Assembly: GCA_945865815.1 (NCBI GenBank)
Contig: CAMBFR010000017.1
Coordinates: 1 to 51,918, forward strand
Direction of reading: 5' to 3'
Origin: Candidatus Sulfopaludibacter sp. SbA3
GTDB taxonomy: Bacteria; Acidobacteriota; Terriglobia; 20CM-2-55-15
DNA length: 51,918 nt
Shown here in pieces: positions 1 to 51,918 of this stretch; position 1 is the first letter of the stretch, and each line of letters opens with the position of its first letter. The position numbers and the translations under genes were made by a program. Under the pieces are notes generated by a model that was not told where the DNA came from, did not search any database, and saw nothing but the letters and a program-made list of their open reading frames with translations.

Positions 1-449
1 CGATTCGGCGCGCCAATGGGTATGGAGCGAAAGAAATGCATGTACTCGTACAGGATCACAAGAGTCTGGGTGTTCTGAATCCACTGTTGCGAATATGGCG
101 AGAGGGCCACACGCGGGAACCCCACAGGCATGCATAGAGCCTGCGGGTCATCGTGGAGAAGATCCCCGGTGTGCTTTCTATAGAAGAGTTCTTCTCCTCC
201 GGGCTTGAACAATTCTTCGTATAGCTTCTTGTCGTATCGGGTAATTGATGGCGTGTCCGTGTCGCCCGGTCCCACCCGGTGGCTGAATGCCGCGCCTGCC
301 CACATTCCGCTGAAATCGGGCTTGCCATCCGGCAGGCGAGGTATGGCCGCTCGCGCCGGGATGGACTGCCCAAACGCCGGCATCGGCACGAAAACTGCGG
401 CTGCAAATACCATCGCCGTTACGTAAGTTTTAAGCGGATAGATCCTCAT
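1..449 (-). CDS. Secreted acidobacterial family protein, 3' end outside the window
   Basis: An open frame runs from the ATG at 449 off the left edge without a stop, giving about 149 residues. The start has a strong ribosome site (AAGGAG, 6 nt before ATG). The first 28 or so residues form a signal peptide ending near PAFGQ. Next come PRLPDGKPDFSGMW and, further on, ALCMPVGFPR. The segment PDFSG-W followed by a Cys-containing C-P-G-PR motif is, from memory, typical of a large group of secreted proteins of unknown role that is expanded in Acidobacteria. The stretch continues with QTLVILYEYMHFFR, as expected for that family. Function is unknown. Other frames here are shadows. The secreted location is well supported; the family link is recollection. 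Confidence 0.75.
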   Translation of the reverse strand, partial: MRIYPLKTYVTAMVFAAAVFVPMPAFGQSIPARAAIPRLPDGKPDFSGMWAGAAFSHRVGPGDTDTPSITRYDKKLYEELFKPGGEELFYRKHTGDLLHDDPQALCMPVGFPRVALSPYSQQWIQNTQTLVILYEYMHFFRSIPIGAPN

Positions 450-612
450 ATCAAACTCCTTCATCAGAATGGCCAGCAGCCACTCTATCCCAATGAGACC
501 TATGGATTGAAACCATCAGGAGGCCAATAGTCCGTAATTTTGTCGTCAGCTTCTTCATCAGGATCTCCGGAATAGCGTTGAGCCCGCTCAATTTACGCTT
601 CGCGTAAATCGC

Positions 613-641
613 TTGTCAAAGATTTTGGCGCGGGGCAGAAT
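613..641 (+). promoter_or_regulatory. Candidate sigma70-type promoter for the B3-type MBL gene
   Basis: TTGTCA (613-618) and CAGAAT (636-641) are separated by 17 nt, and the ATG follows at 673 with an AGGAG ribosome site. The -35 matches the consensus at 5 of 6 positions and the -10 is weak. The rest of the 223-bp spacer (450-672) between the divergent genes shows nothing else recognisable. Confidence 0.35.
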
Positions 642-672
642 CCCATGAACGTTTGGCGGCAGGAGAAGCGCG

Positions 673-1557
673 ATGCGAATAGACAAGTTGATCCTATTGG
701 TCTTGCTGGCGGTTTTTGGCCCGGCACAACTTGGGGCTCAGGGCGTGAAAGTCCTGACTCTTGAAGAGGCCATTAAGAAGGATGAAGGCCTGCCGAGGGA
801 ACAACAGGACAAATACTTTCCGCCGCACAAGGTGATTGGAAATCTTTACTACGTCGGGACGGCCGCACTTTCTTCCTACCTGGTGACGACGCCCGATGGA
901 CACATCCTGATCAACAGCACATTTGAGAGGACAGTTCCACTGATTCGGACATCGATCGAGGAATTAGGATTCCGCTTTGAGGACATCGAAATTGTCCTGG
1001 GCAGCCACGCTCATGATGACCACATGGAGGCGGATGCGCTGATGAAACAATTGACCGGTGCGAGGGTGATGGCGATGGATCGTGATGTTCCCCTGCTTGA
1101 AACGATCCGGCCCGGCGGAAAGAAGCATCCGGTGGATCGAGTTCTGCGGCATCTCGAAGAGGTGAAACTCGGTGGTTCGACTGTTGTGGCCCATCGCACG
1201 CCCGGCCACACTCCGGGCAATACCGCATTCACGATGAAGATCGAAGAAGGCGGCAGAACTTACGATGTGGTGATCGTCGGCAGCATGCGCCTGCAGGGCC
1301 GGACGGTGCTGGTTAATAACAAGGACTATCCCAATATCGTGGAAGACTTTGTCGAGAGCTTCAAATATTCGCGATCCCTTCCGTGCGATATATTTCTTTC
1401 CTCGCATCCCGACAAATACAACATGGCTGAAAAGCATGCCAATATTGGAAAAGGCGCGAATCCCTTCCTGGACCCCGATGGCTATTTGAACGAACTGAAG
1501 AACAACGAGATCGTATTCAATCTCAAACTCGAACAACAGCGGAAGGCCGGAAAGTAG
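673..1557 (+). CDS. Secreted subclass B3-like metallo-beta-lactamase-fold hydrolase
   Basis: A 294-residue protein with a signal peptide (about residues 1-22, ending LGAQ), so periplasmic or exported. The metal site is complete for the B3 pattern: HAHDDH at 112-117 (His, His, Asp, His), a third His in TPGHTPGN near 178, and a late His in SSHPDKY near 246, where B3 enzymes carry their last zinc ligand. B3-type folds include true carbapenemases and many environmental hydrolases; sequence alone does not give the substrate, and resistance should not be assumed. The start follows an AGGAG site. The gene stands alone and meets the minus-strand aldolase gene 9 nt after its stop. Confidence 0.85.
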   Translation: MRIDKLILLVLLAVFGPAQLGAQGVKVLTLEEAIKKDEGLPREQQDKYFPPHKVIGNLYYVGTAALSSYLVTTPDGHILINSTFERTVPLIRTSIEELGFRFEDIEIVLGSHAHDDHMEADALMKQLTGARVMAMDRDVPLLETIRPGGKKHPVDRVLRHLEEVKLGGSTVVAHRTPGHTPGNTAFTMKIEEGGRTYDVVIVGSMRLQGRTVLVNNKDYPNIVEDFVESFKYSRSLPCDIFLSSHPDKYNMAEKHANIGKGANPFLDPDGYLNELKNNEIVFNLKLEQQRKAGK

Positions 1558-1566
1558 TTCCGGGAA

Positions 1567-2409
1567 CTACCTTCCCATCGCCTTGCGTTTCCACATTTCC
1601 CATGGCCGGTCATAGGATCGGTTCTCGCCGGCATCCATCACGGCCTTGGCTTCTTCGGGATCCAGATACGTAACGTTTCCGCCGAGGCCCATGGCCTGGA
1701 GCTGCACTCTCGCATTCAATTCCAGGTAAATGCTTCTTCCGACCGCGAAACGTATGAACGGCCCGACCACAGCAACGCCATGACCACGCATCAGAACCGC
1801 CGGTTCATTCCCGAGGGTCTGCGCAAGCGCCCGGCCGCGATCCGCGTTTCTGACGAGCATCTCGGTCATTCCCGCGGTTTTTCGGATATCGAATATCGGT
1901 ATGCCGTCGTTCAGGAATCCGGCCATGTGGTAGACGGGCCGCATCTGCACGGAGCTGACACCGAAGGGAACGACTGCGGGCGAGTGATTGTGGACAACAG
2001 AGTTGACGTCCGGGCGAAGCTTATAGATCTCGCCGTGAATGTAGCGTTCGGAGTACTGGTCGCGGCCTCTCAGATTCACCGGATTGCTGTCGAGATCGTA
2101 TTCGATAAGGTCGTCGGCAGTGACGAGTTCCGGGGCAAGTGAGCGCGCCAGAAGATAGCGGTTCGGGTTGCGGTTGTGCCGGACGCTGACGTGGCCGTAT
2201 CCGTCGACGATGCCTTCATTGTAAAGAATCCGGTTTGCGGCAATGAGATCCTCAATCAACTGGGGATCGGCAGCGCCCGCCGAGGCGGGGGCCTGCTGCG
2301 CGAAAGCGGGCAGGGCCCGGGTCAACGCCGTACCTGCCAGAACAAGACTGGATGTTGTCAGAAAATGCCGCCGTGTGAGGCAACCATGATGTGATTCGTT
2401 TCGTGTCAT
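1567..2409 (-). CDS. Tat-exported class II aldolase/adducin-like protein
   Basis: A 280-residue protein. I start it at the ATG at 2409 because GGGAG lies 8 nt upstream; an in-frame ATG at 2445 has no such site. The N-terminus has a twin-arginine-like motif (TRRHFL) and a hydrophobic segment ending PAFAQ, so export by Tat is likely. The fold is class II aldolase/adducin: GYGHVSVRHN, then VVHNHSPAVVPF with the paired metal-binding histidines, then LMRGHGVAVVG with a further His. Members retro-aldolise sugar phosphates such as fuculose phosphate, but an exported copy is unlikely to see phosphorylated sugars, so the reaction is open. It lies 36 nt downstream of the SemiSWEET gene, probably in one operon. 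Confidence 0.8.
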   Translation of the reverse strand: MTRNESHHGCLTRRHFLTTSSLVLAGTALTRALPAFAQQAPASAGAADPQLIEDLIAANRILYNEGIVDGYGHVSVRHNRNPNRYLLARSLAPELVTADDLIEYDLDSNPVNLRGRDQYSERYIHGEIYKLRPDVNSVVHNHSPAVVPFGVSSVQMRPVYHMAGFLNDGIPIFDIRKTAGMTEMLVRNADRGRALAQTLGNEPAVLMRGHGVAVVGPFIRFAVGRSIYLELNARVQLQAMGLGGNVTYLDPEEAKAVMDAGENRSYDRPWEMWKRKAMGR

Positions 2410-2445
2410 TTGTTCATCTCCCTGCTTGTCAACATTCACGCCCAC

Positions 2446-2691
2446 TCAGCCGTTGCGGATCTTGCAGAAAAGCACGATCCCCGCAAAAACGAGCGTAACT
2501 CCGTTAGCCAGTATGACCGGCACGGCTCCCAGCCAGAAGCCGTATGCAATCCAAAGTGTGATGCCGGTGCATAACAATATGTACATGCCCAGGCTGATAT
2601 CTTTCGTGCTCCCATACTTGATCGCCTTCACAACCTGCGGAAGGAATGCAATGGTCGTCAGGAACCCGGCTACGTATCCAAGAAAATCCAT
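2446..2691 (-). CDS. SemiSWEET (MtN3/saliva family) sugar transporter
   Basis: An 81-residue membrane protein with three hydrophobic helices. It carries the PQ-loop signature of the MtN3/SWEET family: GFLTTIAFLPQVVKAIK in helix 1, then STKDISLGMYIL, then LWIAYGF. Bacterial SemiSWEETs are single three-helix units of about 80-100 residues that dimerise to form a passive sugar pore, and length and motifs fit that. It is the first gene of a minus-strand pair with the class II aldolase and is divergent from the PQQ dehydrogenase operon with 96 nt between starts, which suggests a shared role in sugar use. No clear ribosome site precedes the ATG. The substrate is not predictable from sequence. Confidence 0.88.
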   Translation of the reverse strand: MDFLGYVAGFLTTIAFLPQVVKAIKYGSTKDISLGMYILLCTGITLWIAYGFWLGAVPVILANGVTLVFAGIVLFCKIRNG

Positions 2692-2763
2692 GTTTAAGCG
2701 GCTAGTGTAGCCAATTGCCCGTTGGGTTGCCGCTTCAAAGTAAAAACCTGTCGACCCCTATCG

Positions 2764-2769
2764 TATAAT
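2764..2769 (+). promoter_or_regulatory. Perfect TATAAT -10 element for the PQQ dehydrogenase operon
   Basis: TATAAT lies 18 nt before the ATG at 2788, implying a leader of about ten nucleotides that still holds a weak AGGTGA ribosome site. I see no good -35 hexamer at 16-18 nt spacing. Confidence 0.4.
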
Positions 2770-2787
2770 CCCGCGCCAGGTGATCTT

Positions 2788-4731
2788 ATGCGAAGAATAA
2801 TTCCGGGAAGAGTATTGCTGGCAATCGCTTGGTTGATGCTTTCATTTATGCAGGCTGGAACTGCGCAAAACGGCGCCGGAACCACGGAGTGGCGGCACTA
2901 CGGCGGCGACGCGGGCGGCACGAAATACTCGCCGCTCGACCAGATCAATGCCGGGAACGTCAAGGATCTGCAGATTGTCTGGCGGTGGCGAACCGCGAGT
3001 CTCGGACAACCGACGGAGAATAACTGGCAAGCCACTCCACTCATGGTGGGCGACACGTTGTACTTCACTGCCGGACCGGGCAGGTCCGCAGTGGCGCTGG
3101 ATGCTGCAAGCGGAGACCTGAAGTGGACCTACCGCCTGGATGAAGGCGAACGAGGGCAGCGGGCGCCGCGCAGGAACAATCGAGGATTGGCCTATTGGTC
3201 GGATGGGAACGGAGCCGAACGGATTATCCTGATCACCCCCGGATACCAGATGGTGGCGCTCGACGCTGAAAGCGGAATGCCGATTCCCAATTTCGGCACG
3301 AATGGCATTGTCGATTTGTGGGAAGGCCTGGATCGCCAGGTCCAGCCGAATGAGATCGGATCTTCTTCGCCGGCTGTTATCGTCGGCAATGTTGCGGTGG
3401 TCGGCAATGCGCTGCTTAGCGGAACCGCGCCGCGGAGTATGAGGAATGTTCCCGGCTACATTCGCGGCTATGACGTCCTTACCGGCAAACTGCTCTGGAC
3501 ATTCCACACGGTGCCGAGGCCCGGGGAATTCGGCTACGACACATGGGAAGACAACTCCCCCGAGTACACCGGAAACACCGGAGCATGGGCTCCACTCAGT
3601 GCGGACCTCGAGCTCGGATACGTTTATGTTCCAGTCGAGACACCGACCGGCGACTATTACGGCGGCCACCGGCCGGGAAATAACCTGTTCGCAGACAGTA
3701 TCGTCTGCCTCGATGCCAGGACCGGCAGGCGTGTCTGGCACTATCAACTCATTCACCACGATATCTGGGATTGGGATACGGGTTCCGCTCCCGTGCTTCT
3801 GGACGTTACCGTTGAGGGCAGGCCTCGCAAAGTCGTCGCCCAGGTTACGAAGCAGGGCTGGGCCTATGTTTTTGATCGCATAACTGGCGAACCGATTTGG
3901 CCGATTATCGAACGCCCTGTTCCGCAGAGCGACGTGCCGGGAGAAAAGACATCGCCGACACAGCCATTCCCGACCAGGCCTGCCCCTTTCGATCGCCAGG
4001 GCGTTACCGAAGCCGACCTGATCGATTTCACGCCGCAATTGAAAGCCGAAGCGCTGCGAATCGCCTCGCAATTCAAGCTGGGTCCAATCTACACGCCGCC
4101 GATCGTCGAAAACACCGGTGGCAAACTGGGAACGTTGGTATTGCCGCACAATCAAGGCGCGGCGAACTGGCAAAGCGCTGCCGCAGATCCCGAAACCGGA
4201 ATTCTCTATGTCCCTTCCGTTACGAACTGGTGGGCCTCCGCGTTGACGCCGGGCGGGGAGCGCTCCGATATGAGGTACGTCGCACGTAACCCGCGCGTCG
4301 AACCGCCGATGGGATTACCCTTCATCAAACCACCGTGGGGACGGATCACCGCAATCGACCTGAACACAGGCGATCATGTGTGGATGGCGCCGAATGGTCA
4401 GGCTCCGGACTACGTGAAGAATCATCCGGCACTTGCGGGCATCGACCTTAGCGGAGCCGGCAATCCGGAACGCGCGCCGCTGCTTGTCACCAAGACCCTC
4501 TTGTTCTCCGGCGATGGCGCCGGTCTGTTTTCGTCCGGGCCTCAGGGAGGCGGAAAAAAGTTTCGAGCGCTCGACAAGAAGACCGGCACAACCATTCACG
4601 AAATGGAACTGCCGGCGAACGAGACGGGATTGCCGATGACGTTCATGGCCGGCGGCAGGCAATTCATCGTGGTTGCGATCGGGGGGCGGGACTTCCCCGC
4701 AGAACTCATCGCCCTGGCGCTGCCGCGATGA
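2788..4731 (+). CDS. Secreted PQQ-dependent dehydrogenase (glucose/quinate dehydrogenase type)
   Basis: A 647-residue exported quinoprotein. The ATG at 2788 is preferred over one at 2722 because a signal peptide (RVLLAIAWLMLSFMQAGTAQ) follows directly and a ribosome site is present. The body is an eight-bladed quinoprotein propeller. It begins with WRHYGGDAGGTKYSPLDQI, the usual opening of the family. LIHHDIWDWDTGSAPVL lies near residue 320 and QGWAYVFDRITGEPIWP near 356, as in the membrane glucose dehydrogenase group. Unlike Gcd it has no five-helix membrane anchor, so it is probably a soluble periplasmic enzyme that oxidises an aldose or polyol with PQQ. No pqq biosynthesis genes lie nearby. 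It overlaps the epimerase gene by 4 nt (ATGA). Confidence 0.9.
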   Translation: MRRIIPGRVLLAIAWLMLSFMQAGTAQNGAGTTEWRHYGGDAGGTKYSPLDQINAGNVKDLQIVWRWRTASLGQPTENNWQATPLMVGDTLYFTAGPGRSAVALDAASGDLKWTYRLDEGERGQRAPRRNNRGLAYWSDGNGAERIILITPGYQMVALDAESGMPIPNFGTNGIVDLWEGLDRQVQPNEIGSSSPAVIVGNVAVVGNALLSGTAPRSMRNVPGYIRGYDVLTGKLLWTFHTVPRPGEFGYDTWEDNSPEYTGNTGAWAPLSADLELGYVYVPVETPTGDYYGGHRPGNNLFADSIVCLDARTGRRVWHYQLIHHDIWDWDTGSAPVLLDVTVEGRPRKVVAQVTKQGWAYVFDRITGEPIWPIIERPVPQSDVPGEKTSPTQPFPTRPAPFDRQGVTEADLIDFTPQLKAEALRIASQFKLGPIYTPPIVENTGGKLGTLVLPHNQGAANWQSAAADPETGILYVPSVTNWWASALTPGGERSDMRYVARNPRVEPPMGLPFIKPPWGRITAIDLNTGDHVWMAPNGQAPDYVKNHPALAGIDLSGAGNPERAPLLVTKTLLFSGDGAGLFSSGPQGGGKKFRALDKKTGTTIHEMELPANETGLPMTFMAGGRQFIVVAIGGRDFPAELIALALPR

Positions 4732-5834
4732 ATCGTCACATCCTGCTGAATCTCGGCATTGCAATCGCCTCTGTTGTACTGGTGGTCCCGGCGATTTCGA
4801 GCGCTGCCCCGCAGTACGCCGCCCGCAGCACCGGCGATGTCGTTCAGCTCGAAGATGCGAACAATCAGACTGTCATATCGATCCTTCCGTCCGTCGGCGA
4901 CATTACGTTCTCCATGAAGGTCCGAGGACAGGAAATCCTGCGCTGGCCCTATGCCTCGGTTGAAGACTTCAAGGCACGGCCGGGATTGAGCGGAATTCCT
5001 TTTGTCGGTCCATGGGCAAACCGCCTGGACGAACAGGCTTTCTATGCGAACGGCAGGAAGTACGCTTTCGACATGAATCTCGGCAATGTTCGAGGCGCAA
5101 TTCCCATCCATGGGTTCCTGACGACGAACGATCAATGGCAGGTGGTCGAAATCAAGGCCGATGCGAACTCTGCGTGGATCACTAGCAAGCTGGAATTCTT
5201 CAGGCAGCCGCAATGGATGAAGCAGTTTCCTTTTGCCCACACGGTTGAAATTACGCACCGCCTGCAGGACGGCATACTGCAGGTGCAAACCAGGATTACA
5301 AACATGAGCGCCGAAGCCATGCCGGTTGCGATCGGGTTCCATCCTTATTTCAAGCTGACCGATTCAAGCCGGGAGGAATGGACGATTTCCGTCGGTGCGC
5401 GAAAACGCTGGATCCTGTTGCCGACAAACATTCCGTCGGGAGAAACCGAGCCGATCGAAAACTTCTTCCCCAACCCTCAGGCGGCAGCGCTGAAGGACTA
5501 CAACCTGGATGATGTATTCAGCGACCTCGTGCGCGATGAGCAGGGCCGCGCACACTTTGTTCTGAAGGGAAAACAGCAGCAGCTCGACGTCATGATCGGC
5601 CCCAATTGGCCGGCTGTCGTCATGTGGTCGCCAAACCCCAACGGCACCGGACGCGGCAGCAATGGACCAGCGAACCCGGCGCGGCCTGACCCGAACTTTA
5701 TCGCCTTCGAGCCGATGGCCGGAATTACCAACGCCATGAACCTCGCGCAAAAGGGACTCTATCCGGAACTTCAATCGATTCCGCCGGGCGGCGAATGGGA
5801 AGCAAGCTTCTGGCTCAAGCCTTCAGGATTCTGA
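4728..5834 (+). CDS. Secreted aldose 1-epimerase-like protein
   Basis: A 368-residue protein with a signal peptide (first 26 residues or so, ending ISSAAP). The galactose-mutarotase fold is shown by VGPWANRLD near residue 95 (the conserved N-R pair), PIHGFL near 128 and IGFHPYFKL near 205 with the catalytic-type His. FIAFEPMAGITNAMN near 327 carries the catalytic Glu. It is translationally coupled to the PQQ dehydrogenase (ATGA overlap). PQQ aldose dehydrogenases act on the beta anomer, so a periplasmic mutarotase would keep that anomer supplied; this pairing is inference. An insert rich in Gly, Asn and Pro (PNPNGTGRGSNGPANPARP) near 305 is unusual. Confidence 0.85.
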   Translation: MNRHILLNLGIAIASVVLVVPAISSAAPQYAARSTGDVVQLEDANNQTVISILPSVGDITFSMKVRGQEILRWPYASVEDFKARPGLSGIPFVGPWANRLDEQAFYANGRKYAFDMNLGNVRGAIPIHGFLTTNDQWQVVEIKADANSAWITSKLEFFRQPQWMKQFPFAHTVEITHRLQDGILQVQTRITNMSAEAMPVAIGFHPYFKLTDSSREEWTISVGARKRWILLPTNIPSGETEPIENFFPNPQAAALKDYNLDDVFSDLVRDEQGRAHFVLKGKQQQLDVMIGPNWPAVVMWSPNPNGTGRGSNGPANPARPDPNFIAFEPMAGITNAMNLAQKGLYPELQSIPPGGEWEASFWLKPSGF

Positions 5835-5862
5835 CGGGCATGTGGTATCCTCGGCCCCTTTT

Positions 5863-7494
5863 ATGTGGCAACAGAACTATCTTTTTGCGGGCAGCAGCAT
5901 CGTCTACTCGACGCTGATTTCAGCGGCGCCGCTGTTCGTCCTTTTCTACCTCCTGGGAGTGCGGCGGAGGCCGAGTTGGATTGCCGCGCTCTCGGCGCTG
6001 GGCGTCGCACTGGCGGTGTCGCTATTCATCATTCGAATGCCCGTACAGCAGGCGGTGGCGGCCACGCTCTACGGCGCCGCATTCGGGTTGTTTCCCATCA
6101 GCTGGATCGTGTTCTCGTCGATCCTGCTTTACCGGATCGCGGTCGACACCGGCAAGTTTGAAATCATCAAGGATTCAGTTGGAGCGCTAAGCGACGATCG
6201 GCGTCTGCAGTTGCTGCTCATCGGGTTCTGTTTCAGTTCGTTCATTGAAGGATCGGCCGGGTTTGGAAGCCCGGTTGCCGTTTCGGCTGCGATGCTGACG
6301 GGACTGGGGTTCCCGCCTTTTTACGCGGGCGTCTATTGTTTGATCGGCAACACCGCGCCGGTGGCTTTCGGTTCTATTGGCATTCCCATCATCACGCTGA
6401 CGCAAATCACGGGTTTGCCAATGAATCTGCTGAGCGCAATGACGGGCCGGATACTGTCCATCATCGCCGTGTTGATACCGATTTACATGCTCGTGTTGAT
6501 GACCGGCGTAAGAAATACGCTTGCCGTCTGGCCGGCCCTCGTTGCCGGCGGCGTGGGTTTTGGCGCGACCCAGTTGTTCGTCTCCAATGTCATCGGACCG
6601 GAACTGGCCGACATCATGGGCGCTCTCGTGTCGATCAGCCTCATGGTGCTGTTGATGAAAGTGTGGAAACCGGCACGCACGTTCCGGCTGCCTGGAGATG
6701 AGCCGGCCCTCGCGGGCCATACCAGGCACGGAGCCCGTGCGACGTTTTATGCGTGGGTGCCCTATCTTCTGCTGGTCGTGTTCGTGCTGCTGTGGGGTTA
6801 CGCACCGATGAAAGCGCAACTGGATCGGTTCACCGTAGCGATCCCGGTCCCCGGTTTGCACAACCTGGTCGAGCGGATTCCTCCGGTAACGGCAGGCCCT
6901 TCGCCATATGCAGCCCTGTTTGCGTTCAATTGGCTTAGTGCGGCAGGCACCTCCTGTTTCCTGGCCTGCGTGGCCGCGTCGCTGCTGTTGGGCGTTGGGC
7001 CTCGCCGGTTCGGCTCGCTGTACATGGTCACGATGCGGCAACTCGCATTTCCGATGCTGACCATTGCGTCCGTGTTGGCGCTGGCCTTTCTGATGAACTA
7101 TGCGGGAATGACCACCACGCTGGGTATCGCATTTGCAGCGACAGGCGTCGCGTTCCCATTTTTCAGCGCGCTGCTGGGGTGGCTCGGTGTGGTACTGACG
7201 GGAAGCGTCACATCTTCGAATGCGCTGTTTGGGAATCTTCAGGTTGTCACGGCGGCCAGCCTCGAGATGAATCCGGTTCTGACAGCCTCGGCAAATGCTG
7301 CCGGTGGTGTCATGGGAAAAATGATCTCACTGCAGAGCATTGCCGTAGCGGTAGCCGCCACAGGGATGGCTGCCTCGGATGAGGCAAGACTCTTTCGTTT
7401 TACGCTGCGCCACAGCATCGTTCTGGTGGCGATAGTCGGTTTGCTGACCGTCCTGTACGCTTACTGGTTTCCATCGCTGGTCCCACAGCTCTGA
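5863..7494 (+). CDS. lctP: L-lactate permease (LctP family)
   Basis: A 543-residue polytopic membrane protein. I start it at the ATG at 5863, because MWQQNY is the characteristic beginning of LctP permeases; a GTG at 5842 is less likely. Many hydrophobic helices follow. Family landmarks include FIEGSAGFGSPVAVSAAML near residue 125, GNTAPVAFGSIGIP near 160, and near the end GSVTSSNALFGNLQ and NAAGGVMGKMISLQSIAVA. LctP/GlcA proteins carry L-lactate, D-lactate or glycolate with protons. It follows the PQQ dehydrogenase and epimerase genes by 28 nt and may move an acid product or an alternative carbon source. A weak TATCCT at 5846-5851 could give it its own leaderless start. Confidence 0.93.
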   Translation: MWQQNYLFAGSSIVYSTLISAAPLFVLFYLLGVRRRPSWIAALSALGVALAVSLFIIRMPVQQAVAATLYGAAFGLFPISWIVFSSILLYRIAVDTGKFEIIKDSVGALSDDRRLQLLLIGFCFSSFIEGSAGFGSPVAVSAAMLTGLGFPPFYAGVYCLIGNTAPVAFGSIGIPIITLTQITGLPMNLLSAMTGRILSIIAVLIPIYMLVLMTGVRNTLAVWPALVAGGVGFGATQLFVSNVIGPELADIMGALVSISLMVLLMKVWKPARTFRLPGDEPALAGHTRHGARATFYAWVPYLLLVVFVLLWGYAPMKAQLDRFTVAIPVPGLHNLVERIPPVTAGPSPYAALFAFNWLSAAGTSCFLACVAASLLLGVGPRRFGSLYMVTMRQLAFPMLTIASVLALAFLMNYAGMTTTLGIAFAATGVAFPFFSALLGWLGVVLTGSVTSSNALFGNLQVVTAASLEMNPVLTASANAAGGVMGKMISLQSIAVAVAATGMAASDEARLFRFTLRHSIVLVAIVGLLTVLYAYWFPSLVPQL

Positions 7495-7804
7495 CGATTC
7501 TCAGGGAGTCCGGTTCTTTGGACTTGCCCGCTCCAATTATTTTGAAATCATAGGCCCGGAAGGACTCGAACCTTCGACCCCCTGCTTAGAAGGCAGATGC
7601 TCTATCCACCTGAGCTACGGGCCCGTGCGCGCAAAGACTGTCAGTTTACATTAATAGAGAGCGGAAGTTTTCAAGGAAGTAGGGACCTGTTTTAGTCAAT
7701 CAATGTTCTAACCTGAAAAAGCTGGGACTGAATTGCATGCCGCCTTTTGAGGCCAGAAGCTAAATTAGGCTACGAGAAGATTCCTTCCTAAGGAGAAACA
7801 GGTA
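7495..7804. other. Spacer holding only a tRNA gene
   Basis: Between the permease stop and the next protein gene lies one tRNA-Arg on the minus strand. Stretches 7495-7550 and 7625-7804 show no open frame with coding character and no clear hairpin. The last 30 nt hold the AAGGAG ribosome site of the next gene. Confidence 0.5.
7551..7624 (-). tRNA. tRNA-Arg (anticodon TCT)
   Basis: Read on the minus strand, the gene begins GGGCCCGTAGCTCAGG. It folds with a 7-bp acceptor stem (GGGCCCG with CGGGCCT, one G-U pair), a D arm, an anticodon stem around CTTCTAA with anticodon TCT, and a T arm carrying GGTTCGAGTCC. The discriminator is A and the CCA end is not encoded (TGA follows). This decodes AGA and AGG, rare codons in such a G+C-rich genome. 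Confidence 0.95.
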
Positions 7805-8638
7805 ATGAGAAAAGTGATGAAGCTGACGACGTTCTTTGCGCTACTTGCATTGTTCGCCGTGCCGGCTTTTTCGGATACGTTGATTCTGAAAAGTGGAGCG
7901 CGCGTTTCCGGTTATTTTGAAGGTGGTTCGGCAAGAATCGTCAAGTTTCGGGGCAGCGACGGAGCCTTAAAAGACTACGACATTCTTTCCGTCCAGCAGA
8001 TCCAGTTCGGCGACGATAAAACCACATCGAACACGCCGCCCGCCACGCCGCCAGCGACGCCGCCCCGGCTGATTCCGGGAAGCGATCGTGTCACACGGCC
8101 GGCATCCAACACCGCCGCGAACACGGCCTTTACGATCCCCACCGGATCGAAAATCGTTATCCGGATGATCGATAGCGTGAACAGCGAAAACCGTAAGGTT
8201 GGCGACCCGTTCGTCGCCGTTCTCGAGGAAGCCATTTCTTCGGGCGGAGTCGAAGTGGCGCCGCGAGGTTCCGACGTTCGCGGCCGTATCAGCAATGTGA
8301 ATGAAGCGGGCCGCGTTGCCGGGAAGGCCGAACTCGGACTCGAACTAACGCAGATTTTCGTCAACGGCGTGGCGTACTCTCTGGCCACCTCCGAGTATGC
8401 CGAGGCCGGCGAGGCGAGAGGAGGCCAGACGGCCAGGCGCGCCGGAATCGGCGCGGCGATCGGAGCCGGAATTGGTGCAATCGCCGGCGGAGGCAAGGGG
8501 GCTGTCATTGGCGCCGGCGTTGGCGCCGGTGGAGCAACGGCTGTCCAGGTTCTTACCAAGGGCGAAAAGCTGAATATACCGTCCGAAACCAAACTGGAGT
8601 TTACGCTCCGCTCTCCGCTCGTTATCGCTGCGCGCTAA
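7805..8638 (+). CDS. Exported protein with glycine-zipper segment, function unknown
   Basis: A 277-residue protein with a signal peptide (ends near PAFS) and a strong AAGGAG ribosome site. After the signal comes a short domain (SDTLILKSGARVSGYFEGG) that resembles small beta domains at the start of many acidobacterial proteins. A low-complexity linker of repeated TPPA follows, then a domain opening IPTGSKIVIRMID. A glycine zipper (GIGAAIGAGIGAIAGG and onward) near residues 218-250 resembles membrane-inserting segments of outer-membrane lipoproteins. The middle domain loosely recalls TrbI-like proteins, which I cannot confirm. It stands alone and ends at the palindrome at 8647-8726. No function is assigned. 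Confidence 0.7.
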   Translation: MRKVMKLTTFFALLALFAVPAFSDTLILKSGARVSGYFEGGSARIVKFRGSDGALKDYDILSVQQIQFGDDKTTSNTPPATPPATPPRLIPGSDRVTRPASNTAANTAFTIPTGSKIVIRMIDSVNSENRKVGDPFVAVLEEAISSGGVEVAPRGSDVRGRISNVNEAGRVAGKAELGLELTQIFVNGVAYSLATSEYAEAGEARGGQTARRAGIGAAIGAGIGAIAGGGKGAVIGAGVGAGGATAVQVLTKGEKLNIPSETKLEFTLRSPLVIAAR

Positions 8639-8646
8639 GAGAGTAA

Positions 8647-8726
8647 GGAAGAAAAAAGAAAAGGGGACAGACTCCGAATTCCTGAACTACGGAATTCGGA
8701 GTCTGTCCCCTTTTCTTTTTTCTTCC
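8647..8726. repeat. Long perfect palindrome 1 (GGGGACAGACTCC group), likely bidirectional terminator
   Basis: Arms of 36 nt (8647-8682 and 8691-8726) pair without mismatch around an 8-nt loop, TGAACTAC. The inner stem reads GGGGACAGACTCCGAATTCC and the outer stem GGAAGAAAAAAGAAAA. It fills nearly all of the 89 bp between two convergent stop codons and has a T-rich side in both directions, so it can act as a terminator for both genes. The inner 19 nt also occur in the palindrome at 27707-27768. Confidence 0.9.
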
Positions 8727-8727
8727 C

Positions 8728-9507
8728 TTAGAAGCCCTGGACCTTCCCGGCCTTCTTGTAGCACTGAAAGATGATGTGCCAGGAAACGATGATCAGGAGA
8801 AGGAAGAATATCCCGAAGTAGTCGCCTGGAATTCCGAGATTGCCGCCCGCGAAGTAGGTCGTATGCTGTCCGATCATGGTCCAAAGCAATGGCAACGACA
8901 TGTAAGTGTTGTGCCGCGATCTTAACCCTGCGAGCTTCACCAGATTCGCGTCGGGTGCTTCACCGTTCTTTACTGCCCGGATGATCTTCTGTTGTGCGGG
9001 CCAGATTCGGAACCAGACGTTGAATGCCATGATCGTTCCGAAAAGAACTCCGGTATGAATCAGGGTACCCCGGTAACTGAAGTTGGCGAACTGGACAAAC
9101 AGGATGACGATTATGGCCAGGATCACGAAGGAAACGATGACCGCGGCGCGCAGGTTCGCGGCAAGAGGGCTCTTCCAGAGCAGGTCATATATCAGGAACC
9201 CCAGGAAGGCCACGGCGATCATGACCATTGCGCCACCGGACCATTCCGCCCCTGTGGCGAGCGTCTGCTGTCCCATGTAGTAGACCAGGCCCAGCAGGAG
9301 GAAACCGGTGAACCACGTGTAAGCGGCTCCCCAGCGGAACCAGTAAAGGGCCCGGGGCATCAACTCGGGCACCACGAGCTTCTTGGTCGGCCCGTCCAGT
9401 TTGGTCTGGAGCGGCCCATTGACGAAGTTGAAAAAGTAGAGGTGTCCGATCCAGGCGATTCCGGCGAACACGTGCAGCCATCTGAAGATTGCTTCCAACC
9501 CTTCCAT
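8728..9507 (-). CDS. Membrane protein with urate hydroxylase PuuD N-terminal-like domain
   Basis: A 259-residue polytopic protein, start supported by AGGAGG 4 nt before the ATG. It has about seven hydrophobic helices. The opening WLHVFAGIAWIGHLYFFNFV, the segment FNVWFRIWPAQQKIIRA and RSRHNTYMSLPLLWTMIGQH match the membrane domain found at the N-terminus of PuuD, the cytochrome-linked urate oxidase. Conserved His residues in helices are suited to haem binding. The C-terminal cytochrome c domain of PuuD is absent: no CxxCH is present and the protein ends soon after the last helix. No purine catabolic genes are nearby, so it may be a haem-binding membrane electron carrier and not a urate oxidase. 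Confidence 0.75.
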   Translation of the reverse strand: MEGLEAIFRWLHVFAGIAWIGHLYFFNFVNGPLQTKLDGPTKKLVVPELMPRALYWFRWGAAYTWFTGFLLLGLVYYMGQQTLATGAEWSGGAMVMIAVAFLGFLIYDLLWKSPLAANLRAAVIVSFVILAIIVILFVQFANFSYRGTLIHTGVLFGTIMAFNVWFRIWPAQQKIIRAVKNGEAPDANLVKLAGLRSRHNTYMSLPLLWTMIGQHTTYFAGGNLGIPGDYFGIFFLLLIIVSWHIIFQCYKKAGKVQGF

Positions 9508-9571
9508 CGTTCCTCCTAACCGTCAGTGCAACGCGTGACGTTACCACACCAATAGTACGGATTCTAGACTC

Positions 9572-10291
9572 TTATCTGGAGGCCGCCCCGATCCGGAAGC
9601 GAATTGACACGCCCGCATTCACCTGGACTTCGCCGGGCGACACCGGTGTCGGAGTGTCGGCCTGTAGGGCGCGGACCATCATGACCTCGGAATCCATTCT
9701 CGGGACGACCGATACGCCACTCTCGGATACCTCAAGTACGCCGCCCAGCCGGACTCCGAGCGCGTCTGCTATCGCCTCGGCCTTGCGGCGCGCCTCGTTT
9801 ACGGCGTCCGTCAACGCTTGCCTTCGCGCGGCCTGATCGTTCCGCAGCCCGAACTGAACACCTTGAAGCTGGTTCGCCCCTGCGCCCAATCCCGCATCCA
9901 CGACCGCTCCAATCTTCGAAAGGTCGTCGAGCCGTATCGAAATGATGTTTGTTGCCTGGTATGCGACGATCCGCGGCGCATCGCGTGACTCGGGGGATCG
10001 CGGCGCAAAGACAGGGGAGAGCGTCAGCCGGGAGGTCTGTATCTGTTGTTGCGGCACGCCCAGCCTGGTGATCGCGGTCAGAATCTGTTGCGCAGCCGCG
10101 TTAGCCTGCTCCTGGGTAACCCGCGCATTGTCGGCCTGCCGGACGATTCCCAGCCGGACGGTGGCTTCGTCGGGCGCAACGCGGATATCGGCGTTGCCCT
10201 GAACGACAATTACCGGTTCTGCGGCCTGCCCGGCGAAGGCCGGCGCGGCGGCAGCTAATGCAATGAGAATCAGCAGTAGTTTGTTTGTCAT
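9572..10291 (-). CDS. Secreted SIMPL (DUF541) domain protein
   Basis: A 239-residue protein. I use the ATG at 10291, where a signal peptide (MTNKLLLILIALAAAAPAFA) starts at once; an upstream in-frame ATG at 10336 would put 15 extra residues before it. The mature part opens VIVVQGNADIRVAPDEATV, the hallmark start of DUF541/SIMPL proteins. YQATNIISIRLDDLSKIG in the middle and ARRKAEAIADALGVRLG later also fit. SIMPL proteins are periplasmic or surface proteins that form ring assemblies in some species; their role is poorly known. A -10-like TATATT lies only 9 nt before the ATG, so the transcript may be leaderless. Confidence 0.88.
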   Translation of the reverse strand: MTNKLLLILIALAAAAPAFAGQAAEPVIVVQGNADIRVAPDEATVRLGIVRQADNARVTQEQANAAAQQILTAITRLGVPQQQIQTSRLTLSPVFAPRSPESRDAPRIVAYQATNIISIRLDDLSKIGAVVDAGLGAGANQLQGVQFGLRNDQAARRQALTDAVNEARRKAEAIADALGVRLGGVLEVSESGVSVVPRMDSEVMMVRALQADTPTPVSPGEVQVNAGVSIRFRIGAASR

Positions 10292-10300
10292 AGCCTGTCC

Positions 10301-10306
10301 AATATA
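10301..10306 (-). promoter_or_regulatory. -10-like TATATT close to the SIMPL gene start
   Basis: On the minus strand TATATT is followed by 9 nt (GGACAGGCT) and then the ATG. Transcription would begin at or next to the start codon. No clear -35 element is seen. Confidence 0.35.
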
Positions 10307-10353
10307 CGTCCAGGCCGCTAAAGTTTCCCCCTTCAAGTTCCGATGAAAGGCTT

Positions 10354-11484
10354 ATGGCGGAAAAACTTATCGAATTGGGACTGCAGCGATCCGACGGGAG
10401 CGGTCAGGGCGATACGGCAGCTCCGGGACTTCTATCACTCATCGATCGGCTGCTCACGCTTCTGGCCGAAAACGTTGTCGAGAGCGACAGCCTCAAGACC
10501 AGCGAATTCAGAGCCAAGATTGAAAGCTATCGGAAGAAGATCGCGCTCTACGCGGCCGACGGGCCCCTGCCGTCCTCTACCGCAGATGCGTGCTTGTCGC
10601 TCTGCCAGGATTACTTCAGGCGCGGGAGGGTCTATCTCTCCGAAAGGGAATCCGAGTTCGGCGAGGTCATCGACGTCCTTCGCGATGCCTTGTCCAAGCT
10701 CACCGGCGAGTCCGCATCTTTTAATACTCGCTTGATGGGCAGTTCGGACCGGTTCAGCCGCATGACCGAAATTCAGGACATTCGCGAGCTGAAGAAGCAA
10801 ATTTCACAGGAAGTGGTCCAGTTGAAGCGGGTCGTCGATGAAAAGCAAAAACAGGACGAGGCGAGTTACGCCAAGTTGTCCAAGCGTGTCGCAGTCCTTC
10901 AGACGAACCTCACAAAAACGAAGAAGGAAGCCGAACTCGATCCGCTCACCCGGGTGAGCAATCGCGGCTGCTTCGATGCGACGATTGGCGAATGGGTTGC
11001 CATCGCCAGTGAAGGCGGTAAGCCATTCGTTCTGGCAATGCTGGACATCGACAATTTCAAACGCATTAATGACACGTACGGCCACCAGGTAGGGGATCGA
11101 GTTCTGATTGGCGCGGCCCAGTGGCTCAGCAAGACCAGCCGCTCGAGTGATTTTGTTGCACGCTACGGCGGGGAAGAGTTCGCGATGCTCCTGTCGGGGA
11201 CAACGCTTGCTGACGCCGAAACCCGGATGAACGATCTCCTTCAAAAGATCAGCGCCTGCAGCTACGACTTCCTTCAGGACGGCGAACTTGTCCCCGTGCA
11301 GTTTACGGTCAGTTGCGGGATCAGCGAATTTTCGGGAGAGGGCGCACCGGACGACTTGATTCGCCGTGCCGACGAAGGCTTGTACGAAGCAAAGAATGCC
11401 GGCAAGAACCGCGTTGTAGCCAAGAAGAAGGGAAAGTTCAGCTTCGGATTCCGAATGCCTCTCGGTCGGGGCTCGAAATCGTAG
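10354..11484 (+). CDS. Diguanylate cyclase (GGDEF domain) with helical N-terminus
   Basis: A 376-residue soluble protein without signal or membrane segment. Residues 1-170 or so are helical; residues 145-190 are rich in Lys, Glu and Gln (KKQISQEVVQLKRVVDEKQK) and probably coiled coil. The GGDEF domain fills the rest: DPLTRVSNRG near 196, LDIDNFKRINDTYGHQVGD near 231, then RYGGEEF near 270. GGEEF is an active-site form, so synthesis of c-di-GMP from two GTP is expected. RSSD five residues before GGEEF fits the inhibitory I-site (RxxD). No known sensor domain is recognised. The gene is divergent from the SIMPL gene, with about 60 nt between starts. Confidence 0.9.
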   Translation: MAEKLIELGLQRSDGSGQGDTAAPGLLSLIDRLLTLLAENVVESDSLKTSEFRAKIESYRKKIALYAADGPLPSSTADACLSLCQDYFRRGRVYLSERESEFGEVIDVLRDALSKLTGESASFNTRLMGSSDRFSRMTEIQDIRELKKQISQEVVQLKRVVDEKQKQDEASYAKLSKRVAVLQTNLTKTKKEAELDPLTRVSNRGCFDATIGEWVAIASEGGKPFVLAMLDIDNFKRINDTYGHQVGDRVLIGAAQWLSKTSRSSDFVARYGGEEFAMLLSGTTLADAETRMNDLLQKISACSYDFLQDGELVPVQFTVSCGISEFSGEGAPDDLIRRADEGLYEAKNAGKNRVVAKKKGKFSFGFRMPLGRGSKS

Positions 11485-11506
11485 GCTTCAATTCATAGTG
11501 GTCGCA

Positions 11507-11512
11507 TATAAT
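11507..11512 (+). promoter_or_regulatory. TATAAT 8 nt before the sufT start codon
   Basis: A perfect TATAAT is followed by GGATCACT and then the ATG at 11521, so the transcript would start at or within 2 nt of the ATG. No ribosome site is present upstream of the ATG, consistent with a leaderless mRNA. The -35 region is weak. Confidence 0.5.
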
Positions 11513-11520
11513 GGATCACT

Positions 11521-12084
11521 ATGTATCCCGGTACGAATGATCCTATAAAGACAACCCGCGAGGCAGAGGTTGTGGCAGTGCCGGCCGGCAACACATTGAT
11601 GCTGCCCCTGGGCACGGAAGTCGTCGTTACGCAGGCCCTTGGAGGCTCATACACACTTCTCGTTCCCAGCTATGGCGGCCTGTTCCGCCTGGCCAGCAAG
11701 GATGCCGATGCCATCGGGAAGTTACCGCCGGTGGCCGAAACTGCCCGGGAAGGGAAAAAACTTACCGGGGAGGGACTCGAGGCCGGCATCTGGGAGAGTC
11801 TGAAGACCTGCTACGACCCCGAAATTCCAGTCAACATCGTCGATCTTGGCCTCATCTACGACATGCAGATTCTGCCCCTCACGGACGGGACAAACCGGAT
11901 CGAAGTGAAAATGACACTCACGGCCCAGGGCTGCGGTATGGGAACGTCCATCGCGGCCGACGCGCGTTCCAAGATCATGGAGCTGCCCAGTGTTTCCGAG
12001 GCAGATGTGATGGTGGTATGGGAGCCGCCCTGGACTGCCGAAAAAATTTCACCAGAGGGCCGTACGCTTCTGGGAATCAGCTGA
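11521..12084 (+). CDS. sufT: SufT-type Fe-S cluster assembly factor (MIP18/DUF59 domain)
   Basis: A 187-residue cytosolic protein. The first 80 residues (LPLGTEVVVTQALGGSYTLL, YGGLFRLASKDADAIGK) match the extra N-terminal region that distinguishes SufT from shorter MIP18 proteins. The MIP18 domain follows: ESLKTCYDPEIPVNIVDLGL near 95-112, then MTLTAQGCGMG near 135 with the conserved Cys, and WEPPWTAEKISPEGR near the end. SufT proteins help deliver or maturate Fe-S clusters on client proteins. No other suf genes are near; the gene stands alone after the GGDEF gene and has its own close promoter. The call is by full-length motif order. Confidence 0.9.
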   Translation: MYPGTNDPIKTTREAEVVAVPAGNTLMLPLGTEVVVTQALGGSYTLLVPSYGGLFRLASKDADAIGKLPPVAETAREGKKLTGEGLEAGIWESLKTCYDPEIPVNIVDLGLIYDMQILPLTDGTNRIEVKMTLTAQGCGMGTSIAADARSKIMELPSVSEADVMVVWEPPWTAEKISPEGRTLLGIS

Positions 12085-12109
12085 AACCAGCCTGAGATTC
12101 GAATCTTCT

Positions 12110-12385
12110 ATGCCTAAAAAAACGAGACTTCTTATTGGCGTCGGGTTCGTTGTCTTACTTGGCCTGATCATCTACTCCGCGACCGGCCTGGCAAAGGTCA
12201 ATTGCGAAGTCTGCATGGAATTCCAGGGCCTAAACTCCTGCCGGCCTGCTTTCGGCACGACGCGTGAGGAAGCTGTGGAGACGGCAACAAACGTAGCGTG
12301 TGCCGACATCGCTTTCGGGCGCGATGACTCAATTTCGTGCACGAATCTCACTGCACCCAAGACCGTCATGTGTGTGGCGGAATAG
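12110..12385 (+). CDS. Small single-span exported protein, function unknown
   Basis: A 91-residue protein with a hydrophobic N-terminal segment (LLIGVGFVVLLGLIIYSA), probably an uncleaved anchor or signal. The remaining 65 residues contain six cysteines (as in NCEVCMEF, NSCRPAF, VACADI, ISCTNL, VMCVAE), which suggests disulfide bonds in the periplasm. It begins 25 nt after sufT without a clear ribosome site and may be co-transcribed with it. I do not recognise the family. Its high Cys content, codon use and the absence of any competing frame support it as a real gene. Confidence 0.65.
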   Translation: MPKKTRLLIGVGFVVLLGLIIYSATGLAKVNCEVCMEFQGLNSCRPAFGTTREEAVETATNVACADIAFGRDDSISCTNLTAPKTVMCVAE

Positions 12386-12425
12386 TCTTGCCGGCAGAAA
12401 ATCACTGACAAGAAGGACAGGTCAA

Positions 12426-12500
<75 letters not shown>

Positions 12501-12612
12501 CTTTGAAACCTGAGCATTTATTGTGCCAGTTTTCACTCCCGTTTGGAAGGCGGCATCCTCTTTATCGCCAAAGATCGTTTACAATTTCGGCATCGTTGGA
12601 TGCGAGGTACGG

Positions 12613-12774
12613 ATGGCCACTGGAATTCTGTATCTGGGTTTCGTCATTGGCGTCGTGTTGAGCGGCGCATTTGCATCATGGTATTCGAGGACAAGACAGA
12701 TCATGCCCGCAATCCTGTTGGCGGTCTCCATGCTGGTCGCGCTCTACATCGCCAGTATCATTTTCGCGTCATGA
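12613..12774 (+). CDS. 53-residue two-span membrane peptide, function unknown
   Basis: The ATG at 12613 has GAGG 8 nt upstream and gives 53 residues; an in-frame ATG at 12523 would add 30 residues that overlap the end of the tRNA region and look non-coding. The peptide is two hydrophobic helices (ILYLGFVIGVVLSGAFA and ILLAVSMLVALYIASIIF) joined by a short polar turn with Arg residues. It overlaps the next gene by 4 nt (ATGA), so the two are probably translated together. I do not recognise a family. Confidence 0.55.
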   Translation: MATGILYLGFVIGVVLSGAFASWYSRTRQIMPAILLAVSMLVALYIASIIFAS

Positions 12775-13250
12775 TCCGCGCGCTCTTTTTGATCATGCTT
12801 CTTTCTGCCCAGGCCGGCGCCCGGCAAACGGCTCGTCCGGTCGAAGTGCGTGCAACCGCGGGATGGTTTGGATTCATCGATGAAGATTGGGACGACCATG
12901 CCGGCGCCGGCGCGTCGATTCGCCGGTACTTCACTCCAAGACTCAGTGTCGGACCTGAAATCCTGTATTTGCGGGGCCCGAGAGACGATCGCGAAATCCT
13001 GCTCGTACCCCATCTGGCTTTCGATCTCCGGTCCCGCGGGCGAGCCACGCCTTATTTCCTGATTGGCGCCGGACTCTCGCATCATCGCGATCGCTTCGGT
13101 TCCACCACGTTCACCAATAACGAATGGACGATGGACGGCGGTTTCGGCGTCAAAGTCTTCTTAAAGGATCGTGTCTTTGTTTCGCCGGAGGTGCGGCTTG
13201 GCTTCGAGCCGCTCGTGCGATTTACCGGCAGCGTTGGATTTGTCTTTTGA
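12771..13250 (+). CDS. Outer-membrane beta-barrel-like secreted protein
   Basis: A 159-residue protein beginning in the ATGA overlap with the small membrane peptide gene. A signal peptide (MIRALFLIMLLSAQAGA) is followed by alternating hydrophobic and polar strands (ILLVPHLAFDL, ATPYFLIGAGLSHH, FGVKVFLKDRVFVSPEVRLG). It ends in FTGSVGFVF, a C-terminal aromatic residue of the kind recognised by the BAM machinery. Size and pattern fit a small eight-stranded OmpA/OmpW-like barrel. The role is unknown. The cytochrome gene follows after 10 nt, so the three genes may form an operon. Confidence 0.7.
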   Translation: MIRALFLIMLLSAQAGARQTARPVEVRATAGWFGFIDEDWDDHAGAGASIRRYFTPRLSVGPEILYLRGPRDDREILLVPHLAFDLRSRGRATPYFLIGAGLSHHRDRFGSTTFTNNEWTMDGGFGVKVFLKDRVFVSPEVRLGFEPLVRFTGSVGFVF

Positions 13251-13260
13251 GGGAATATTG

Positions 13261-13737
13261 ATGAAATCCATTTCAGGAAAAACAGCACAGTGGATATGGG
13301 TGACCGTCGCGATGGCGGCCGCTGCCTTTGCTGCGGGCCAGGGCGGTGACGAGGCTGCCAGGGGCGAGCGGATCATGAATAACAGTTGTCTCGGCTGTCA
13401 CGACCTGAGGCCCATTCAGACACAGGCCTTCGATGCCGAAGGCTGGACGATGAAGGTCAACGCCATGATCGAGAAGGGCGCCCAGGTTTCGACAGATGAC
13501 TTGCCCATTCTGGCCAACTTTCTGGCCCGGTCGTATGGACCGTTGCCTGAAGGGGCCGGCAAGGCTGTCCTGCTGAACCGGTGCACCGTTTGTCATGACC
13601 TGCAACGAATTCGGCGGCATCCATCCGATGCCGAAGGCTGGGAGGACACTCTTTCGACGATGCTCAACGAAGGGGCAATGCTGACGGATCAGGAATTCGC
13701 AATTCTGGTGAACTACCTTTCCCGGAATTTCAGGTAG
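13261..13737 (+). CDS. Secreted di-haem cytochrome c with internal duplication
   Basis: A 158-residue exported protein; the start at 13261 follows GAGGGAA. After the signal peptide (ends near AFAAG) come two c-type haem sites, CLGCH at 43-47 and CTVCH at 108-112. The halves are clear duplicates: each has CHDL, then DAEGW about 10-13 residues on, then a Met followed by GA and an IL-NxLxR segment. Met residues in each half could be the sixth haem ligand. This suggests a small periplasmic electron carrier built by tandem duplication. Its partner is unknown; the PuuD-like membrane protein 4 kb away is a possibility only. Confidence 0.88.
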   Translation: MKSISGKTAQWIWVTVAMAAAAFAAGQGGDEAARGERIMNNSCLGCHDLRPIQTQAFDAEGWTMKVNAMIEKGAQVSTDDLPILANFLARSYGPLPEGAGKAVLLNRCTVCHDLQRIRRHPSDAEGWEDTLSTMLNEGAMLTDQEFAILVNYLSRNFR

Positions 13738-13753
13738 TTCTTAATCCGACACC

Positions 13754-13829
13754 AAAAAATGGGGTCTGACGGGTGAATTCCATTTTTCTTGTTTGAAAAA
13801 GGGAATTCACCCGTCAGACCCCATTTTTT
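13754..13829. repeat. Long perfect palindrome 2 (GGGGTCTGAC group), likely bidirectional terminator
   Basis: Arms of 28 nt (13754-13781 and 13802-13829) pair perfectly; the apex adds a TTTTT/AAAAA pairing after one mismatch. The stem reads AAAAAATGGGGTCTGACG then GGTGAATTCC. It begins 16 nt after the cytochrome stop and overlaps the stop codon of the convergent ankyrin gene. Its layout (four G, then a GAC, then GAATTCC at the apex) parallels palindromes 1 and 3. Confidence 0.9.
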
Positions 13830-15600
13830 AATCCCAGACTCTTTCCTTGCAGATTTCCACGATACAGATGGACTCGACTACGCGATTAGGCGGCGGCACG
13901 GGCATGCCGCGCTCCGTCATTAATTTGCGAATGAAGGCTGCCGTTTCGGGATGAGGAATGGCGGACTGGACACCGGCGCGAACCAGACCATCGGCGTAGT
14001 CGAGCGCCTGCCAGGTGTGTCCCGCCAGAAGTGAGCCGACCTTGTCGGTATCGCGGCTGCCCAGGTCGCGTTGATCCAGCTTCGCGCCGCGGTCCACAAG
14101 CAGCTGAACGACCTCGGTACGACCCTTCAATGCCGCGCCCATCAACGGCGTCCGGCCGTCCTTGTTTGCCGCATTCGGGTCCAGCCCCAGATCCAGCAAC
14201 ATTTTTATGGCCTCGATGTTTTCACTGGCGGAGTGTTCATAGGTCACGCCTTCCACCCAGCCGATACCGGCGGCCAGCGTAAGGGCCGTATCGAGGTACT
14301 CACTCCGGACCATGGGATCGGCGCCGTAAGTCAGAAGCAGTTTCATGAGGGCGGTGTCGCCGGCCTGCGAAGCTCTCAGAAATGCTGTCGCGCCCGATTC
14401 GAAGAACCACTGCATCGTGAAGATGGTCCGGCTCAACGTATCGTCTTTCACGCGCGCGTTCGGGTTTGCCTTGTGGTCCAGAAGAGCCTTGATGTACTCC
14501 AAATGTTCCATGTCGGCCTTCGCCACCGGATAATCGCCGCCCTCGATATTGGCGTTGTCGGTCGCCAGATAGAGCGGCGTCCATCCGCCTTTGTTGGCGA
14601 TATTGGCATCCGCGCCGCGATCGAGCAGGAACACGCCCAGCCGGTAATGCTTGTTATTGGTGGCCGTCAGCAGCGGTGTCCATCCGTAATTGGTGGTCTG
14701 GTTGATATCGGCTCCGGCATCGAGCAATGCCTTGGCGGACTCGATATCGCCTTCGCGGGCCGCAAGGACCAGCGCCGTCAGGCCGCCGCTGCCCCCGCCA
14801 ACCAACCCTGCAATGACGACTTCATTGTCATCTTCCGGAGGCGCCCCGGCCGGGGCCGCCGCCGCGGGCCTGGAAAAATCACGTCCAAAACCGTTACCTG
14901 CACTGCTGGGGCCCAGTTCAAACTCGATCTGTTGCTCATACGTTCTTCCTGCCGCAGCCGCGGCTGCGTACCTGCGCTTTGCAGCTTCGACTACAACCGT
15001 ATTCACCTTGTTTGCCATGTAATTTCTCGGCAAACCCGCGGGTGCTGAACGCAGGTTGTAGTCGGCACGGCCTTCGAGCAGCGCTTTGACCGCCGCGGGA
15101 TGCCTCTGCTCGGCGGCCCACATGAGGGCTGTTGTGCCGCGCACAGGTTCCTTGGCGTTCACGTCGGCCCCGGCCGACAGGAGGAACTTTATTGTTTCGG
15201 GATTGCCGTTGCGGGCCGCGAGCATCAGCATGGTCTCGCCATTCGGTCCCAGTTGCTTCGCATCGGCTCCGGCCTTGAGCAACCGGTCCGCCATTCGGGC
15301 GTTGCCATAGAGCGAAGCCATATGAAGCGGCGTAATGCCATTGCGATTCGCCGGTCTGGCGTTTGCGCCGGCGGCAAGCAGCATGTCAACCAGTTCCGCG
15401 TTATCGCGGTAGACCGCCCAGTGAAGAGCTGTAGCGCCATCGGTCTGGGCGGCATTGACGTCGGCCTTCTGCCGGATCAGCGTTCGGACCGCCGCCGTAT
15501 CCCCTTTCGCCGCCGCGTCCGCCACATCGCTCGGGCCTGCGATCGCAAGGGCCGCGGAGAGCATCAGGACCGTCAAGATGATGAGTGAACGTCGAATCAT
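13828..15600 (-). CDS. Secreted ankyrin-repeat protein
   Basis: A 590-residue protein started at the ATG at 15600, which has AGGAG 8 nt upstream and leads straight into a signal peptide (MIRRSLIILTVLMLSAALAI). About ten ankyrin repeats follow in two blocks. Block one contains DGATALHWAVYRDNAELVDM, NGITPLHMASLYGNARMADR and NGETMLMLAARNGNPETI. A linker rich in Ala, Gly and Pro near 235-270 precedes block two (YGWTPLLTATNNKHYRLG, GGWTPLYLATDNANIEGG, DGRTPLMGAALKGRTEVVQ). Ankyrin repeats bind proteins. It is the last gene of a three-gene operon behind the DUF1592 cytochrome and DUF1552 genes (13 nt gap), so it may scaffold that periplasmic system. Confidence 0.9.
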   Translation of the reverse strand: MIRRSLIILTVLMLSAALAIAGPSDVADAAAKGDTAAVRTLIRQKADVNAAQTDGATALHWAVYRDNAELVDMLLAAGANARPANRNGITPLHMASLYGNARMADRLLKAGADAKQLGPNGETMLMLAARNGNPETIKFLLSAGADVNAKEPVRGTTALMWAAEQRHPAAVKALLEGRADYNLRSAPAGLPRNYMANKVNTVVVEAAKRRYAAAAAAGRTYEQQIEFELGPSSAGNGFGRDFSRPAAAAPAGAPPEDDNEVVIAGLVGGGSGGLTALVLAAREGDIESAKALLDAGADINQTTNYGWTPLLTATNNKHYRLGVFLLDRGADANIANKGGWTPLYLATDNANIEGGDYPVAKADMEHLEYIKALLDHKANPNARVKDDTLSRTIFTMQWFFESGATAFLRASQAGDTALMKLLLTYGADPMVRSEYLDTALTLAAGIGWVEGVTYEHSASENIEAIKMLLDLGLDPNAANKDGRTPLMGAALKGRTEVVQLLVDRGAKLDQRDLGSRDTDKVGSLLAGHTWQALDYADGLVRAGVQSAIPHPETAAFIRKLMTERGMPVPPPNRVVESICIVEICKERVWD

Positions 15601-15613
15601 TTCGAGTCTCCTG

Positions 15614-16984
15614 TTACAGTTTCGCAAGCCTGCCGGTGGAGTCGCCCTGGCTGTCCTGATTAACCCCGTACATATCGAGGATGCTGAGCAGAACGTTTCC
15701 GGTCGTCACCGTTTTTCGGTCGTACTTCAGGTGGCGATTTCCTTTCAGCTGGCCATTGGCGCCGCCCACCAGGAAATGTCCCACGTCATAGTGCTGGTGC
15801 TGATTCGAGTTGCCCATATTGCTGCCGAAAAGAATAAGCGAATGATCGAGCAGCGTGCCGTCGCCGTCGGGCGTCTCTTTCAGTTTTTTGGCGAAGTAAG
15901 CCATTGTCGAGACGTGGTAGCGGTTGAGCACGGAGTATCGCTTGATCTGCACCGGATCGTCCTGGTGGTGTGATCCGCTATGGAAGCCCACGCTCACTCC
16001 GCCATCCGGGAACCATTCGTTCTTCGGAAACTGATAGGCGCGGCCGGTCAGGTCGCGAGCGCCCAGCAACGTTGCGACGCGCGTGATGTCGGCCTGGAAG
16101 GCCAGGGCCGTCAAATCAAAATGGAGCCGGATGTGCGCGTCGAACTGATCGGGCACTCCGCTTGGTTCGTCCAGCGCAGGCACGGCGGTTGATGCCGTTG
16201 CGGCAAGCTGGATCCGCCGCTCGATTTCGCGAACCTCGTCGGTGTATTGATCGATTCTTCGACGGTCGCCCGCGCCGAGTTCCTTCTTGATACCGGCCAA
16301 CTCTCCGAGCAATGAATCCAGGATGCTGCGGTTCTGACGCATGCGCGCCGCGCGCACTTCGGGTGTGGCGCCGCTGCCGAACAGGCGTTCGAACACGACC
16401 TGGGGGTTCAATTCCATCGGTAACGGACTGGTCGCCGTCGGCCATGAAATCGAGTTGGTGTAGGAGCAGCTATAGCCTTCACCGCAGTTGCTCGAACTGG
16501 AGTTCGGATCCTCGACTGCCAACTGCAGCGATGGAAGGAGGGTTTCCTGCCCGATTTTCTGAGCGATGACCTGGTCGATCGTCGGCGATCCGATGCTGGC
16601 ATCGGAACCCGCGGTCTTTTTCGGTTTGATGGCGTTGAGGAAAGCCGCGGCCACCCAGTGATCGGAGCCGGTTGTGCCTTCGGGCGGCTCTGCCGATTTC
16701 GACCAAAGCCCGCTGAGGACCACGAGCTTGTCTCTTACCGGTTCCAGCGACTCGATGATCGTTGGCAACTTTGCCGGAAGCGCGCCTTCCATTTCGGGTT
16801 CCCAATGTCCCGGCGCCATTCCATGCGGGAAGAAGATTCCCATGAATCGATTCTTCGGAGCCGCGGCGGTCTGTGCCATCGCCATCCCGGCAGGAATCAT
16901 GGATTCCAGCAGCGGCAGTGCCAGGGTCGCGCTTGTGCTCTTGAGGAATGTCCGGCGAGAAAGATGCTTCTTCGTTATAAACAT
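15614..16984 (-). CDS. DUF1552 secreted protein, Tat-like signal
   Basis: A 456-residue protein with a strong ribosome site (GGAGG before the ATG). The N-terminus has a twin-arginine pattern (LSRRTFLKSTSATLALPLLE). The body matches DUF1552: RFMGIFFPHGMAPGHWEPE near 46, KLVVLSGLWSKSAEPPEG near 90, then SDHWVAAAFLNAIKPKKT, and late SLILFGSNMGNSNQHQHYDV. DUF1552 proteins nearly always sit next to DUF1587/1592/1588 cytochromes in Planctomycetes, Verrucomicrobia and Acidobacteria. Several conserved His and Asp residues resemble the DUF1501/sulfatase-like group, so hydrolase activity is possible but unproved. The cytochrome gene ends 15 nt upstream; both are probably exported together. Confidence 0.9.
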   Translation of the reverse strand: MFITKKHLSRRTFLKSTSATLALPLLESMIPAGMAMAQTAAAPKNRFMGIFFPHGMAPGHWEPEMEGALPAKLPTIIESLEPVRDKLVVLSGLWSKSAEPPEGTTGSDHWVAAAFLNAIKPKKTAGSDASIGSPTIDQVIAQKIGQETLLPSLQLAVEDPNSSSSNCGEGYSCSYTNSISWPTATSPLPMELNPQVVFERLFGSGATPEVRAARMRQNRSILDSLLGELAGIKKELGAGDRRRIDQYTDEVREIERRIQLAATASTAVPALDEPSGVPDQFDAHIRLHFDLTALAFQADITRVATLLGARDLTGRAYQFPKNEWFPDGGVSVGFHSGSHHQDDPVQIKRYSVLNRYHVSTMAYFAKKLKETPDGDGTLLDHSLILFGSNMGNSNQHQHYDVGHFLVGGANGQLKGNRHLKYDRKTVTTGNVLLSILDMYGVNQDSQGDSTGRLAKL

Positions 16985-16999
16985 GTCGTCCCCTCCGTC

Positions 17000-19519
17000 T
17001 TAATCGTTTGATGTCGCTTCCAACTTCATATTGTTTTGAAATGGCCTGCTCTTGACGACAGCCAGCACCATGGCCGAGAAACGATTGTTCTCACGGCCGG
17101 CTTGCCGCGCGATATCGCGGATGAGCGGCATGTCTTCATGCTCCACACCGCGGCCCAGGGCGTAGACCAGGAGCTTTTCGCCAACCACCTGCGCGAACTG
17201 GCCGGAATAGCCCACAAGCCAGTTGCGCAGCCCGGCCGGACCATCGATCATCGTGCCGTCAAATAACTGCGCCGTGGTATCGATCGCCTCTCCTCCGTCC
17301 TCGGTCCGCCACATCGCGATTCCGTCGAAGTTCTCCAGCGAGAATCCGATCGGGTCCATCATCTGATGGCACTGGATGCAGTCGGCGCGTACGCGATGCT
17401 CCACCATTCTCTGGCGCATCGAGGGTTCCCTGGTGTTGCCGGCCGCATCGGCCGGCCTGGCCGGAAGCGGCGGAACATTGGCCGGCGGATCCGGCGGGCC
17501 CATGCCGAGAATGTTTGTCATGATCCATTTGCCGCGCGTGACCGGCGAGGTTCTTTCGGGCTTGGATGTCGTGGCCAGGAAGGCTCCCTTGCCGGTAAGG
17601 CCCTTGCGTATATCCATGTCCGGCCCGAGCGTGACGCGCCGGAACTGGCTGCCATAAATGTTCGGGATGCCGTAGTGCTTGGCCAGGCGCTCGTTCACAA
17701 ACGTGTAATTCGCGGTCAACAGTTCCACCACCGGGCGATCTTCGCGAACCATGCTGTCAAACAGCAGTTCAACTTCGCGCCGCATGGCCTGGCGCAACGG
17801 GTCGTCAAAATGCGGGAACAGGTGGGGAAGCGGGCTGTGAGCCTGCAGGCCGCGCAGGTTCAGCCACTGCCCGGCGAAATTGATTGCGAGCGCTTCAGAG
17901 CGAGGGTCCTTCAGCATTCGACGCACCTGCTGCTCGAGCACCGCGGGATCGCGAAGCCTGCGCTGGCTGGCGAGGTTGATCAGTTCGTCATCGGGGCCCG
18001 TGCTCCACAGGAAAAACGACAGGCGCGACGCCAGGTCCAGATCGCTGATGCGGTAGATGTCGCCCGCCTTCAGATTCGCCGGCTCTTCTTCAATCCGATA
18101 AATAAACTTGGGCGAAGCCAGGACGCGGGCAAGCGCCATTTCAATTCCGTGCTCGAAGTTTTCTTCTCTCCGCCCGCCTTCGTAAAACTGCATCAACGAA
18201 TTGACGTCTGCTCCATCCGCGGGCGCCCTGAACGCGCGGCTTGCCAGATTCGTGATGATTCTTCGCGCACACGATGCCTCGTCCGCGGCGCCGTTGGGAC
18301 GGCATACGAATATCTTCCGGCGGCTCGGCGAATCCGTAGCGGCGACCGCATTGAACGGGCCTTCGATTCGAACCGTGCCGATGTGCGGGAAAAACGTCAG
18401 CCCCGGAGTGGGACCGGTCTGAAGGGTCGAACGCATGAAGTGTTGATCGAGATCCAGGATCGGAGCCAGATTGGTTTGAAGGAACGTGACGCCGACCGTG
18501 TGCATTCCTGCCGTCGTTTTGAGCTGGACCCGCATTCCCTGATTCCGGCCTGCGGCGCCGCCACCGCCGCCGCCACCAAGGAAGGCCTCCGGACCGGCTT
18601 GTCCGGAATTCGATGCGGCCTGCTGGCGGCCGCCGCAGTTTGCCGCCGGCGTGCGCCCGCCGCCTTGCCAGTCCATCAACTGCAGCCGTTCGCCATCGAG
18701 CAGGATCTCAAGCTTTTCGCAGGGAACGGAGCCGAATCCGGCCGGCGACATGTTGTCGCCAAATATCGGCGTAACGGTAAGGGTGTACTCCCCGTCGGAA
18801 GGGAACAGGTGTTTTACCAGCATTCCGCCGCGCGTTCCGAACGGCAACCCCTCGACGTGATAATCCTGGGTCGTGTCTTCCAGCGTTCTGTACACGGTCA
18901 GGTTCGGAGTTGCAGGTTCGCCAATCGCAAGCCGGCTGAGCTTTCCGGCTGCCGAGACGTATGCTTCGACCAGTGTCGACGAGATTCCCAGTGTGCCCGC
19001 GATATTGTCGAAACCGGACGTCGAGTCGTCCGACGGCAGATACTTTCCAGGGTCGATCTCGAGCGCGAGAAGGTCGCGGATTACATTTGCGTATTCCGTG
19101 CGGTTCAGCCGATGAATTCCCGGAGGAGGCATGTGCGGCACGGCAGTGCGGTCGAGTTCATTCTCGAGCCAGGTAATCAGGCCCTTCATTGTGGCGTCGT
19201 CCGGGCGTCTCATGCCCACCGGAGGCATCATGCCGGCGCGTAATTTTCGTGTGATTCTTTCCCAGGCTTCGCCGTCGCGCGCAACCCGGGCGAGATCCAG
19301 TTTGTCGATGTTCAGCTTCCGGGCCGAGTCCATCCCTGCCGAGGCTACCCGATCATTGTGGCAACTGACGCAGTACTGATCGAGGACTGCGCGGGGCGCG
19401 GTTGTGGCGGGCGCAGCGGCGCTCGCCGCCTGCGGCCGCGGGTTTCCGGTTTGCCCAAAGAGCACGGAAACGATCGAAATGACTGCAGTACCGCCAAGTA
19501 GCACAATTCGTTTTTTCAT
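17000..19519 (-). CDS. Large secreted cytochrome with DUF1587-1592-1588-1585 domains
   Basis: An 839-residue exported protein, start supported by GGAG 8 nt before the ATG. After the signal peptide comes a c-type haem site (YCVSCHNDR, Cys50-His54). HRLNRTEYANVIRDLLALEI near 160 marks DUF1587. A carbohydrate-binding-like stretch with a Gly run follows. RLSFFLWSTGPDDELI near 500 is DUF1592, GILAT-like GAFLATTSKPERTSPVTRGK near 655 is DUF1588, and ADCIQCHQMMDPIGFSLENF near 735 holds a second CxxCH in DUF1585-type sequence. Proteins of this set are widespread in Planctomycetes and Acidobacteria and are thought to act in extracytoplasmic redox or polymer use; the substrate is unknown. It heads the operon with DUF1552 and ankyrin genes. 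Confidence 0.9.
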   Translation of the reverse strand: MKKRIVLLGGTAVISIVSVLFGQTGNPRPQAASAAAPATTAPRAVLDQYCVSCHNDRVASAGMDSARKLNIDKLDLARVARDGEAWERITRKLRAGMMPPVGMRRPDDATMKGLITWLENELDRTAVPHMPPPGIHRLNRTEYANVIRDLLALEIDPGKYLPSDDSTSGFDNIAGTLGISSTLVEAYVSAAGKLSRLAIGEPATPNLTVYRTLEDTTQDYHVEGLPFGTRGGMLVKHLFPSDGEYTLTVTPIFGDNMSPAGFGSVPCEKLEILLDGERLQLMDWQGGGRTPAANCGGRQQAASNSGQAGPEAFLGGGGGGGAAGRNQGMRVQLKTTAGMHTVGVTFLQTNLAPILDLDQHFMRSTLQTGPTPGLTFFPHIGTVRIEGPFNAVAATDSPSRRKIFVCRPNGAADEASCARRIITNLASRAFRAPADGADVNSLMQFYEGGRREENFEHGIEMALARVLASPKFIYRIEEEPANLKAGDIYRISDLDLASRLSFFLWSTGPDDELINLASQRRLRDPAVLEQQVRRMLKDPRSEALAINFAGQWLNLRGLQAHSPLPHLFPHFDDPLRQAMRREVELLFDSMVREDRPVVELLTANYTFVNERLAKHYGIPNIYGSQFRRVTLGPDMDIRKGLTGKGAFLATTSKPERTSPVTRGKWIMTNILGMGPPDPPANVPPLPARPADAAGNTREPSMRQRMVEHRVRADCIQCHQMMDPIGFSLENFDGIAMWRTEDGGEAIDTTAQLFDGTMIDGPAGLRNWLVGYSGQFAQVVGEKLLVYALGRGVEHEDMPLIRDIARQAGRENNRFSAMVLAVVKSRPFQNNMKLEATSND

Positions 19520-19639
19520 AGCCGCTCCGCTGGTGGGTATCTGTAATAGAAATTACGGGGAAGATCATATAGCAGAGCCGATCGGCGTGCAATTCAAAGC
19601 TATGGGAAATAGGCAGATACGCCGGGCAGAATGCTCCTC

Positions 19640-19725
19640 GATGGCCGCTTCCCGATCAACACCGTCCCGGCCGCGTCTCCGCCCCGATCACACTCATTCA
19701 AAACTGGAATCCGCCGGCGAAGTAG
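19640..19725 (+). pseudogene. 3' fragment of a TolB-type Ser/Thr kinase gene, frameshifted
   Basis: The stretch reads DGRFPINTVPAASPP in one frame and then ITLIQNWNPPAK-stop in another. The intact kinase at 20747-23413 ends DGRFLINTLLEDASSP then ITLIQNWNPPAR-stop. Protein and DNA both match closely, with one frameshift at about 19685. Nothing upstream of 19640 resembles the kinase. It is a dead 3' remnant of a related gene, 1 kb before the intact copy. Confidence 0.8.
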
Positions 19726-19804
19726 TTTCAAGTTGTTCGGGACGTTCCTGGCTGCGGACACTTTGTGCGGGCGTCACAGTGTAGCCCTTGAGGTCAGACC
19801 GGCA

Positions 19805-20233
19805 TCACGCCGAACGGCGTTCTGGAACGATACGGAAGCGGCGCCGGCCGTGGATGCGGTATGTCTCGAAGTCGTCATGATCGATAGTGAGGATGAGCTG
19901 GAGCGATTCCCGTTCGGCAATATGGACCAGTGTCGCGTCCGCAAAATCCATTGGGCGATCCCGATACCGGTCCATCAAAGAATCGAGTTCGGGAAAATCG
20001 GCGTCGGAAATCGGCGAAATCGTCACGGCGCCCGATCGGACAAACTTCCACGCCGCCCGTTTTTCGCGGGCATTGTCTCCGACGAGATGAAACAGTTCCG
20101 TGAGCACGGCCTCCGAAGTCTTTAGTGGTAAATGCAACTGGCGGAAAGCGGCGTTGCACGCCGTATGCCAGCGATCGCTGCGATCCAGAAGAGCCAGTAT
20201 TCCTCCGGTATCGATGAGCGCGTTACCGGCCAT
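19805..20233 (-). CDS. PIN-domain toxin, VapC-like
   Basis: A 142-residue cytosolic protein with PIN nuclease landmarks. An early Asp lies in ALIDTGGILALLD (Asp8), a Glu in VLTELFHLV near 46, and an acidic pair in PMDFADATLV near 95-98. A last Asp cluster occurs in TIDHDDF near 116. PIN toxins of the VapC type cut tRNA or rRNA with magnesium or manganese. The gene overlaps the upstream antitoxin by 11 nt, the usual arrangement for coupled pairs. It sits in the island between kinase fragments. The RNA target cannot be read from sequence. Confidence 0.88.
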   Translation of the reverse strand: MAGNALIDTGGILALLDRSDRWHTACNAAFRQLHLPLKTSEAVLTELFHLVGDNAREKRAAWKFVRSGAVTISPISDADFPELDSLMDRYRDRPMDFADATLVHIAERESLQLILTIDHDDFETYRIHGRRRFRIVPERRSA

Positions 20234-20507
20234 GGCGGCCCCTCAGGCTTCTCCGAATGTCAGACCTGGCCCTTTCGGAGCGATTGGGGTCGCTTCCTGA
20301 AATGGTTCCTATGGTTTTGCGAACCCTGGCATGCAGATTCTCCTGTTCGGCCTCTTCATCCGGTTGGCCACGTTTGGAGTCCATCCATTCCTTTGTTATG
20401 CGATCCAGCAGCCCGGCGATCGTTGTGCGTTCCCTGCGCGCCTCGTTCTCCATTGCCGTTCTGGTTGAAGGATTCATCCTCCAGCTATACACTTCGGTTT
20501 TCTTCAT
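20223..20507 (-). CDS. Antitoxin partner of the PIN toxin (ribbon-helix-helix-like)
   Basis: A 94-residue protein starting at 20507. The N-terminal 45 residues (EVYSWRMNPSTRTAMENEAR, then RERTTIAGLLDRITKEWM) fit a ribbon-helix-helix: a short strand, a polar helix, a turn and a second helix. The remainder is highly charged (DEEAEQENLHARVRK) and probably unfolded until it wraps the toxin. It comes first and overlaps the PIN gene by 11 nt, so it should neutralise the toxin and repress the pair. An imperfect inverted repeat at 20506-20526 covers its start codon and is a natural operator candidate. Confidence 0.75.
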   Translation of the reverse strand: MKKTEVYSWRMNPSTRTAMENEARRERTTIAGLLDRITKEWMDSKRGQPDEEAEQENLHARVRKTIGTISGSDPNRSERARSDIRRSLRGRHGR

Positions 20508-20526
20508 GCACCACAGAGTAGTGCAT
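20506..20526 (-). promoter_or_regulatory. Inverted repeat over the antitoxin start, candidate operator
   Basis: ATGCACCAC and GTAGTGCAT flank a 3-nt centre (8 of 9 positions pair). It overlaps the start codon of the antitoxin gene at 20507. RHH antitoxins usually bind such repeats to repress their own pair; binding here is inference. Confidence 0.4.
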
Positions 20527-20664
20527 TCGAAAGGTCATCCACAAGCGGCATGCGTGAGCGCGGCAGGCGCGGACCGCCGGCTTGTCCGGGATGGCCTCGG
20601 AAGATCTGATTCTCCGTCATGCATGATTCTGCTACGATGCGCCGGTAGAGATTGATCCTCCATA

Positions 20665-20686
20665 AGCGGCTGCGAATGCAAGCCCG
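20665..20686 (+). repeat. Partial, inverted copy of the 37-bp REP-like element
   Basis: On the plus strand AGCGGCTGCGAATGCAAGCC followed by CG matches the first 22 nt of the element found on the minus strand at 25729-25765, 26504-26540 and 36833-36869. The right half has diverged. It lies upstream of the intact kinase gene. Confidence 0.6.
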
Positions 20687-20746
20687 CCGCGAAGCGTGAG
20701 CGCGATGGCGCGAAACCGGAAGATAGGGCGCAGGCATCAAGAAATA

Positions 20747-23413
20747 ATGATTGGAACAAAGCTCGCGCATTACGAAATTACAGCGCATCTGGGCTCGGGC
20801 GGGATGGGCGATGTGTATCAGGCCGCCGACTCGAAGCTGGGCCGGAGTGTGGCCATCAAGTTCCTTCCCGAAGCCTTCAAACACGATGCGGAACGCGTGG
20901 CGCGATTCGAGCGCGAAGCGCGCGTGCTGGCGTCGTTGAATCATCCGAATATTGCGGCCATTTATGGGTTTGAGCAGTCGGCGTCGCATCACTTCCTGGT
21001 GATGGAACTGGTTCCGGGAGAGACCTTGGCCGAGCGCATCCGGCGCGGCGCGATACCAACCGATGAAGCGTTTGCGATTGCGAATCAGATCTGCGACGCG
21101 CTGGAGGCGGCGCACGAGAAGGGAGTGGTGCACCGGGACCTGAAGCCGGCGAATGTGAAGGTCACGCCGGAAGGGAAAGTGAAGGTGCTGGACTTCGGCC
21201 TGGCGAAAGCTTTCGAGACGGAAGCGACGGATGCGGCGAGTTCGAACTCGCCGACGCTGAGCATGGCGGCGACGAAAGCGGGAGTGATACTGGGAACGGC
21301 GGCATACATGTCGCCCGAGCAGGCCAAGGGGATGACGGTGGATCGGCGGACCGACATCTTCGCATTTGGCGCGGTGCTGTACGAGATGCTGACGGGCCGT
21401 CCGGCATTCCAGGGCGACGGAGTTGGAGATATTCTGGCGGCGGTGATTCGGGCGGAGCCGGACTGGAGCAAGCTGCCGACGAAGCTGCCCAGTCGAGTTC
21501 AGGAATTGCTGCGCCTGTGCCTTCAGAAAGACGCGAAGAAGAGGCGGCAAACAGCCGCCGACGTGCGAATCGACATCGAACAGGCGCTGGTGGAACCGCC
21601 GGCGCCGCCGGCAACTGCGCCGGCTCGTAGTGCGCACAGGGCATGGTTCGTGGCCGCAGCCGCGGTGGTGGTGGCTCTAGTATTTGCCATTCCCGCGCTG
21701 CGTTATCTGCGACAGACGCCGCCGCCCGAGACACGCGTGGAAATCAACACGCCCGCGACCACCGATCCCATTTCTTTTGCTCTCTCTCCCGACGGCCGCC
21801 AGATCGTCTTCGTTGCTTCCGGCGACGGCGCTCCCCGCCTCTGGCTGCGGTCCCTGGCCACCACCGGCGCGCAGCCGCTGGCCGGAACCGAGGGCGCGGC
21901 ATCTCCGTTCTGGTCGCCCGACAGCCGCTCGGTCGGCTTCTTCACGGGTAGCAGCCTGAAGCGGCTCGACATCGGCGGAGGCGCGCCGCAAACAGTGGCA
22001 ATGGCCACCGCCGGCCGCGGCGGGACCTGGAATGCGGACGGTGTCATTCTGTTTGCGCCAACCAGCGTAGGTCCGCTGTCCCGCGTGCCGGCCACGGGAG
22101 GCGAACCGGTGGCGGTGACAACGCTCGACCGGCAGAATAGCCACCGGTTTCCCTCCTTCCTGCCCGATGGCCGGCAATTCCTGTTCTACGCGCAGGGGAC
22201 GCCGGAAACCGGAGGGATCTACCTGGGATCGCTCGACTCGGCCGAAACCCGGCGGCTGACCGCAGCCGATACGGCAGGCGTCTACCTGCCTTTTCCAGAT
22301 GGGCGAGATGGCGGAATGGCGGGATGGCTGCTGTGGGTACGGGCGGGAACGCTGGTGGCCCAGCGCCTGGACCTGGAACAGAAGGCGCTCACGAGCGATC
22401 CGGTGACGCTGGCCGATCCGGTGGCCTTTGACGCGGTTGTCAGGGCAAGCGCGCTGTCGGTATCGGCGCCGGGCCTGGTGGCCTACCGGGAAGGCGGGGC
22501 CAGCCGGCGGCAACTGGCTTGGTTCGACCGTTCCGGCAAGGCGCTGGGCCGGATGGGCGCGCCGGATGAAAATGATCTCTTCTCTCCCCGCGTTTCGCCC
22601 GATGGCCGCCGGGTGGCGGTGCACCGCACGGTGCAGGGCAACACCGACATCTGGCTTCTGGATGGAACGCGCTCGAGCCGGTTCACGTTCGATGCGGTCT
22701 TGGACCGGTTCCCCCTCTGGTCCTCCGACGGCAGCCGGATCGTGTTCGACTCGGACCGGAAGGGCGCCCGCGATCTCTATCAAAAGCCCTCCAGCGGCGC
22801 AGGAGCGGAGGACCTGCTGGTGGAATCGCCGCAGGCCAAGATAGCCAACGATTGGTCCGCGGACGGCCGGTTCGTGCTCTATCACAGCATCGACCCGCAG
22901 ACGGCGCGGGACTTGTGGGTGCTGCCGATGGAGGGGGAGCGCAAGCCGTGGGTGTTCCTGAAGACCCGCTTCGAGGAACGCTCAGCTCAGTTCTCGCCGG
23001 ACGGGCGCTGGGTGGCCTACCATTCGAACGAATCGGGGCAAAACGAGATCTACATCCGGCCGTTTGCGGCGCCGGCGGCTTCGGGCGTGGCAGCCAACGC
23101 CGCTGCCGGGCAGTGGCAGGTGTCGACGGCGGGAGGCATTTATCCGAAGTGGCGTTCCGACGGCAGGGAGTTGTACTACATCGGGCCGAATGGAGAGATG
23201 ATGGCGGCGGCGATCGCGGCGACGGCAACCACGCTGGAGCCGGGTGCGCCGGTGGCGCTGTTTGCGGCGCGAATCTTGGGCGGCGGCGTGGATAATAACC
23301 TGGGCCGGCAATACGACGTCACGCGCGACGGCCGCTTCCTGATCAACACGCTGCTGGAAGACGCCTCCTCCCCGATCACTCTCATTCAAAATTGGAACCC
23401 GCCGGCAAGGTGA
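20747..23413 (+). CDS. Membrane Ser/Thr protein kinase with C-terminal TolB/WD40-like propeller
   Basis: An 888-residue protein. I choose the ATG at 20747 because the related 5' fragment at 24097 starts at the same codon (MIG/VIG); GTG at 20696 would add 17 residues. The kinase domain is complete: GSGGMGDVY (16-24), the ATP-binding Lys in VAIKF (38), HRDLKPAN near 128, DFGLAKAF near 149 and GTAAYMSPEQAKG near 185. One membrane span (WFVAAAAVVVALVFAIPALRY) lies near 300-320. The C-terminal 550 residues are repeated SPDGR..VF/W-SxDS motifs typical of a TolB/PD40 propeller, probably outside the membrane as a sensor. This architecture is abundant in Acidobacteria. Phosphorylation targets are unknown. 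Confidence 0.93.
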   Translation: MIGTKLAHYEITAHLGSGGMGDVYQAADSKLGRSVAIKFLPEAFKHDAERVARFEREARVLASLNHPNIAAIYGFEQSASHHFLVMELVPGETLAERIRRGAIPTDEAFAIANQICDALEAAHEKGVVHRDLKPANVKVTPEGKVKVLDFGLAKAFETEATDAASSNSPTLSMAATKAGVILGTAAYMSPEQAKGMTVDRRTDIFAFGAVLYEMLTGRPAFQGDGVGDILAAVIRAEPDWSKLPTKLPSRVQELLRLCLQKDAKKRRQTAADVRIDIEQALVEPPAPPATAPARSAHRAWFVAAAAVVVALVFAIPALRYLRQTPPPETRVEINTPATTDPISFALSPDGRQIVFVASGDGAPRLWLRSLATTGAQPLAGTEGAASPFWSPDSRSVGFFTGSSLKRLDIGGGAPQTVAMATAGRGGTWNADGVILFAPTSVGPLSRVPATGGEPVAVTTLDRQNSHRFPSFLPDGRQFLFYAQGTPETGGIYLGSLDSAETRRLTAADTAGVYLPFPDGRDGGMAGWLLWVRAGTLVAQRLDLEQKALTSDPVTLADPVAFDAVVRASALSVSAPGLVAYREGGASRRQLAWFDRSGKALGRMGAPDENDLFSPRVSPDGRRVAVHRTVQGNTDIWLLDGTRSSRFTFDAVLDRFPLWSSDGSRIVFDSDRKGARDLYQKPSSGAGAEDLLVESPQAKIANDWSADGRFVLYHSIDPQTARDLWVLPMEGERKPWVFLKTRFEERSAQFSPDGRWVAYHSNESGQNEIYIRPFAAPAASGVAANAAAGQWQVSTAGGIYPKWRSDGRELYYIGPNGEMMAAAIAATATTLEPGAPVALFAARILGGGVDNNLGRQYDVTRDGRFLINTLLEDASSPITLIQNWNPPAR

Positions 23414-23435
23414 CTAGGGCCTGAGACCAGAGACG

Positions 23436-23741
23436 TCACCGAACCCCGGCCCTTTGCGCCGGGATATACCGCTTGATGGCGATGCTCCTGGAATGCTGCC
23501 GCGTTTGGGCAACGTCGTAGGCGAGCTGCATGCGGAGAAGGTGGTCCATGTTCGGGCCAAACGCCTTTTCGATGCGCAGGGCCATTTCCGGAGTCAGCTC
23601 GGACTTGCCGTTCAGAAGGTCGGAGAGCGTGGCGCGGCGCACTTTCAAAATCGCCGCCGCCTGCGACACATTGAGGCCGAGGGCATCCACAATTTCGGTT
23701 TTGATCAGGCCGCCCGGATGGGGCGGATTCTTCATGGGCAT
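23436..23741 (-). CDS. higA: HigA-type antitoxin (XRE helix-turn-helix)
   Basis: A 101-residue protein; AGGAGG lies 6 nt before the ATG at 23741. The opening MKNPPHPGGLIKTEIVDALG and the helix-turn-helix LNVSQAAAILKVRRATLSDL followed by NGKSELTPEMALRIEKAFG are the standard HigA/VapI pattern. HigA neutralises HigB and represses the operon by DNA binding. The gene follows higB by 10 nt, in the unusual toxin-first order that is normal for higBA. Its 3' end meets the kinase gene end 22 nt away on the other strand. The C-terminal 20 residues are basic. Confidence 0.93.
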   Translation of the reverse strand: MPMKNPPHPGGLIKTEIVDALGLNVSQAAAILKVRRATLSDLLNGKSELTPEMALRIEKAFGPNMDHLLRMQLAYDVAQTRQHSRSIAIKRYIPAQRAGVR

Positions 23742-23751
23742 CGCGGGCCTC

Positions 23752-24042
23752 CTAATGGTCGTCGATCAGATCCATATCGCTGGCAGTGTTCGACGTTTCG
23801 TCGTGACGGGAAATCAACCGCCAGCTCCCGGTAACAGTCAGGCTCCAGAATCCTTTCAGGCCGCCTGTGAGCGGATGCAACTTCCAGCCCGGAAACCGTT
23901 CGAGATCCTTCAGCGCTTCGGCGGTTTCGATGGCGAACAGAAGCTTACGCAGCTTGTCTGCCATCGAAGGCGGTACCCGTTTCACGTTCCCGTCATGGTG
24001 GAGCTGCTTCAGGCCTTTATGGCGAAAGCGGACAAGTTGCAT
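23752..24042 (-). CDS. higB: HigB-type toxin (RelE-like mRNA interferase)
   Basis: A 96-residue protein with an AAGGAG ribosome site 4 nt before the ATG. It matches HigB/plasmid maintenance killer proteins: FRHKGLKQLHHDGN near the start, DKLRKLLFAIETAEALKDL in the middle, then FPGWKLHPLTGGLKGFWSL and the basic strand GSWRLISRHD. HigB proteins cut mRNA on the ribosome. It is the first gene of the pair with higA. Promoter and operator are visible just upstream at 24063-24091. The length and motif order are normal, so the pair is probably intact. Confidence 0.92.
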   Translation of the reverse strand: MQLVRFRHKGLKQLHHDGNVKRVPPSMADKLRKLLFAIETAEALKDLERFPGWKLHPLTGGLKGFWSLTVTGSWRLISRHDETSNTASDMDLIDDH

Positions 24043-24062
24043 GCTGCTCCTTTATGATTTCC

Positions 24063-24091
24063 AGTATGTACGGCTGTGCCGTACACATCAA
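24063..24091 (-). promoter_or_regulatory. higBA promoter with a palindromic operator in its spacer
   Basis: On the minus strand TTGATG (24086-24091) and CATACT (24063-24068) are 17 nt apart. The spacer is filled by a perfect 7-3-7 inverted repeat, GTACGGC-TGT-GCCGTAC (24068-24084, overlapping the -10 by one base). A repressor bound there would block RNA polymerase, which fits autorepression by HigA. The start codon of higB lies 21 nt downstream of the -10. Confidence 0.6.
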
Positions 24092-24096
24092 GAACA

Positions 24097-24177
24097 GTGA
24101 TTGGAAGCAGGCTCGCACATTACGAAATCACCAGCCATCTCGGCTCGGGCGGGATGGGCGACGTGTACCAGGCCACG
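24097..24177 (+). pseudogene. 5' fragment of a TolB-type Ser/Thr kinase gene
   Basis: Twenty-seven codons read [19 protein letters not shown] then MGDVYQAT, 22 of 27 identical to the first codons of the intact kinase (MIGTKLAHYEITAHLGSGG). The DNA is also very similar. After 24177 homology stops; the frame continues about 27 codons without kinase motifs. It lies just upstream of higBA on the opposite strand. Confidence 0.85.
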
Positions 24178-24223
24178 GTAGCCCCGCGCCCACAGGTAGA
24201 CTTGAAAAGTTTGGCTGTAGAGT

Positions 24224-25090
24224 CTATTTCCCGAAGGTGGCGTCCAGAAATTCGCTGACGACCTGCGCTACATCGCGACGCTCGCCATCGACGGCGTAGT
24301 TGAGCCGCCGCATCGCAGGTTCCGAGATTTTGCCGCCCAACTCCCGAAGAGCCTCGCGAACTTCCGGATGCTTCAACACGATCTCGTGTCGTATAACTGG
24401 GGCGGCGTCGTAAGGCGGAAAGTAACTCTTGTCGTCCTCCAACGCGAAGAGGCCGAGGCTCTCGATCAGGCCGGCTGTCGAGTCGCCTGCGATGAAGTCA
24501 ACCTGCCCATCCGCCAGCGCCCTGTACGTGAGCCCGAGGTCCATAACTCGCGGTTCATCCGGAAACTGAAGGTTGTACGCCTGGCTCAGTCCGCGATAGC
24601 CGTCGGAACGTTCCATGAACTCGTAGCCGAAACCAGCGGTCCAATCGCGCGTCAACGGCGCGCTGTCGGAAATCGTCCTGAGGTTGAACTTCGCCGCATC
24701 TCCGGCGCGCACGATAATCGCAAAAGTGTTGTTGAAACCCAGCGGCTCGGTCCAGTCCACGGCGAATCGGGCCGCGTAGTCGGTCTTGACCTTTTCGTAT
24801 ACCTGGTTGGAATCGTTCATCGGCTGTGCGCCAAGAATCGCAGTGAGGCCGGTTCCCGTGTATTCCGGGTAAATGTCGATCTGGCCCGCAACGATCGCCT
24901 GGTGACACACGAGGGTTCCGCCAAGATTCAGCCGCCGGTCCACTTCCAGGCCGGTGCGGCGTTCAATCTGCTGTGCGAACAGTTCGCCAAGAATCACCTG
25001 CTCCGTGAAGTTCTTCGAGCCGATGACGATGCGGTCGGAAGAGGAACAGGCCGTCAGTAGAAATGAAGCGGCCAGAACGATGCGTTTCAT
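24224..25090 (-). CDS. Lipoprotein substrate-binding subunit of an osmoprotectant ABC transporter
   Basis: A 288-residue protein with a lipoprotein signal ([13 protein letters not shown], lipobox LTAC). The mature start [20 protein letters not shown] is the signature of the OsmF/OpuCC type of glycine betaine, choline or carnitine binding proteins. [17 protein letters not shown] near 75 is the second landmark, and [20 protein letters not shown] with [16 protein letters not shown] follow. Tyr and other aromatic residues in these segments usually form the cage for a quaternary amine. The start overlaps the permease stop by 4 nt. It is the third gene of the transporter operon. The substrate is likely a compatible solute, but which one is open. 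Confidence 0.92.
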
Positions 25091-25719
25091 ATGCGGCCCA
25101 GCCTCTTCTCTACCGCGCCCAAACCCACATCGGCTGCCAGCGCCAGCACCGCTGCGGGAATAGCTCCCGCCAGAATCAGTCGGCTATCGACCATGGACAC
25201 ACCCCTGAAGATAAACATTCCCAACCCACCGGCTCCAACAGCCGCAGCAATCGTTGCCACACCGACGGCAACTACCGTGGCAATGCGAATGCCCGCAAAA
25301 ATGACTCCCATGGCGAGCGGTAGTTCCACCTGCCAGAGCAATTGATTATCGGTCATTCCCATTCCGCGGCCGGCCTCGCGAATCGCGGGATCGACGCCGG
25401 AAATTCCAGTGAACGTGTTCCGAATGATCGGCAACAACGAATAGAGAACGAGCGCCACGATTGCGGTGCGCGCCCCGATACCGCCGATGAATGGAATCGG
25501 AATCAGAAAACCAAACAAGGCCAGGCTCGGGATCGTCTGTACCACGTTTGCAAAAACGAGCACGGGCCGCGACAGCCGCGGCTTTCGCGTCATCAGGATT
25601 CCCACAGGCAATCCGATGGCGAGCGCGATAGCCATTGAAACACCCACAAGGAAGATGTGCTCGATCGTGAGTTGCAATACCTGATTCCGGTTCGTCCACA
25701 TGACCTCAAAGATATTCAT
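25087..25719 (-). CDS. Permease subunit of the osmoprotectant ABC transporter
   Basis: A 210-residue membrane protein with about five or six helices, normal for OpuBB/OpuCB permeases. Landmarks are QLTIEHIFLVGVSMAIALAI at the start, VVQTIPSLALFGFLIP near 70, and the EAA-type cytoplasmic loop DPAIREAGRGMGMTDNQLLW near 125, which docks to the ATPase. ATIAAAVGAGGLGMFIFRG follows. It lies between the ATPase gene (44 nt upstream, with a REP-like element in the gap) and the binding-protein gene (4 nt overlap). No second permease gene is visible, so it probably forms a homodimer. Confidence 0.92.
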   Translation of the reverse strand: MNIFEVMWTNRNQVLQLTIEHIFLVGVSMAIALAIGLPVGILMTRKPRLSRPVLVFANVVQTIPSLALFGFLIPIPFIGGIGARTAIVALVLYSLLPIIRNTFTGISGVDPAIREAGRGMGMTDNQLLWQVELPLAMGVIFAGIRIATVVAVGVATIAAAVGAGGLGMFIFRGVSMVDSRLILAGAIPAAVLALAADVGLGAVEKRLGRI

Positions 25720-25728
25720 ATTTTTACT

Positions 25729-25765
25729 GGCTGCGCCCTATCGGGCTTGCATTCGCAGCCGCTCA
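25729..25765 (-). repeat. 37-bp REP-like element, copy 1
   Basis: Read on the minus strand it begins TGAGCGGCTGCGAATGCAAG and ends GCCCGATAGGGCGCAGCC. GGCTGCG pairs with CGCAGCC, and inside it GCCC-GATA-GGGC forms a second small hairpin. It supplies the TGA stop of the ATPase gene and ends 9 nt before the permease ATG. An identical copy lies at 26504-26540. Confidence 0.8.
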
Positions 25766-26494
25766 TGAGTAGCTCTCCACAAAGGCTTTCGCTTCGGGAT
25801 GGTCCAGTTTCCTGAAATCGCCCGCCGGCAAGAGCGCAAGTAACTTCCCATCCTTCATCAGGCCGATTCGTTTACCCAGAAGGAACGCTTCGCGGACGTC
25901 GTGGGTCACAAACACGATTGTCTTTTCGAGCCGCTTCTGCAGGTCACGAAACTCCTTCTGGATCTCGGAGCGCGTAATCGGATCGAGCGCGCCGAACGGC
26001 TCGTCGAGCAGGAGAATCGGCGGATCCGCGGCAAGAGCGCGCGCCACGCCGACACGCTGGCGCTCTCCGCCCGAGAGTTGACGCGGAAATCGCTTTGCGA
26101 AATCGGCCGGAGGGAGTCCCACCAACTCCAGCATTTCGTGAACCCGGCTCCGGATTCTTTCCCCGGTCCAGGACTCGAGCGATGGAACCAGCGCGATGTT
26201 GCGCTCAACGGTGAAATGAGGAAAAAGCCCGGCGTCCTGGATGACGTATCCAATGTGCCGTCGAAGCCGGATCGGATCCCATTCCCCGGTGCTCTTTCCT
26301 TCGACAAACACCTCTCCGGCGGTCGGATCGAGAAGCCGGTTGATCAACTTGAGCGTGGTTGTTTTTCCCGAACCGCTGCGTCCCAATATGACGACGGTCT
26401 CATTACGCTCGAGTTCGAACGAGATATCGTGAACGAGATTGCGGCCACCGGCGACGGTGTAGCGCACGTTCCGGAATGCGATTGTGGAATCCAT
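25763..26494 (-). CDS. ATP-binding subunit of the osmoprotectant ABC transporter
   Basis: A 243-residue cytosolic ATPase with all motor motifs: Walker A GRSGSGKTT (38-46), Q-loop YVIQDAGLFPHFTV near 88, signature LSGGERQRVGVARAL near 145, Walker B ILLLDEPFGALDP near 165 and the switch His in FVTHDVREAF near 200. It lacks the CBS domains that regulate OpuA/OpuC ATPases, since it ends shortly after LLPAGDF. It is the first gene of the three-gene operon; a REP-like copy lies directly upstream and another at its stop. Osmotic control cannot be seen in the sequence. Confidence 0.93.
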   Translation of the reverse strand: MDSTIAFRNVRYTVAGGRNLVHDISFELERNETVVILGRSGSGKTTTLKLINRLLDPTAGEVFVEGKSTGEWDPIRLRRHIGYVIQDAGLFPHFTVERNIALVPSLESWTGERIRSRVHEMLELVGLPPADFAKRFPRQLSGGERQRVGVARALAADPPILLLDEPFGALDPITRSEIQKEFRDLQKRLEKTIVFVTHDVREAFLLGKRIGLMKDGKLLALLPAGDFRKLDHPEAKAFVESYS

Positions 26495-26503
26495 TGTTTT
26501 AAT

Positions 26504-26540
26504 GGCTGCGCCCTATCGGGCTTGCATTCGCAGCCGCTCA
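26504..26540 (-). repeat. 37-bp REP-like element, copy 2
   Basis: Identical over 37 nt to the copy at 25729-25765 and in the same orientation. It lies in the 92-bp divergent spacer between the ABC ATPase gene and alr, 9 nt upstream of the ATPase start. Confidence 0.85.
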
Positions 26541-26586
26541 TCTTGAATAGCCGTGGATTTAATCATACATATGGAATAATCCACAC

Positions 26587-27735
26587 ATGCTGTCTTGGGT
26601 GGAAGCAGACACAGCGCGCATACGCGCGAATATCACTGCGTTTCGGGATCTCGTGGCGCCGGGAACGGAAATAATGGTCGTCGTCAAGGCCAACGCGTAC
26701 GGCCATGGATTGAACATGGTTGCACCGGTTGCCGCCGAGGGCGGAAATTGGCTCGGCGTTAATTGCGTGGACGAGGCCAGCGCGATCACGAAGCTCGGTA
26801 TCGCGAATCGCATCTTGATACTCGGCCACACAATACCGGCGGAAGCCGGAATTGCGGTCAAAAACGGGTATCGCCAGGTTCTTTATCGCCTGGATGTCGC
26901 CCAGGCCCTGTCGAACGCGGCGCAAAACCTGAATGCGGCCGCACACGTTCACCTCAAGATCGAAACCGGAACGAACCGCCAGGGAGTCGCGGCCGCGGAT
27001 CTCGAGAACTTCGTGCGGACCATACTGAAACTTCCGGGCCTGAAGATCGAAGGCGCCTATACCCATTTTGCCAATATCGAAGACACGCTGGATCCTTCCT
27101 TCGCCCAAATGCAGCTCGACCGGTTCAAAGAGGCCATGGCCGTCCTCGATCGTCTTGGTGTCCGTCCTGAACATGTCCATGCCGCGGCGACGGCAGGCGC
27201 ACTTCTGTATCCCGAAACGAACTTCTCGATGGTCCGCATTGGAATTGGCGCCTACGGGATATGGCCGTCTCGCGAAACGCAACTCGCGGCCCGCGAACGA
27301 GGGCGGCAGATCGCCCTATCGCCGGCGTTGACCTGGAAAACGCGCGTCGCCCAGATAAAGAAGGTTGGCGCGGGAGACTATGTCGGCTATGGACTTTCAT
27401 ACCAGGCGGGCCGGCCCATGCTGGTGGCGGTGTTGCCGGTGGGCTACTACGACGGCTACGACCGGAGACTTTCGAATTCCGGACGTGTATTGGTCAATGG
27501 CCAGGCAGTCCCGGTAATCGGCCGTGTTGCGATGAACATGACGATGATCGACGTCACCGACGCCGCCGCAAACGTCGACGACGAAGTGGTATTGCTGGGC
27601 CGCCAGGGAAACGCCGAAATCCGGGCGGAAGAGGTGGCCGAAAAGGCGGGAACCATTCCCTACGAAGTGCTCTCGAGAATCAATCCTCTATTGCCACGAT
27701 TGAGGGGAGATGTGGGGACAGACTCCGAATTCTGA
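26587..27735 (+). CDS. alr: Alanine racemase
   Basis: A 382-residue PLP enzyme converting L-alanine to D-alanine for peptidoglycan. The PLP lysine is in VVVKANAYGHG (Lys34). HLKIETGTNRQG near 122, YTHFANIED near 158 and FSMVRIGIGAYG near 218 are standard. The C-terminal domain carries the catalytic Tyr region VGYGLSYQAG near 268 and GRVAMNMTMIDVTD near 313, where most Alr have GRVCMDQ. The last nine residues, GDVGTDSEF and the preceding codons, are encoded by the palindrome at 27707-27768, and the stop lies in its loop, so the natural C-terminus has probably been replaced. No ribosome site is evident before the ATG. Confidence 0.94.
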   Translation: MLSWVEADTARIRANITAFRDLVAPGTEIMVVVKANAYGHGLNMVAPVAAEGGNWLGVNCVDEASAITKLGIANRILILGHTIPAEAGIAVKNGYRQVLYRLDVAQALSNAAQNLNAAAHVHLKIETGTNRQGVAAADLENFVRTILKLPGLKIEGAYTHFANIEDTLDPSFAQMQLDRFKEAMAVLDRLGVRPEHVHAAATAGALLYPETNFSMVRIGIGAYGIWPSRETQLAARERGRQIALSPALTWKTRVAQIKKVGAGDYVGYGLSYQAGRPMLVAVLPVGYYDGYDRRLSNSGRVLVNGQAVPVIGRVAMNMTMIDVTDAAANVDDEVVLLGRQGNAEIRAEEVAEKAGTIPYEVLSRINPLLPRLRGDVGTDSEF

Positions 27736-27768
27736 AGTTCGTGAATTCGGAGTCTGTCCCCACATCTC
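27707..27768. repeat. Long perfect palindrome 3 (GGGGACAGACTCC group) overlapping the alr 3' end
   Basis: Arms of 26 nt (27707-27732 and 27743-27768) pair perfectly around a 10-nt loop, TGAAGTTCGT. The inner stem GGGGACAGACTCCGAATTC is identical to palindrome 1, but the outer stem (GAGATGT) is different. The alr stop codon is the TGA of the loop and the convergent gene's stop overlaps the right arm. Confidence 0.92.
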
Positions 27769-30700
27769 ATTGCCGCCGTAGTTCGACGTTTGAAATTGAG
27801 ACCGTCCGCGGAAAGCTGCCCGTCACTGAACCGTTGTTGGTGGTTTGGAAGGTTCTCGAAATTGTTATCGACGATGCAGTGACGGTGTCGCCACTGCGCC
27901 TGCCTGTAAAGGTCATCGTGTAGGGCCGGTCCGTACTCTGATCGGAAAAAGTGCCGGTAATATTTTGATCCGTCCCCGATGCCGAACCCTGTAGCACCGG
28001 AGAGGAAGAACCACTCGTACAGCTTCCACCGGGCACCGTGGAAGAAGCAGGCGTTGTATTCACAGTGGCGGGAATACGGGCCGATCCGCTGATTGTTCCA
28101 TCACTGCTTGTAGTCAGCGTCAGAGTAATTGCGCCCGACATCCTCGAGGTGAAGATACAACCGAGCGTCGGTTCCGTGAAACTCGGGAATGAGGCGCTGA
28201 ATGATCCGGTGTAAGTGAGGGTCTGGCTCGCCTCAAACGTCGCAGTAACTGTCTTGTTGCCGTCCATCGTCAGCGTGCAAGAGCCGGTCCCGCTGCACGA
28301 GCCGGACCAGCCGGTAAATCTGGAGCCGCTCGCTGCAGTCGCCGTCAGAGTAACCTGAACGCGATCCTGGAAAGTCCCGGTGCACGTGACGCCGCAAGCG
28401 ATACCAGTCGGAGTGGAAGCGACGGTGCCGGTTCCGGCGCCCGACTTCGTTACCGTGAGCGTCCGGGTGGTGGTGGTCGTGCCGCTGTTGACGGACAGCC
28501 CCACGGCCCGGATGACCCGCTCGTCGCACTCGAGCGCGGTATGCTCGAGCGCAAATGTGAGCGCGTTCTTGACGTTCAGACCCGAATTCTCGCCGCGAGC
28601 GCTCGGGCCATTCACGATGCTGTCCTGCTGACTGCTGTCGAACAGCCAGCCATTCCATAGGGAACGAATATCCGTTCCGGTCCACTCCGGAAGAAGAGAG
28701 CCGCCTGTACCGGCGACGGCCGTGACGGCGGTTTCTCTATGGTTTTGGTTCAGCTGATCCCGGGCCCGGGCGAGATTTCCGCTTGTGCCGCTTGTTGTCG
28801 TCAGGTCGCGTAAGAAGGGCGCGGCCATACCGATCGCTTTACGGAGCGGCATCGCCAGAGAGTCCGGTACTTGTCTTAGCTTCAGTGCACCAGGGCAAGT
28901 CGAACTAACCGTGTTATACGCAAGCCATGCCAGAACCTGCTCTCCTTTATCTGCCGCGGTTGTTCCAGTCAGAGGACTCCCCAGCGTGACGAGATTGTTG
29001 ACCTGAATTCCGCTTTGCGTTTGCGCCAGCCCGGAGACCGCGACCGGACCGCCTTCGCTGTGGGCTTCGACTACAGCGTTGGTGATTCCGTACGTCGTGG
29101 CGAGCGAATCCAGGAATGCAGCCAGCGACGCGCCGCTATCGTTAATTCCCTTCGTCCAGTCGTAGTTGAACCCGACGACTTGCTCGCAACCGTTTGCTGT
29201 CCCAATGCGGCTGGTACAGTCACTGCCCTCGGAAAACGCGTCCTCGACCCGGCTCAACATTCCATGGACCAGAACACAGGTCTTGACGCCACGCTTAAGG
29301 CTCACTGTCGGACTGTCCATCGCAAGCCACGTCCGGGATGCCGCATCCCATATCCTTCCTCCATATCGCACGGGATAGGTTGGGAGCAGGCGGTTCCAGG
29401 TAACGTTGCCCATGTTGACTGTGTATGAGGAGTCTTCAGCGCTTTGGCTGGTGAAATTGACCAGGTAAGCCGGCACGAGCGTCGCGCTCGCTGTGGATCC
29501 GGGTAGCGCCGTGAACATGCCGATGTTGGATTGAACTTTTGCCTGAGGCGGCTCAACCTCCGCGAGTTGAACATAGCTATCGGGGTCGGTTGGAAGTGAG
29601 CTCGTGATGATGTTTACCTGAATCCCCGGGGAGAGCTCATTTGCAGCCGCGCGCTCCGCGCTCAGTGCCGATGTCTGCCCCGGGTTGGCCGCACCGCGCG
29701 GGAATGTGATCGAAATCGCCGGTCCGACACTGCTCAGCAGTCCGCTGGGAACCTGTCTCGGCATTGCCGGGAGCAGGGAAACAGTCACGCGTTGATCGTT
29801 TTTCAGAAAACCGGGCGGAATCACGACAGTGCTCCCACCCGGCAGAGCGATTGTCCCGCCGAGTGCGGCCTGAATCGGCTGCGTCACCGATTCGATTTCC
29901 TGCCACGTCGCAAGATCCATGCTCAGGGAAGCGCCCTGCTGCGTGTAGAAGCTGAGGGCGCCACTCGCCGATGCGTTGCCCGCGCCGAACAGAACGAACT
30001 CCATCTGCAGGCCGCCTCCGATTGCGAAGTGAGGAAATACCATTTCCGTGGAAGGAGCCCCAGCGTCTTCGGGTGCGGGTGCGGTTGTGGTCATCAGGAA
30101 CTCGTTTCTCTCGTTGTACCGCGTGCGCAATCCGACCATCGCGAAGCAACACGGCCCCGATGCGCGCAAGACTCCACGGAACGGCCGTGGCACGTTCTCA
30201 AAACCCGGAATGTCGTTGAGAAATGCGGCTGTCTTGCCGTTGGCCGGAACAGCAATCCGCGCCGTGTATCCGGTGGATGCTCCGGCCGTGGTCGTCAGGG
30301 ATAAGTCCACCGTCATTGCAGAACCAGTCGAGGCAATCGCCAGCGCAGTTTGAATACCCGTGGAGAGCTCCGCGTACATCCGGAATGCCTGTCTTGCGCG
30401 GATCGCCTCAACGCCGGCTTCCGTGACGGTAAATCCTGCGGTGTTGTACGCAAAGATTGCGGTGCCGGCCGGCGCCGCGTTGCCGGCGTCCGGCTCAATC
30501 GCGATACGCCCTGAAACCAAAGTCCCCGACAACCCACTGGTCTGAACCTGAAAGCCCGAGGCTGGAGCGATGCGATAGGTAAAGCTCGCGCCCGAGCAAG
30601 CCGTGCTGCAAAAAGGCCCTGTGACGCTGATCGCTACCGGGTTTCCCGAAGCGTCAGTCCATCGGACACGTCCCGTAATTGTGCTATCGGTCGGATTGAT

Positions 30701-32350
30701 CAGAATGAGTTGGGTCTTCGACCCATTGCCATCGGCAAATTGCGAGATGTACAACGGTTCGGTCACTGATGTTGGAACTTCCACGACAGGCAATGTCGAT
30801 ATGAGAAATTCGGAACGCGGCGCCTGATTCGTCAATCCGCGTATGGCAAGCGCGGCTACCGGAGCCGAAGCCGTAAACGTCAACGTTCCCTGCAGCGACG
30901 AAGGACCATGAAACGGGTCAGCGTTCAGAAAGGCTGAGATCTGGCCGTTCGGCGGGATGGTCGTGCTTCCGCTTTGGACATTTCTGCCGGCCAGCGAATC
31001 GTTAAAAACAAAACTGATCGAGACCGTCTGGTCGTTTGGATTGGCAATGGCCAATCCCGTATTCACAGGTCCATTGATTTCGGCAAAAATCCGCCCCGAT
31101 CGAATCAATTTCGCAGCAGGTATCGCCGCTTCGCTGATAAGAACGTTGTTCTGGCGTATTCCGAAAATTGCCAGGCCGGCGGGAACCGCTTGCCCGCTGT
31201 TGGCCCGAATTCGCCCATATCCGATGGTCATGGTGTTCGGCATTGTTGTCGTTGCCAGCCAGCGGCCGCCTGAACTGGGGATATCGAATGTAACTGTGCC
31301 GGCGCCGGTTTGCGGCGCCGGCTCGGTGGGAGCGGTTTCGGAACCGAGCGCTTCGAGGCTGGTCAGGTGGCTTGCGGGATCGTAAGGCGACCCAGTGAAC
31401 CCCCCGAAGGCATACAGCACGTTGCCGACGGCAGCGGCGCCCGCATTTGTTCGAACCGAGTTCAGCGGCGGCATGTCCGACCAACTGTTGGTTGCCGGGC
31501 TATATGCAAGCACCGACGCAAGCACTTGCTCATTATTTCCGCCGATCACATAGATGATGCCGTTCACGGCGACGGCGGCTACCGCCGTGCGAGCGGCAGG
31601 CATGGGAGCCAACAGCGTCCATGTGTTTGCCGCGGGGTCATATACTTCGGCGGACGCGAGGTTCACCGGAGTGCTGGCGGAGTAGTCGATGCCGCCGAAT
31701 ACATACAGACGGTCATTCAAGTCAGCCACGGCAGCCCCGGTACGGCTCACGCGCATCGATGCCTTGACGCTCCAGGTATTGGCGGCAATATCGTAGGCCT
31801 CGACGAGCTTCCCGCTGTTGCCGCCGCCACCCACGGCATAGAGAATGCCATTTACAACGCCGACGCCGTGTGCGGTCCGCGCCGTCGGCATCTCCCGCAG
31901 CGACGCCCACGTGTTCGTGACGGGATCATAGACTTCGTTTGCGCCCGTCAGGGGGCCGCAACCGGTGCTCCCGCCGACGGCATACAACTTTCCACTCCAG
32001 GCGCCTGCCTTCAGATTCTCTCGTGCAGTCGGCATGGCTGCCAGCGGACTCCACACGTCGGCCGCCGGGTTATATACCTCCACCGTATTCAGGTAGGCGC
32101 ACAGATAGCCGGCGTTCCAGCCGCCGAGAGCGTATATCCGCCCGTTCACGACGCCATAACCAGGTGCGGTTCGCGCCGTGAGCATGGGCCCCTTATAGGC
32201 CCAGGCCGTTGCCGTTGAGCCGGCGTGCACGGGCTTCTGTGTGACGGTGACCGCGATGAGGACCAGCGCAGTCAGGACAAGAAGCGCCCGACGCTGTACG
32301 TGCGCGGTCCACACGCTCTTATGCAATAGGAACCACAAATAATTCCTCAC
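27767..32350 (-). CDS. Giant secreted kelch/lipase-like multi-domain protein
   Basis: A 1527-residue protein begun at GTG 32350; a basic N-terminus and a hydrophobic helix (LLVLTALVLIAVTVT) form a signal. Residues 50-340 are about six kelch repeats (IYALGGWN, LYAVGG, VYDPAANTWTLLAPMPAAR), so a beta propeller. Residues 380-900 hold repeated sandwich modules (GRIFAEINGPVNTGLAIAN). An alpha/beta hydrolase follows: CVLVHGML near 1020 and EAHSEGGPVAV near 1092, where the nucleophile elbow is AHSEG instead of GxSxG, as in Bacillus LipA-type lipases. An InlB-like bacterial repeat (GWSGSCSGTGSCTLTMDGNK) near 1355 precedes a C-terminal domain. It probably acts outside the cell. Alternative in-frame starts exist. 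Confidence 0.82.
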   Translation of the reverse strand: MRNYLWFLLHKSVWTAHVQRRALLVLTALVLIAVTVTQKPVHAGSTATAWAYKGPMLTARTAPGYGVVNGRIYALGGWNAGYLCAYLNTVEVYNPAADVWSPLAAMPTARENLKAGAWSGKLYAVGGSTGCGPLTGANEVYDPVTNTWASLREMPTARTAHGVGVVNGILYAVGGGGNSGKLVEAYDIAANTWSVKASMRVSRTGAAVADLNDRLYVFGGIDYSASTPVNLASAEVYDPAANTWTLLAPMPAARTAVAAVAVNGIIYVIGGNNEQVLASVLAYSPATNSWSDMPPLNSVRTNAGAAAVGNVLYAFGGFTGSPYDPASHLTSLEALGSETAPTEPAPQTGAGTVTFDIPSSGGRWLATTTMPNTMTIGYGRIRANSGQAVPAGLAIFGIRQNNVLISEAAIPAAKLIRSGRIFAEINGPVNTGLAIANPNDQTVSISFVFNDSLAGRNVQSGSTTIPPNGQISAFLNADPFHGPSSLQGTLTFTASAPVAALAIRGLTNQAPRSEFLISTLPVVEVPTSVTEPLYISQFADGNGSKTQLILINPTDSTITGRVRWTDASGNPVAISVTGPFCSTACSGASFTYRIAPASGFQVQTSGLSGTLVSGRIAIEPDAGNAAPAGTAIFAYNTAGFTVTEAGVEAIRARQAFRMYAELSTGIQTALAIASTGSAMTVDLSLTTTAGASTGYTARIAVPANGKTAAFLNDIPGFENVPRPFRGVLRASGPCCFAMVGLRTRYNERNEFLMTTTAPAPEDAGAPSTEMVFPHFAIGGGLQMEFVLFGAGNASASGALSFYTQQGASLSMDLATWQEIESVTQPIQAALGGTIALPGGSTVVIPPGFLKNDQRVTVSLLPAMPRQVPSGLLSSVGPAISITFPRGAANPGQTSALSAERAAANELSPGIQVNIITSSLPTDPDSYVQLAEVEPPQAKVQSNIGMFTALPGSTASATLVPAYLVNFTSQSAEDSSYTVNMGNVTWNRLLPTYPVRYGGRIWDAASRTWLAMDSPTVSLKRGVKTCVLVHGMLSRVEDAFSEGSDCTSRIGTANGCEQVVGFNYDWTKGINDSGASLAAFLDSLATTYGITNAVVEAHSEGGPVAVSGLAQTQSGIQVNNLVTLGSPLTGTTAADKGEQVLAWLAYNTVSSTCPGALKLRQVPDSLAMPLRKAIGMAAPFLRDLTTTSGTSGNLARARDQLNQNHRETAVTAVAGTGGSLLPEWTGTDIRSLWNGWLFDSSQQDSIVNGPSARGENSGLNVKNALTFALEHTALECDERVIRAVGLSVNSGTTTTTRTLTVTKSGAGTGTVASTPTGIACGVTCTGTFQDRVQVTLTATAASGSRFTGWSGSCSGTGSCTLTMDGNKTVTATFEASQTLTYTGSFSASFPSFTEPTLGCIFTSRMSGAITLTLTTSSDGTISGSARIPATVNTTPASSTVPGGSCTSGSSSPVLQGSASGTDQNITGTFSDQSTDRPYTMTFTGRRSGDTVTASSITISRTFQTTNNGSVTGSFPRTVSISNVELRRQ

Positions 32351-32524
32351 GGCAGTACTGTTCGCAACTCCTTAGCCGAACTCCATAGCCAGCCTGTGTC
32401 AGCGATTTAGCCGGAAAGCAGCAAGCCGGTAGTTGAACGATTAGTCATAAGACCAGCCTGAAAGCGGGGGCGCGCTGTCATTGTGTCCGGCGAGTGAGGA
32501 CAGAACAGCGGTCTCGGCGAGTGG

Positions 32525-32590
32525 GAGAATTAAGGTGACGTTGATCGAATTCCTGAAGTGCGGAATTCGATCAACGTCTCCCTAATTCTC
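32525..32590. repeat. Long palindrome 4 (GACGTTGATC stem, GAATTCC apex)
   Basis: Arms of 29 nt (32525-32553 and 32562-32590) pair at 27 positions around an 8-nt loop, TGAAGTGC. The apex GAATTCC-loop-GGAATTC is that of palindrome 1 (loop TGAACTAC), but the stem below it is unrelated. It ends 2 nt from the stop of the minus-strand MBL gene, so it may terminate that transcript; the rest of the 242-bp spacer shows nothing. Confidence 0.88.
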
Positions 32591-32592
32591 CG

Positions 32593-33507
32593 TTACAGCC
32601 GGGGCTCGCCGCGCGGGTTTGCCTGCAGCTCGTCGAAGAGATTGCCGAAGAAGCCGGCGTTGAAATTCCAGCCAAGGTCGTCCTGCTTGACCTGCGACAT
32701 CAGGGTCTCCTTGGTCGCGCCTTTGCCCACGGCATCCTTTACTCGAGTCATGAACGTGTCCCACTTCCCTTTGAAGGCCTGGACTTCCGCCCGGGTCATC
32801 GGACCGCCGCGACCGGCGATGGCCACATCCCAATCCAGTTTCAGCATGCTGTCGAGCAGGCCCGGCACCTGGACCGCGCTGCCGCCGTTACCGCCAAAAC
32901 CGATGCCCGGCGTCGGATTCGCAACGGGAACGGTGTCGGAAACCATGATGAATCTTTTATCGGGCATGTACACCACGGTATCGCCGCCCGTGTGGCTGGC
33001 GCCGTAGAAGTGAGCGTCGACAGTGGCGCCGCCGAACTTCAGGGAGTAATCCTTCGGAAACGTGACCGTCGGCGGACCGGCAATGTCCTTCGTTCTCTGG
33101 TCGGTGGTCATGAGCTGCTTCATCTTCTCGAGGCCGACGACTGTAGCGCCCTGAGCCACGAATGTCTGGTTGTTGCCGGTGTGGTCGGGATGATGATGGG
33201 TATTCAAGACGTACTTCACGGGCAGATTTGAAATGGACTTGATCTGTTCGACCAGGGCGGCGGCAATCTCGGCGCCCGGGTTCTTCGTGTCGATCAGGAT
33301 CAATCCTTCGGGCGTGACTCGAATGACGGCATTCGCGCCGGCGCCGGGAACATAGTAAAGGTCCGGCTTGAGTTGAACGGCCTTCTCGACCGGATCGGGC
33401 GCCGCTGCGCCACCAGCGCCGCCCCGCTGCGCCAGAGCGGGAGCGGCAACGATCGCCAGACAGGACACGGCGACGAGTGCAAGAGCAATTAGTCTGTTAT
33501 GGAACAT
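32593..33507 (-). CDS. Secreted MBL-fold metallohydrolase
   Basis: A 304-residue exported protein with AAGGAGG 4 nt before the ATG. A signal peptide ends near PALAQ, followed by a Gly/Ala-rich stretch. The metallo-beta-lactamase fold is shown by NTHHHPDHTGNN near 120 (HxHxDH metal site), YGASHTGGDTVVYMPDKRF near 175 with the third His, and FIMVSDTVP with the bridging Asp. A final His comparable to that of B3 enzymes is not obvious; AGRGGPMTRAEV occupies the place where many environmental members of this type have GHG, so a metal ligand may be lost. The role is unknown. It lies alone, with a palindrome at its 3' end. Confidence 0.87.
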   Translation of the reverse strand: MFHNRLIALALVAVSCLAIVAAPALAQRGGAGGAAAPDPVEKAVQLKPDLYYVPGAGANAVIRVTPEGLILIDTKNPGAEIAAALVEQIKSISNLPVKYVLNTHHHPDHTGNNQTFVAQGATVVGLEKMKQLMTTDQRTKDIAGPPTVTFPKDYSLKFGGATVDAHFYGASHTGGDTVVYMPDKRFIMVSDTVPVANPTPGIGFGGNGGSAVQVPGLLDSMLKLDWDVAIAGRGGPMTRAEVQAFKGKWDTFMTRVKDAVGKGATKETLMSQVKQDDLGWNFNAGFFGNLFDELQANPRGEPRL

Positions 33508-33565
33508 GGTTCCTCCTTATAGGGGTGACAAATGCGGCTTTGTGATTGGCGGTGATTATACCGCT

Positions 33566-34045
33566 TCAAGGCAAACGGTGATATTTGCCGCGAAAATACA
33601 TCAGGGGCTTTGCGCCGTTCCGGCCTTCGATGACGTCCGAAGAGATGACCTTCCCCATGAAGATCGTGTGATCGCCGCCGGGATACATGGCCGCGGTTTC
33701 ACACTCGATAGTGGCCAGGGCGCCGCGCATCAGCGGAATTCCGGCCGGACCATCGAAGTAAGTGCTCTCGGGACGCTCGGAATCCTTTCTGGCGAACATT
33801 CGGGAGATCTCCTCCTGGGATTCGGAAAGGATACTCACGCCGAAGTTTCCGGAATCCTTGAAGGCGGCGAGACCGCTAAGCCGATTGTCGAGGCAAACCA
33901 GCACGAGCAGGGGGTCCAGGGAGACCGATGTGAATGCGCTGACAGTCAGGCCGTATGGCCGTTTCTCACGATCTCGGGTCGTGACGACAGTCACGCCGGA
34001 GGCAAAATTGCTCATCACTTCACGGAATTTGTCGGGTGCAGTCAT
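33566..34045 (-). CDS. Flavin reductase-like FMN-binding protein
   Basis: A 159-residue cytosolic protein. The fold is that of the flavin reductase domain (HpaC/RutF type): FREVMSNFASGVTVVTTRD at the start, YGLTVSAFTSVSLDPLLVL near 32-50 which binds FMN, NFGVSILSESQEEISRMFA near 72, and DHTIFMGKVISSDVIEG near 125. Such proteins give reduced flavin to a monooxygenase or reduce other acceptors with NAD(P)H. No monooxygenase gene is next to it. A TATGAT lies 9 nt before its ATG and no ribosome site is visible, suggesting a leaderless transcript. It is divergent from the VWFA gene (62 nt between starts). Confidence 0.9.
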   Translation of the reverse strand: MTAPDKFREVMSNFASGVTVVTTRDREKRPYGLTVSAFTSVSLDPLLVLVCLDNRLSGLAAFKDSGNFGVSILSESQEEISRMFARKDSERPESTYFDGPAGIPLMRGALATIECETAAMYPGGDHTIFMGKVISSDVIEGRNGAKPLMYFRGKYHRLP

Positions 34046-34054
34046 ACGGGCCCT

Positions 34055-34060
34055 ATCATA
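34055..34060 (-). promoter_or_regulatory. -10-like TATGAT close to the flavin reductase start
   Basis: On the minus strand TATGAT is followed by AGGGCCCGT (9 nt) and the ATG. The predicted transcript starts at or near the ATG. It is divergent from the TATAAT at 34074. Confidence 0.4.
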
Positions 34061-34073
34061 GCCGAAAACGTAC

Positions 34074-34079
34074 TATAAT
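34074..34079 (+). promoter_or_regulatory. TATAAT -10 element of the VWFA gene
   Basis: A perfect TATAAT lies 28 nt before the ATG at 34108. The leader holds CAGGAG at 34097-34102, 5 nt before the start. No clear -35. Confidence 0.45.
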
Positions 34080-34107
34080 CCGCCTACCCATTCCGTCAGG
34101 AGTCCCG

Positions 34108-35079
34108 ATGCGCCGTGGTTTGCAGCCCCTTATTTTCATCGCAGCAACCTGTTCCGTGGCGGCCGTCCTCTCGGCCCAGGTGCGCGTCGATGTCCGGCTT
34201 GTAAACGTCTTTGCGACCGTCACAGACAACACGGGACGCTACGTTAATGGTCTGACAGTCGATCAGTTTTCCCTGGCAGAAGACGGCGTACAGCAGAATA
34301 TTGTTCATTTCTCGCAGGACAGCGACACCGCTGTAAGCGTTGGGATCGTCCTCGATACCAGCGGAAGCATGGATCGCAAGATTCGAATCGCGACCGCGGC
34401 GGTGGAACGATTTGCCCGCACTATTAACAAAGATGATGAAGTCTTCCTGATGACGTTTTCCGGCAAGCCTGTTCTTCGCCAGGACTTCACGAGCGACCGC
34501 GGCAAGCTCACACAGGCTCTGCGTAAGCTTCGCGTCACCGGCGGCACGGCCCTTTATGACGCCGTGGGAGAGGCCCTGACGAAAATGCGGCGGGGGCGTC
34601 ACGACAAGCGCGCCCTGCTGGTGATCACCGACGGTCAGGACACGGCGAGCCTGATGAAGAGCGGCGAGGCAAATGATGCCGTCCGCGAATCCGAATATCT
34701 CGTGTACGCGATCGGCATATCTCCGCTGACCTACGCGCAGAACACCGACCACATTCCGTTCTCATGGCCGCCAACGTCTCCTCGAACCGGCGCCGGCACA
34801 CTTTCCGGCCTGCGCGATGCCGTCGACATGAACGTCCTGAATCGTTTTGCTGAAAACAGTGGCGGACAGGCGTTTCTGCTGAATGAGGCCCTGATTGGCG
34901 CGGGCGAAAGCAAAATCGACAAAGTGCTCGATGAGATCGCCGCCGAACTTCGCAGCCAGTACACGCTGGGTTACTATCCCGCGAGTGCCGACGACAGGCG
35001 GTTTCATGCCATCCAGGTCACATCGAAGAGCGGCCACACCGTGCGGGCCCGCAAGGGATATGCCGCGTCCGGCAGCTAA
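34108..35079 (+). CDS. Secreted VWFA protein of the Acidobacteria-type family
   Basis: A 323-residue exported protein; the ATG at 34108 has CAGGAG upstream and starts a signal peptide (RGLQPLIFIAATCSVAAVLS). The conserved opening VRLVNVFATVTDNTGRYVNG then LTVDQFSLAEDGVQQNI is the mark of the VWFA-related family first defined in Acidobacteria. The VWA metal site is intact: DTSGSM near 83, the Thr in VTGGTALYDAVGEAL near 150 and TDGQD near 180. It should bind a divalent metal and a protein partner in the periplasm. It overlaps the convergent galT gene by 4 nt. It is the best taxonomic pointer in the window. Confidence 0.92.
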   Translation: MRRGLQPLIFIAATCSVAAVLSAQVRVDVRLVNVFATVTDNTGRYVNGLTVDQFSLAEDGVQQNIVHFSQDSDTAVSVGIVLDTSGSMDRKIRIATAAVERFARTINKDDEVFLMTFSGKPVLRQDFTSDRGKLTQALRKLRVTGGTALYDAVGEALTKMRRGRHDKRALLVITDGQDTASLMKSGEANDAVRESEYLVYAIGISPLTYAQNTDHIPFSWPPTSPRTGAGTLSGLRDAVDMNVLNRFAENSGGQAFLLNEALIGAGESKIDKVLDEIAAELRSQYTLGYYPASADDRRFHAIQVTSKSGHTVRARKGYAASGS

Positions 35080-36077
35080 CCGGCAGGATCGACCTTCACT
35101 TTCCTTAGGAATTCCGCGGATTTTTCGGGAAGCGTGGCGTTGATGAACATTCCGGAACCGAGTTCGAAGCCCGCCGGCAGCGAAACCCGGGGAACAACCG
35201 AGAGATACCAGTGGAAGCTGCGCAGATCCGAATATCGCTGCACCATGCTGCGTATGACGAAGTTGAAGTCGGGGTTGTTGAGTCCCAGGGAGATCTTCCG
35301 CAAAAGGACCCGAAGATGTTCGGCCAGGTCCTCGATTTCGCCCTTCATCGTCCATCCAAAATCAGGCGAGTGCCGCAGCGGCATCATCCAGATATGAAAC
35401 GGCGATACGGCCGCGAAAGGCACGAAGCTCACAAAATTCCTGGTCAGATGGACGATGCGCTGTTCGTCGGCCAGTTCCTGCTGGATCATCGCGCAGAACA
35501 TGCATTGACCGTTCTCATCGAAAAAACGCAGCGCGTCGACCGAACGGCGGCGAACATCATTCGGGACAACGGGCGTTGCGAGAATCTGGCAGTGCGGATG
35601 TTCCACAAACGATCCCGCGCCTGAACCGTGATTCTTGTATAGCACCACCAGAGCCACTCGCTCATCCTCGGCAATGGCAAGGTACCTGGCCTTCATCGCA
35701 TTCAGCAGGGCCCGCAGCTCGCCCGCCGACCTCTCCCAGATGAACTTATTGTGCAAGGGCGTTTCGACGACGACCTCGTGATAACCGAAACCCTTCAACC
35801 GCCGATTCATCAGGCCGCCCGAAAGCTCGTGCTCACACTCCGGCTGGAGGGCTGGAAAAGAGCTTTTCACGATCCGGACTTCCCAGTTCGATCCCGGAGG
35901 CTCGGCAAGAACCGTCTCGTTCTGAGACTCATTGCCGGGACAAAACGGGCAATCAGGAACATGCGATGGGCTTTCGCGGGGGGCGGCCTTCCGAACGAAG
36001 TTCTCCGGAGGCACCGAACGGTCCGTTGCGACAACCACCCAGTCACCCGTTACTCGATTGAATCTCAGTTCTGACAT
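35076..36077 (-). CDS. galT: Galactose-1-phosphate uridylyltransferase
   Basis: A 333-residue enzyme moving UMP between UDP-glucose and galactose-1-phosphate (Leloir pathway). I start at ATG 36077 (SELRFNRVTGDWVVVATDR); the ATG at 36098 precedes the promoter-like TATAAT overlap and is less likely. The zinc site is suggested by CPFCPGNE near 46. Near 157 SFVEHPHCQILATP carries the catalytic His-Pro-His (HPH) with its Cys neighbour. FVSFVPFAAVSPFHIWMMP near 220 and FHWYLSVVPRV near 300 are typical of the C-terminal half. A TATAAT sits 10 nt before the ATG. The upstream SUMF1 gene ends 26 nt away. No galK or galE is near. Confidence 0.93.
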   Translation of the reverse strand: MSELRFNRVTGDWVVVATDRSVPPENFVRKAAPRESPSHVPDCPFCPGNESQNETVLAEPPGSNWEVRIVKSSFPALQPECEHELSGGLMNRRLKGFGYHEVVVETPLHNKFIWERSAGELRALLNAMKARYLAIAEDERVALVVLYKNHGSGAGSFVEHPHCQILATPVVPNDVRRRSVDALRFFDENGQCMFCAMIQQELADEQRIVHLTRNFVSFVPFAAVSPFHIWMMPLRHSPDFGWTMKGEIEDLAEHLRVLLRKISLGLNNPDFNFVIRSMVQRYSDLRSFHWYLSVVPRVSLPAGFELGSGMFINATLPEKSAEFLRKVKVDPAG

Positions 36078-36087
36078 GGCGGGGGGC

Positions 36088-36093
36088 ATTATA
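36088..36093 (-). promoter_or_regulatory. TATAAT 10 nt before the galT start codon
   Basis: On the minus strand TATAAT is followed by GCCCCCCGCC and ATG at 36077. The message would have a leader of at most about 3-4 nt and there is no ribosome site. It lies just past the stop of the upstream gene, so galT can be transcribed on its own. Confidence 0.5.
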
Positions 36094-36103
36094 CCCACGT
36101 GTC

Positions 36104-36823
36104 CTAAAAAAGAGGAGAACCTTGAATAGCTTTAATAGCAGGCAGTGCCCGGACCACTCGTAATCCGTAATCGGTATACCGATACGCGGGGGGAAGACTG
36201 CTGCGATGAGCGTTGCGCGACGCCTTCAGCTGATGGCGCCATGAACCGCCGCGCGAAATGCGGCGGGTTCCGGTTTCGGGACCCGACGGATTTCTTTCCG
36301 GAGAGATTTGGTAGTAATCCTCCGCATACCAATCGAGACACCATTCATGAACGTTGTCTCCGATGTTCATCAAGCCATAGCCATTGGGTTTCCATTGCCC
36401 GGCCGGCCGCGGCGCTGTCCACTCGCCCTGGAAGTACTCAATGGATTTCAGTGGATCGTCGCCCCAGGAAAATTCGCGCGAGTCCAAACCGCCGCGGCAG
36501 GCCTTTTCCCATTCCGCTTCCGTGGGCAGCCGGCATGCTTCATCGCGCGCGAGCGATAACCATTCGCAGTAGGACATCGCATCAAACCAATTGACACCAA
36601 CAACGGGCTGATCCGGCATCGAGAAAACCTCTTCGCGCCATCCGGCCGGTTCCGGGTTTCCGGTCTCGGCGAGAAACTCGGCGTATTCGCGGCGTGTAAC
36701 GGTAGTGCGAGCCATCTCGAATGCATCGACCCACACATAGTGCCGTGGCCGTTCCCAATGAAATGCGCTCCCGCCCATCCAGAACCAGCCTTCGGGAATT
36801 TGGACGAAATGCGTGCCTCTCAT
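36104..36823 (-). CDS. SUMF1/formylglycine-generating enzyme-like domain protein lacking catalytic Cys
   Basis: A 239-residue cytosolic protein that is almost entirely one SUMF1-type domain. Landmarks in order are IPEGWFWMGG, FEMARTTVTRREYAEFL, VVGVNWFDAMSYCEWLS, CRLPTEAEWEKACRGG, GLMNIGDNVHEWCLDWY and ISRGGSWRHQLKASRNAHRS. True formylglycine-generating enzymes have two redox cysteines in the segment after GGS; here it reads WRHQLKAS, so sulfatase activation is unlikely. Related domains without this pair serve in other oxidations or binding. No sulfatase gene lies in the window. It lies between a YdcF-type gene and galT, with a REP-like element directly upstream of its start. Confidence 0.88.
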   Translation of the reverse strand: MRGTHFVQIPEGWFWMGGSAFHWERPRHYVWVDAFEMARTTVTRREYAEFLAETGNPEPAGWREEVFSMPDQPVVGVNWFDAMSYCEWLSLARDEACRLPTEAEWEKACRGGLDSREFSWGDDPLKSIEYFQGEWTAPRPAGQWKPNGYGLMNIGDNVHEWCLDWYAEDYYQISPERNPSGPETGTRRISRGGSWRHQLKASRNAHRSSLPPAYRYTDYGLRVVRALPAIKAIQGSPLF

Positions 36824-36832
36824 TCTCTTGAT

Positions 36833-36869
36833 GGCTGCGCCCTATCGGGCTTGCATTCGCCGCCGCTCA
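36833..36869 (-). repeat. 37-bp REP-like element, copy 3
   Basis: Thirty-six of 37 positions match copies 1 and 2, in the same orientation. It lies in the 48-bp gap between the YdcF-type gene stop (36872) and the SUMF1 gene start (36823), 2 nt after the stop and 9 nt before the start. Confidence 0.8.
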
Positions 36870-36871
36870 TG

Positions 36872-37549
36872 TCACACGATCAATTGAGGCCAGATATACA
36901 GGGCGTAGGCGGCCAGTTTTTGAAATTCAATCAGGAAGGTTCGGATCTGTCCCCGGCGAGTCCACCAGTTCTCCGGCGTAAGGCCACCGGAGCGCGCCGC
37001 CACGATAATAAACCGGATATCGGGTTCGAGAATATAGCGCGCGGTCAGCCGGGACCGGCGCGTGTGGTAATTCGATGTAACGATGATGACGGATTTCCAA
37101 TTCCGTTCTTCGCACATCTCCCGGATGTGCCGTATCTCGTCGAAGCTGTCCTCGGAGGGCGTCTCGATACGGATGATCTTCTCATTCGGAACGCCCATTC
37201 CATTCAGCACACGAAGATAGTTCTCGTAACCCTGAAACAACGTGATGCCCTTGCGCTGGAACTCGTCAAATTCCTCGCTCGACGTTTCGGTGGTAATCAC
37301 AACCCGGGGCGCCATGTTTGCGCGGAACAACTCGGCGGCTTCCGCGGCCCGGCCGGGCTCGCCGCCGCCAAGAATCACGATTGCATCGCTCGGCTGAGGT
37401 TCTTCGTTAACGATAAGCAGAATGGTGGAGAAGCGGAGAGCCGGCTGGTAACCAAAATATACAAGCGGAATGAGAATCAGCAGCGTGTTCAGGATGAACA
37501 GCTTCTTCCCGCTCAGCTTGCGCGTTTTCAGTTTCGGGGTTTTCCCCAC
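36872..37549 (-). CDS. YdcF/SanA-type DUF218 membrane protein
   Basis: A 225-residue protein from GTG 37549, overlapping the end of hyuB by 22 nt; a longer frame to 37945 lies inside hyuB and is a shadow. One N-terminal membrane span (KLFILNTLLILIPLVYFGYQ) is followed by a DUF218 domain: SDAIVILGGGEPGRAAEAAE near 70, PRVVITTETSSEEF, then EKIIRIETPSEDSFDEI and SVIIVTSNYHTRRSRLTARY near 172. This family includes SanA/ElyC, which influence envelope permeability and lipid carrier use. The end of the protein has an extra hydrophobic helix (KLAAYALYIWPQLIV). The link to the hydantoinase genes is positional only. Confidence 0.85.
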   Translation of the reverse strand: MGKTPKLKTRKLSGKKLFILNTLLILIPLVYFGYQPALRFSTILLIVNEEPQPSDAIVILGGGEPGRAAEAAELFRANMAPRVVITTETSSEEFDEFQRKGITLFQGYENYLRVLNGMGVPNEKIIRIETPSEDSFDEIRHIREMCEERNWKSVIIVTSNYHTRRSRLTARYILEPDIRFIIVAARSGGLTPENWWTRRGQIRTFLIEFQKLAAYALYIWPQLIV

Positions 37550-39096
37550 CCGCCACCTCCCGGAGTTTGAATCGACACCACATCGCCGGCTTCGACCCAT
37601 GCTGTGAACTTCGACGGCAGTTGCTCCACACTTCCATTCCTGCGAACGATGGTGTTGATTCCCCTGGAGCCGGGTTCCCCGCCGCCGAGGCCGAACGGCG
37701 CCAGCTTGCGCCGCTCGGAAAGAACCGTCACTTGCGCCCTCATCAGAAAGCGGACTTCGCGGATGACGCCATTTCCGCCACGCCATTTTCCGGCGCCTCC
37801 GGAATCGGGACGCAATGAATACCGGTTGATCCGCACCGGATAAGCGTGTTCGAGCGCTTCCACGGGCGTATTCAGGGAGTTGGTCATGTGCGTGTGCACA
37901 CCGGAAATTCCGTCCATCACCGGCCGGGCGCCCATGCCTCCGCAAACGGTCTCATAATACGCGACCGGCTGATTCGTCCGCGGGTCCCGGCCGCCGAACG
38001 TAAAGTTGTTCATCGTCCCCTGGCTTGCGGCCGGAATCCGATCCGGCAATGCCGTGGATAAACACCTGTACAAGACGTCGACGAGGCGCTGGGCCGTCTC
38101 CACGTTGCCGCCGCAAACGGCCGCCGGGGGGAGAGCATTCACAATCGTGCCTTCGGGCGCAATGATCTCGAGAGGCCGCATGCCTCCGGCATTCGAAGGA
38201 ATGGAAATGGGGACCAGAGTCCTGAATGTATAGAACACGGCGGACGCCGTGATCGCGTACACGGCGTTAACGCTGCCGGCGGTCTGTGGATCCGATCCCG
38301 AAAAATCGATTGCCGCCCGATCTCCCTTGATTCGGATTTTCACGCGAATCGCGATCGGGTTGTCGGTAATGCCGTCGTTGTCGAGAAAGTCCTCCGCCTC
38401 GTAGGTGCCGTCGGGAATGCCTGCAATGGCGTGACGAGTCATTCGTTCGCTGTAGTTGAGAATTTCTGTCGTATAGCGGCAGACTTCTTTCCACCCGTAT
38501 TTCTCGACAACCTCGCTGAGCCGCCGCTCGCCGGTGACGTTTGCTCCCAACATCGCGGCGAGATCTCCTTCGCGTTCCTGTGGGGTTCGAACATTGAGGA
38601 GAATAAGCTCCCATACGTCCTTATTGATCTTTCCCGCCGTGATCAGTTTGATCGGTGGAATTCTTAAACCTTCCTGGTAGATTTCCTCGGCCAATGGCAT
38701 CGAGCCCGGCGACATTCCGCCGACGTCCGAGTGGTGCGCGCGGTTTGCCACGTAGAACAGCAGTTTCTTCCCGGAGAACACTCCGGATACGACGGTGATA
38801 TCCGGAAGGTGCGTTCCGCCGGCATACGGATCATTCAGGATGATGAGGTCGCCCGGCCCGATGTCGCGATTCTCAATGGCCGCTTTCACCGACAGCGGCA
38901 TCGAACCCAGATGGACGGGCATGTGGTCCCCCTGCGCAAGCATCTCGCCGCGGTCGTTGAAGATGGCGCAGGAGTAATCGCGCCGCTCCTTGATGTTGGG
39001 CGAAAAGGCAGTCCGCTTCAGCGTCGCCCCCATTTCCTCGGCAATGGAGTGGAAGAGACTCTTGAAGATTTCGAGTTGGACTGGATTGGTCTTCAT
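37528..39096 (-). CDS. hyuB: Hydantoinase/oxoprolinase B subunit
   Basis: A 522-residue cytosolic protein with the full HyuB pattern: IFKSLFHSIAEEMGATLKRT at the start, IKERRDYSCAIFNDRGEMLA near 34, ILNDPYAGGTHLPDITVVSG near 85, and VANRAHHSDVGGMSPGSMPL near 116 with its metal-binding histidines. GVHTHMTNSLNTPVEALEHA near 405 and GGGWGKPRN at the end follow. HyuB with HyuA forms ATP-dependent N-methylhydantoinase, 5-oxoprolinase or acetone/acetophenone carboxylase-type complexes; the third (gamma) carboxylase subunit is absent here. The start has AGAGGA 5-8 nt upstream. A 104-bp palindrome lies between hyuA and hyuB. Confidence 0.93.
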   Translation of the reverse strand: MKTNPVQLEIFKSLFHSIAEEMGATLKRTAFSPNIKERRDYSCAIFNDRGEMLAQGDHMPVHLGSMPLSVKAAIENRDIGPGDLIILNDPYAGGTHLPDITVVSGVFSGKKLLFYVANRAHHSDVGGMSPGSMPLAEEIYQEGLRIPPIKLITAGKINKDVWELILLNVRTPQEREGDLAAMLGANVTGERRLSEVVEKYGWKEVCRYTTEILNYSERMTRHAIAGIPDGTYEAEDFLDNDGITDNPIAIRVKIRIKGDRAAIDFSGSDPQTAGSVNAVYAITASAVFYTFRTLVPISIPSNAGGMRPLEIIAPEGTIVNALPPAAVCGGNVETAQRLVDVLYRCLSTALPDRIPAASQGTMNNFTFGGRDPRTNQPVAYYETVCGGMGARPVMDGISGVHTHMTNSLNTPVEALEHAYPVRINRYSLRPDSGGAGKWRGGNGVIREVRFLMRAQVTVLSERRKLAPFGLGGGEPGSRGINTIVRRNGSVEQLPSKFTAWVEAGDVVSIQTPGGGGWGKPRN

Positions 39097-39121
39097 AAAA
39101 GTCCTCTACCTGCAAAAGTGT

Positions 39122-39225
39122 GCGCGGTCATATGACAAGTGACAAATGAACAGTGAACAATGAGAAAGTTTTCGGGTGCTTTCTCATTGTTCACTGTTCA
39201 TTTGTCACTTGTCATATGACCGCGC
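39122..39225. repeat. Long perfect palindrome 5 (TTTCGGGTG loop group) between hyuA and hyuB
   Basis: Arms of 47 nt (39122-39168 and 39179-39225) pair with no mismatch around the 10-nt loop TTTTCGGGTG. The stem contains GTGACAAATGAACAGTGAAC. The outer part reads GCGCGGTCA. It ends 26 nt before the hyuA stop and 25 nt upstream of the hyuB start, so a strong hairpin would form between two genes of one transcript. Palindrome 6 shares its inner stem and loop. Confidence 0.95.
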
Positions 39226-39251
39226 GCAATCCATCAGGGCCTGCGATACAT

Positions 39252-41219
39252 TTATTCAAGCACCAGATTCAAATAACCATCCACCCGGCAACGAAACCCC
39301 GGCGGCACAAGCGTCGTCGAGCTGTACTCACCAATGATGGCCGGGCCATCGATGACATTCCCATGGCCGAGCACGGCACGGTCAAAGATGGCCGTCTTCA
39401 CTTGCTTCCCGCCGATCCATACCGGACGCCTCTCCTGCGGTTGCGGCTTCCCTCGTGATTTTGGAGCTCTCCTGAACTCAGGCTTGGCGGTACGGCCGAG
39501 GAACGTGGTACGAACGGTCACCAGTTCAACATCCTTCTTTGGATTGGCATAGCCGTATCGCTTTTCGTGCATCCGGTGAAAGTCGTCAATAAACTTCGGC
39601 GTGAGCGGCACGGTCAGTTCGTAAGACTGGCCGCGATATCGCAGATCGCAGGAATCCACATGCCGGACCTCGCTTTTCCGAAAACCTTCCGCCTGAAGTT
39701 CCGCGGCGCCCAGCCGGTGCAACTCGGCGAGAGCAATCTTTAGTCTCGCCGCGGAATCGTTCGCGTTGACAAGCAGCGTGCGGGAATAGTCCCTGCGCGC
39801 ATCGGCCAGAAGGAGGCCAAGCGCCGACAGCGCGCCCGGAAAGCACGGAACAATGATGCGCGGAATGCCGAGTCCGCTGGCCAGGCTTGCGGCGTGAAGA
39901 CCTCCGGCGCCGCCAAAGCAAACGAGGGTGAAGTCGCGAGGATCATAACCGCGTTCCACGGAGATCAGCCGGATCGCCTGCTCCATATTGTTATTCACGA
40001 TATCAACCACGCCCTGCGCAAGATCCTGCGGAGTCTTCCACCGACGCGTCCATGCAAGGCTTCGAACAGCGGGCTCAATCCGGTCTGTCCATAGCGGCAT
40101 GGCGCCGCCCAGGAAGAACCGCGGCAGAAGTCTGCCGAGAATCACGTTGGCATCGGTAACGGTGAGCCTGGCGCCTTTTCCATAGCAGATCGGCCCGGGG
40201 TCCGCGCCGGCGCTCTCCGGTCCAACTTTCAGCGCGCCGCCGGGATCGAGTTCCGCAATCGAGCCGCCTCCGGCGCCAACGGTGTGAATGTCCATCATCG
40301 GAATTCCGATGGGCATCCCATCGACCTGGCTTTCATTGGTGACCTTGATGCCTCCCTCACACAGGGAAACATCCGTGGAGGTGCCGCCCATGTCGAAGGT
40401 AATCACGTTCGAGTAACCCGACATCTCCGCTACGTGGAACGCGCCCACAACGCCGCCGGCCGGTCCCGACAAGATCGTTTTGACGGGAGCCTCGGAAGCG
40501 GCCTCGGCATGGACGGCGCCGCCATTCGATTGCATCACGCGGAGGGGCGCGCCGGCGCGCTCCTGCAAACTCCGCAGGTAGCGGCTCATGATTGGCGCGA
40601 GATAGGCGTTTATGACGGTCGTCGATGTTCGTTCGTATTCGCGATACTCCGGCAGCACTCTGGACGACAACGACACCGGGACCCCGAGCGGCCGCAACTC
40701 ATCAAGAATGGCGTCCTCGTGCCGGCTGTTGGCGAATGCGAAAAGCAGGCACACCGCCACCGACTCGATGTTCCGGCTGCGAAGCTTTTCGATCGTCGCG
40801 CGAAGCTGCCCGACATCCAGCGGAGTTTCAATCGATCCGTCATACAGCGTGCGTTCGCGAATGCCAAAGCGATCCGAGTCCGGCACGAGCGGGGCCGGGC
40901 GCGTCACAAAGATGTTGTACAGGTCGCGCCGCGTCTGGCGTCCGATGACGAGAACGTCTTCGAAACCTTCTGTCGTGAGCAGAGCGGTCCTGGCTCCCTT
41001 TCGCTCGAGAAGCGCGTTCGTCGCCACGGTCGACCCGTGGATTACCTCTTTCACGTCTCGCGCATCTCGCAATGAAATTCGCTCCAGCCCTTGGACGATG
41101 CCTTCCTCGGGACGAGCCGGCGTGGAAAGTGCCTTGAACATCTCGATGTTGCCATCGCGGATGACCACAAAGTCGGTGAAGGTTCCGCCGGTGTCTACGC
41201 CTACTCTGATTCTGTTCAC
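39252..41219 (-). CDS. hyuA: Hydantoinase/oxoprolinase A subunit
   Basis: A 655-residue cytosolic protein from GTG 41219, 3 nt after the upstream stop. The N-terminal ATP-binding (actin-like) part opens IRVGVDTGGTFTDFVVI and continues with VIHGSTVATNALLERKGA near 60. The second part shows ILSGPAGGVVGAFHVAEMSG near 230, VITFDMGGTSTDVSLCEGG near 253, HTVGAGGGSIAELDPGGALK near 290, and GPESAGADPGPICYGKGA near 312. These are the standard HyuA/oxoprolinase motifs. It phosphorylates the cyclic amide or ketone substrate in the HyuAB complex. The exact substrate is unknown. It is the second gene of the minus-strand run. Confidence 0.93.
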   Translation of the reverse strand: MNRIRVGVDTGGTFTDFVVIRDGNIEMFKALSTPARPEEGIVQGLERISLRDARDVKEVIHGSTVATNALLERKGARTALLTTEGFEDVLVIGRQTRRDLYNIFVTRPAPLVPDSDRFGIRERTLYDGSIETPLDVGQLRATIEKLRSRNIESVAVCLLFAFANSRHEDAILDELRPLGVPVSLSSRVLPEYREYERTSTTVINAYLAPIMSRYLRSLQERAGAPLRVMQSNGGAVHAEAASEAPVKTILSGPAGGVVGAFHVAEMSGYSNVITFDMGGTSTDVSLCEGGIKVTNESQVDGMPIGIPMMDIHTVGAGGGSIAELDPGGALKVGPESAGADPGPICYGKGARLTVTDANVILGRLLPRFFLGGAMPLWTDRIEPAVRSLAWTRRWKTPQDLAQGVVDIVNNNMEQAIRLISVERGYDPRDFTLVCFGGAGGLHAASLASGLGIPRIIVPCFPGALSALGLLLADARRDYSRTLLVNANDSAARLKIALAELHRLGAAELQAEGFRKSEVRHVDSCDLRYRGQSYELTVPLTPKFIDDFHRMHEKRYGYANPKKDVELVTVRTTFLGRTAKPEFRRAPKSRGKPQPQERRPVWIGGKQVKTAIFDRAVLGHGNVIDGPAIIGEYSSTTLVPPGFRCRVDGYLNLVLE

Positions 41220-41222
41220 GAT

Positions 41223-43052
41223 TTAGAGAATTGGAAAATAAATCCGGGCTGCATCGCGCACGTGGGCGCCCGACACGGTTTCAATGTCCGGGACGACGCC
41301 CGAGGGATCCTGCTGCCAGGTGAGACTCTGCAGATCCATCTGTTTGCCGGCAAAATGATGCAACGCGATTTCTCGAACCAGGCCCAGGTCCGTATCGGAA
41401 AGATCCTCGTTCGCGATCCGTCTCATCCATTCGATGACGCGGCTCTTCTTTTCCGGAGATGCGATGATCTGTAGAGTGGATCCCTGACCGGCGTCGATTC
41501 TCAAAGAGACATCGGTCCACCACCCCGCTTCGATGACTTTCCGCTCCAGCATCCCCTGCAGAAGGAATACCGCCGGCAGGTCGCCGGATGAGACGGTGAC
41601 GTTGGGAAGAATGAGCGCCGTATCCGCCGTGTTCCCGCGAAAGCCACTCCAGGTCTGGCGCGCACGTTCCAACGCTTCCGGCCGGACCAGCACCAGTATC
41701 CGGTCCGGCCGGTAAGTCTCAAACGGCTGAAAGGCGGCCGCGGCCGGTTCGGTTTCGAATCTTGTGAGACCGGCGCCGGCAACGAACACGCCGAAACCGT
41801 TGCTTGGCATTATGGAGACTCCGGAGGCCAGCCGTTCCGCCGGTCCCCAGATATAAGCCGAGTGACTGTGGGGAGGAAACGGCTGAGGCCTTATGGTATT
41901 GACGGTGACGATGGTGTCGATGGCAGCCGGCGCCGCGCCTTGCGATTCGGGTAATACGGATGCGGTCGCCAGAGGTTCGGTCACCGAAGCCGTAAGGCTT
42001 TCGACCTGCACAGTCGCCTGCCGGATCTTCGGCGCCCAGGTCGCCAGAACTCGATTTGCAACGATCAGGTCGCGGGCGGTTGCGCGGAGGTCGTCGGCCG
42101 AAATCGCGTCGATCCACTGAAGCCCTTCGGTTCGCCGTTCGGGAATGCCATGGCTTTCAAACCAACTTCGCACTTCGACGCTTTGAAGATATGCACGCGC
42201 GTCGGACCTGGCGGCATTGAGGTCCTCCGGTGTCGCCCGTTGGTACTGGAGCCGCTGGATTTCCTGAAGCAGCGACTGCTCGGCCGGTTCCAGCTGTTGC
42301 CCCGACGGCACCGTGAGCTCCATTCGGTAGTAGTACTGTTCGAGGACCAGCGGCAGCGACGTGGCCACCTTCAGCGGCATGACACGCTGAATCAGGCGAT
42401 CGAGCAGCAGCACGGAGTACCACTCCGCGTAAAACACTCCCGGAACCGGCGAGGCGAAGATCACGCTTCCGTCAATCTGGCCGGGCTCCTCTCGATTGAA
42501 GCGCAACGTCCGTTCCGCGGGAAGCCTGCGCGTAGAAGCGCCCAGCGGCCGCAGAGATTCACGTCTTGGGATGGAGCCGAGATTCCGGGTGAACTCTTCC
42601 GGGGCCGTTCCGGAAATGACGACAAAAGCCCGGTCCGTCGAGAAATGCGGAATGTCGGCGTCGGCGCCAAGTAACGCGGTCCGGATTTCCGCTTCGACCC
42701 GGGCGCTGAAATCGTCCGCGGGTACCGCAGTATCAGCGGACCGTGGAACTTCCTTGAAGTAATCCGCGACTCCTCCGGTCACGACAGGAAGCGCCCAGTC
42801 TGGAATTCGTATGCGAAATCCGGTGCGGCCCGCCTCCTGCAGCTCCTCAAGACTTCCTCCGGCCGCGTAGACGTTGAGGGCCAAAGCCCGGATGGTTTCG
42901 GATGGTGAGGATGCCGCACTTCCGCCGGTTTCATAGCCGGCAACGATCTCCACGGATGGGCCCGCCGGCGGAAGTTCGACAATCCGGATGCCGTTGGGAA
43001 GCGTAAGGGACAATGAAAAGAGGCTGACAATCAGGCAATTCGCGGGGAGCAC
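41223..43052 (-). CDS. M16 peptidase-like protein without the zinc motif
   Basis: A 609-residue protein begun at GTG 43052. The N-terminus has a hydrophobic segment (CLIVSLFSLSL) that may be a short signal. LPNGIRIVELPPAGPSVEIV with YETGGSAA after it is the normal opening strand of an M16 (insulinase/pitrilysin) domain, but the HxxEH zinc box that should follow is absent; AGGSLEELQEA stands there. Later GVFYAEWYSVLLLDRLIQRV and YYYRMELTVPSGQ near 240 match an M16 second domain. It therefore looks like a non-catalytic M16 relative, of the type that pairs with an active subunit. It is 3 nt upstream of hyuA, probably co-transcribed, without known functional link. Confidence 0.7.
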   Translation of the reverse strand: MLPANCLIVSLFSLSLTLPNGIRIVELPPAGPSVEIVAGYETGGSAASSPSETIRALALNVYAAGGSLEELQEAGRTGFRIRIPDWALPVVTGGVADYFKEVPRSADTAVPADDFSARVEAEIRTALLGADADIPHFSTDRAFVVISGTAPEEFTRNLGSIPRRESLRPLGASTRRLPAERTLRFNREEPGQIDGSVIFASPVPGVFYAEWYSVLLLDRLIQRVMPLKVATSLPLVLEQYYYRMELTVPSGQQLEPAEQSLLQEIQRLQYQRATPEDLNAARSDARAYLQSVEVRSWFESHGIPERRTEGLQWIDAISADDLRATARDLIVANRVLATWAPKIRQATVQVESLTASVTEPLATASVLPESQGAAPAAIDTIVTVNTIRPQPFPPHSHSAYIWGPAERLASGVSIMPSNGFGVFVAGAGLTRFETEPAAAAFQPFETYRPDRILVLVRPEALERARQTWSGFRGNTADTALILPNVTVSSGDLPAVFLLQGMLERKVIEAGWWTDVSLRIDAGQGSTLQIIASPEKKSRVIEWMRRIANEDLSDTDLGLVREIALHHFAGKQMDLQSLTWQQDPSGVVPDIETVSGAHVRDAARIYFPIL

Positions 43053-43154
43053 GGGATGAGACTATCGTCCCAAGGGTAGTGTTTTCAAGGATGAATGTGC
43101 TAAATTGCCGGTCCTGTCCCCACAATATATTTCAAGCCACAGGGGGTTATTCTC

Positions 43155-45254
<2,100 letters not shown>

Positions 45255-45269
45255 CGCACTCATGACGAT

Positions 45270-46046
45270 ATGAGATGCCTGCTTGTTTCGGATCTGCATT
45301 ATTCGCTGAAGCAGTTTGACTGGGTGATTGACGCCGCTTCGAACTTCGACGTCGTCGTCATAGCGGGTGACCACATCGATATTTCAGGATCGGTCGATGG
45401 AAGCGTCCAGACGGCTGTTGTCCTGAAGTATTTCCGGCGCATTCGCAGCCAGGCGGAACTCATTGTCTGTTCCGGAAACCACGATCTGGATTCGCACAAC
45501 GCCGCCGGAGAAAAGTTCGCCAGTTGGATTATGAAGGCGGGGCGGATGGGCATTTCGACCGACGGCGATACCTATGAATCGGAGGGCGCTCTCTTCACAG
45601 TCTGTCCCTGGTGGGACGGGCCCCAGTCACGCGACGAAGTTGCCGCCCTGCTGAAACGGGATTCCGCGAAACGCAATGGCGGCCCGTGGATCTGGGTCTA
45701 CCACTCGCCTCCTGATGAGTCCCCGACGAGCCTTGGCTTAAGAAAGAGTTTCGGCGATACCGATCTTGGCGCCTGGATAAAGGAGCATTCTCCCGACATC
45801 GTCATGACGGGTCATACTCATGAATCTCCATTCTGCCAGGATGGATCGTGGGCGGACCGTATCGGTTCGACGTGGGTGTTCAACGCCGGCCGTCAGATCG
45901 GTCCCATTCCAACTCACATCGTTCTCGACACCGCGGACCAATCGGCGTTCTGGTTTTCGTTCGAAGGCGCGGAAATCGTCAAACTCGACCGGGATCTGGT
46001 GCGGCCGATTCCCCCTCTCACCGAGTTTCCCGCCTGGTTCAAATAG
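45270..46046 (+). CDS. Calcineurin-like metallophosphoesterase
   Basis: A 258-residue cytosolic protein beginning 15 nt after the EF-G gene stop, likely in the same transcript. It has all metallophosphoesterase motifs: DLHYS (residues 8-12), VVIAGDHIDISG near 29, CSGNHDLDSHNA near 67, YHSPPDE near 144 and MTGHTHESPF near 176. GDHxD and DLHxS replace the commoner GDxxD and DxH forms but keep the metal-binding residues. Such enzymes hydrolyse phosphodiesters or phosphomonoesters with two metals. The substrate is unknown. Its last 8 nt overlap the end of the convergent cNMP-binding gene. Confidence 0.9.
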   Translation: MRCLLVSDLHYSLKQFDWVIDAASNFDVVVIAGDHIDISGSVDGSVQTAVVLKYFRRIRSQAELIVCSGNHDLDSHNAAGEKFASWIMKAGRMGISTDGDTYESEGALFTVCPWWDGPQSRDEVAALLKRDSAKRNGGPWIWVYHSPPDESPTSLGLRKSFGDTDLGAWIKEHSPDIVMTGHTHESPFCQDGSWADRIGSTWVFNAGRQIGPIPTHIVLDTADQSAFWFSFEGAEIVKLDRDLVRPIPPLTEFPAWFK

Positions 46047-46524
46047 ACGAGTCGGGATCACGATCCGATCCCGGGACAAACGGCCGCCCCTGCTGATGAA
46101 CCAGCGTTTCAAGCACTTCGTCCACCATTCCCAGATGGCTCTGCTGGTCCTGGAATTGCCGCTTGAGGTCCACCAGATAGTTCGTTACGCCATTGAGCCG
46201 CTGGGCAAGGAGGCGTGCAACCGCGAGTGCAATAGATGGATGGGAGTGCAGAAAATCCGCCCCCTGTTCGATCCGGTATACGCGCAACGCGGACAACGCT
46301 CGCACTGTGGCCATGTGTGGCATGGCCAGTAACGCGGAAACCTCTCCGAAAATAGCTCCGGGCTCGGAAACGGTGTCCACCTGGAAGTCTCCCTTCAGGA
46401 TCTCCACTTCGCCGTCAATCAGCACGTAAAGGAGCCCCGTTCGAGCACCCTCCCCCAGCAGCACCTGGCCCGAGTCAAACGTCGTCTCGGGTAGATGGTT
46501 GCAAAGACTCAGAATCGTATTCAC
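46039..46524 (-). CDS. Cyclic nucleotide-binding domain protein
   Basis: A 161-residue protein; I choose GTG 46524 because GAGG lies 7 nt upstream, over a TTG at 46545. It is one CRP-type cNMP-binding domain: FDSGQVLLGEGARTGLLYVL near 20, IDGEVEILKGDFQVDTVSEP, PGAIFGEVSALLAMPHMATV near 63 (the phosphate-binding cassette has GEVSALL and lacks a clear R-A pair, reading MATVRAL), then a helical tail. No DNA-binding domain follows, so it is not a CRP regulator; it may bind a partner or act as a decoy sensor. Its 3' end overlaps the phosphoesterase gene by 8 nt. Confidence 0.88.
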   Translation of the reverse strand: MNTILSLCNHLPETTFDSGQVLLGEGARTGLLYVLIDGEVEILKGDFQVDTVSEPGAIFGEVSALLAMPHMATVRALSALRVYRIEQGADFLHSHPSIALAVARLLAQRLNGVTNYLVDLKRQFQDQQSHLGMVDEVLETLVHQQGRPFVPGSDRDPDSSI

Positions 46525-46624
46525 GGAATCACCTCGGCTGCGCAAACTATCTATTTGTGCGGCAGCAGGAATCTAACGCAAAATCGGCATGAACGGGACC
46601 GACATTTTTCGAACGAGGTTGCAA

Positions 46625-47191
46625 ATGAAGAGAGCATGCCTGATTTTGACGAGTCTGATGGTCTCAGCGACGTTTACCTGGGCCGCGGAAGATTACCGCG
46701 TCCTCGCCACCAACAAGACCTCCACCATGGAAAAGGAAATGAACGACACGGCTGCGGCCGGCTATCACTTCCAGGGAGTGATGGGTGGAGAGACGGGTGT
46801 GGGCGGCAACGAGGTAGCTGTCATCATGTCGAAAACCTCGGACGCGGCGCCGGCAAAATATTCTTACAAGCTGCTTGCGACCCAAAGAACGTCCACGATG
46901 GAAAAAGAACTCCGGGAAGCCGGTCTTCTGGGCTTTCAGTACCGCGGCCAGACCGTTTTCAAAACAGCCTTTGGTGGCGAGGAAATCGTGGTCATCCTGG
47001 AAAGAGACGGAGAAACAGCTCCGAAAGGCGGCTATGACTACAGGCTTCTCGCCACGACAAAAACTTCGACGATGCAAAAAGAACTGCAGGAGGCGGCCGC
47101 TTTAGGATTCACCTTTGTGGGTGTGACCGTGTCGAAGACGGCGTTCGGAGGAAAAGAAATCGTCTCGATCCTCCGAAAGCAGATTGAGTAG
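46625..47191 (+). CDS. Secreted protein of three tandem about 50-residue repeats
   Basis: A 188-residue exported protein; ATG 46625 has GAGG 6 nt upstream and leads into a signal peptide (ACLILTSLMVSATFTWAA). The rest is three clear repeats, each starting YRVLAT/YKLLAT/YRLLAT, then KTSTMEKEM or KTSTMQKEL, then GYHFQGV or GFTFVGV and ending in an EVAVIM/EIVVIL strand. The spacing is about 50 residues. The pattern resembles DUF4177-type beta-alpha domains, which are small and of unknown role. The repeats are well conserved with one another, which suggests recent duplication or strong constraint. It is followed by palindrome 6. Confidence 0.8.
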   Translation: MKRACLILTSLMVSATFTWAAEDYRVLATNKTSTMEKEMNDTAAAGYHFQGVMGGETGVGGNEVAVIMSKTSDAAPAKYSYKLLATQRTSTMEKELREAGLLGFQYRGQTVFKTAFGGEEIVVILERDGETAPKGGYDYRLLATTKTSTMQKELQEAAALGFTFVGVTVSKTAFGGKEIVSILRKQIE

Positions 47192-47212
47192 TGTCAGACA
47201 TTCTTCGTTCTG

Positions 47213-47312
47213 TCCTCTATATGACAAGTGACAAATGAACAGTGAACAATGACAAATGTTTCGGGTGCTTTGTCATTGTTCACTGTTCATTTGTCATTTG
47301 TCATATAGAGGA
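47213..47312. repeat. Long near-perfect palindrome 6 (TTTCGGGTG loop group)
   Basis: Arms of 44 nt (47213-47256 and 47269-47312) pair with one mismatch around a 12-nt loop, TGTTTCGGGTGC. The inner stem and loop match palindrome 5, but the outer stem is TCCTCTATA where palindrome 5 has GCGCGGTCA. It lies between convergent genes, 11 nt from the stop of the metalloprotease gene, and could terminate both. Confidence 0.94.
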
Positions 47313-47323
47313 AGAACCGGGAA

Positions 47324-50300
47324 TTACTGCCTCCCTGGCAGCGCGGCAATCGCCTCCGCCGATCCAATCGCTCCCCAGATCCAGATGGGTTGATCCGACC
47401 GAACCTTGATGTAGCCGCCAGTTTGCGTTGTCACGCCGGGAACCAAATCGCTGAGTACTTTTGCGATCTGTTGGTTGGCGCCTACCGTCAGTGAAGCGGA
47501 TCGCGGCGTACCGCCCGCAGCGGGGTACACCTCCACCACTACATTGGCCGCAGCCGCCCCGGTTGCAATGGCGATTCCCGTATACCAGCCGTCGCCCTGT
47601 GCGGCATGAATAAATGTCGCTTCGGTCACGGCGCCGAGAGGGTTGAGAATTGCAAAACCTCTCGGGCTTTCAATGTCCACGGCCCCCAGCAAGGCATTGG
47701 AAGAGCCAAATGCAAAACTTGAGGTCACTCTCACGGCGCCGGTCTGCACGGTTGAATTGGACAGTTGCAGAAAATCCGCCAATGAAACTCTCATCGCCGC
47801 GTTCGGGTCCAGCCGAGTCGCGCGCGACGCTGTTCCAAACGAAACAGTCACTCCTTGTGGCGTGTTCGACACATTAACCAGGGTCACGGTGGAGGAATAG
47901 CCTCCGCCAACGACTGCATGCGGAAACACAAGCAACGAAGCCGCTTGGGAAACAGAGGCGGCCGCGCCGATGCCGACCCGGCCGGCACAACCCAATGCCA
48001 GACATTGAACGAAGTTGGTCCTTTCGACCGCGGCCAGCGGTTCAGACGATCGAATACGCATGGGGCTGTCATTAAGAGTTGTCGTGATTCTTCCGCGGGC
48101 CGGAATCGTCAACGATCTGCTTGTGGTCGAACCGAAATCCGTAATCGTGACGGTCGCCGTGCGGGTCGACGGATTCACCAGCAACGCCGTGGCTCCGGAG
48201 TGGAAGAACACAAAATCGGACGAGAGCTCGCGCGCCACGCTTCCATCCATTTCCTGTAGATTGACAGTGCCGGTGGCTGTGTAAACACCCAGCCCGGAGG
48301 CGGAGGCTTCAATCTCGATCCAGCCGTCAAACGACGAAATTCCAAAAATAACGGGAATCATCTGTGCGTATTGCTGTCCGGCGGCAAGGTTGATGGTCGC
48401 GGGATTCCGGATTCCCGAGCCGAGAATCAGATTGCCGCTGTCGTCAAATGCCTTCATGACTACCGACATTGCCGCCGGGGCGAACAACGCAATTCCGCTG
48501 AAGACATTCCCACCGTGCGGACTGGAAGGAATGACGGTAATGGACGGCTGAAACGCGGGCTGCACAAGTATGCCGTCGCTGAAGCCCGTTTCACCCGTGA
48601 GTCCGGCATTGTTGACCGCCCTCACGCTGAAGTAATAGATCACTCCTGCTCGAAGGCTCAGCCCCGCAGCAACCACGGAGTTCTGAGCCGTGCTGGTAAA
48701 AGCGCGCACATCCGTAGTGCCCTGCGCTGTGCCTATTGCGTATTGAAACTCGCGAACGCCCGACTCCGCATCTTCGGCGGTCCAGGAGGCCGACAACTGA
48801 GTTGTGCTGTTGGTCACGGAGCCGCCGTCGACGACCACGGGCCTGCCCGGAGCGCTGGTGTCCATCGCGGCAGTGGAATAGTCTCCGCCGCTGAAACGAT
48901 ACGTGAAGAACCTGCTGCTGCCGGCAATGGCCTGGTTGAAGCCGGTCTGCACGGCTCTGGTGCGTTCGAGGTTCTGCAGACCGATCGTGGCGCTCGATCC
49001 GTCGGATCTCTGGCCGGCCATGCTTTGATACGAGAACTGAATATCGTTGCTGCCTTCAAAAAGGATCGCCTGGAACGTCAGGCTCGCGTTGAGGTCCCTG
49101 CCGGCTTCGTCGAGAATGCTCATATTCGACCACTGCACCAAAAATCGCCGATTTGGGGCCGCCCCAACCGTGCGAGTGCCCACCGTGCTGATGCCCGGTT
49201 TCACGACGAGGTCGTCCCAGAATGCCGCAATCAACGACTCCGGAACAGACCCGGTGCCGGCGCCGTCCGGCCTCGGTACGATTGTTCCGGGCAACGGCGA
49301 ATTCTGGAATTCCGTATTGGAAATGGCTTCCAGGCTCAACCATCCGTTGGTGGTCACGGCAATCTGCGAACCCGCAAGATAAATATCCTGGAACAGGCTG
49401 AAGCTGAATGGCAGCGTGACGAAAGCGACGGCATCGTCCGTGCCGCCGAACACAAGATTGGTCCCGCCGCCGGCCGCACTGGCGTCGGTGAAGCTGTACG
49501 AGTTCACGGCGGTATTGGAACTCGGCGTTGCGCCAGTGATCGTAAAGACCGGACCCGTGGCGGTCTGGCCGAAAACCGTTACTGTGATCGGGCCGGTTGC
49601 CGCTGCGAACGGAACGGCGGTCTCGATGGACGTCACTGTTGCGCTCGCGACGCGCGCCGGCACGCCATTGAACCGCACTTCGACATTCTGAATGCGGCTG
49701 TCGAAGTGTTCTCCTTCGATGAGAACGCGCGTAATCGGCGATCCGCTTAGCGGAGAGACACGGGAGATCCGGGGAGGGGTTGCCGTGTATGTGAACGCCC
49801 GAAAGGTAACCCCGCCCGTGCCGTCCGCATTGACTACCTGCAGGTTCACGAGTCCAGGAACGTTTCGCGGTGACGTTGCCAGGATGGTTCCCGAATCGAT
49901 CAGGCGAATGTCTGAGGCAGGAAGCCCTCCAAAATAAACCTGTGCTCCCGCGCGGAAATTGTTTCCTGTAATCGTGACGGGCGTCTGGCTGTCGGATGGC
50001 CCCGATGCCGGCGCCACCTGGATGCCCGACGGCGGAACATCTGTAATAACCAGCGCCCCGCTCAGCACCGAAGAATCGGCGTTCCGGGCGACTGTAATGT
50101 TCTTCGGGCCCAGAGGCGCCGACGAAGCGACGGTGACCTCAAATGCCGCACTGGTCGATGCGACAGAAGAGATCGAACCGCCAAAGGTCGGCGTACCCAG
50201 CACGACGGACAGGTCCGAAGCCGTGAATGCAACGCCTGGAGTAAGATCTTCGCCGCCGATGCGCAATGTCCCTTGAACTCCGCGGGCCAGGCGCACGCCA

Positions 50301-51316
50301 AAGGCGGGCCGGGTGAGATTCAATCCCGTCGTTCCTTTCGGCAGAACCTGGATGTCGGCGGATGCAGATGCTCCCGGGCTGACCTGCACCGTAGATCCCG
50401 CGGACTGGGCAGCTGCATTGCCGAAGTACGTCGTTCCAAAATCAGTATTCAGGGCCCGGTAAAAGGACGTTGAACCGCCGCCGACGTTGCCGTCCGTTAC
50501 CGGCAAGTCCAGTGGCTCGGCATAAACCCGATATGCGCCGGGGGGCAGAGATCGAATCGTGTAAGTTCCATCGGGCTGTGAAAGTGTGGCTACAACGGGC
50601 GTTCCGTCGGGAGCAACCGCAACCACATGCGCGCCGAACACGGCGCCCGCGCCGGAGCGAATGGTCCCGCGAATCTGGCCGAGCGCGGACGCTGCAGCAG
50701 GGTTGGGATAGATTTCCGCCACACCGGCCATGTCGTCATACATCAGGGTCCGCTGATCGATGACCGAGAGAGAAGCAAACGGCGTCATGACGGACGATAC
50801 AAGCCCCGAGTGATCCAATCCCAACAGGTGCCCGGCTTCGTGCGTCAGCACGCTTTGAACGTCGTACTTGCCGGACTCTCCGCTGGTGGAAAACGAATGG
50901 GCGGCATTGAAGATGATGTCCGCTTCGTCCGTAATGCCGCCGCCGCTTCCGGACCTGAAGAATGAAAATGTCGCTGCAATCGTGGACGATCCCAGCGGAG
51001 TCGAACCATCCGCGAACGATATGACATTCATGCCATCGCGGCCGACGCCACGGGCCGGAGTCGTGCCCATGTATTGGATCGTCAAGGCGGCGATGGAAAC
51101 CTTCCGCCAGGTCTCGAACGCGGCATTGACGGCATTGAACTCGCTTCCGTTGGCAATCTGTGAAAAGCCCTTGTCATTGATCCAGTATTCGATTGGCTCG
51201 CTGGTAAACCGCGTACTGCTGCCCCCGGAGAGAGTGATGCGCGTGTAGGCTGCCGCGGATCCTGCCAGACACAACAACAGGAGCGCCAAAACGAAATACT
51301 TCTGTAATTTCTTCAA
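47324..51316 (-). CDS. Giant secreted matrixin-type metalloprotease with TIG-like modules
   Basis: A 1330-residue exported protein; the start is a TTG at 51316, 2 nt after the stop of the upstream gene, followed by a signal peptide (YFVLALLLLCLAGSAAA). The protease domain has HEAGHLLGLDH (159-169) and the Met-turn Met in VMTPF (177), the matrixin zinc site. A carboxypeptidase-regulatory-like domain follows (VVATLSQPDGTYTIRSLPPG), then several IPT/TIG-type folds (PVTITGNNFRAGAQVYFGG, ISRVSPLSGSPITRVLIEGE), a fibronectin III-like region (PGRPVVVDGGSVTNSTTQLS) and C-terminal sandwich modules. It probably acts on polymers or proteins outside the cell. No prodomain Cys switch is evident. Confidence 0.88.
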   Translation of the reverse strand: MKKLQKYFVLALLLLCLAGSAAAYTRITLSGGSSTRFTSEPIEYWINDKGFSQIANGSEFNAVNAAFETWRKVSIAALTIQYMGTTPARGVGRDGMNVISFADGSTPLGSSTIAATFSFFRSGSGGGITDEADIIFNAAHSFSTSGESGKYDVQSVLTHEAGHLLGLDHSGLVSSVMTPFASLSVIDQRTLMYDDMAGVAEIYPNPAAASALGQIRGTIRSGAGAVFGAHVVAVAPDGTPVVATLSQPDGTYTIRSLPPGAYRVYAEPLDLPVTDGNVGGGSTSFYRALNTDFGTTYFGNAAAQSAGSTVQVSPGASASADIQVLPKGTTGLNLTRPAFGVRLARGVQGTLRIGGEDLTPGVAFTASDLSVVLGTPTFGGSISSVASTSAAFEVTVASSAPLGPKNITVARNADSSVLSGALVITDVPPSGIQVAPASGPSDSQTPVTITGNNFRAGAQVYFGGLPASDIRLIDSGTILATSPRNVPGLVNLQVVNADGTGGVTFRAFTYTATPPRISRVSPLSGSPITRVLIEGEHFDSRIQNVEVRFNGVPARVASATVTSIETAVPFAAATGPITVTVFGQTATGPVFTITGATPSSNTAVNSYSFTDASAAGGGTNLVFGGTDDAVAFVTLPFSFSLFQDIYLAGSQIAVTTNGWLSLEAISNTEFQNSPLPGTIVPRPDGAGTGSVPESLIAAFWDDLVVKPGISTVGTRTVGAAPNRRFLVQWSNMSILDEAGRDLNASLTFQAILFEGSNDIQFSYQSMAGQRSDGSSATIGLQNLERTRAVQTGFNQAIAGSSRFFTYRFSGGDYSTAAMDTSAPGRPVVVDGGSVTNSTTQLSASWTAEDAESGVREFQYAIGTAQGTTDVRAFTSTAQNSVVAAGLSLRAGVIYYFSVRAVNNAGLTGETGFSDGILVQPAFQPSITVIPSSPHGGNVFSGIALFAPAAMSVVMKAFDDSGNLILGSGIRNPATINLAAGQQYAQMIPVIFGISSFDGWIEIEASASGLGVYTATGTVNLQEMDGSVARELSSDFVFFHSGATALLVNPSTRTATVTITDFGSTTSRSLTIPARGRITTTLNDSPMRIRSSEPLAAVERTNFVQCLALGCAGRVGIGAAASVSQAASLLVFPHAVVGGGYSSTVTLVNVSNTPQGVTVSFGTASRATRLDPNAAMRVSLADFLQLSNSTVQTGAVRVTSSFAFGSSNALLGAVDIESPRGFAILNPLGAVTEATFIHAAQGDGWYTGIAIATGAAAANVVVEVYPAAGGTPRSASLTVGANQQIAKVLSDLVPGVTTQTGGYIKVRSDQPIWIWGAIGSAEAIAALPGRQ

Positions 51317-51318
51317 GG

Positions 51319-51813
51319 TTATGGACTAAGCCGGCGGCGAACCTGGCTTTTGAAGGATTCGAGGGACATGTTGAGCGGTTTGCCTGTTCGGCCATCGGGG
51401 AACTCAAGGCCGCCAATGGTGTTGGTGACTTCGCCGTTCTTCACGGAAAATTTTCCCTGGCTGAGACCGACGATTGTTGAAACCGGGCCGGTGCTTTCAA
51501 CGAAGACTACGGCGTTCTCGTCGTTCCGGAACGAGGGCATACCCGCAACGTGAAGCGTGATTTCGCCGATCGTGCCGCCGATCGTTGTCAGTTCGATGCT
51601 GCGCGACGCCGTACCCTTGATGGTTTCCTGAACGTCGATCGTGTAGGTGGTGAGAATGACCTGACCGGACCAGTACGTTCGTGAGCCATTCACTCGCCCG
51701 ACAACAATCTTCCGGGCCTTTCTTACGAGATCGTCCAGTGTGAGCCGTTCGACCGTAGTGGCATGGGAGACAATCGGACAAACAAGAAAAACCAGTAGTA
51801 ATAGTTTCTTCAT
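51319..51813 (-). CDS. Small secreted protein, co-transcribed with the metalloprotease
   Basis: A 164-residue exported protein (signal ends near IVSHA) whose stop lies 2 nt before the protease start, so translation may be coupled. The mature start ERLTLDDLVRKARKIVVGRV recurs at the beginning of many acidobacterial secreted proteins of about this size. An Ig-like strand pattern follows (SIELTTIGGTIGEITLHVAG). The protein ends in FKSQVRRRLSP, basic. Function unknown; as first gene before a metalloprotease it could be an inhibitor, chaperone or surface partner, which is inference. The remaining bases to the window edge (51814-51918) show nothing recognisable. Confidence 0.75.
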   Translation of the reverse strand: MKKLLLLVFLVCPIVSHATTVERLTLDDLVRKARKIVVGRVNGSRTYWSGQVILTTYTIDVQETIKGTASRSIELTTIGGTIGEITLHVAGMPSFRNDENAVVFVESTGPVSTIVGLSQGKFSVKNGEVTNTIGGLEFPDGRTGKPLNMSLESFKSQVRRRLSP

Positions 51814-51918
51814 AGCTTTAGCTCACAGACAAACTCGCTGGGCTTAGGGATTAGATCGAAACGGCGGGTCTTTGTTAAGAGCGAATATTTCCAGCCGGAA
51901 TGTCCAAATCGTGCGCGG

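Follow-up and report, generated by a model that had tools for sequence, protein, structure and literature searches.

The palindromic element that we report here has its closest described counterparts in several repeat systems of bacteria. REPs and REPINs: these are GTAG- or CGTC-tagged palindromes with RAYTs; in the passages of PMC3733652 drawn on here, most convergent REPs lie less than 20 bp from both 3' ends, REP termini often give a TAG stop to the flanking ORFs, and, of the repeats found inside ORFs, slightly more than 10% are placed at the coding end. The TIR repeats of the TIRYTs: these feature a transposase between inverted repeats with the motif GGGGWSAS and are, according to another passage of the same paper, found in Acidobacteria (Di Nocera, De Gregorio and Rocco 2013, PMC3733652). 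The Class 3 TnpA_Y1 hairpins: about 600 of these, with a CnGA foot, are described from Solibacter usitatus in the relevant part of PMC6006769. The Rickettsia palindromic elements (RPE): these are 105-146 bp long and, in the portion of PMC2229807 used here, are described in frame inside conserved proteins. REP termini that give stops and palindromes that are read in frame are, then, both already published kinds of event.

The locus analysed here lies in a window of 51,918 nucleotides from a 4.3-Mb acidobacterial MAG (G000); its main comparator is a sister species of the same genus (G001), also a MAG. The window codes for an alanine racemase of 382 residues (alr, 26587-27735, plus strand) with the Pfam domains Ala_racemase_N and Ala_racemase_C, the latter ending at residue 371; 30 PDB sequences of alanine, serine and lysine racemases match it, with E-values up to 1e-40. 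At its 3' end lies a 62-bp palindrome (27707-27768) formed by two arms of 26 bp each, which are exact reverse complements: the left arm (27707-27732, plus strand), composed of an outer arm GAGATGT and a core GGGGACAGACTCCGAATTC, and the right arm (27743-27768, minus strand), with a 10-nt loop TGAAGTTCGT between them (27733-27742). A sequence-only reading of the window had described the alr frame as running through the left arm to a TGA in the loop and thereby adding GDVGTDSEF, and the ORF and arm coordinates confirm this: the gene ends in ...NPLLPRLRGDVGTDSEF, i.e. LLPRLR-GDVGTDSEF, followed by a TGA (27733-27735) with which the loop opens. The nine added codons occupy 27706-27732 on the plus strand, the first base falling one position outside the arm; the predicted C-terminal peptide including these element-derived codons is ...LLPRLRGDVGTDSEF. 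On the other side, a convergent Kelch-repeat protein of 1527 residues (27767-32350, minus strand) stops at a TGA (27769-27767) that shares two bases with the right arm, so that the overlap described earlier for the stop of this protein also holds. As RNA the alr copy is predicted to fold into a single long stem with a short loop, at -55.7 kcal/mol versus -27.7 (sd 3.6) for shuffled sequence. An ordinary intrinsic (rho-independent) terminator was rejected here: no T-run follows the stem at the alr site, and a search of 27600-27900 on both strands returned 0 terminator-like sites.

The comparison of Alr C-termini drew on 90 loci, of which 3 were duplicate captures, leaving 87 distinct ones. In 73 of the 87, Alr runs on beyond query residue 373 for at most 3 residues (5 past LLPR), in agreement with the earlier statement that most Alr proteins end a few residues after SRINPLLPR; 3 of the 87 end 4-8 residues past residue 373. 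Another 11 have unrelated tails of their own of at least 9 residues, so a tail as such is unremarkable. GTDSEF is absent from all 90 loci. Within the family, G009 and G010 have a 21-residue tail of their own, and in seven family genomes without the element at alr the protein ends within 1-3 residues of position 373 (e.g. PRVTSR, PRVLR, PRILKAN, PRILIES and PRTIVPA). That related alr genes without the palindrome stop earlier, and that the motif occurs in none of the comparison loci, supports the proposal that the tail was derived from the element.

A separate observation concerns the 3' end of alr in G006 (L012), where alr and a convergent flavin reductase are separated by a palindrome of unrelated sequence (ACACAAAGACACAAAGG...); by reading of the sequence, both genes get a TAA stop from the ends of its arms. 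The layout is the same as at alr in the window, with a different repeat family.

The 19-nt core has 55 exact matches in G000 and the reversed pattern 0, and hence its abundance is not due to chance. These matches fall into 32 places, 31 of which are whole palindromes with loops of 6, 10 or 12 nt; the place cut by a contig end (L040) was left out of the 31. Besides the alr copy, the window itself holds a second one (8647-8726), with longer and different outer arms. Allowing up to two mismatches, the core was found in 7 of 11 family genomes, and G001 has at least 38 element loci, 31 of them counted with both arms and 29 used in the arm test below owing to contig ends. In both MAGs, contig ends frequently coincide with a copy of the element. 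At two sites in G001 (L037 and L045) both flanks align and the element is absent; a target duplication was looked for at these two sites and none was readable, the sequences differing by tens of bases beyond the core. The palindrome is a dispersed, apparently non-autonomous hairpin of two inverted GGGGACAGACTCCGAATTC arms and a short loop; its form is like that of the terminal inverted repeats of Y1 (HUH) tyrosine transposases, as if the gene had been reduced to the loop.

Stop codons lie immediately next to these elements, and the flanking genes are often convergent. With genes called by our own crude codon-usage caller rather than taken from annotation (as also in the arm test), G000 has 61 gene-facing sides, 45 of them directed at the 3' end of a gene and 35 of these 45 within 30 nt of the core; the corresponding figures in G001 are 41 of 56 and 38 of 41. 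Convergent placement is seen at 15/30 elements in G000 and 10/25 in G001, versus 131/776 adjacent pairs in the background (binomial P 3e-5 and 0.005, respectively). Such tight and convergent-biased placement at gene 3' ends would also suit a palindrome that is not mobile and that the host has selected as a two-way terminator or a protector of mRNA 3' ends, with the read-through at alr being incidental; the very stable RNA fold, and outer arms that are compensatory copy by copy, point the same way. We consider this unlikely: the core is unchanged at unrelated loci, the element is patchy across the family genomes, L037 and L045 have empty sites in G001, and terminator-like sites are lacking around the alr copy. 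A search of the literature on mobile elements that target terminators yielded nothing pertinent among the matches listed.

Several other genes end in or at a copy of the element; the names BtuF-like, PLP decarboxylase and rnfD used for them are what we take these genes to be from our own reading of their sequences. At L030 in G000 a BtuF-like protein reads through the whole element (...IIRNSGDRLRILHFRNSESVPGIPR), its orthologue in G001, without the element, ending in IIRGSGLEEKKR. A convergent PLP-decarboxylase-like frame ends in ...GEFRGQTPNS at the loop stop of this same element; an orthologue of it was sought in G001 and none was found, so this other flank cannot be polarised. In G001, a membrane-protein-like frame ends in GEIWGQTPNS at L150. 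Two more cases involve the stop codon itself: the stop of rnfD is AGATAG in G000 without the element and AGATGAGATGTGGGG in G001 with it (TAG to TGA), and that of L041 is GGCTAG in G001 and GGCCTAAAGATCT in G000 (TAG to TAA). As judged from these sequences, the stop codons of rnfD in G001 and L041 in G000 are completed at the edge of the element. The general idea that such elements contribute stops and tails thus holds at L030, rnfD (G001) and L041 (G000). In predicted translation, an in-frame repeat that is absent from the orthologues is found in Alr and in the BtuF-like protein of L030.

The history at alr itself can be read from the sister genome. The G001 Alr is 86% identical to that of the window, and its gene is followed by the same palindrome at the same place, with the same orientation, outer arm GAGATGT and frame relation. 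There, alr ends as LLPRVARS-TAG-GGAGATGTGGGG, with the TAG directly before the element; relatives without the element stop alr at about this position. The junction is CCA CGA GTT GCG CGG TCA TAG GGA GAT GTG in G001 and CCA CGA TTG AGG GGA GAT GTG in the window, the latter being 9 nt shorter. The loop differs as well: that of G001 is CGAAGTCCAG and many copies have CGAAGTTCAG, in the same orientation or as the reverse complement; the TGA of the window needs a C-to-T change at a base that is C in G001 and in most copies. Since the orthologous element in G001 sits behind the native stop, the read-through in the window most likely came later, through stop loss; together with the stop positions in the relatives, this favours an element that was first placed behind an intact stop, the stop being lost afterwards. 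We regard it as quite probable that alr came to read into an adjoining hairpin by losing its stop, and not through an insertion within the gene.

The sequence-only reading had instead taken alr to show that the element can land within a 3' coding end and provide new stops. The first part is unsupported at this gene, as the element in G001 lies behind the native TAG; the second is no general property in the frame of alr and stands at L030, rnfD (G001) and L041, making alr a less direct example than had been thought. When the 31 elements of G000 are read on both strands, alr included, a stop in the frame of alr is met in 3/62 reads, and 5/62 element reads in G001 have one; a loop stop in another frame is found in 22/62 and 23/62 reads, respectively. 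An insertion into the 3' coding end of alr that supplied the stop, with G001 having regained an upstream stop or having received a separate insertion, is distinctly unlikely: landings of this type do occur, since at the BtuF-like gene of L030 the element replaced a coding end, but the identical outer arm, orientation and frame in G001, a TAG at the position where relatives stop, and an alr-frame stop private to few copies all argue against it. Still less likely is an assembly or sequencing error in the window MAG that conceals a native alr stop, for, although sequencing through hairpins is difficult and contig breaks at copies are frequent in both MAGs, the net change of 9 nt keeps to a multiple of three, the loop is unlike that of all other listed copies, and the contig continues for 24 kb beyond, its alr side being colinear with G001.

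For the stop-loss history of alr we propose the following course. The element would have lain outside alr in the ancestor shared by the two species compared, as both genomes suggest. In the window lineage a small local change, with a net loss of 9 nt, would then have removed the native stop; the difference itself is seen in the alignment, and its direction is deduced from one sister genome and more distant relatives, the two assemblies compared being MAGs. Ribosomes would thereafter read the left arm in frame up to the lineage-specific TGA that opens the loop, giving a predicted GDVGTDSEF tail, which is probably a tolerated, neutral by-product. The hairpin is probably carried at the 3' ends of mRNAs, where it may act, the alr copy being without the T-run of a classical terminator; a host role acquired after dispersal is compatible with the stop-loss explanation.

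Beyond the core, the outer arms are copy-specific yet complementary within each copy, as seen in a permutation test on L021-L050 and the window copies (G000) and on L051 and L143-L179 (G001). At arm positions 1-6 the match in G000 (n=31) is 5.81 of 6 within copies versus 3.48 between copies, and in G001 (n=29) 5.38 versus 3.22, with 0/5000 permutations reaching the observed value in each genome. The signal persists at positions 7-12 (0/5000 in G000, 1/5000 in G001) and is unconvincing at positions 13-20 (821/5000 and 162/5000). Orthologous copies (L024/L163; L033/L145) differ in their outer arms, and these remain complementary. Complementary arms of this kind can arise by template switching, a route described in PMC8794818.

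Gene neighbourhoods also change at the elements. With matches of less than 76% identity or under 200 bases dropped (below 75% identity in one further sequence comparison), similarity to G001 covers 24180-27770 of the window and resumes at 33495 on another G001 contig, with a flavin reductase that is the neighbour of alr in relatives. Across the same element alr meets the Kelch gene in the window versus rnfD in G001; in G000, rnfD lies elsewhere, without an element. MAG mis-joins may lie behind such neighbour changes. A full-length Kelch orthologue by which the junction might be dated was sought in G001, and partial matches at 44% were all that it returned. Two side observations belong here. 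The stretch 27771-33494, which holds the Kelch gene and another gene, presumably coding for a beta-lactamase-fold-like protein, has no match in the G001 sequence compared. At L043 (1524-1571) and at 8663-8710 of the window, the right flanks match G001 at L229 (about 3342) and L306 (about 9826). What adjoins these flanks there is a palindrome of a different family, of GGGACAGTG type and either whole or halved where the contig stops; to the left of L043, the G001 sequence compared offers no match. The inverted repeat of the G001 transposase is of this GGGACAGTG-type form.

A joint reading of these data would be that the outer arms are remade by local templated (snap-back or template-switch) copying of adjoining gene ends, that the elements mark rewired junctions, and that two palindrome families share gene-end sites in the two species. 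We offer this tentatively and think it rather doubtful. Were it true, copies would grow perfect, copy-specific arms from host sequence and so come to share host stop codons.

Y1_Tnp genes are present in 9 of the 11 family genomes. There were 12 matched loci, 7 of which were scanned for flanking repeats, and in all 7 the gene lies between inverted repeats of at least 20 nt. These repeats include TAATTCGGGGACAGACGTATAAATCACC (G006), TGGGGACAGTCCCCGAACTC (G008) and AATTCGGGGTCAGACGGGTGAATTCCC (G005), those of L052 and L059 being of other sequence. A Y1_Tnp gene bracketed by the exact alr-type repeat, and with it a cognate autonomous element, was not found among the 7 of 12 loci scanned, where the repeats are similar in form and none is identical. 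The G000 transposase has a repeat of its own that is essentially undispersed, with its two flanks and a single 3-mismatch match as its sole occurrences.

The window has further palindromes of other types. At 13754-13829 lies a second type with GGGGTCTGACGGGTGAATTCCC arms, much like the inverted Y1_Tnp repeats of G005 (L062: GGGGTCAGACGGGTGAATTCCC); from this resemblance it may be a short form of the L062 element. The palindromes at 39119-39228 and 47213-47312 share the inner arm ATATGACAAGTGACAAATGAACAGTGAACAATGA and have different, complementary outer arms, the same arm pattern as in the alr-element family. A 30-nt palindrome (GGAGAATTAAGGTGACGTTGATCGAATTCC) is found at 32524-32591, where it separates the Kelch 5' end from the 3' end of the following gene.

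The alr locus presents a clean two-species case of a mobile hairpin that is found behind a housekeeping gene in one genome and within its predicted protein in the other, most probably by stop loss and not by insertion. The case illustrates how repeats packed at gene ends give rise to composite stop codons and short new C-termini, and it carries a warning for annotation: protein-end tails such as GTDSEF, GQTPNS and GDRLRI...NSESVP in these acidobacteria come from repeats. For tests of templated hairpin growth, the copy-specific arms are natural material.

Among the described systems, the likeness to the TIRYT TIRs is seen in several features: the core opens with GGGGACAG, which fits GGGGWSAS, the repeats are in inverted pairs, the host is acidobacterial, and inverted repeats of comparable form enclose the Y1_Tnp genes of the family. 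In contrast to the TIRYTs, no transposase bracketed by the exact repeat was found at the loci scanned; hence, we liken the way the element works to that of a TIR repeat and stop short of counting it as an established one. The published families were compared with it by motif rather than aligned. The Class 3 TnpA_Y1 hairpins of Solibacter are likewise acidobacterial, of the Y1 transposase type and present in many copies in one genome; that class has, however, a CnGA foot. With REPs and REPINs the element shares its nature as a small palindrome near the 3' ends of convergent genes. It differs from REPs in having, by inspection of the listed copies, no conserved GTAG or CGTC tag beside the core, and from REPINs, which are two inverted hairpin REPs with a spacer, in being one long hairpin with a short loop. 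Like the RPE, it is a palindrome read in frame in a conserved protein; whereas the RPE are 105-146 bp long and lie within genes, the alr element measures 62 bp and was most probably taken up at the C-terminus by stop loss.
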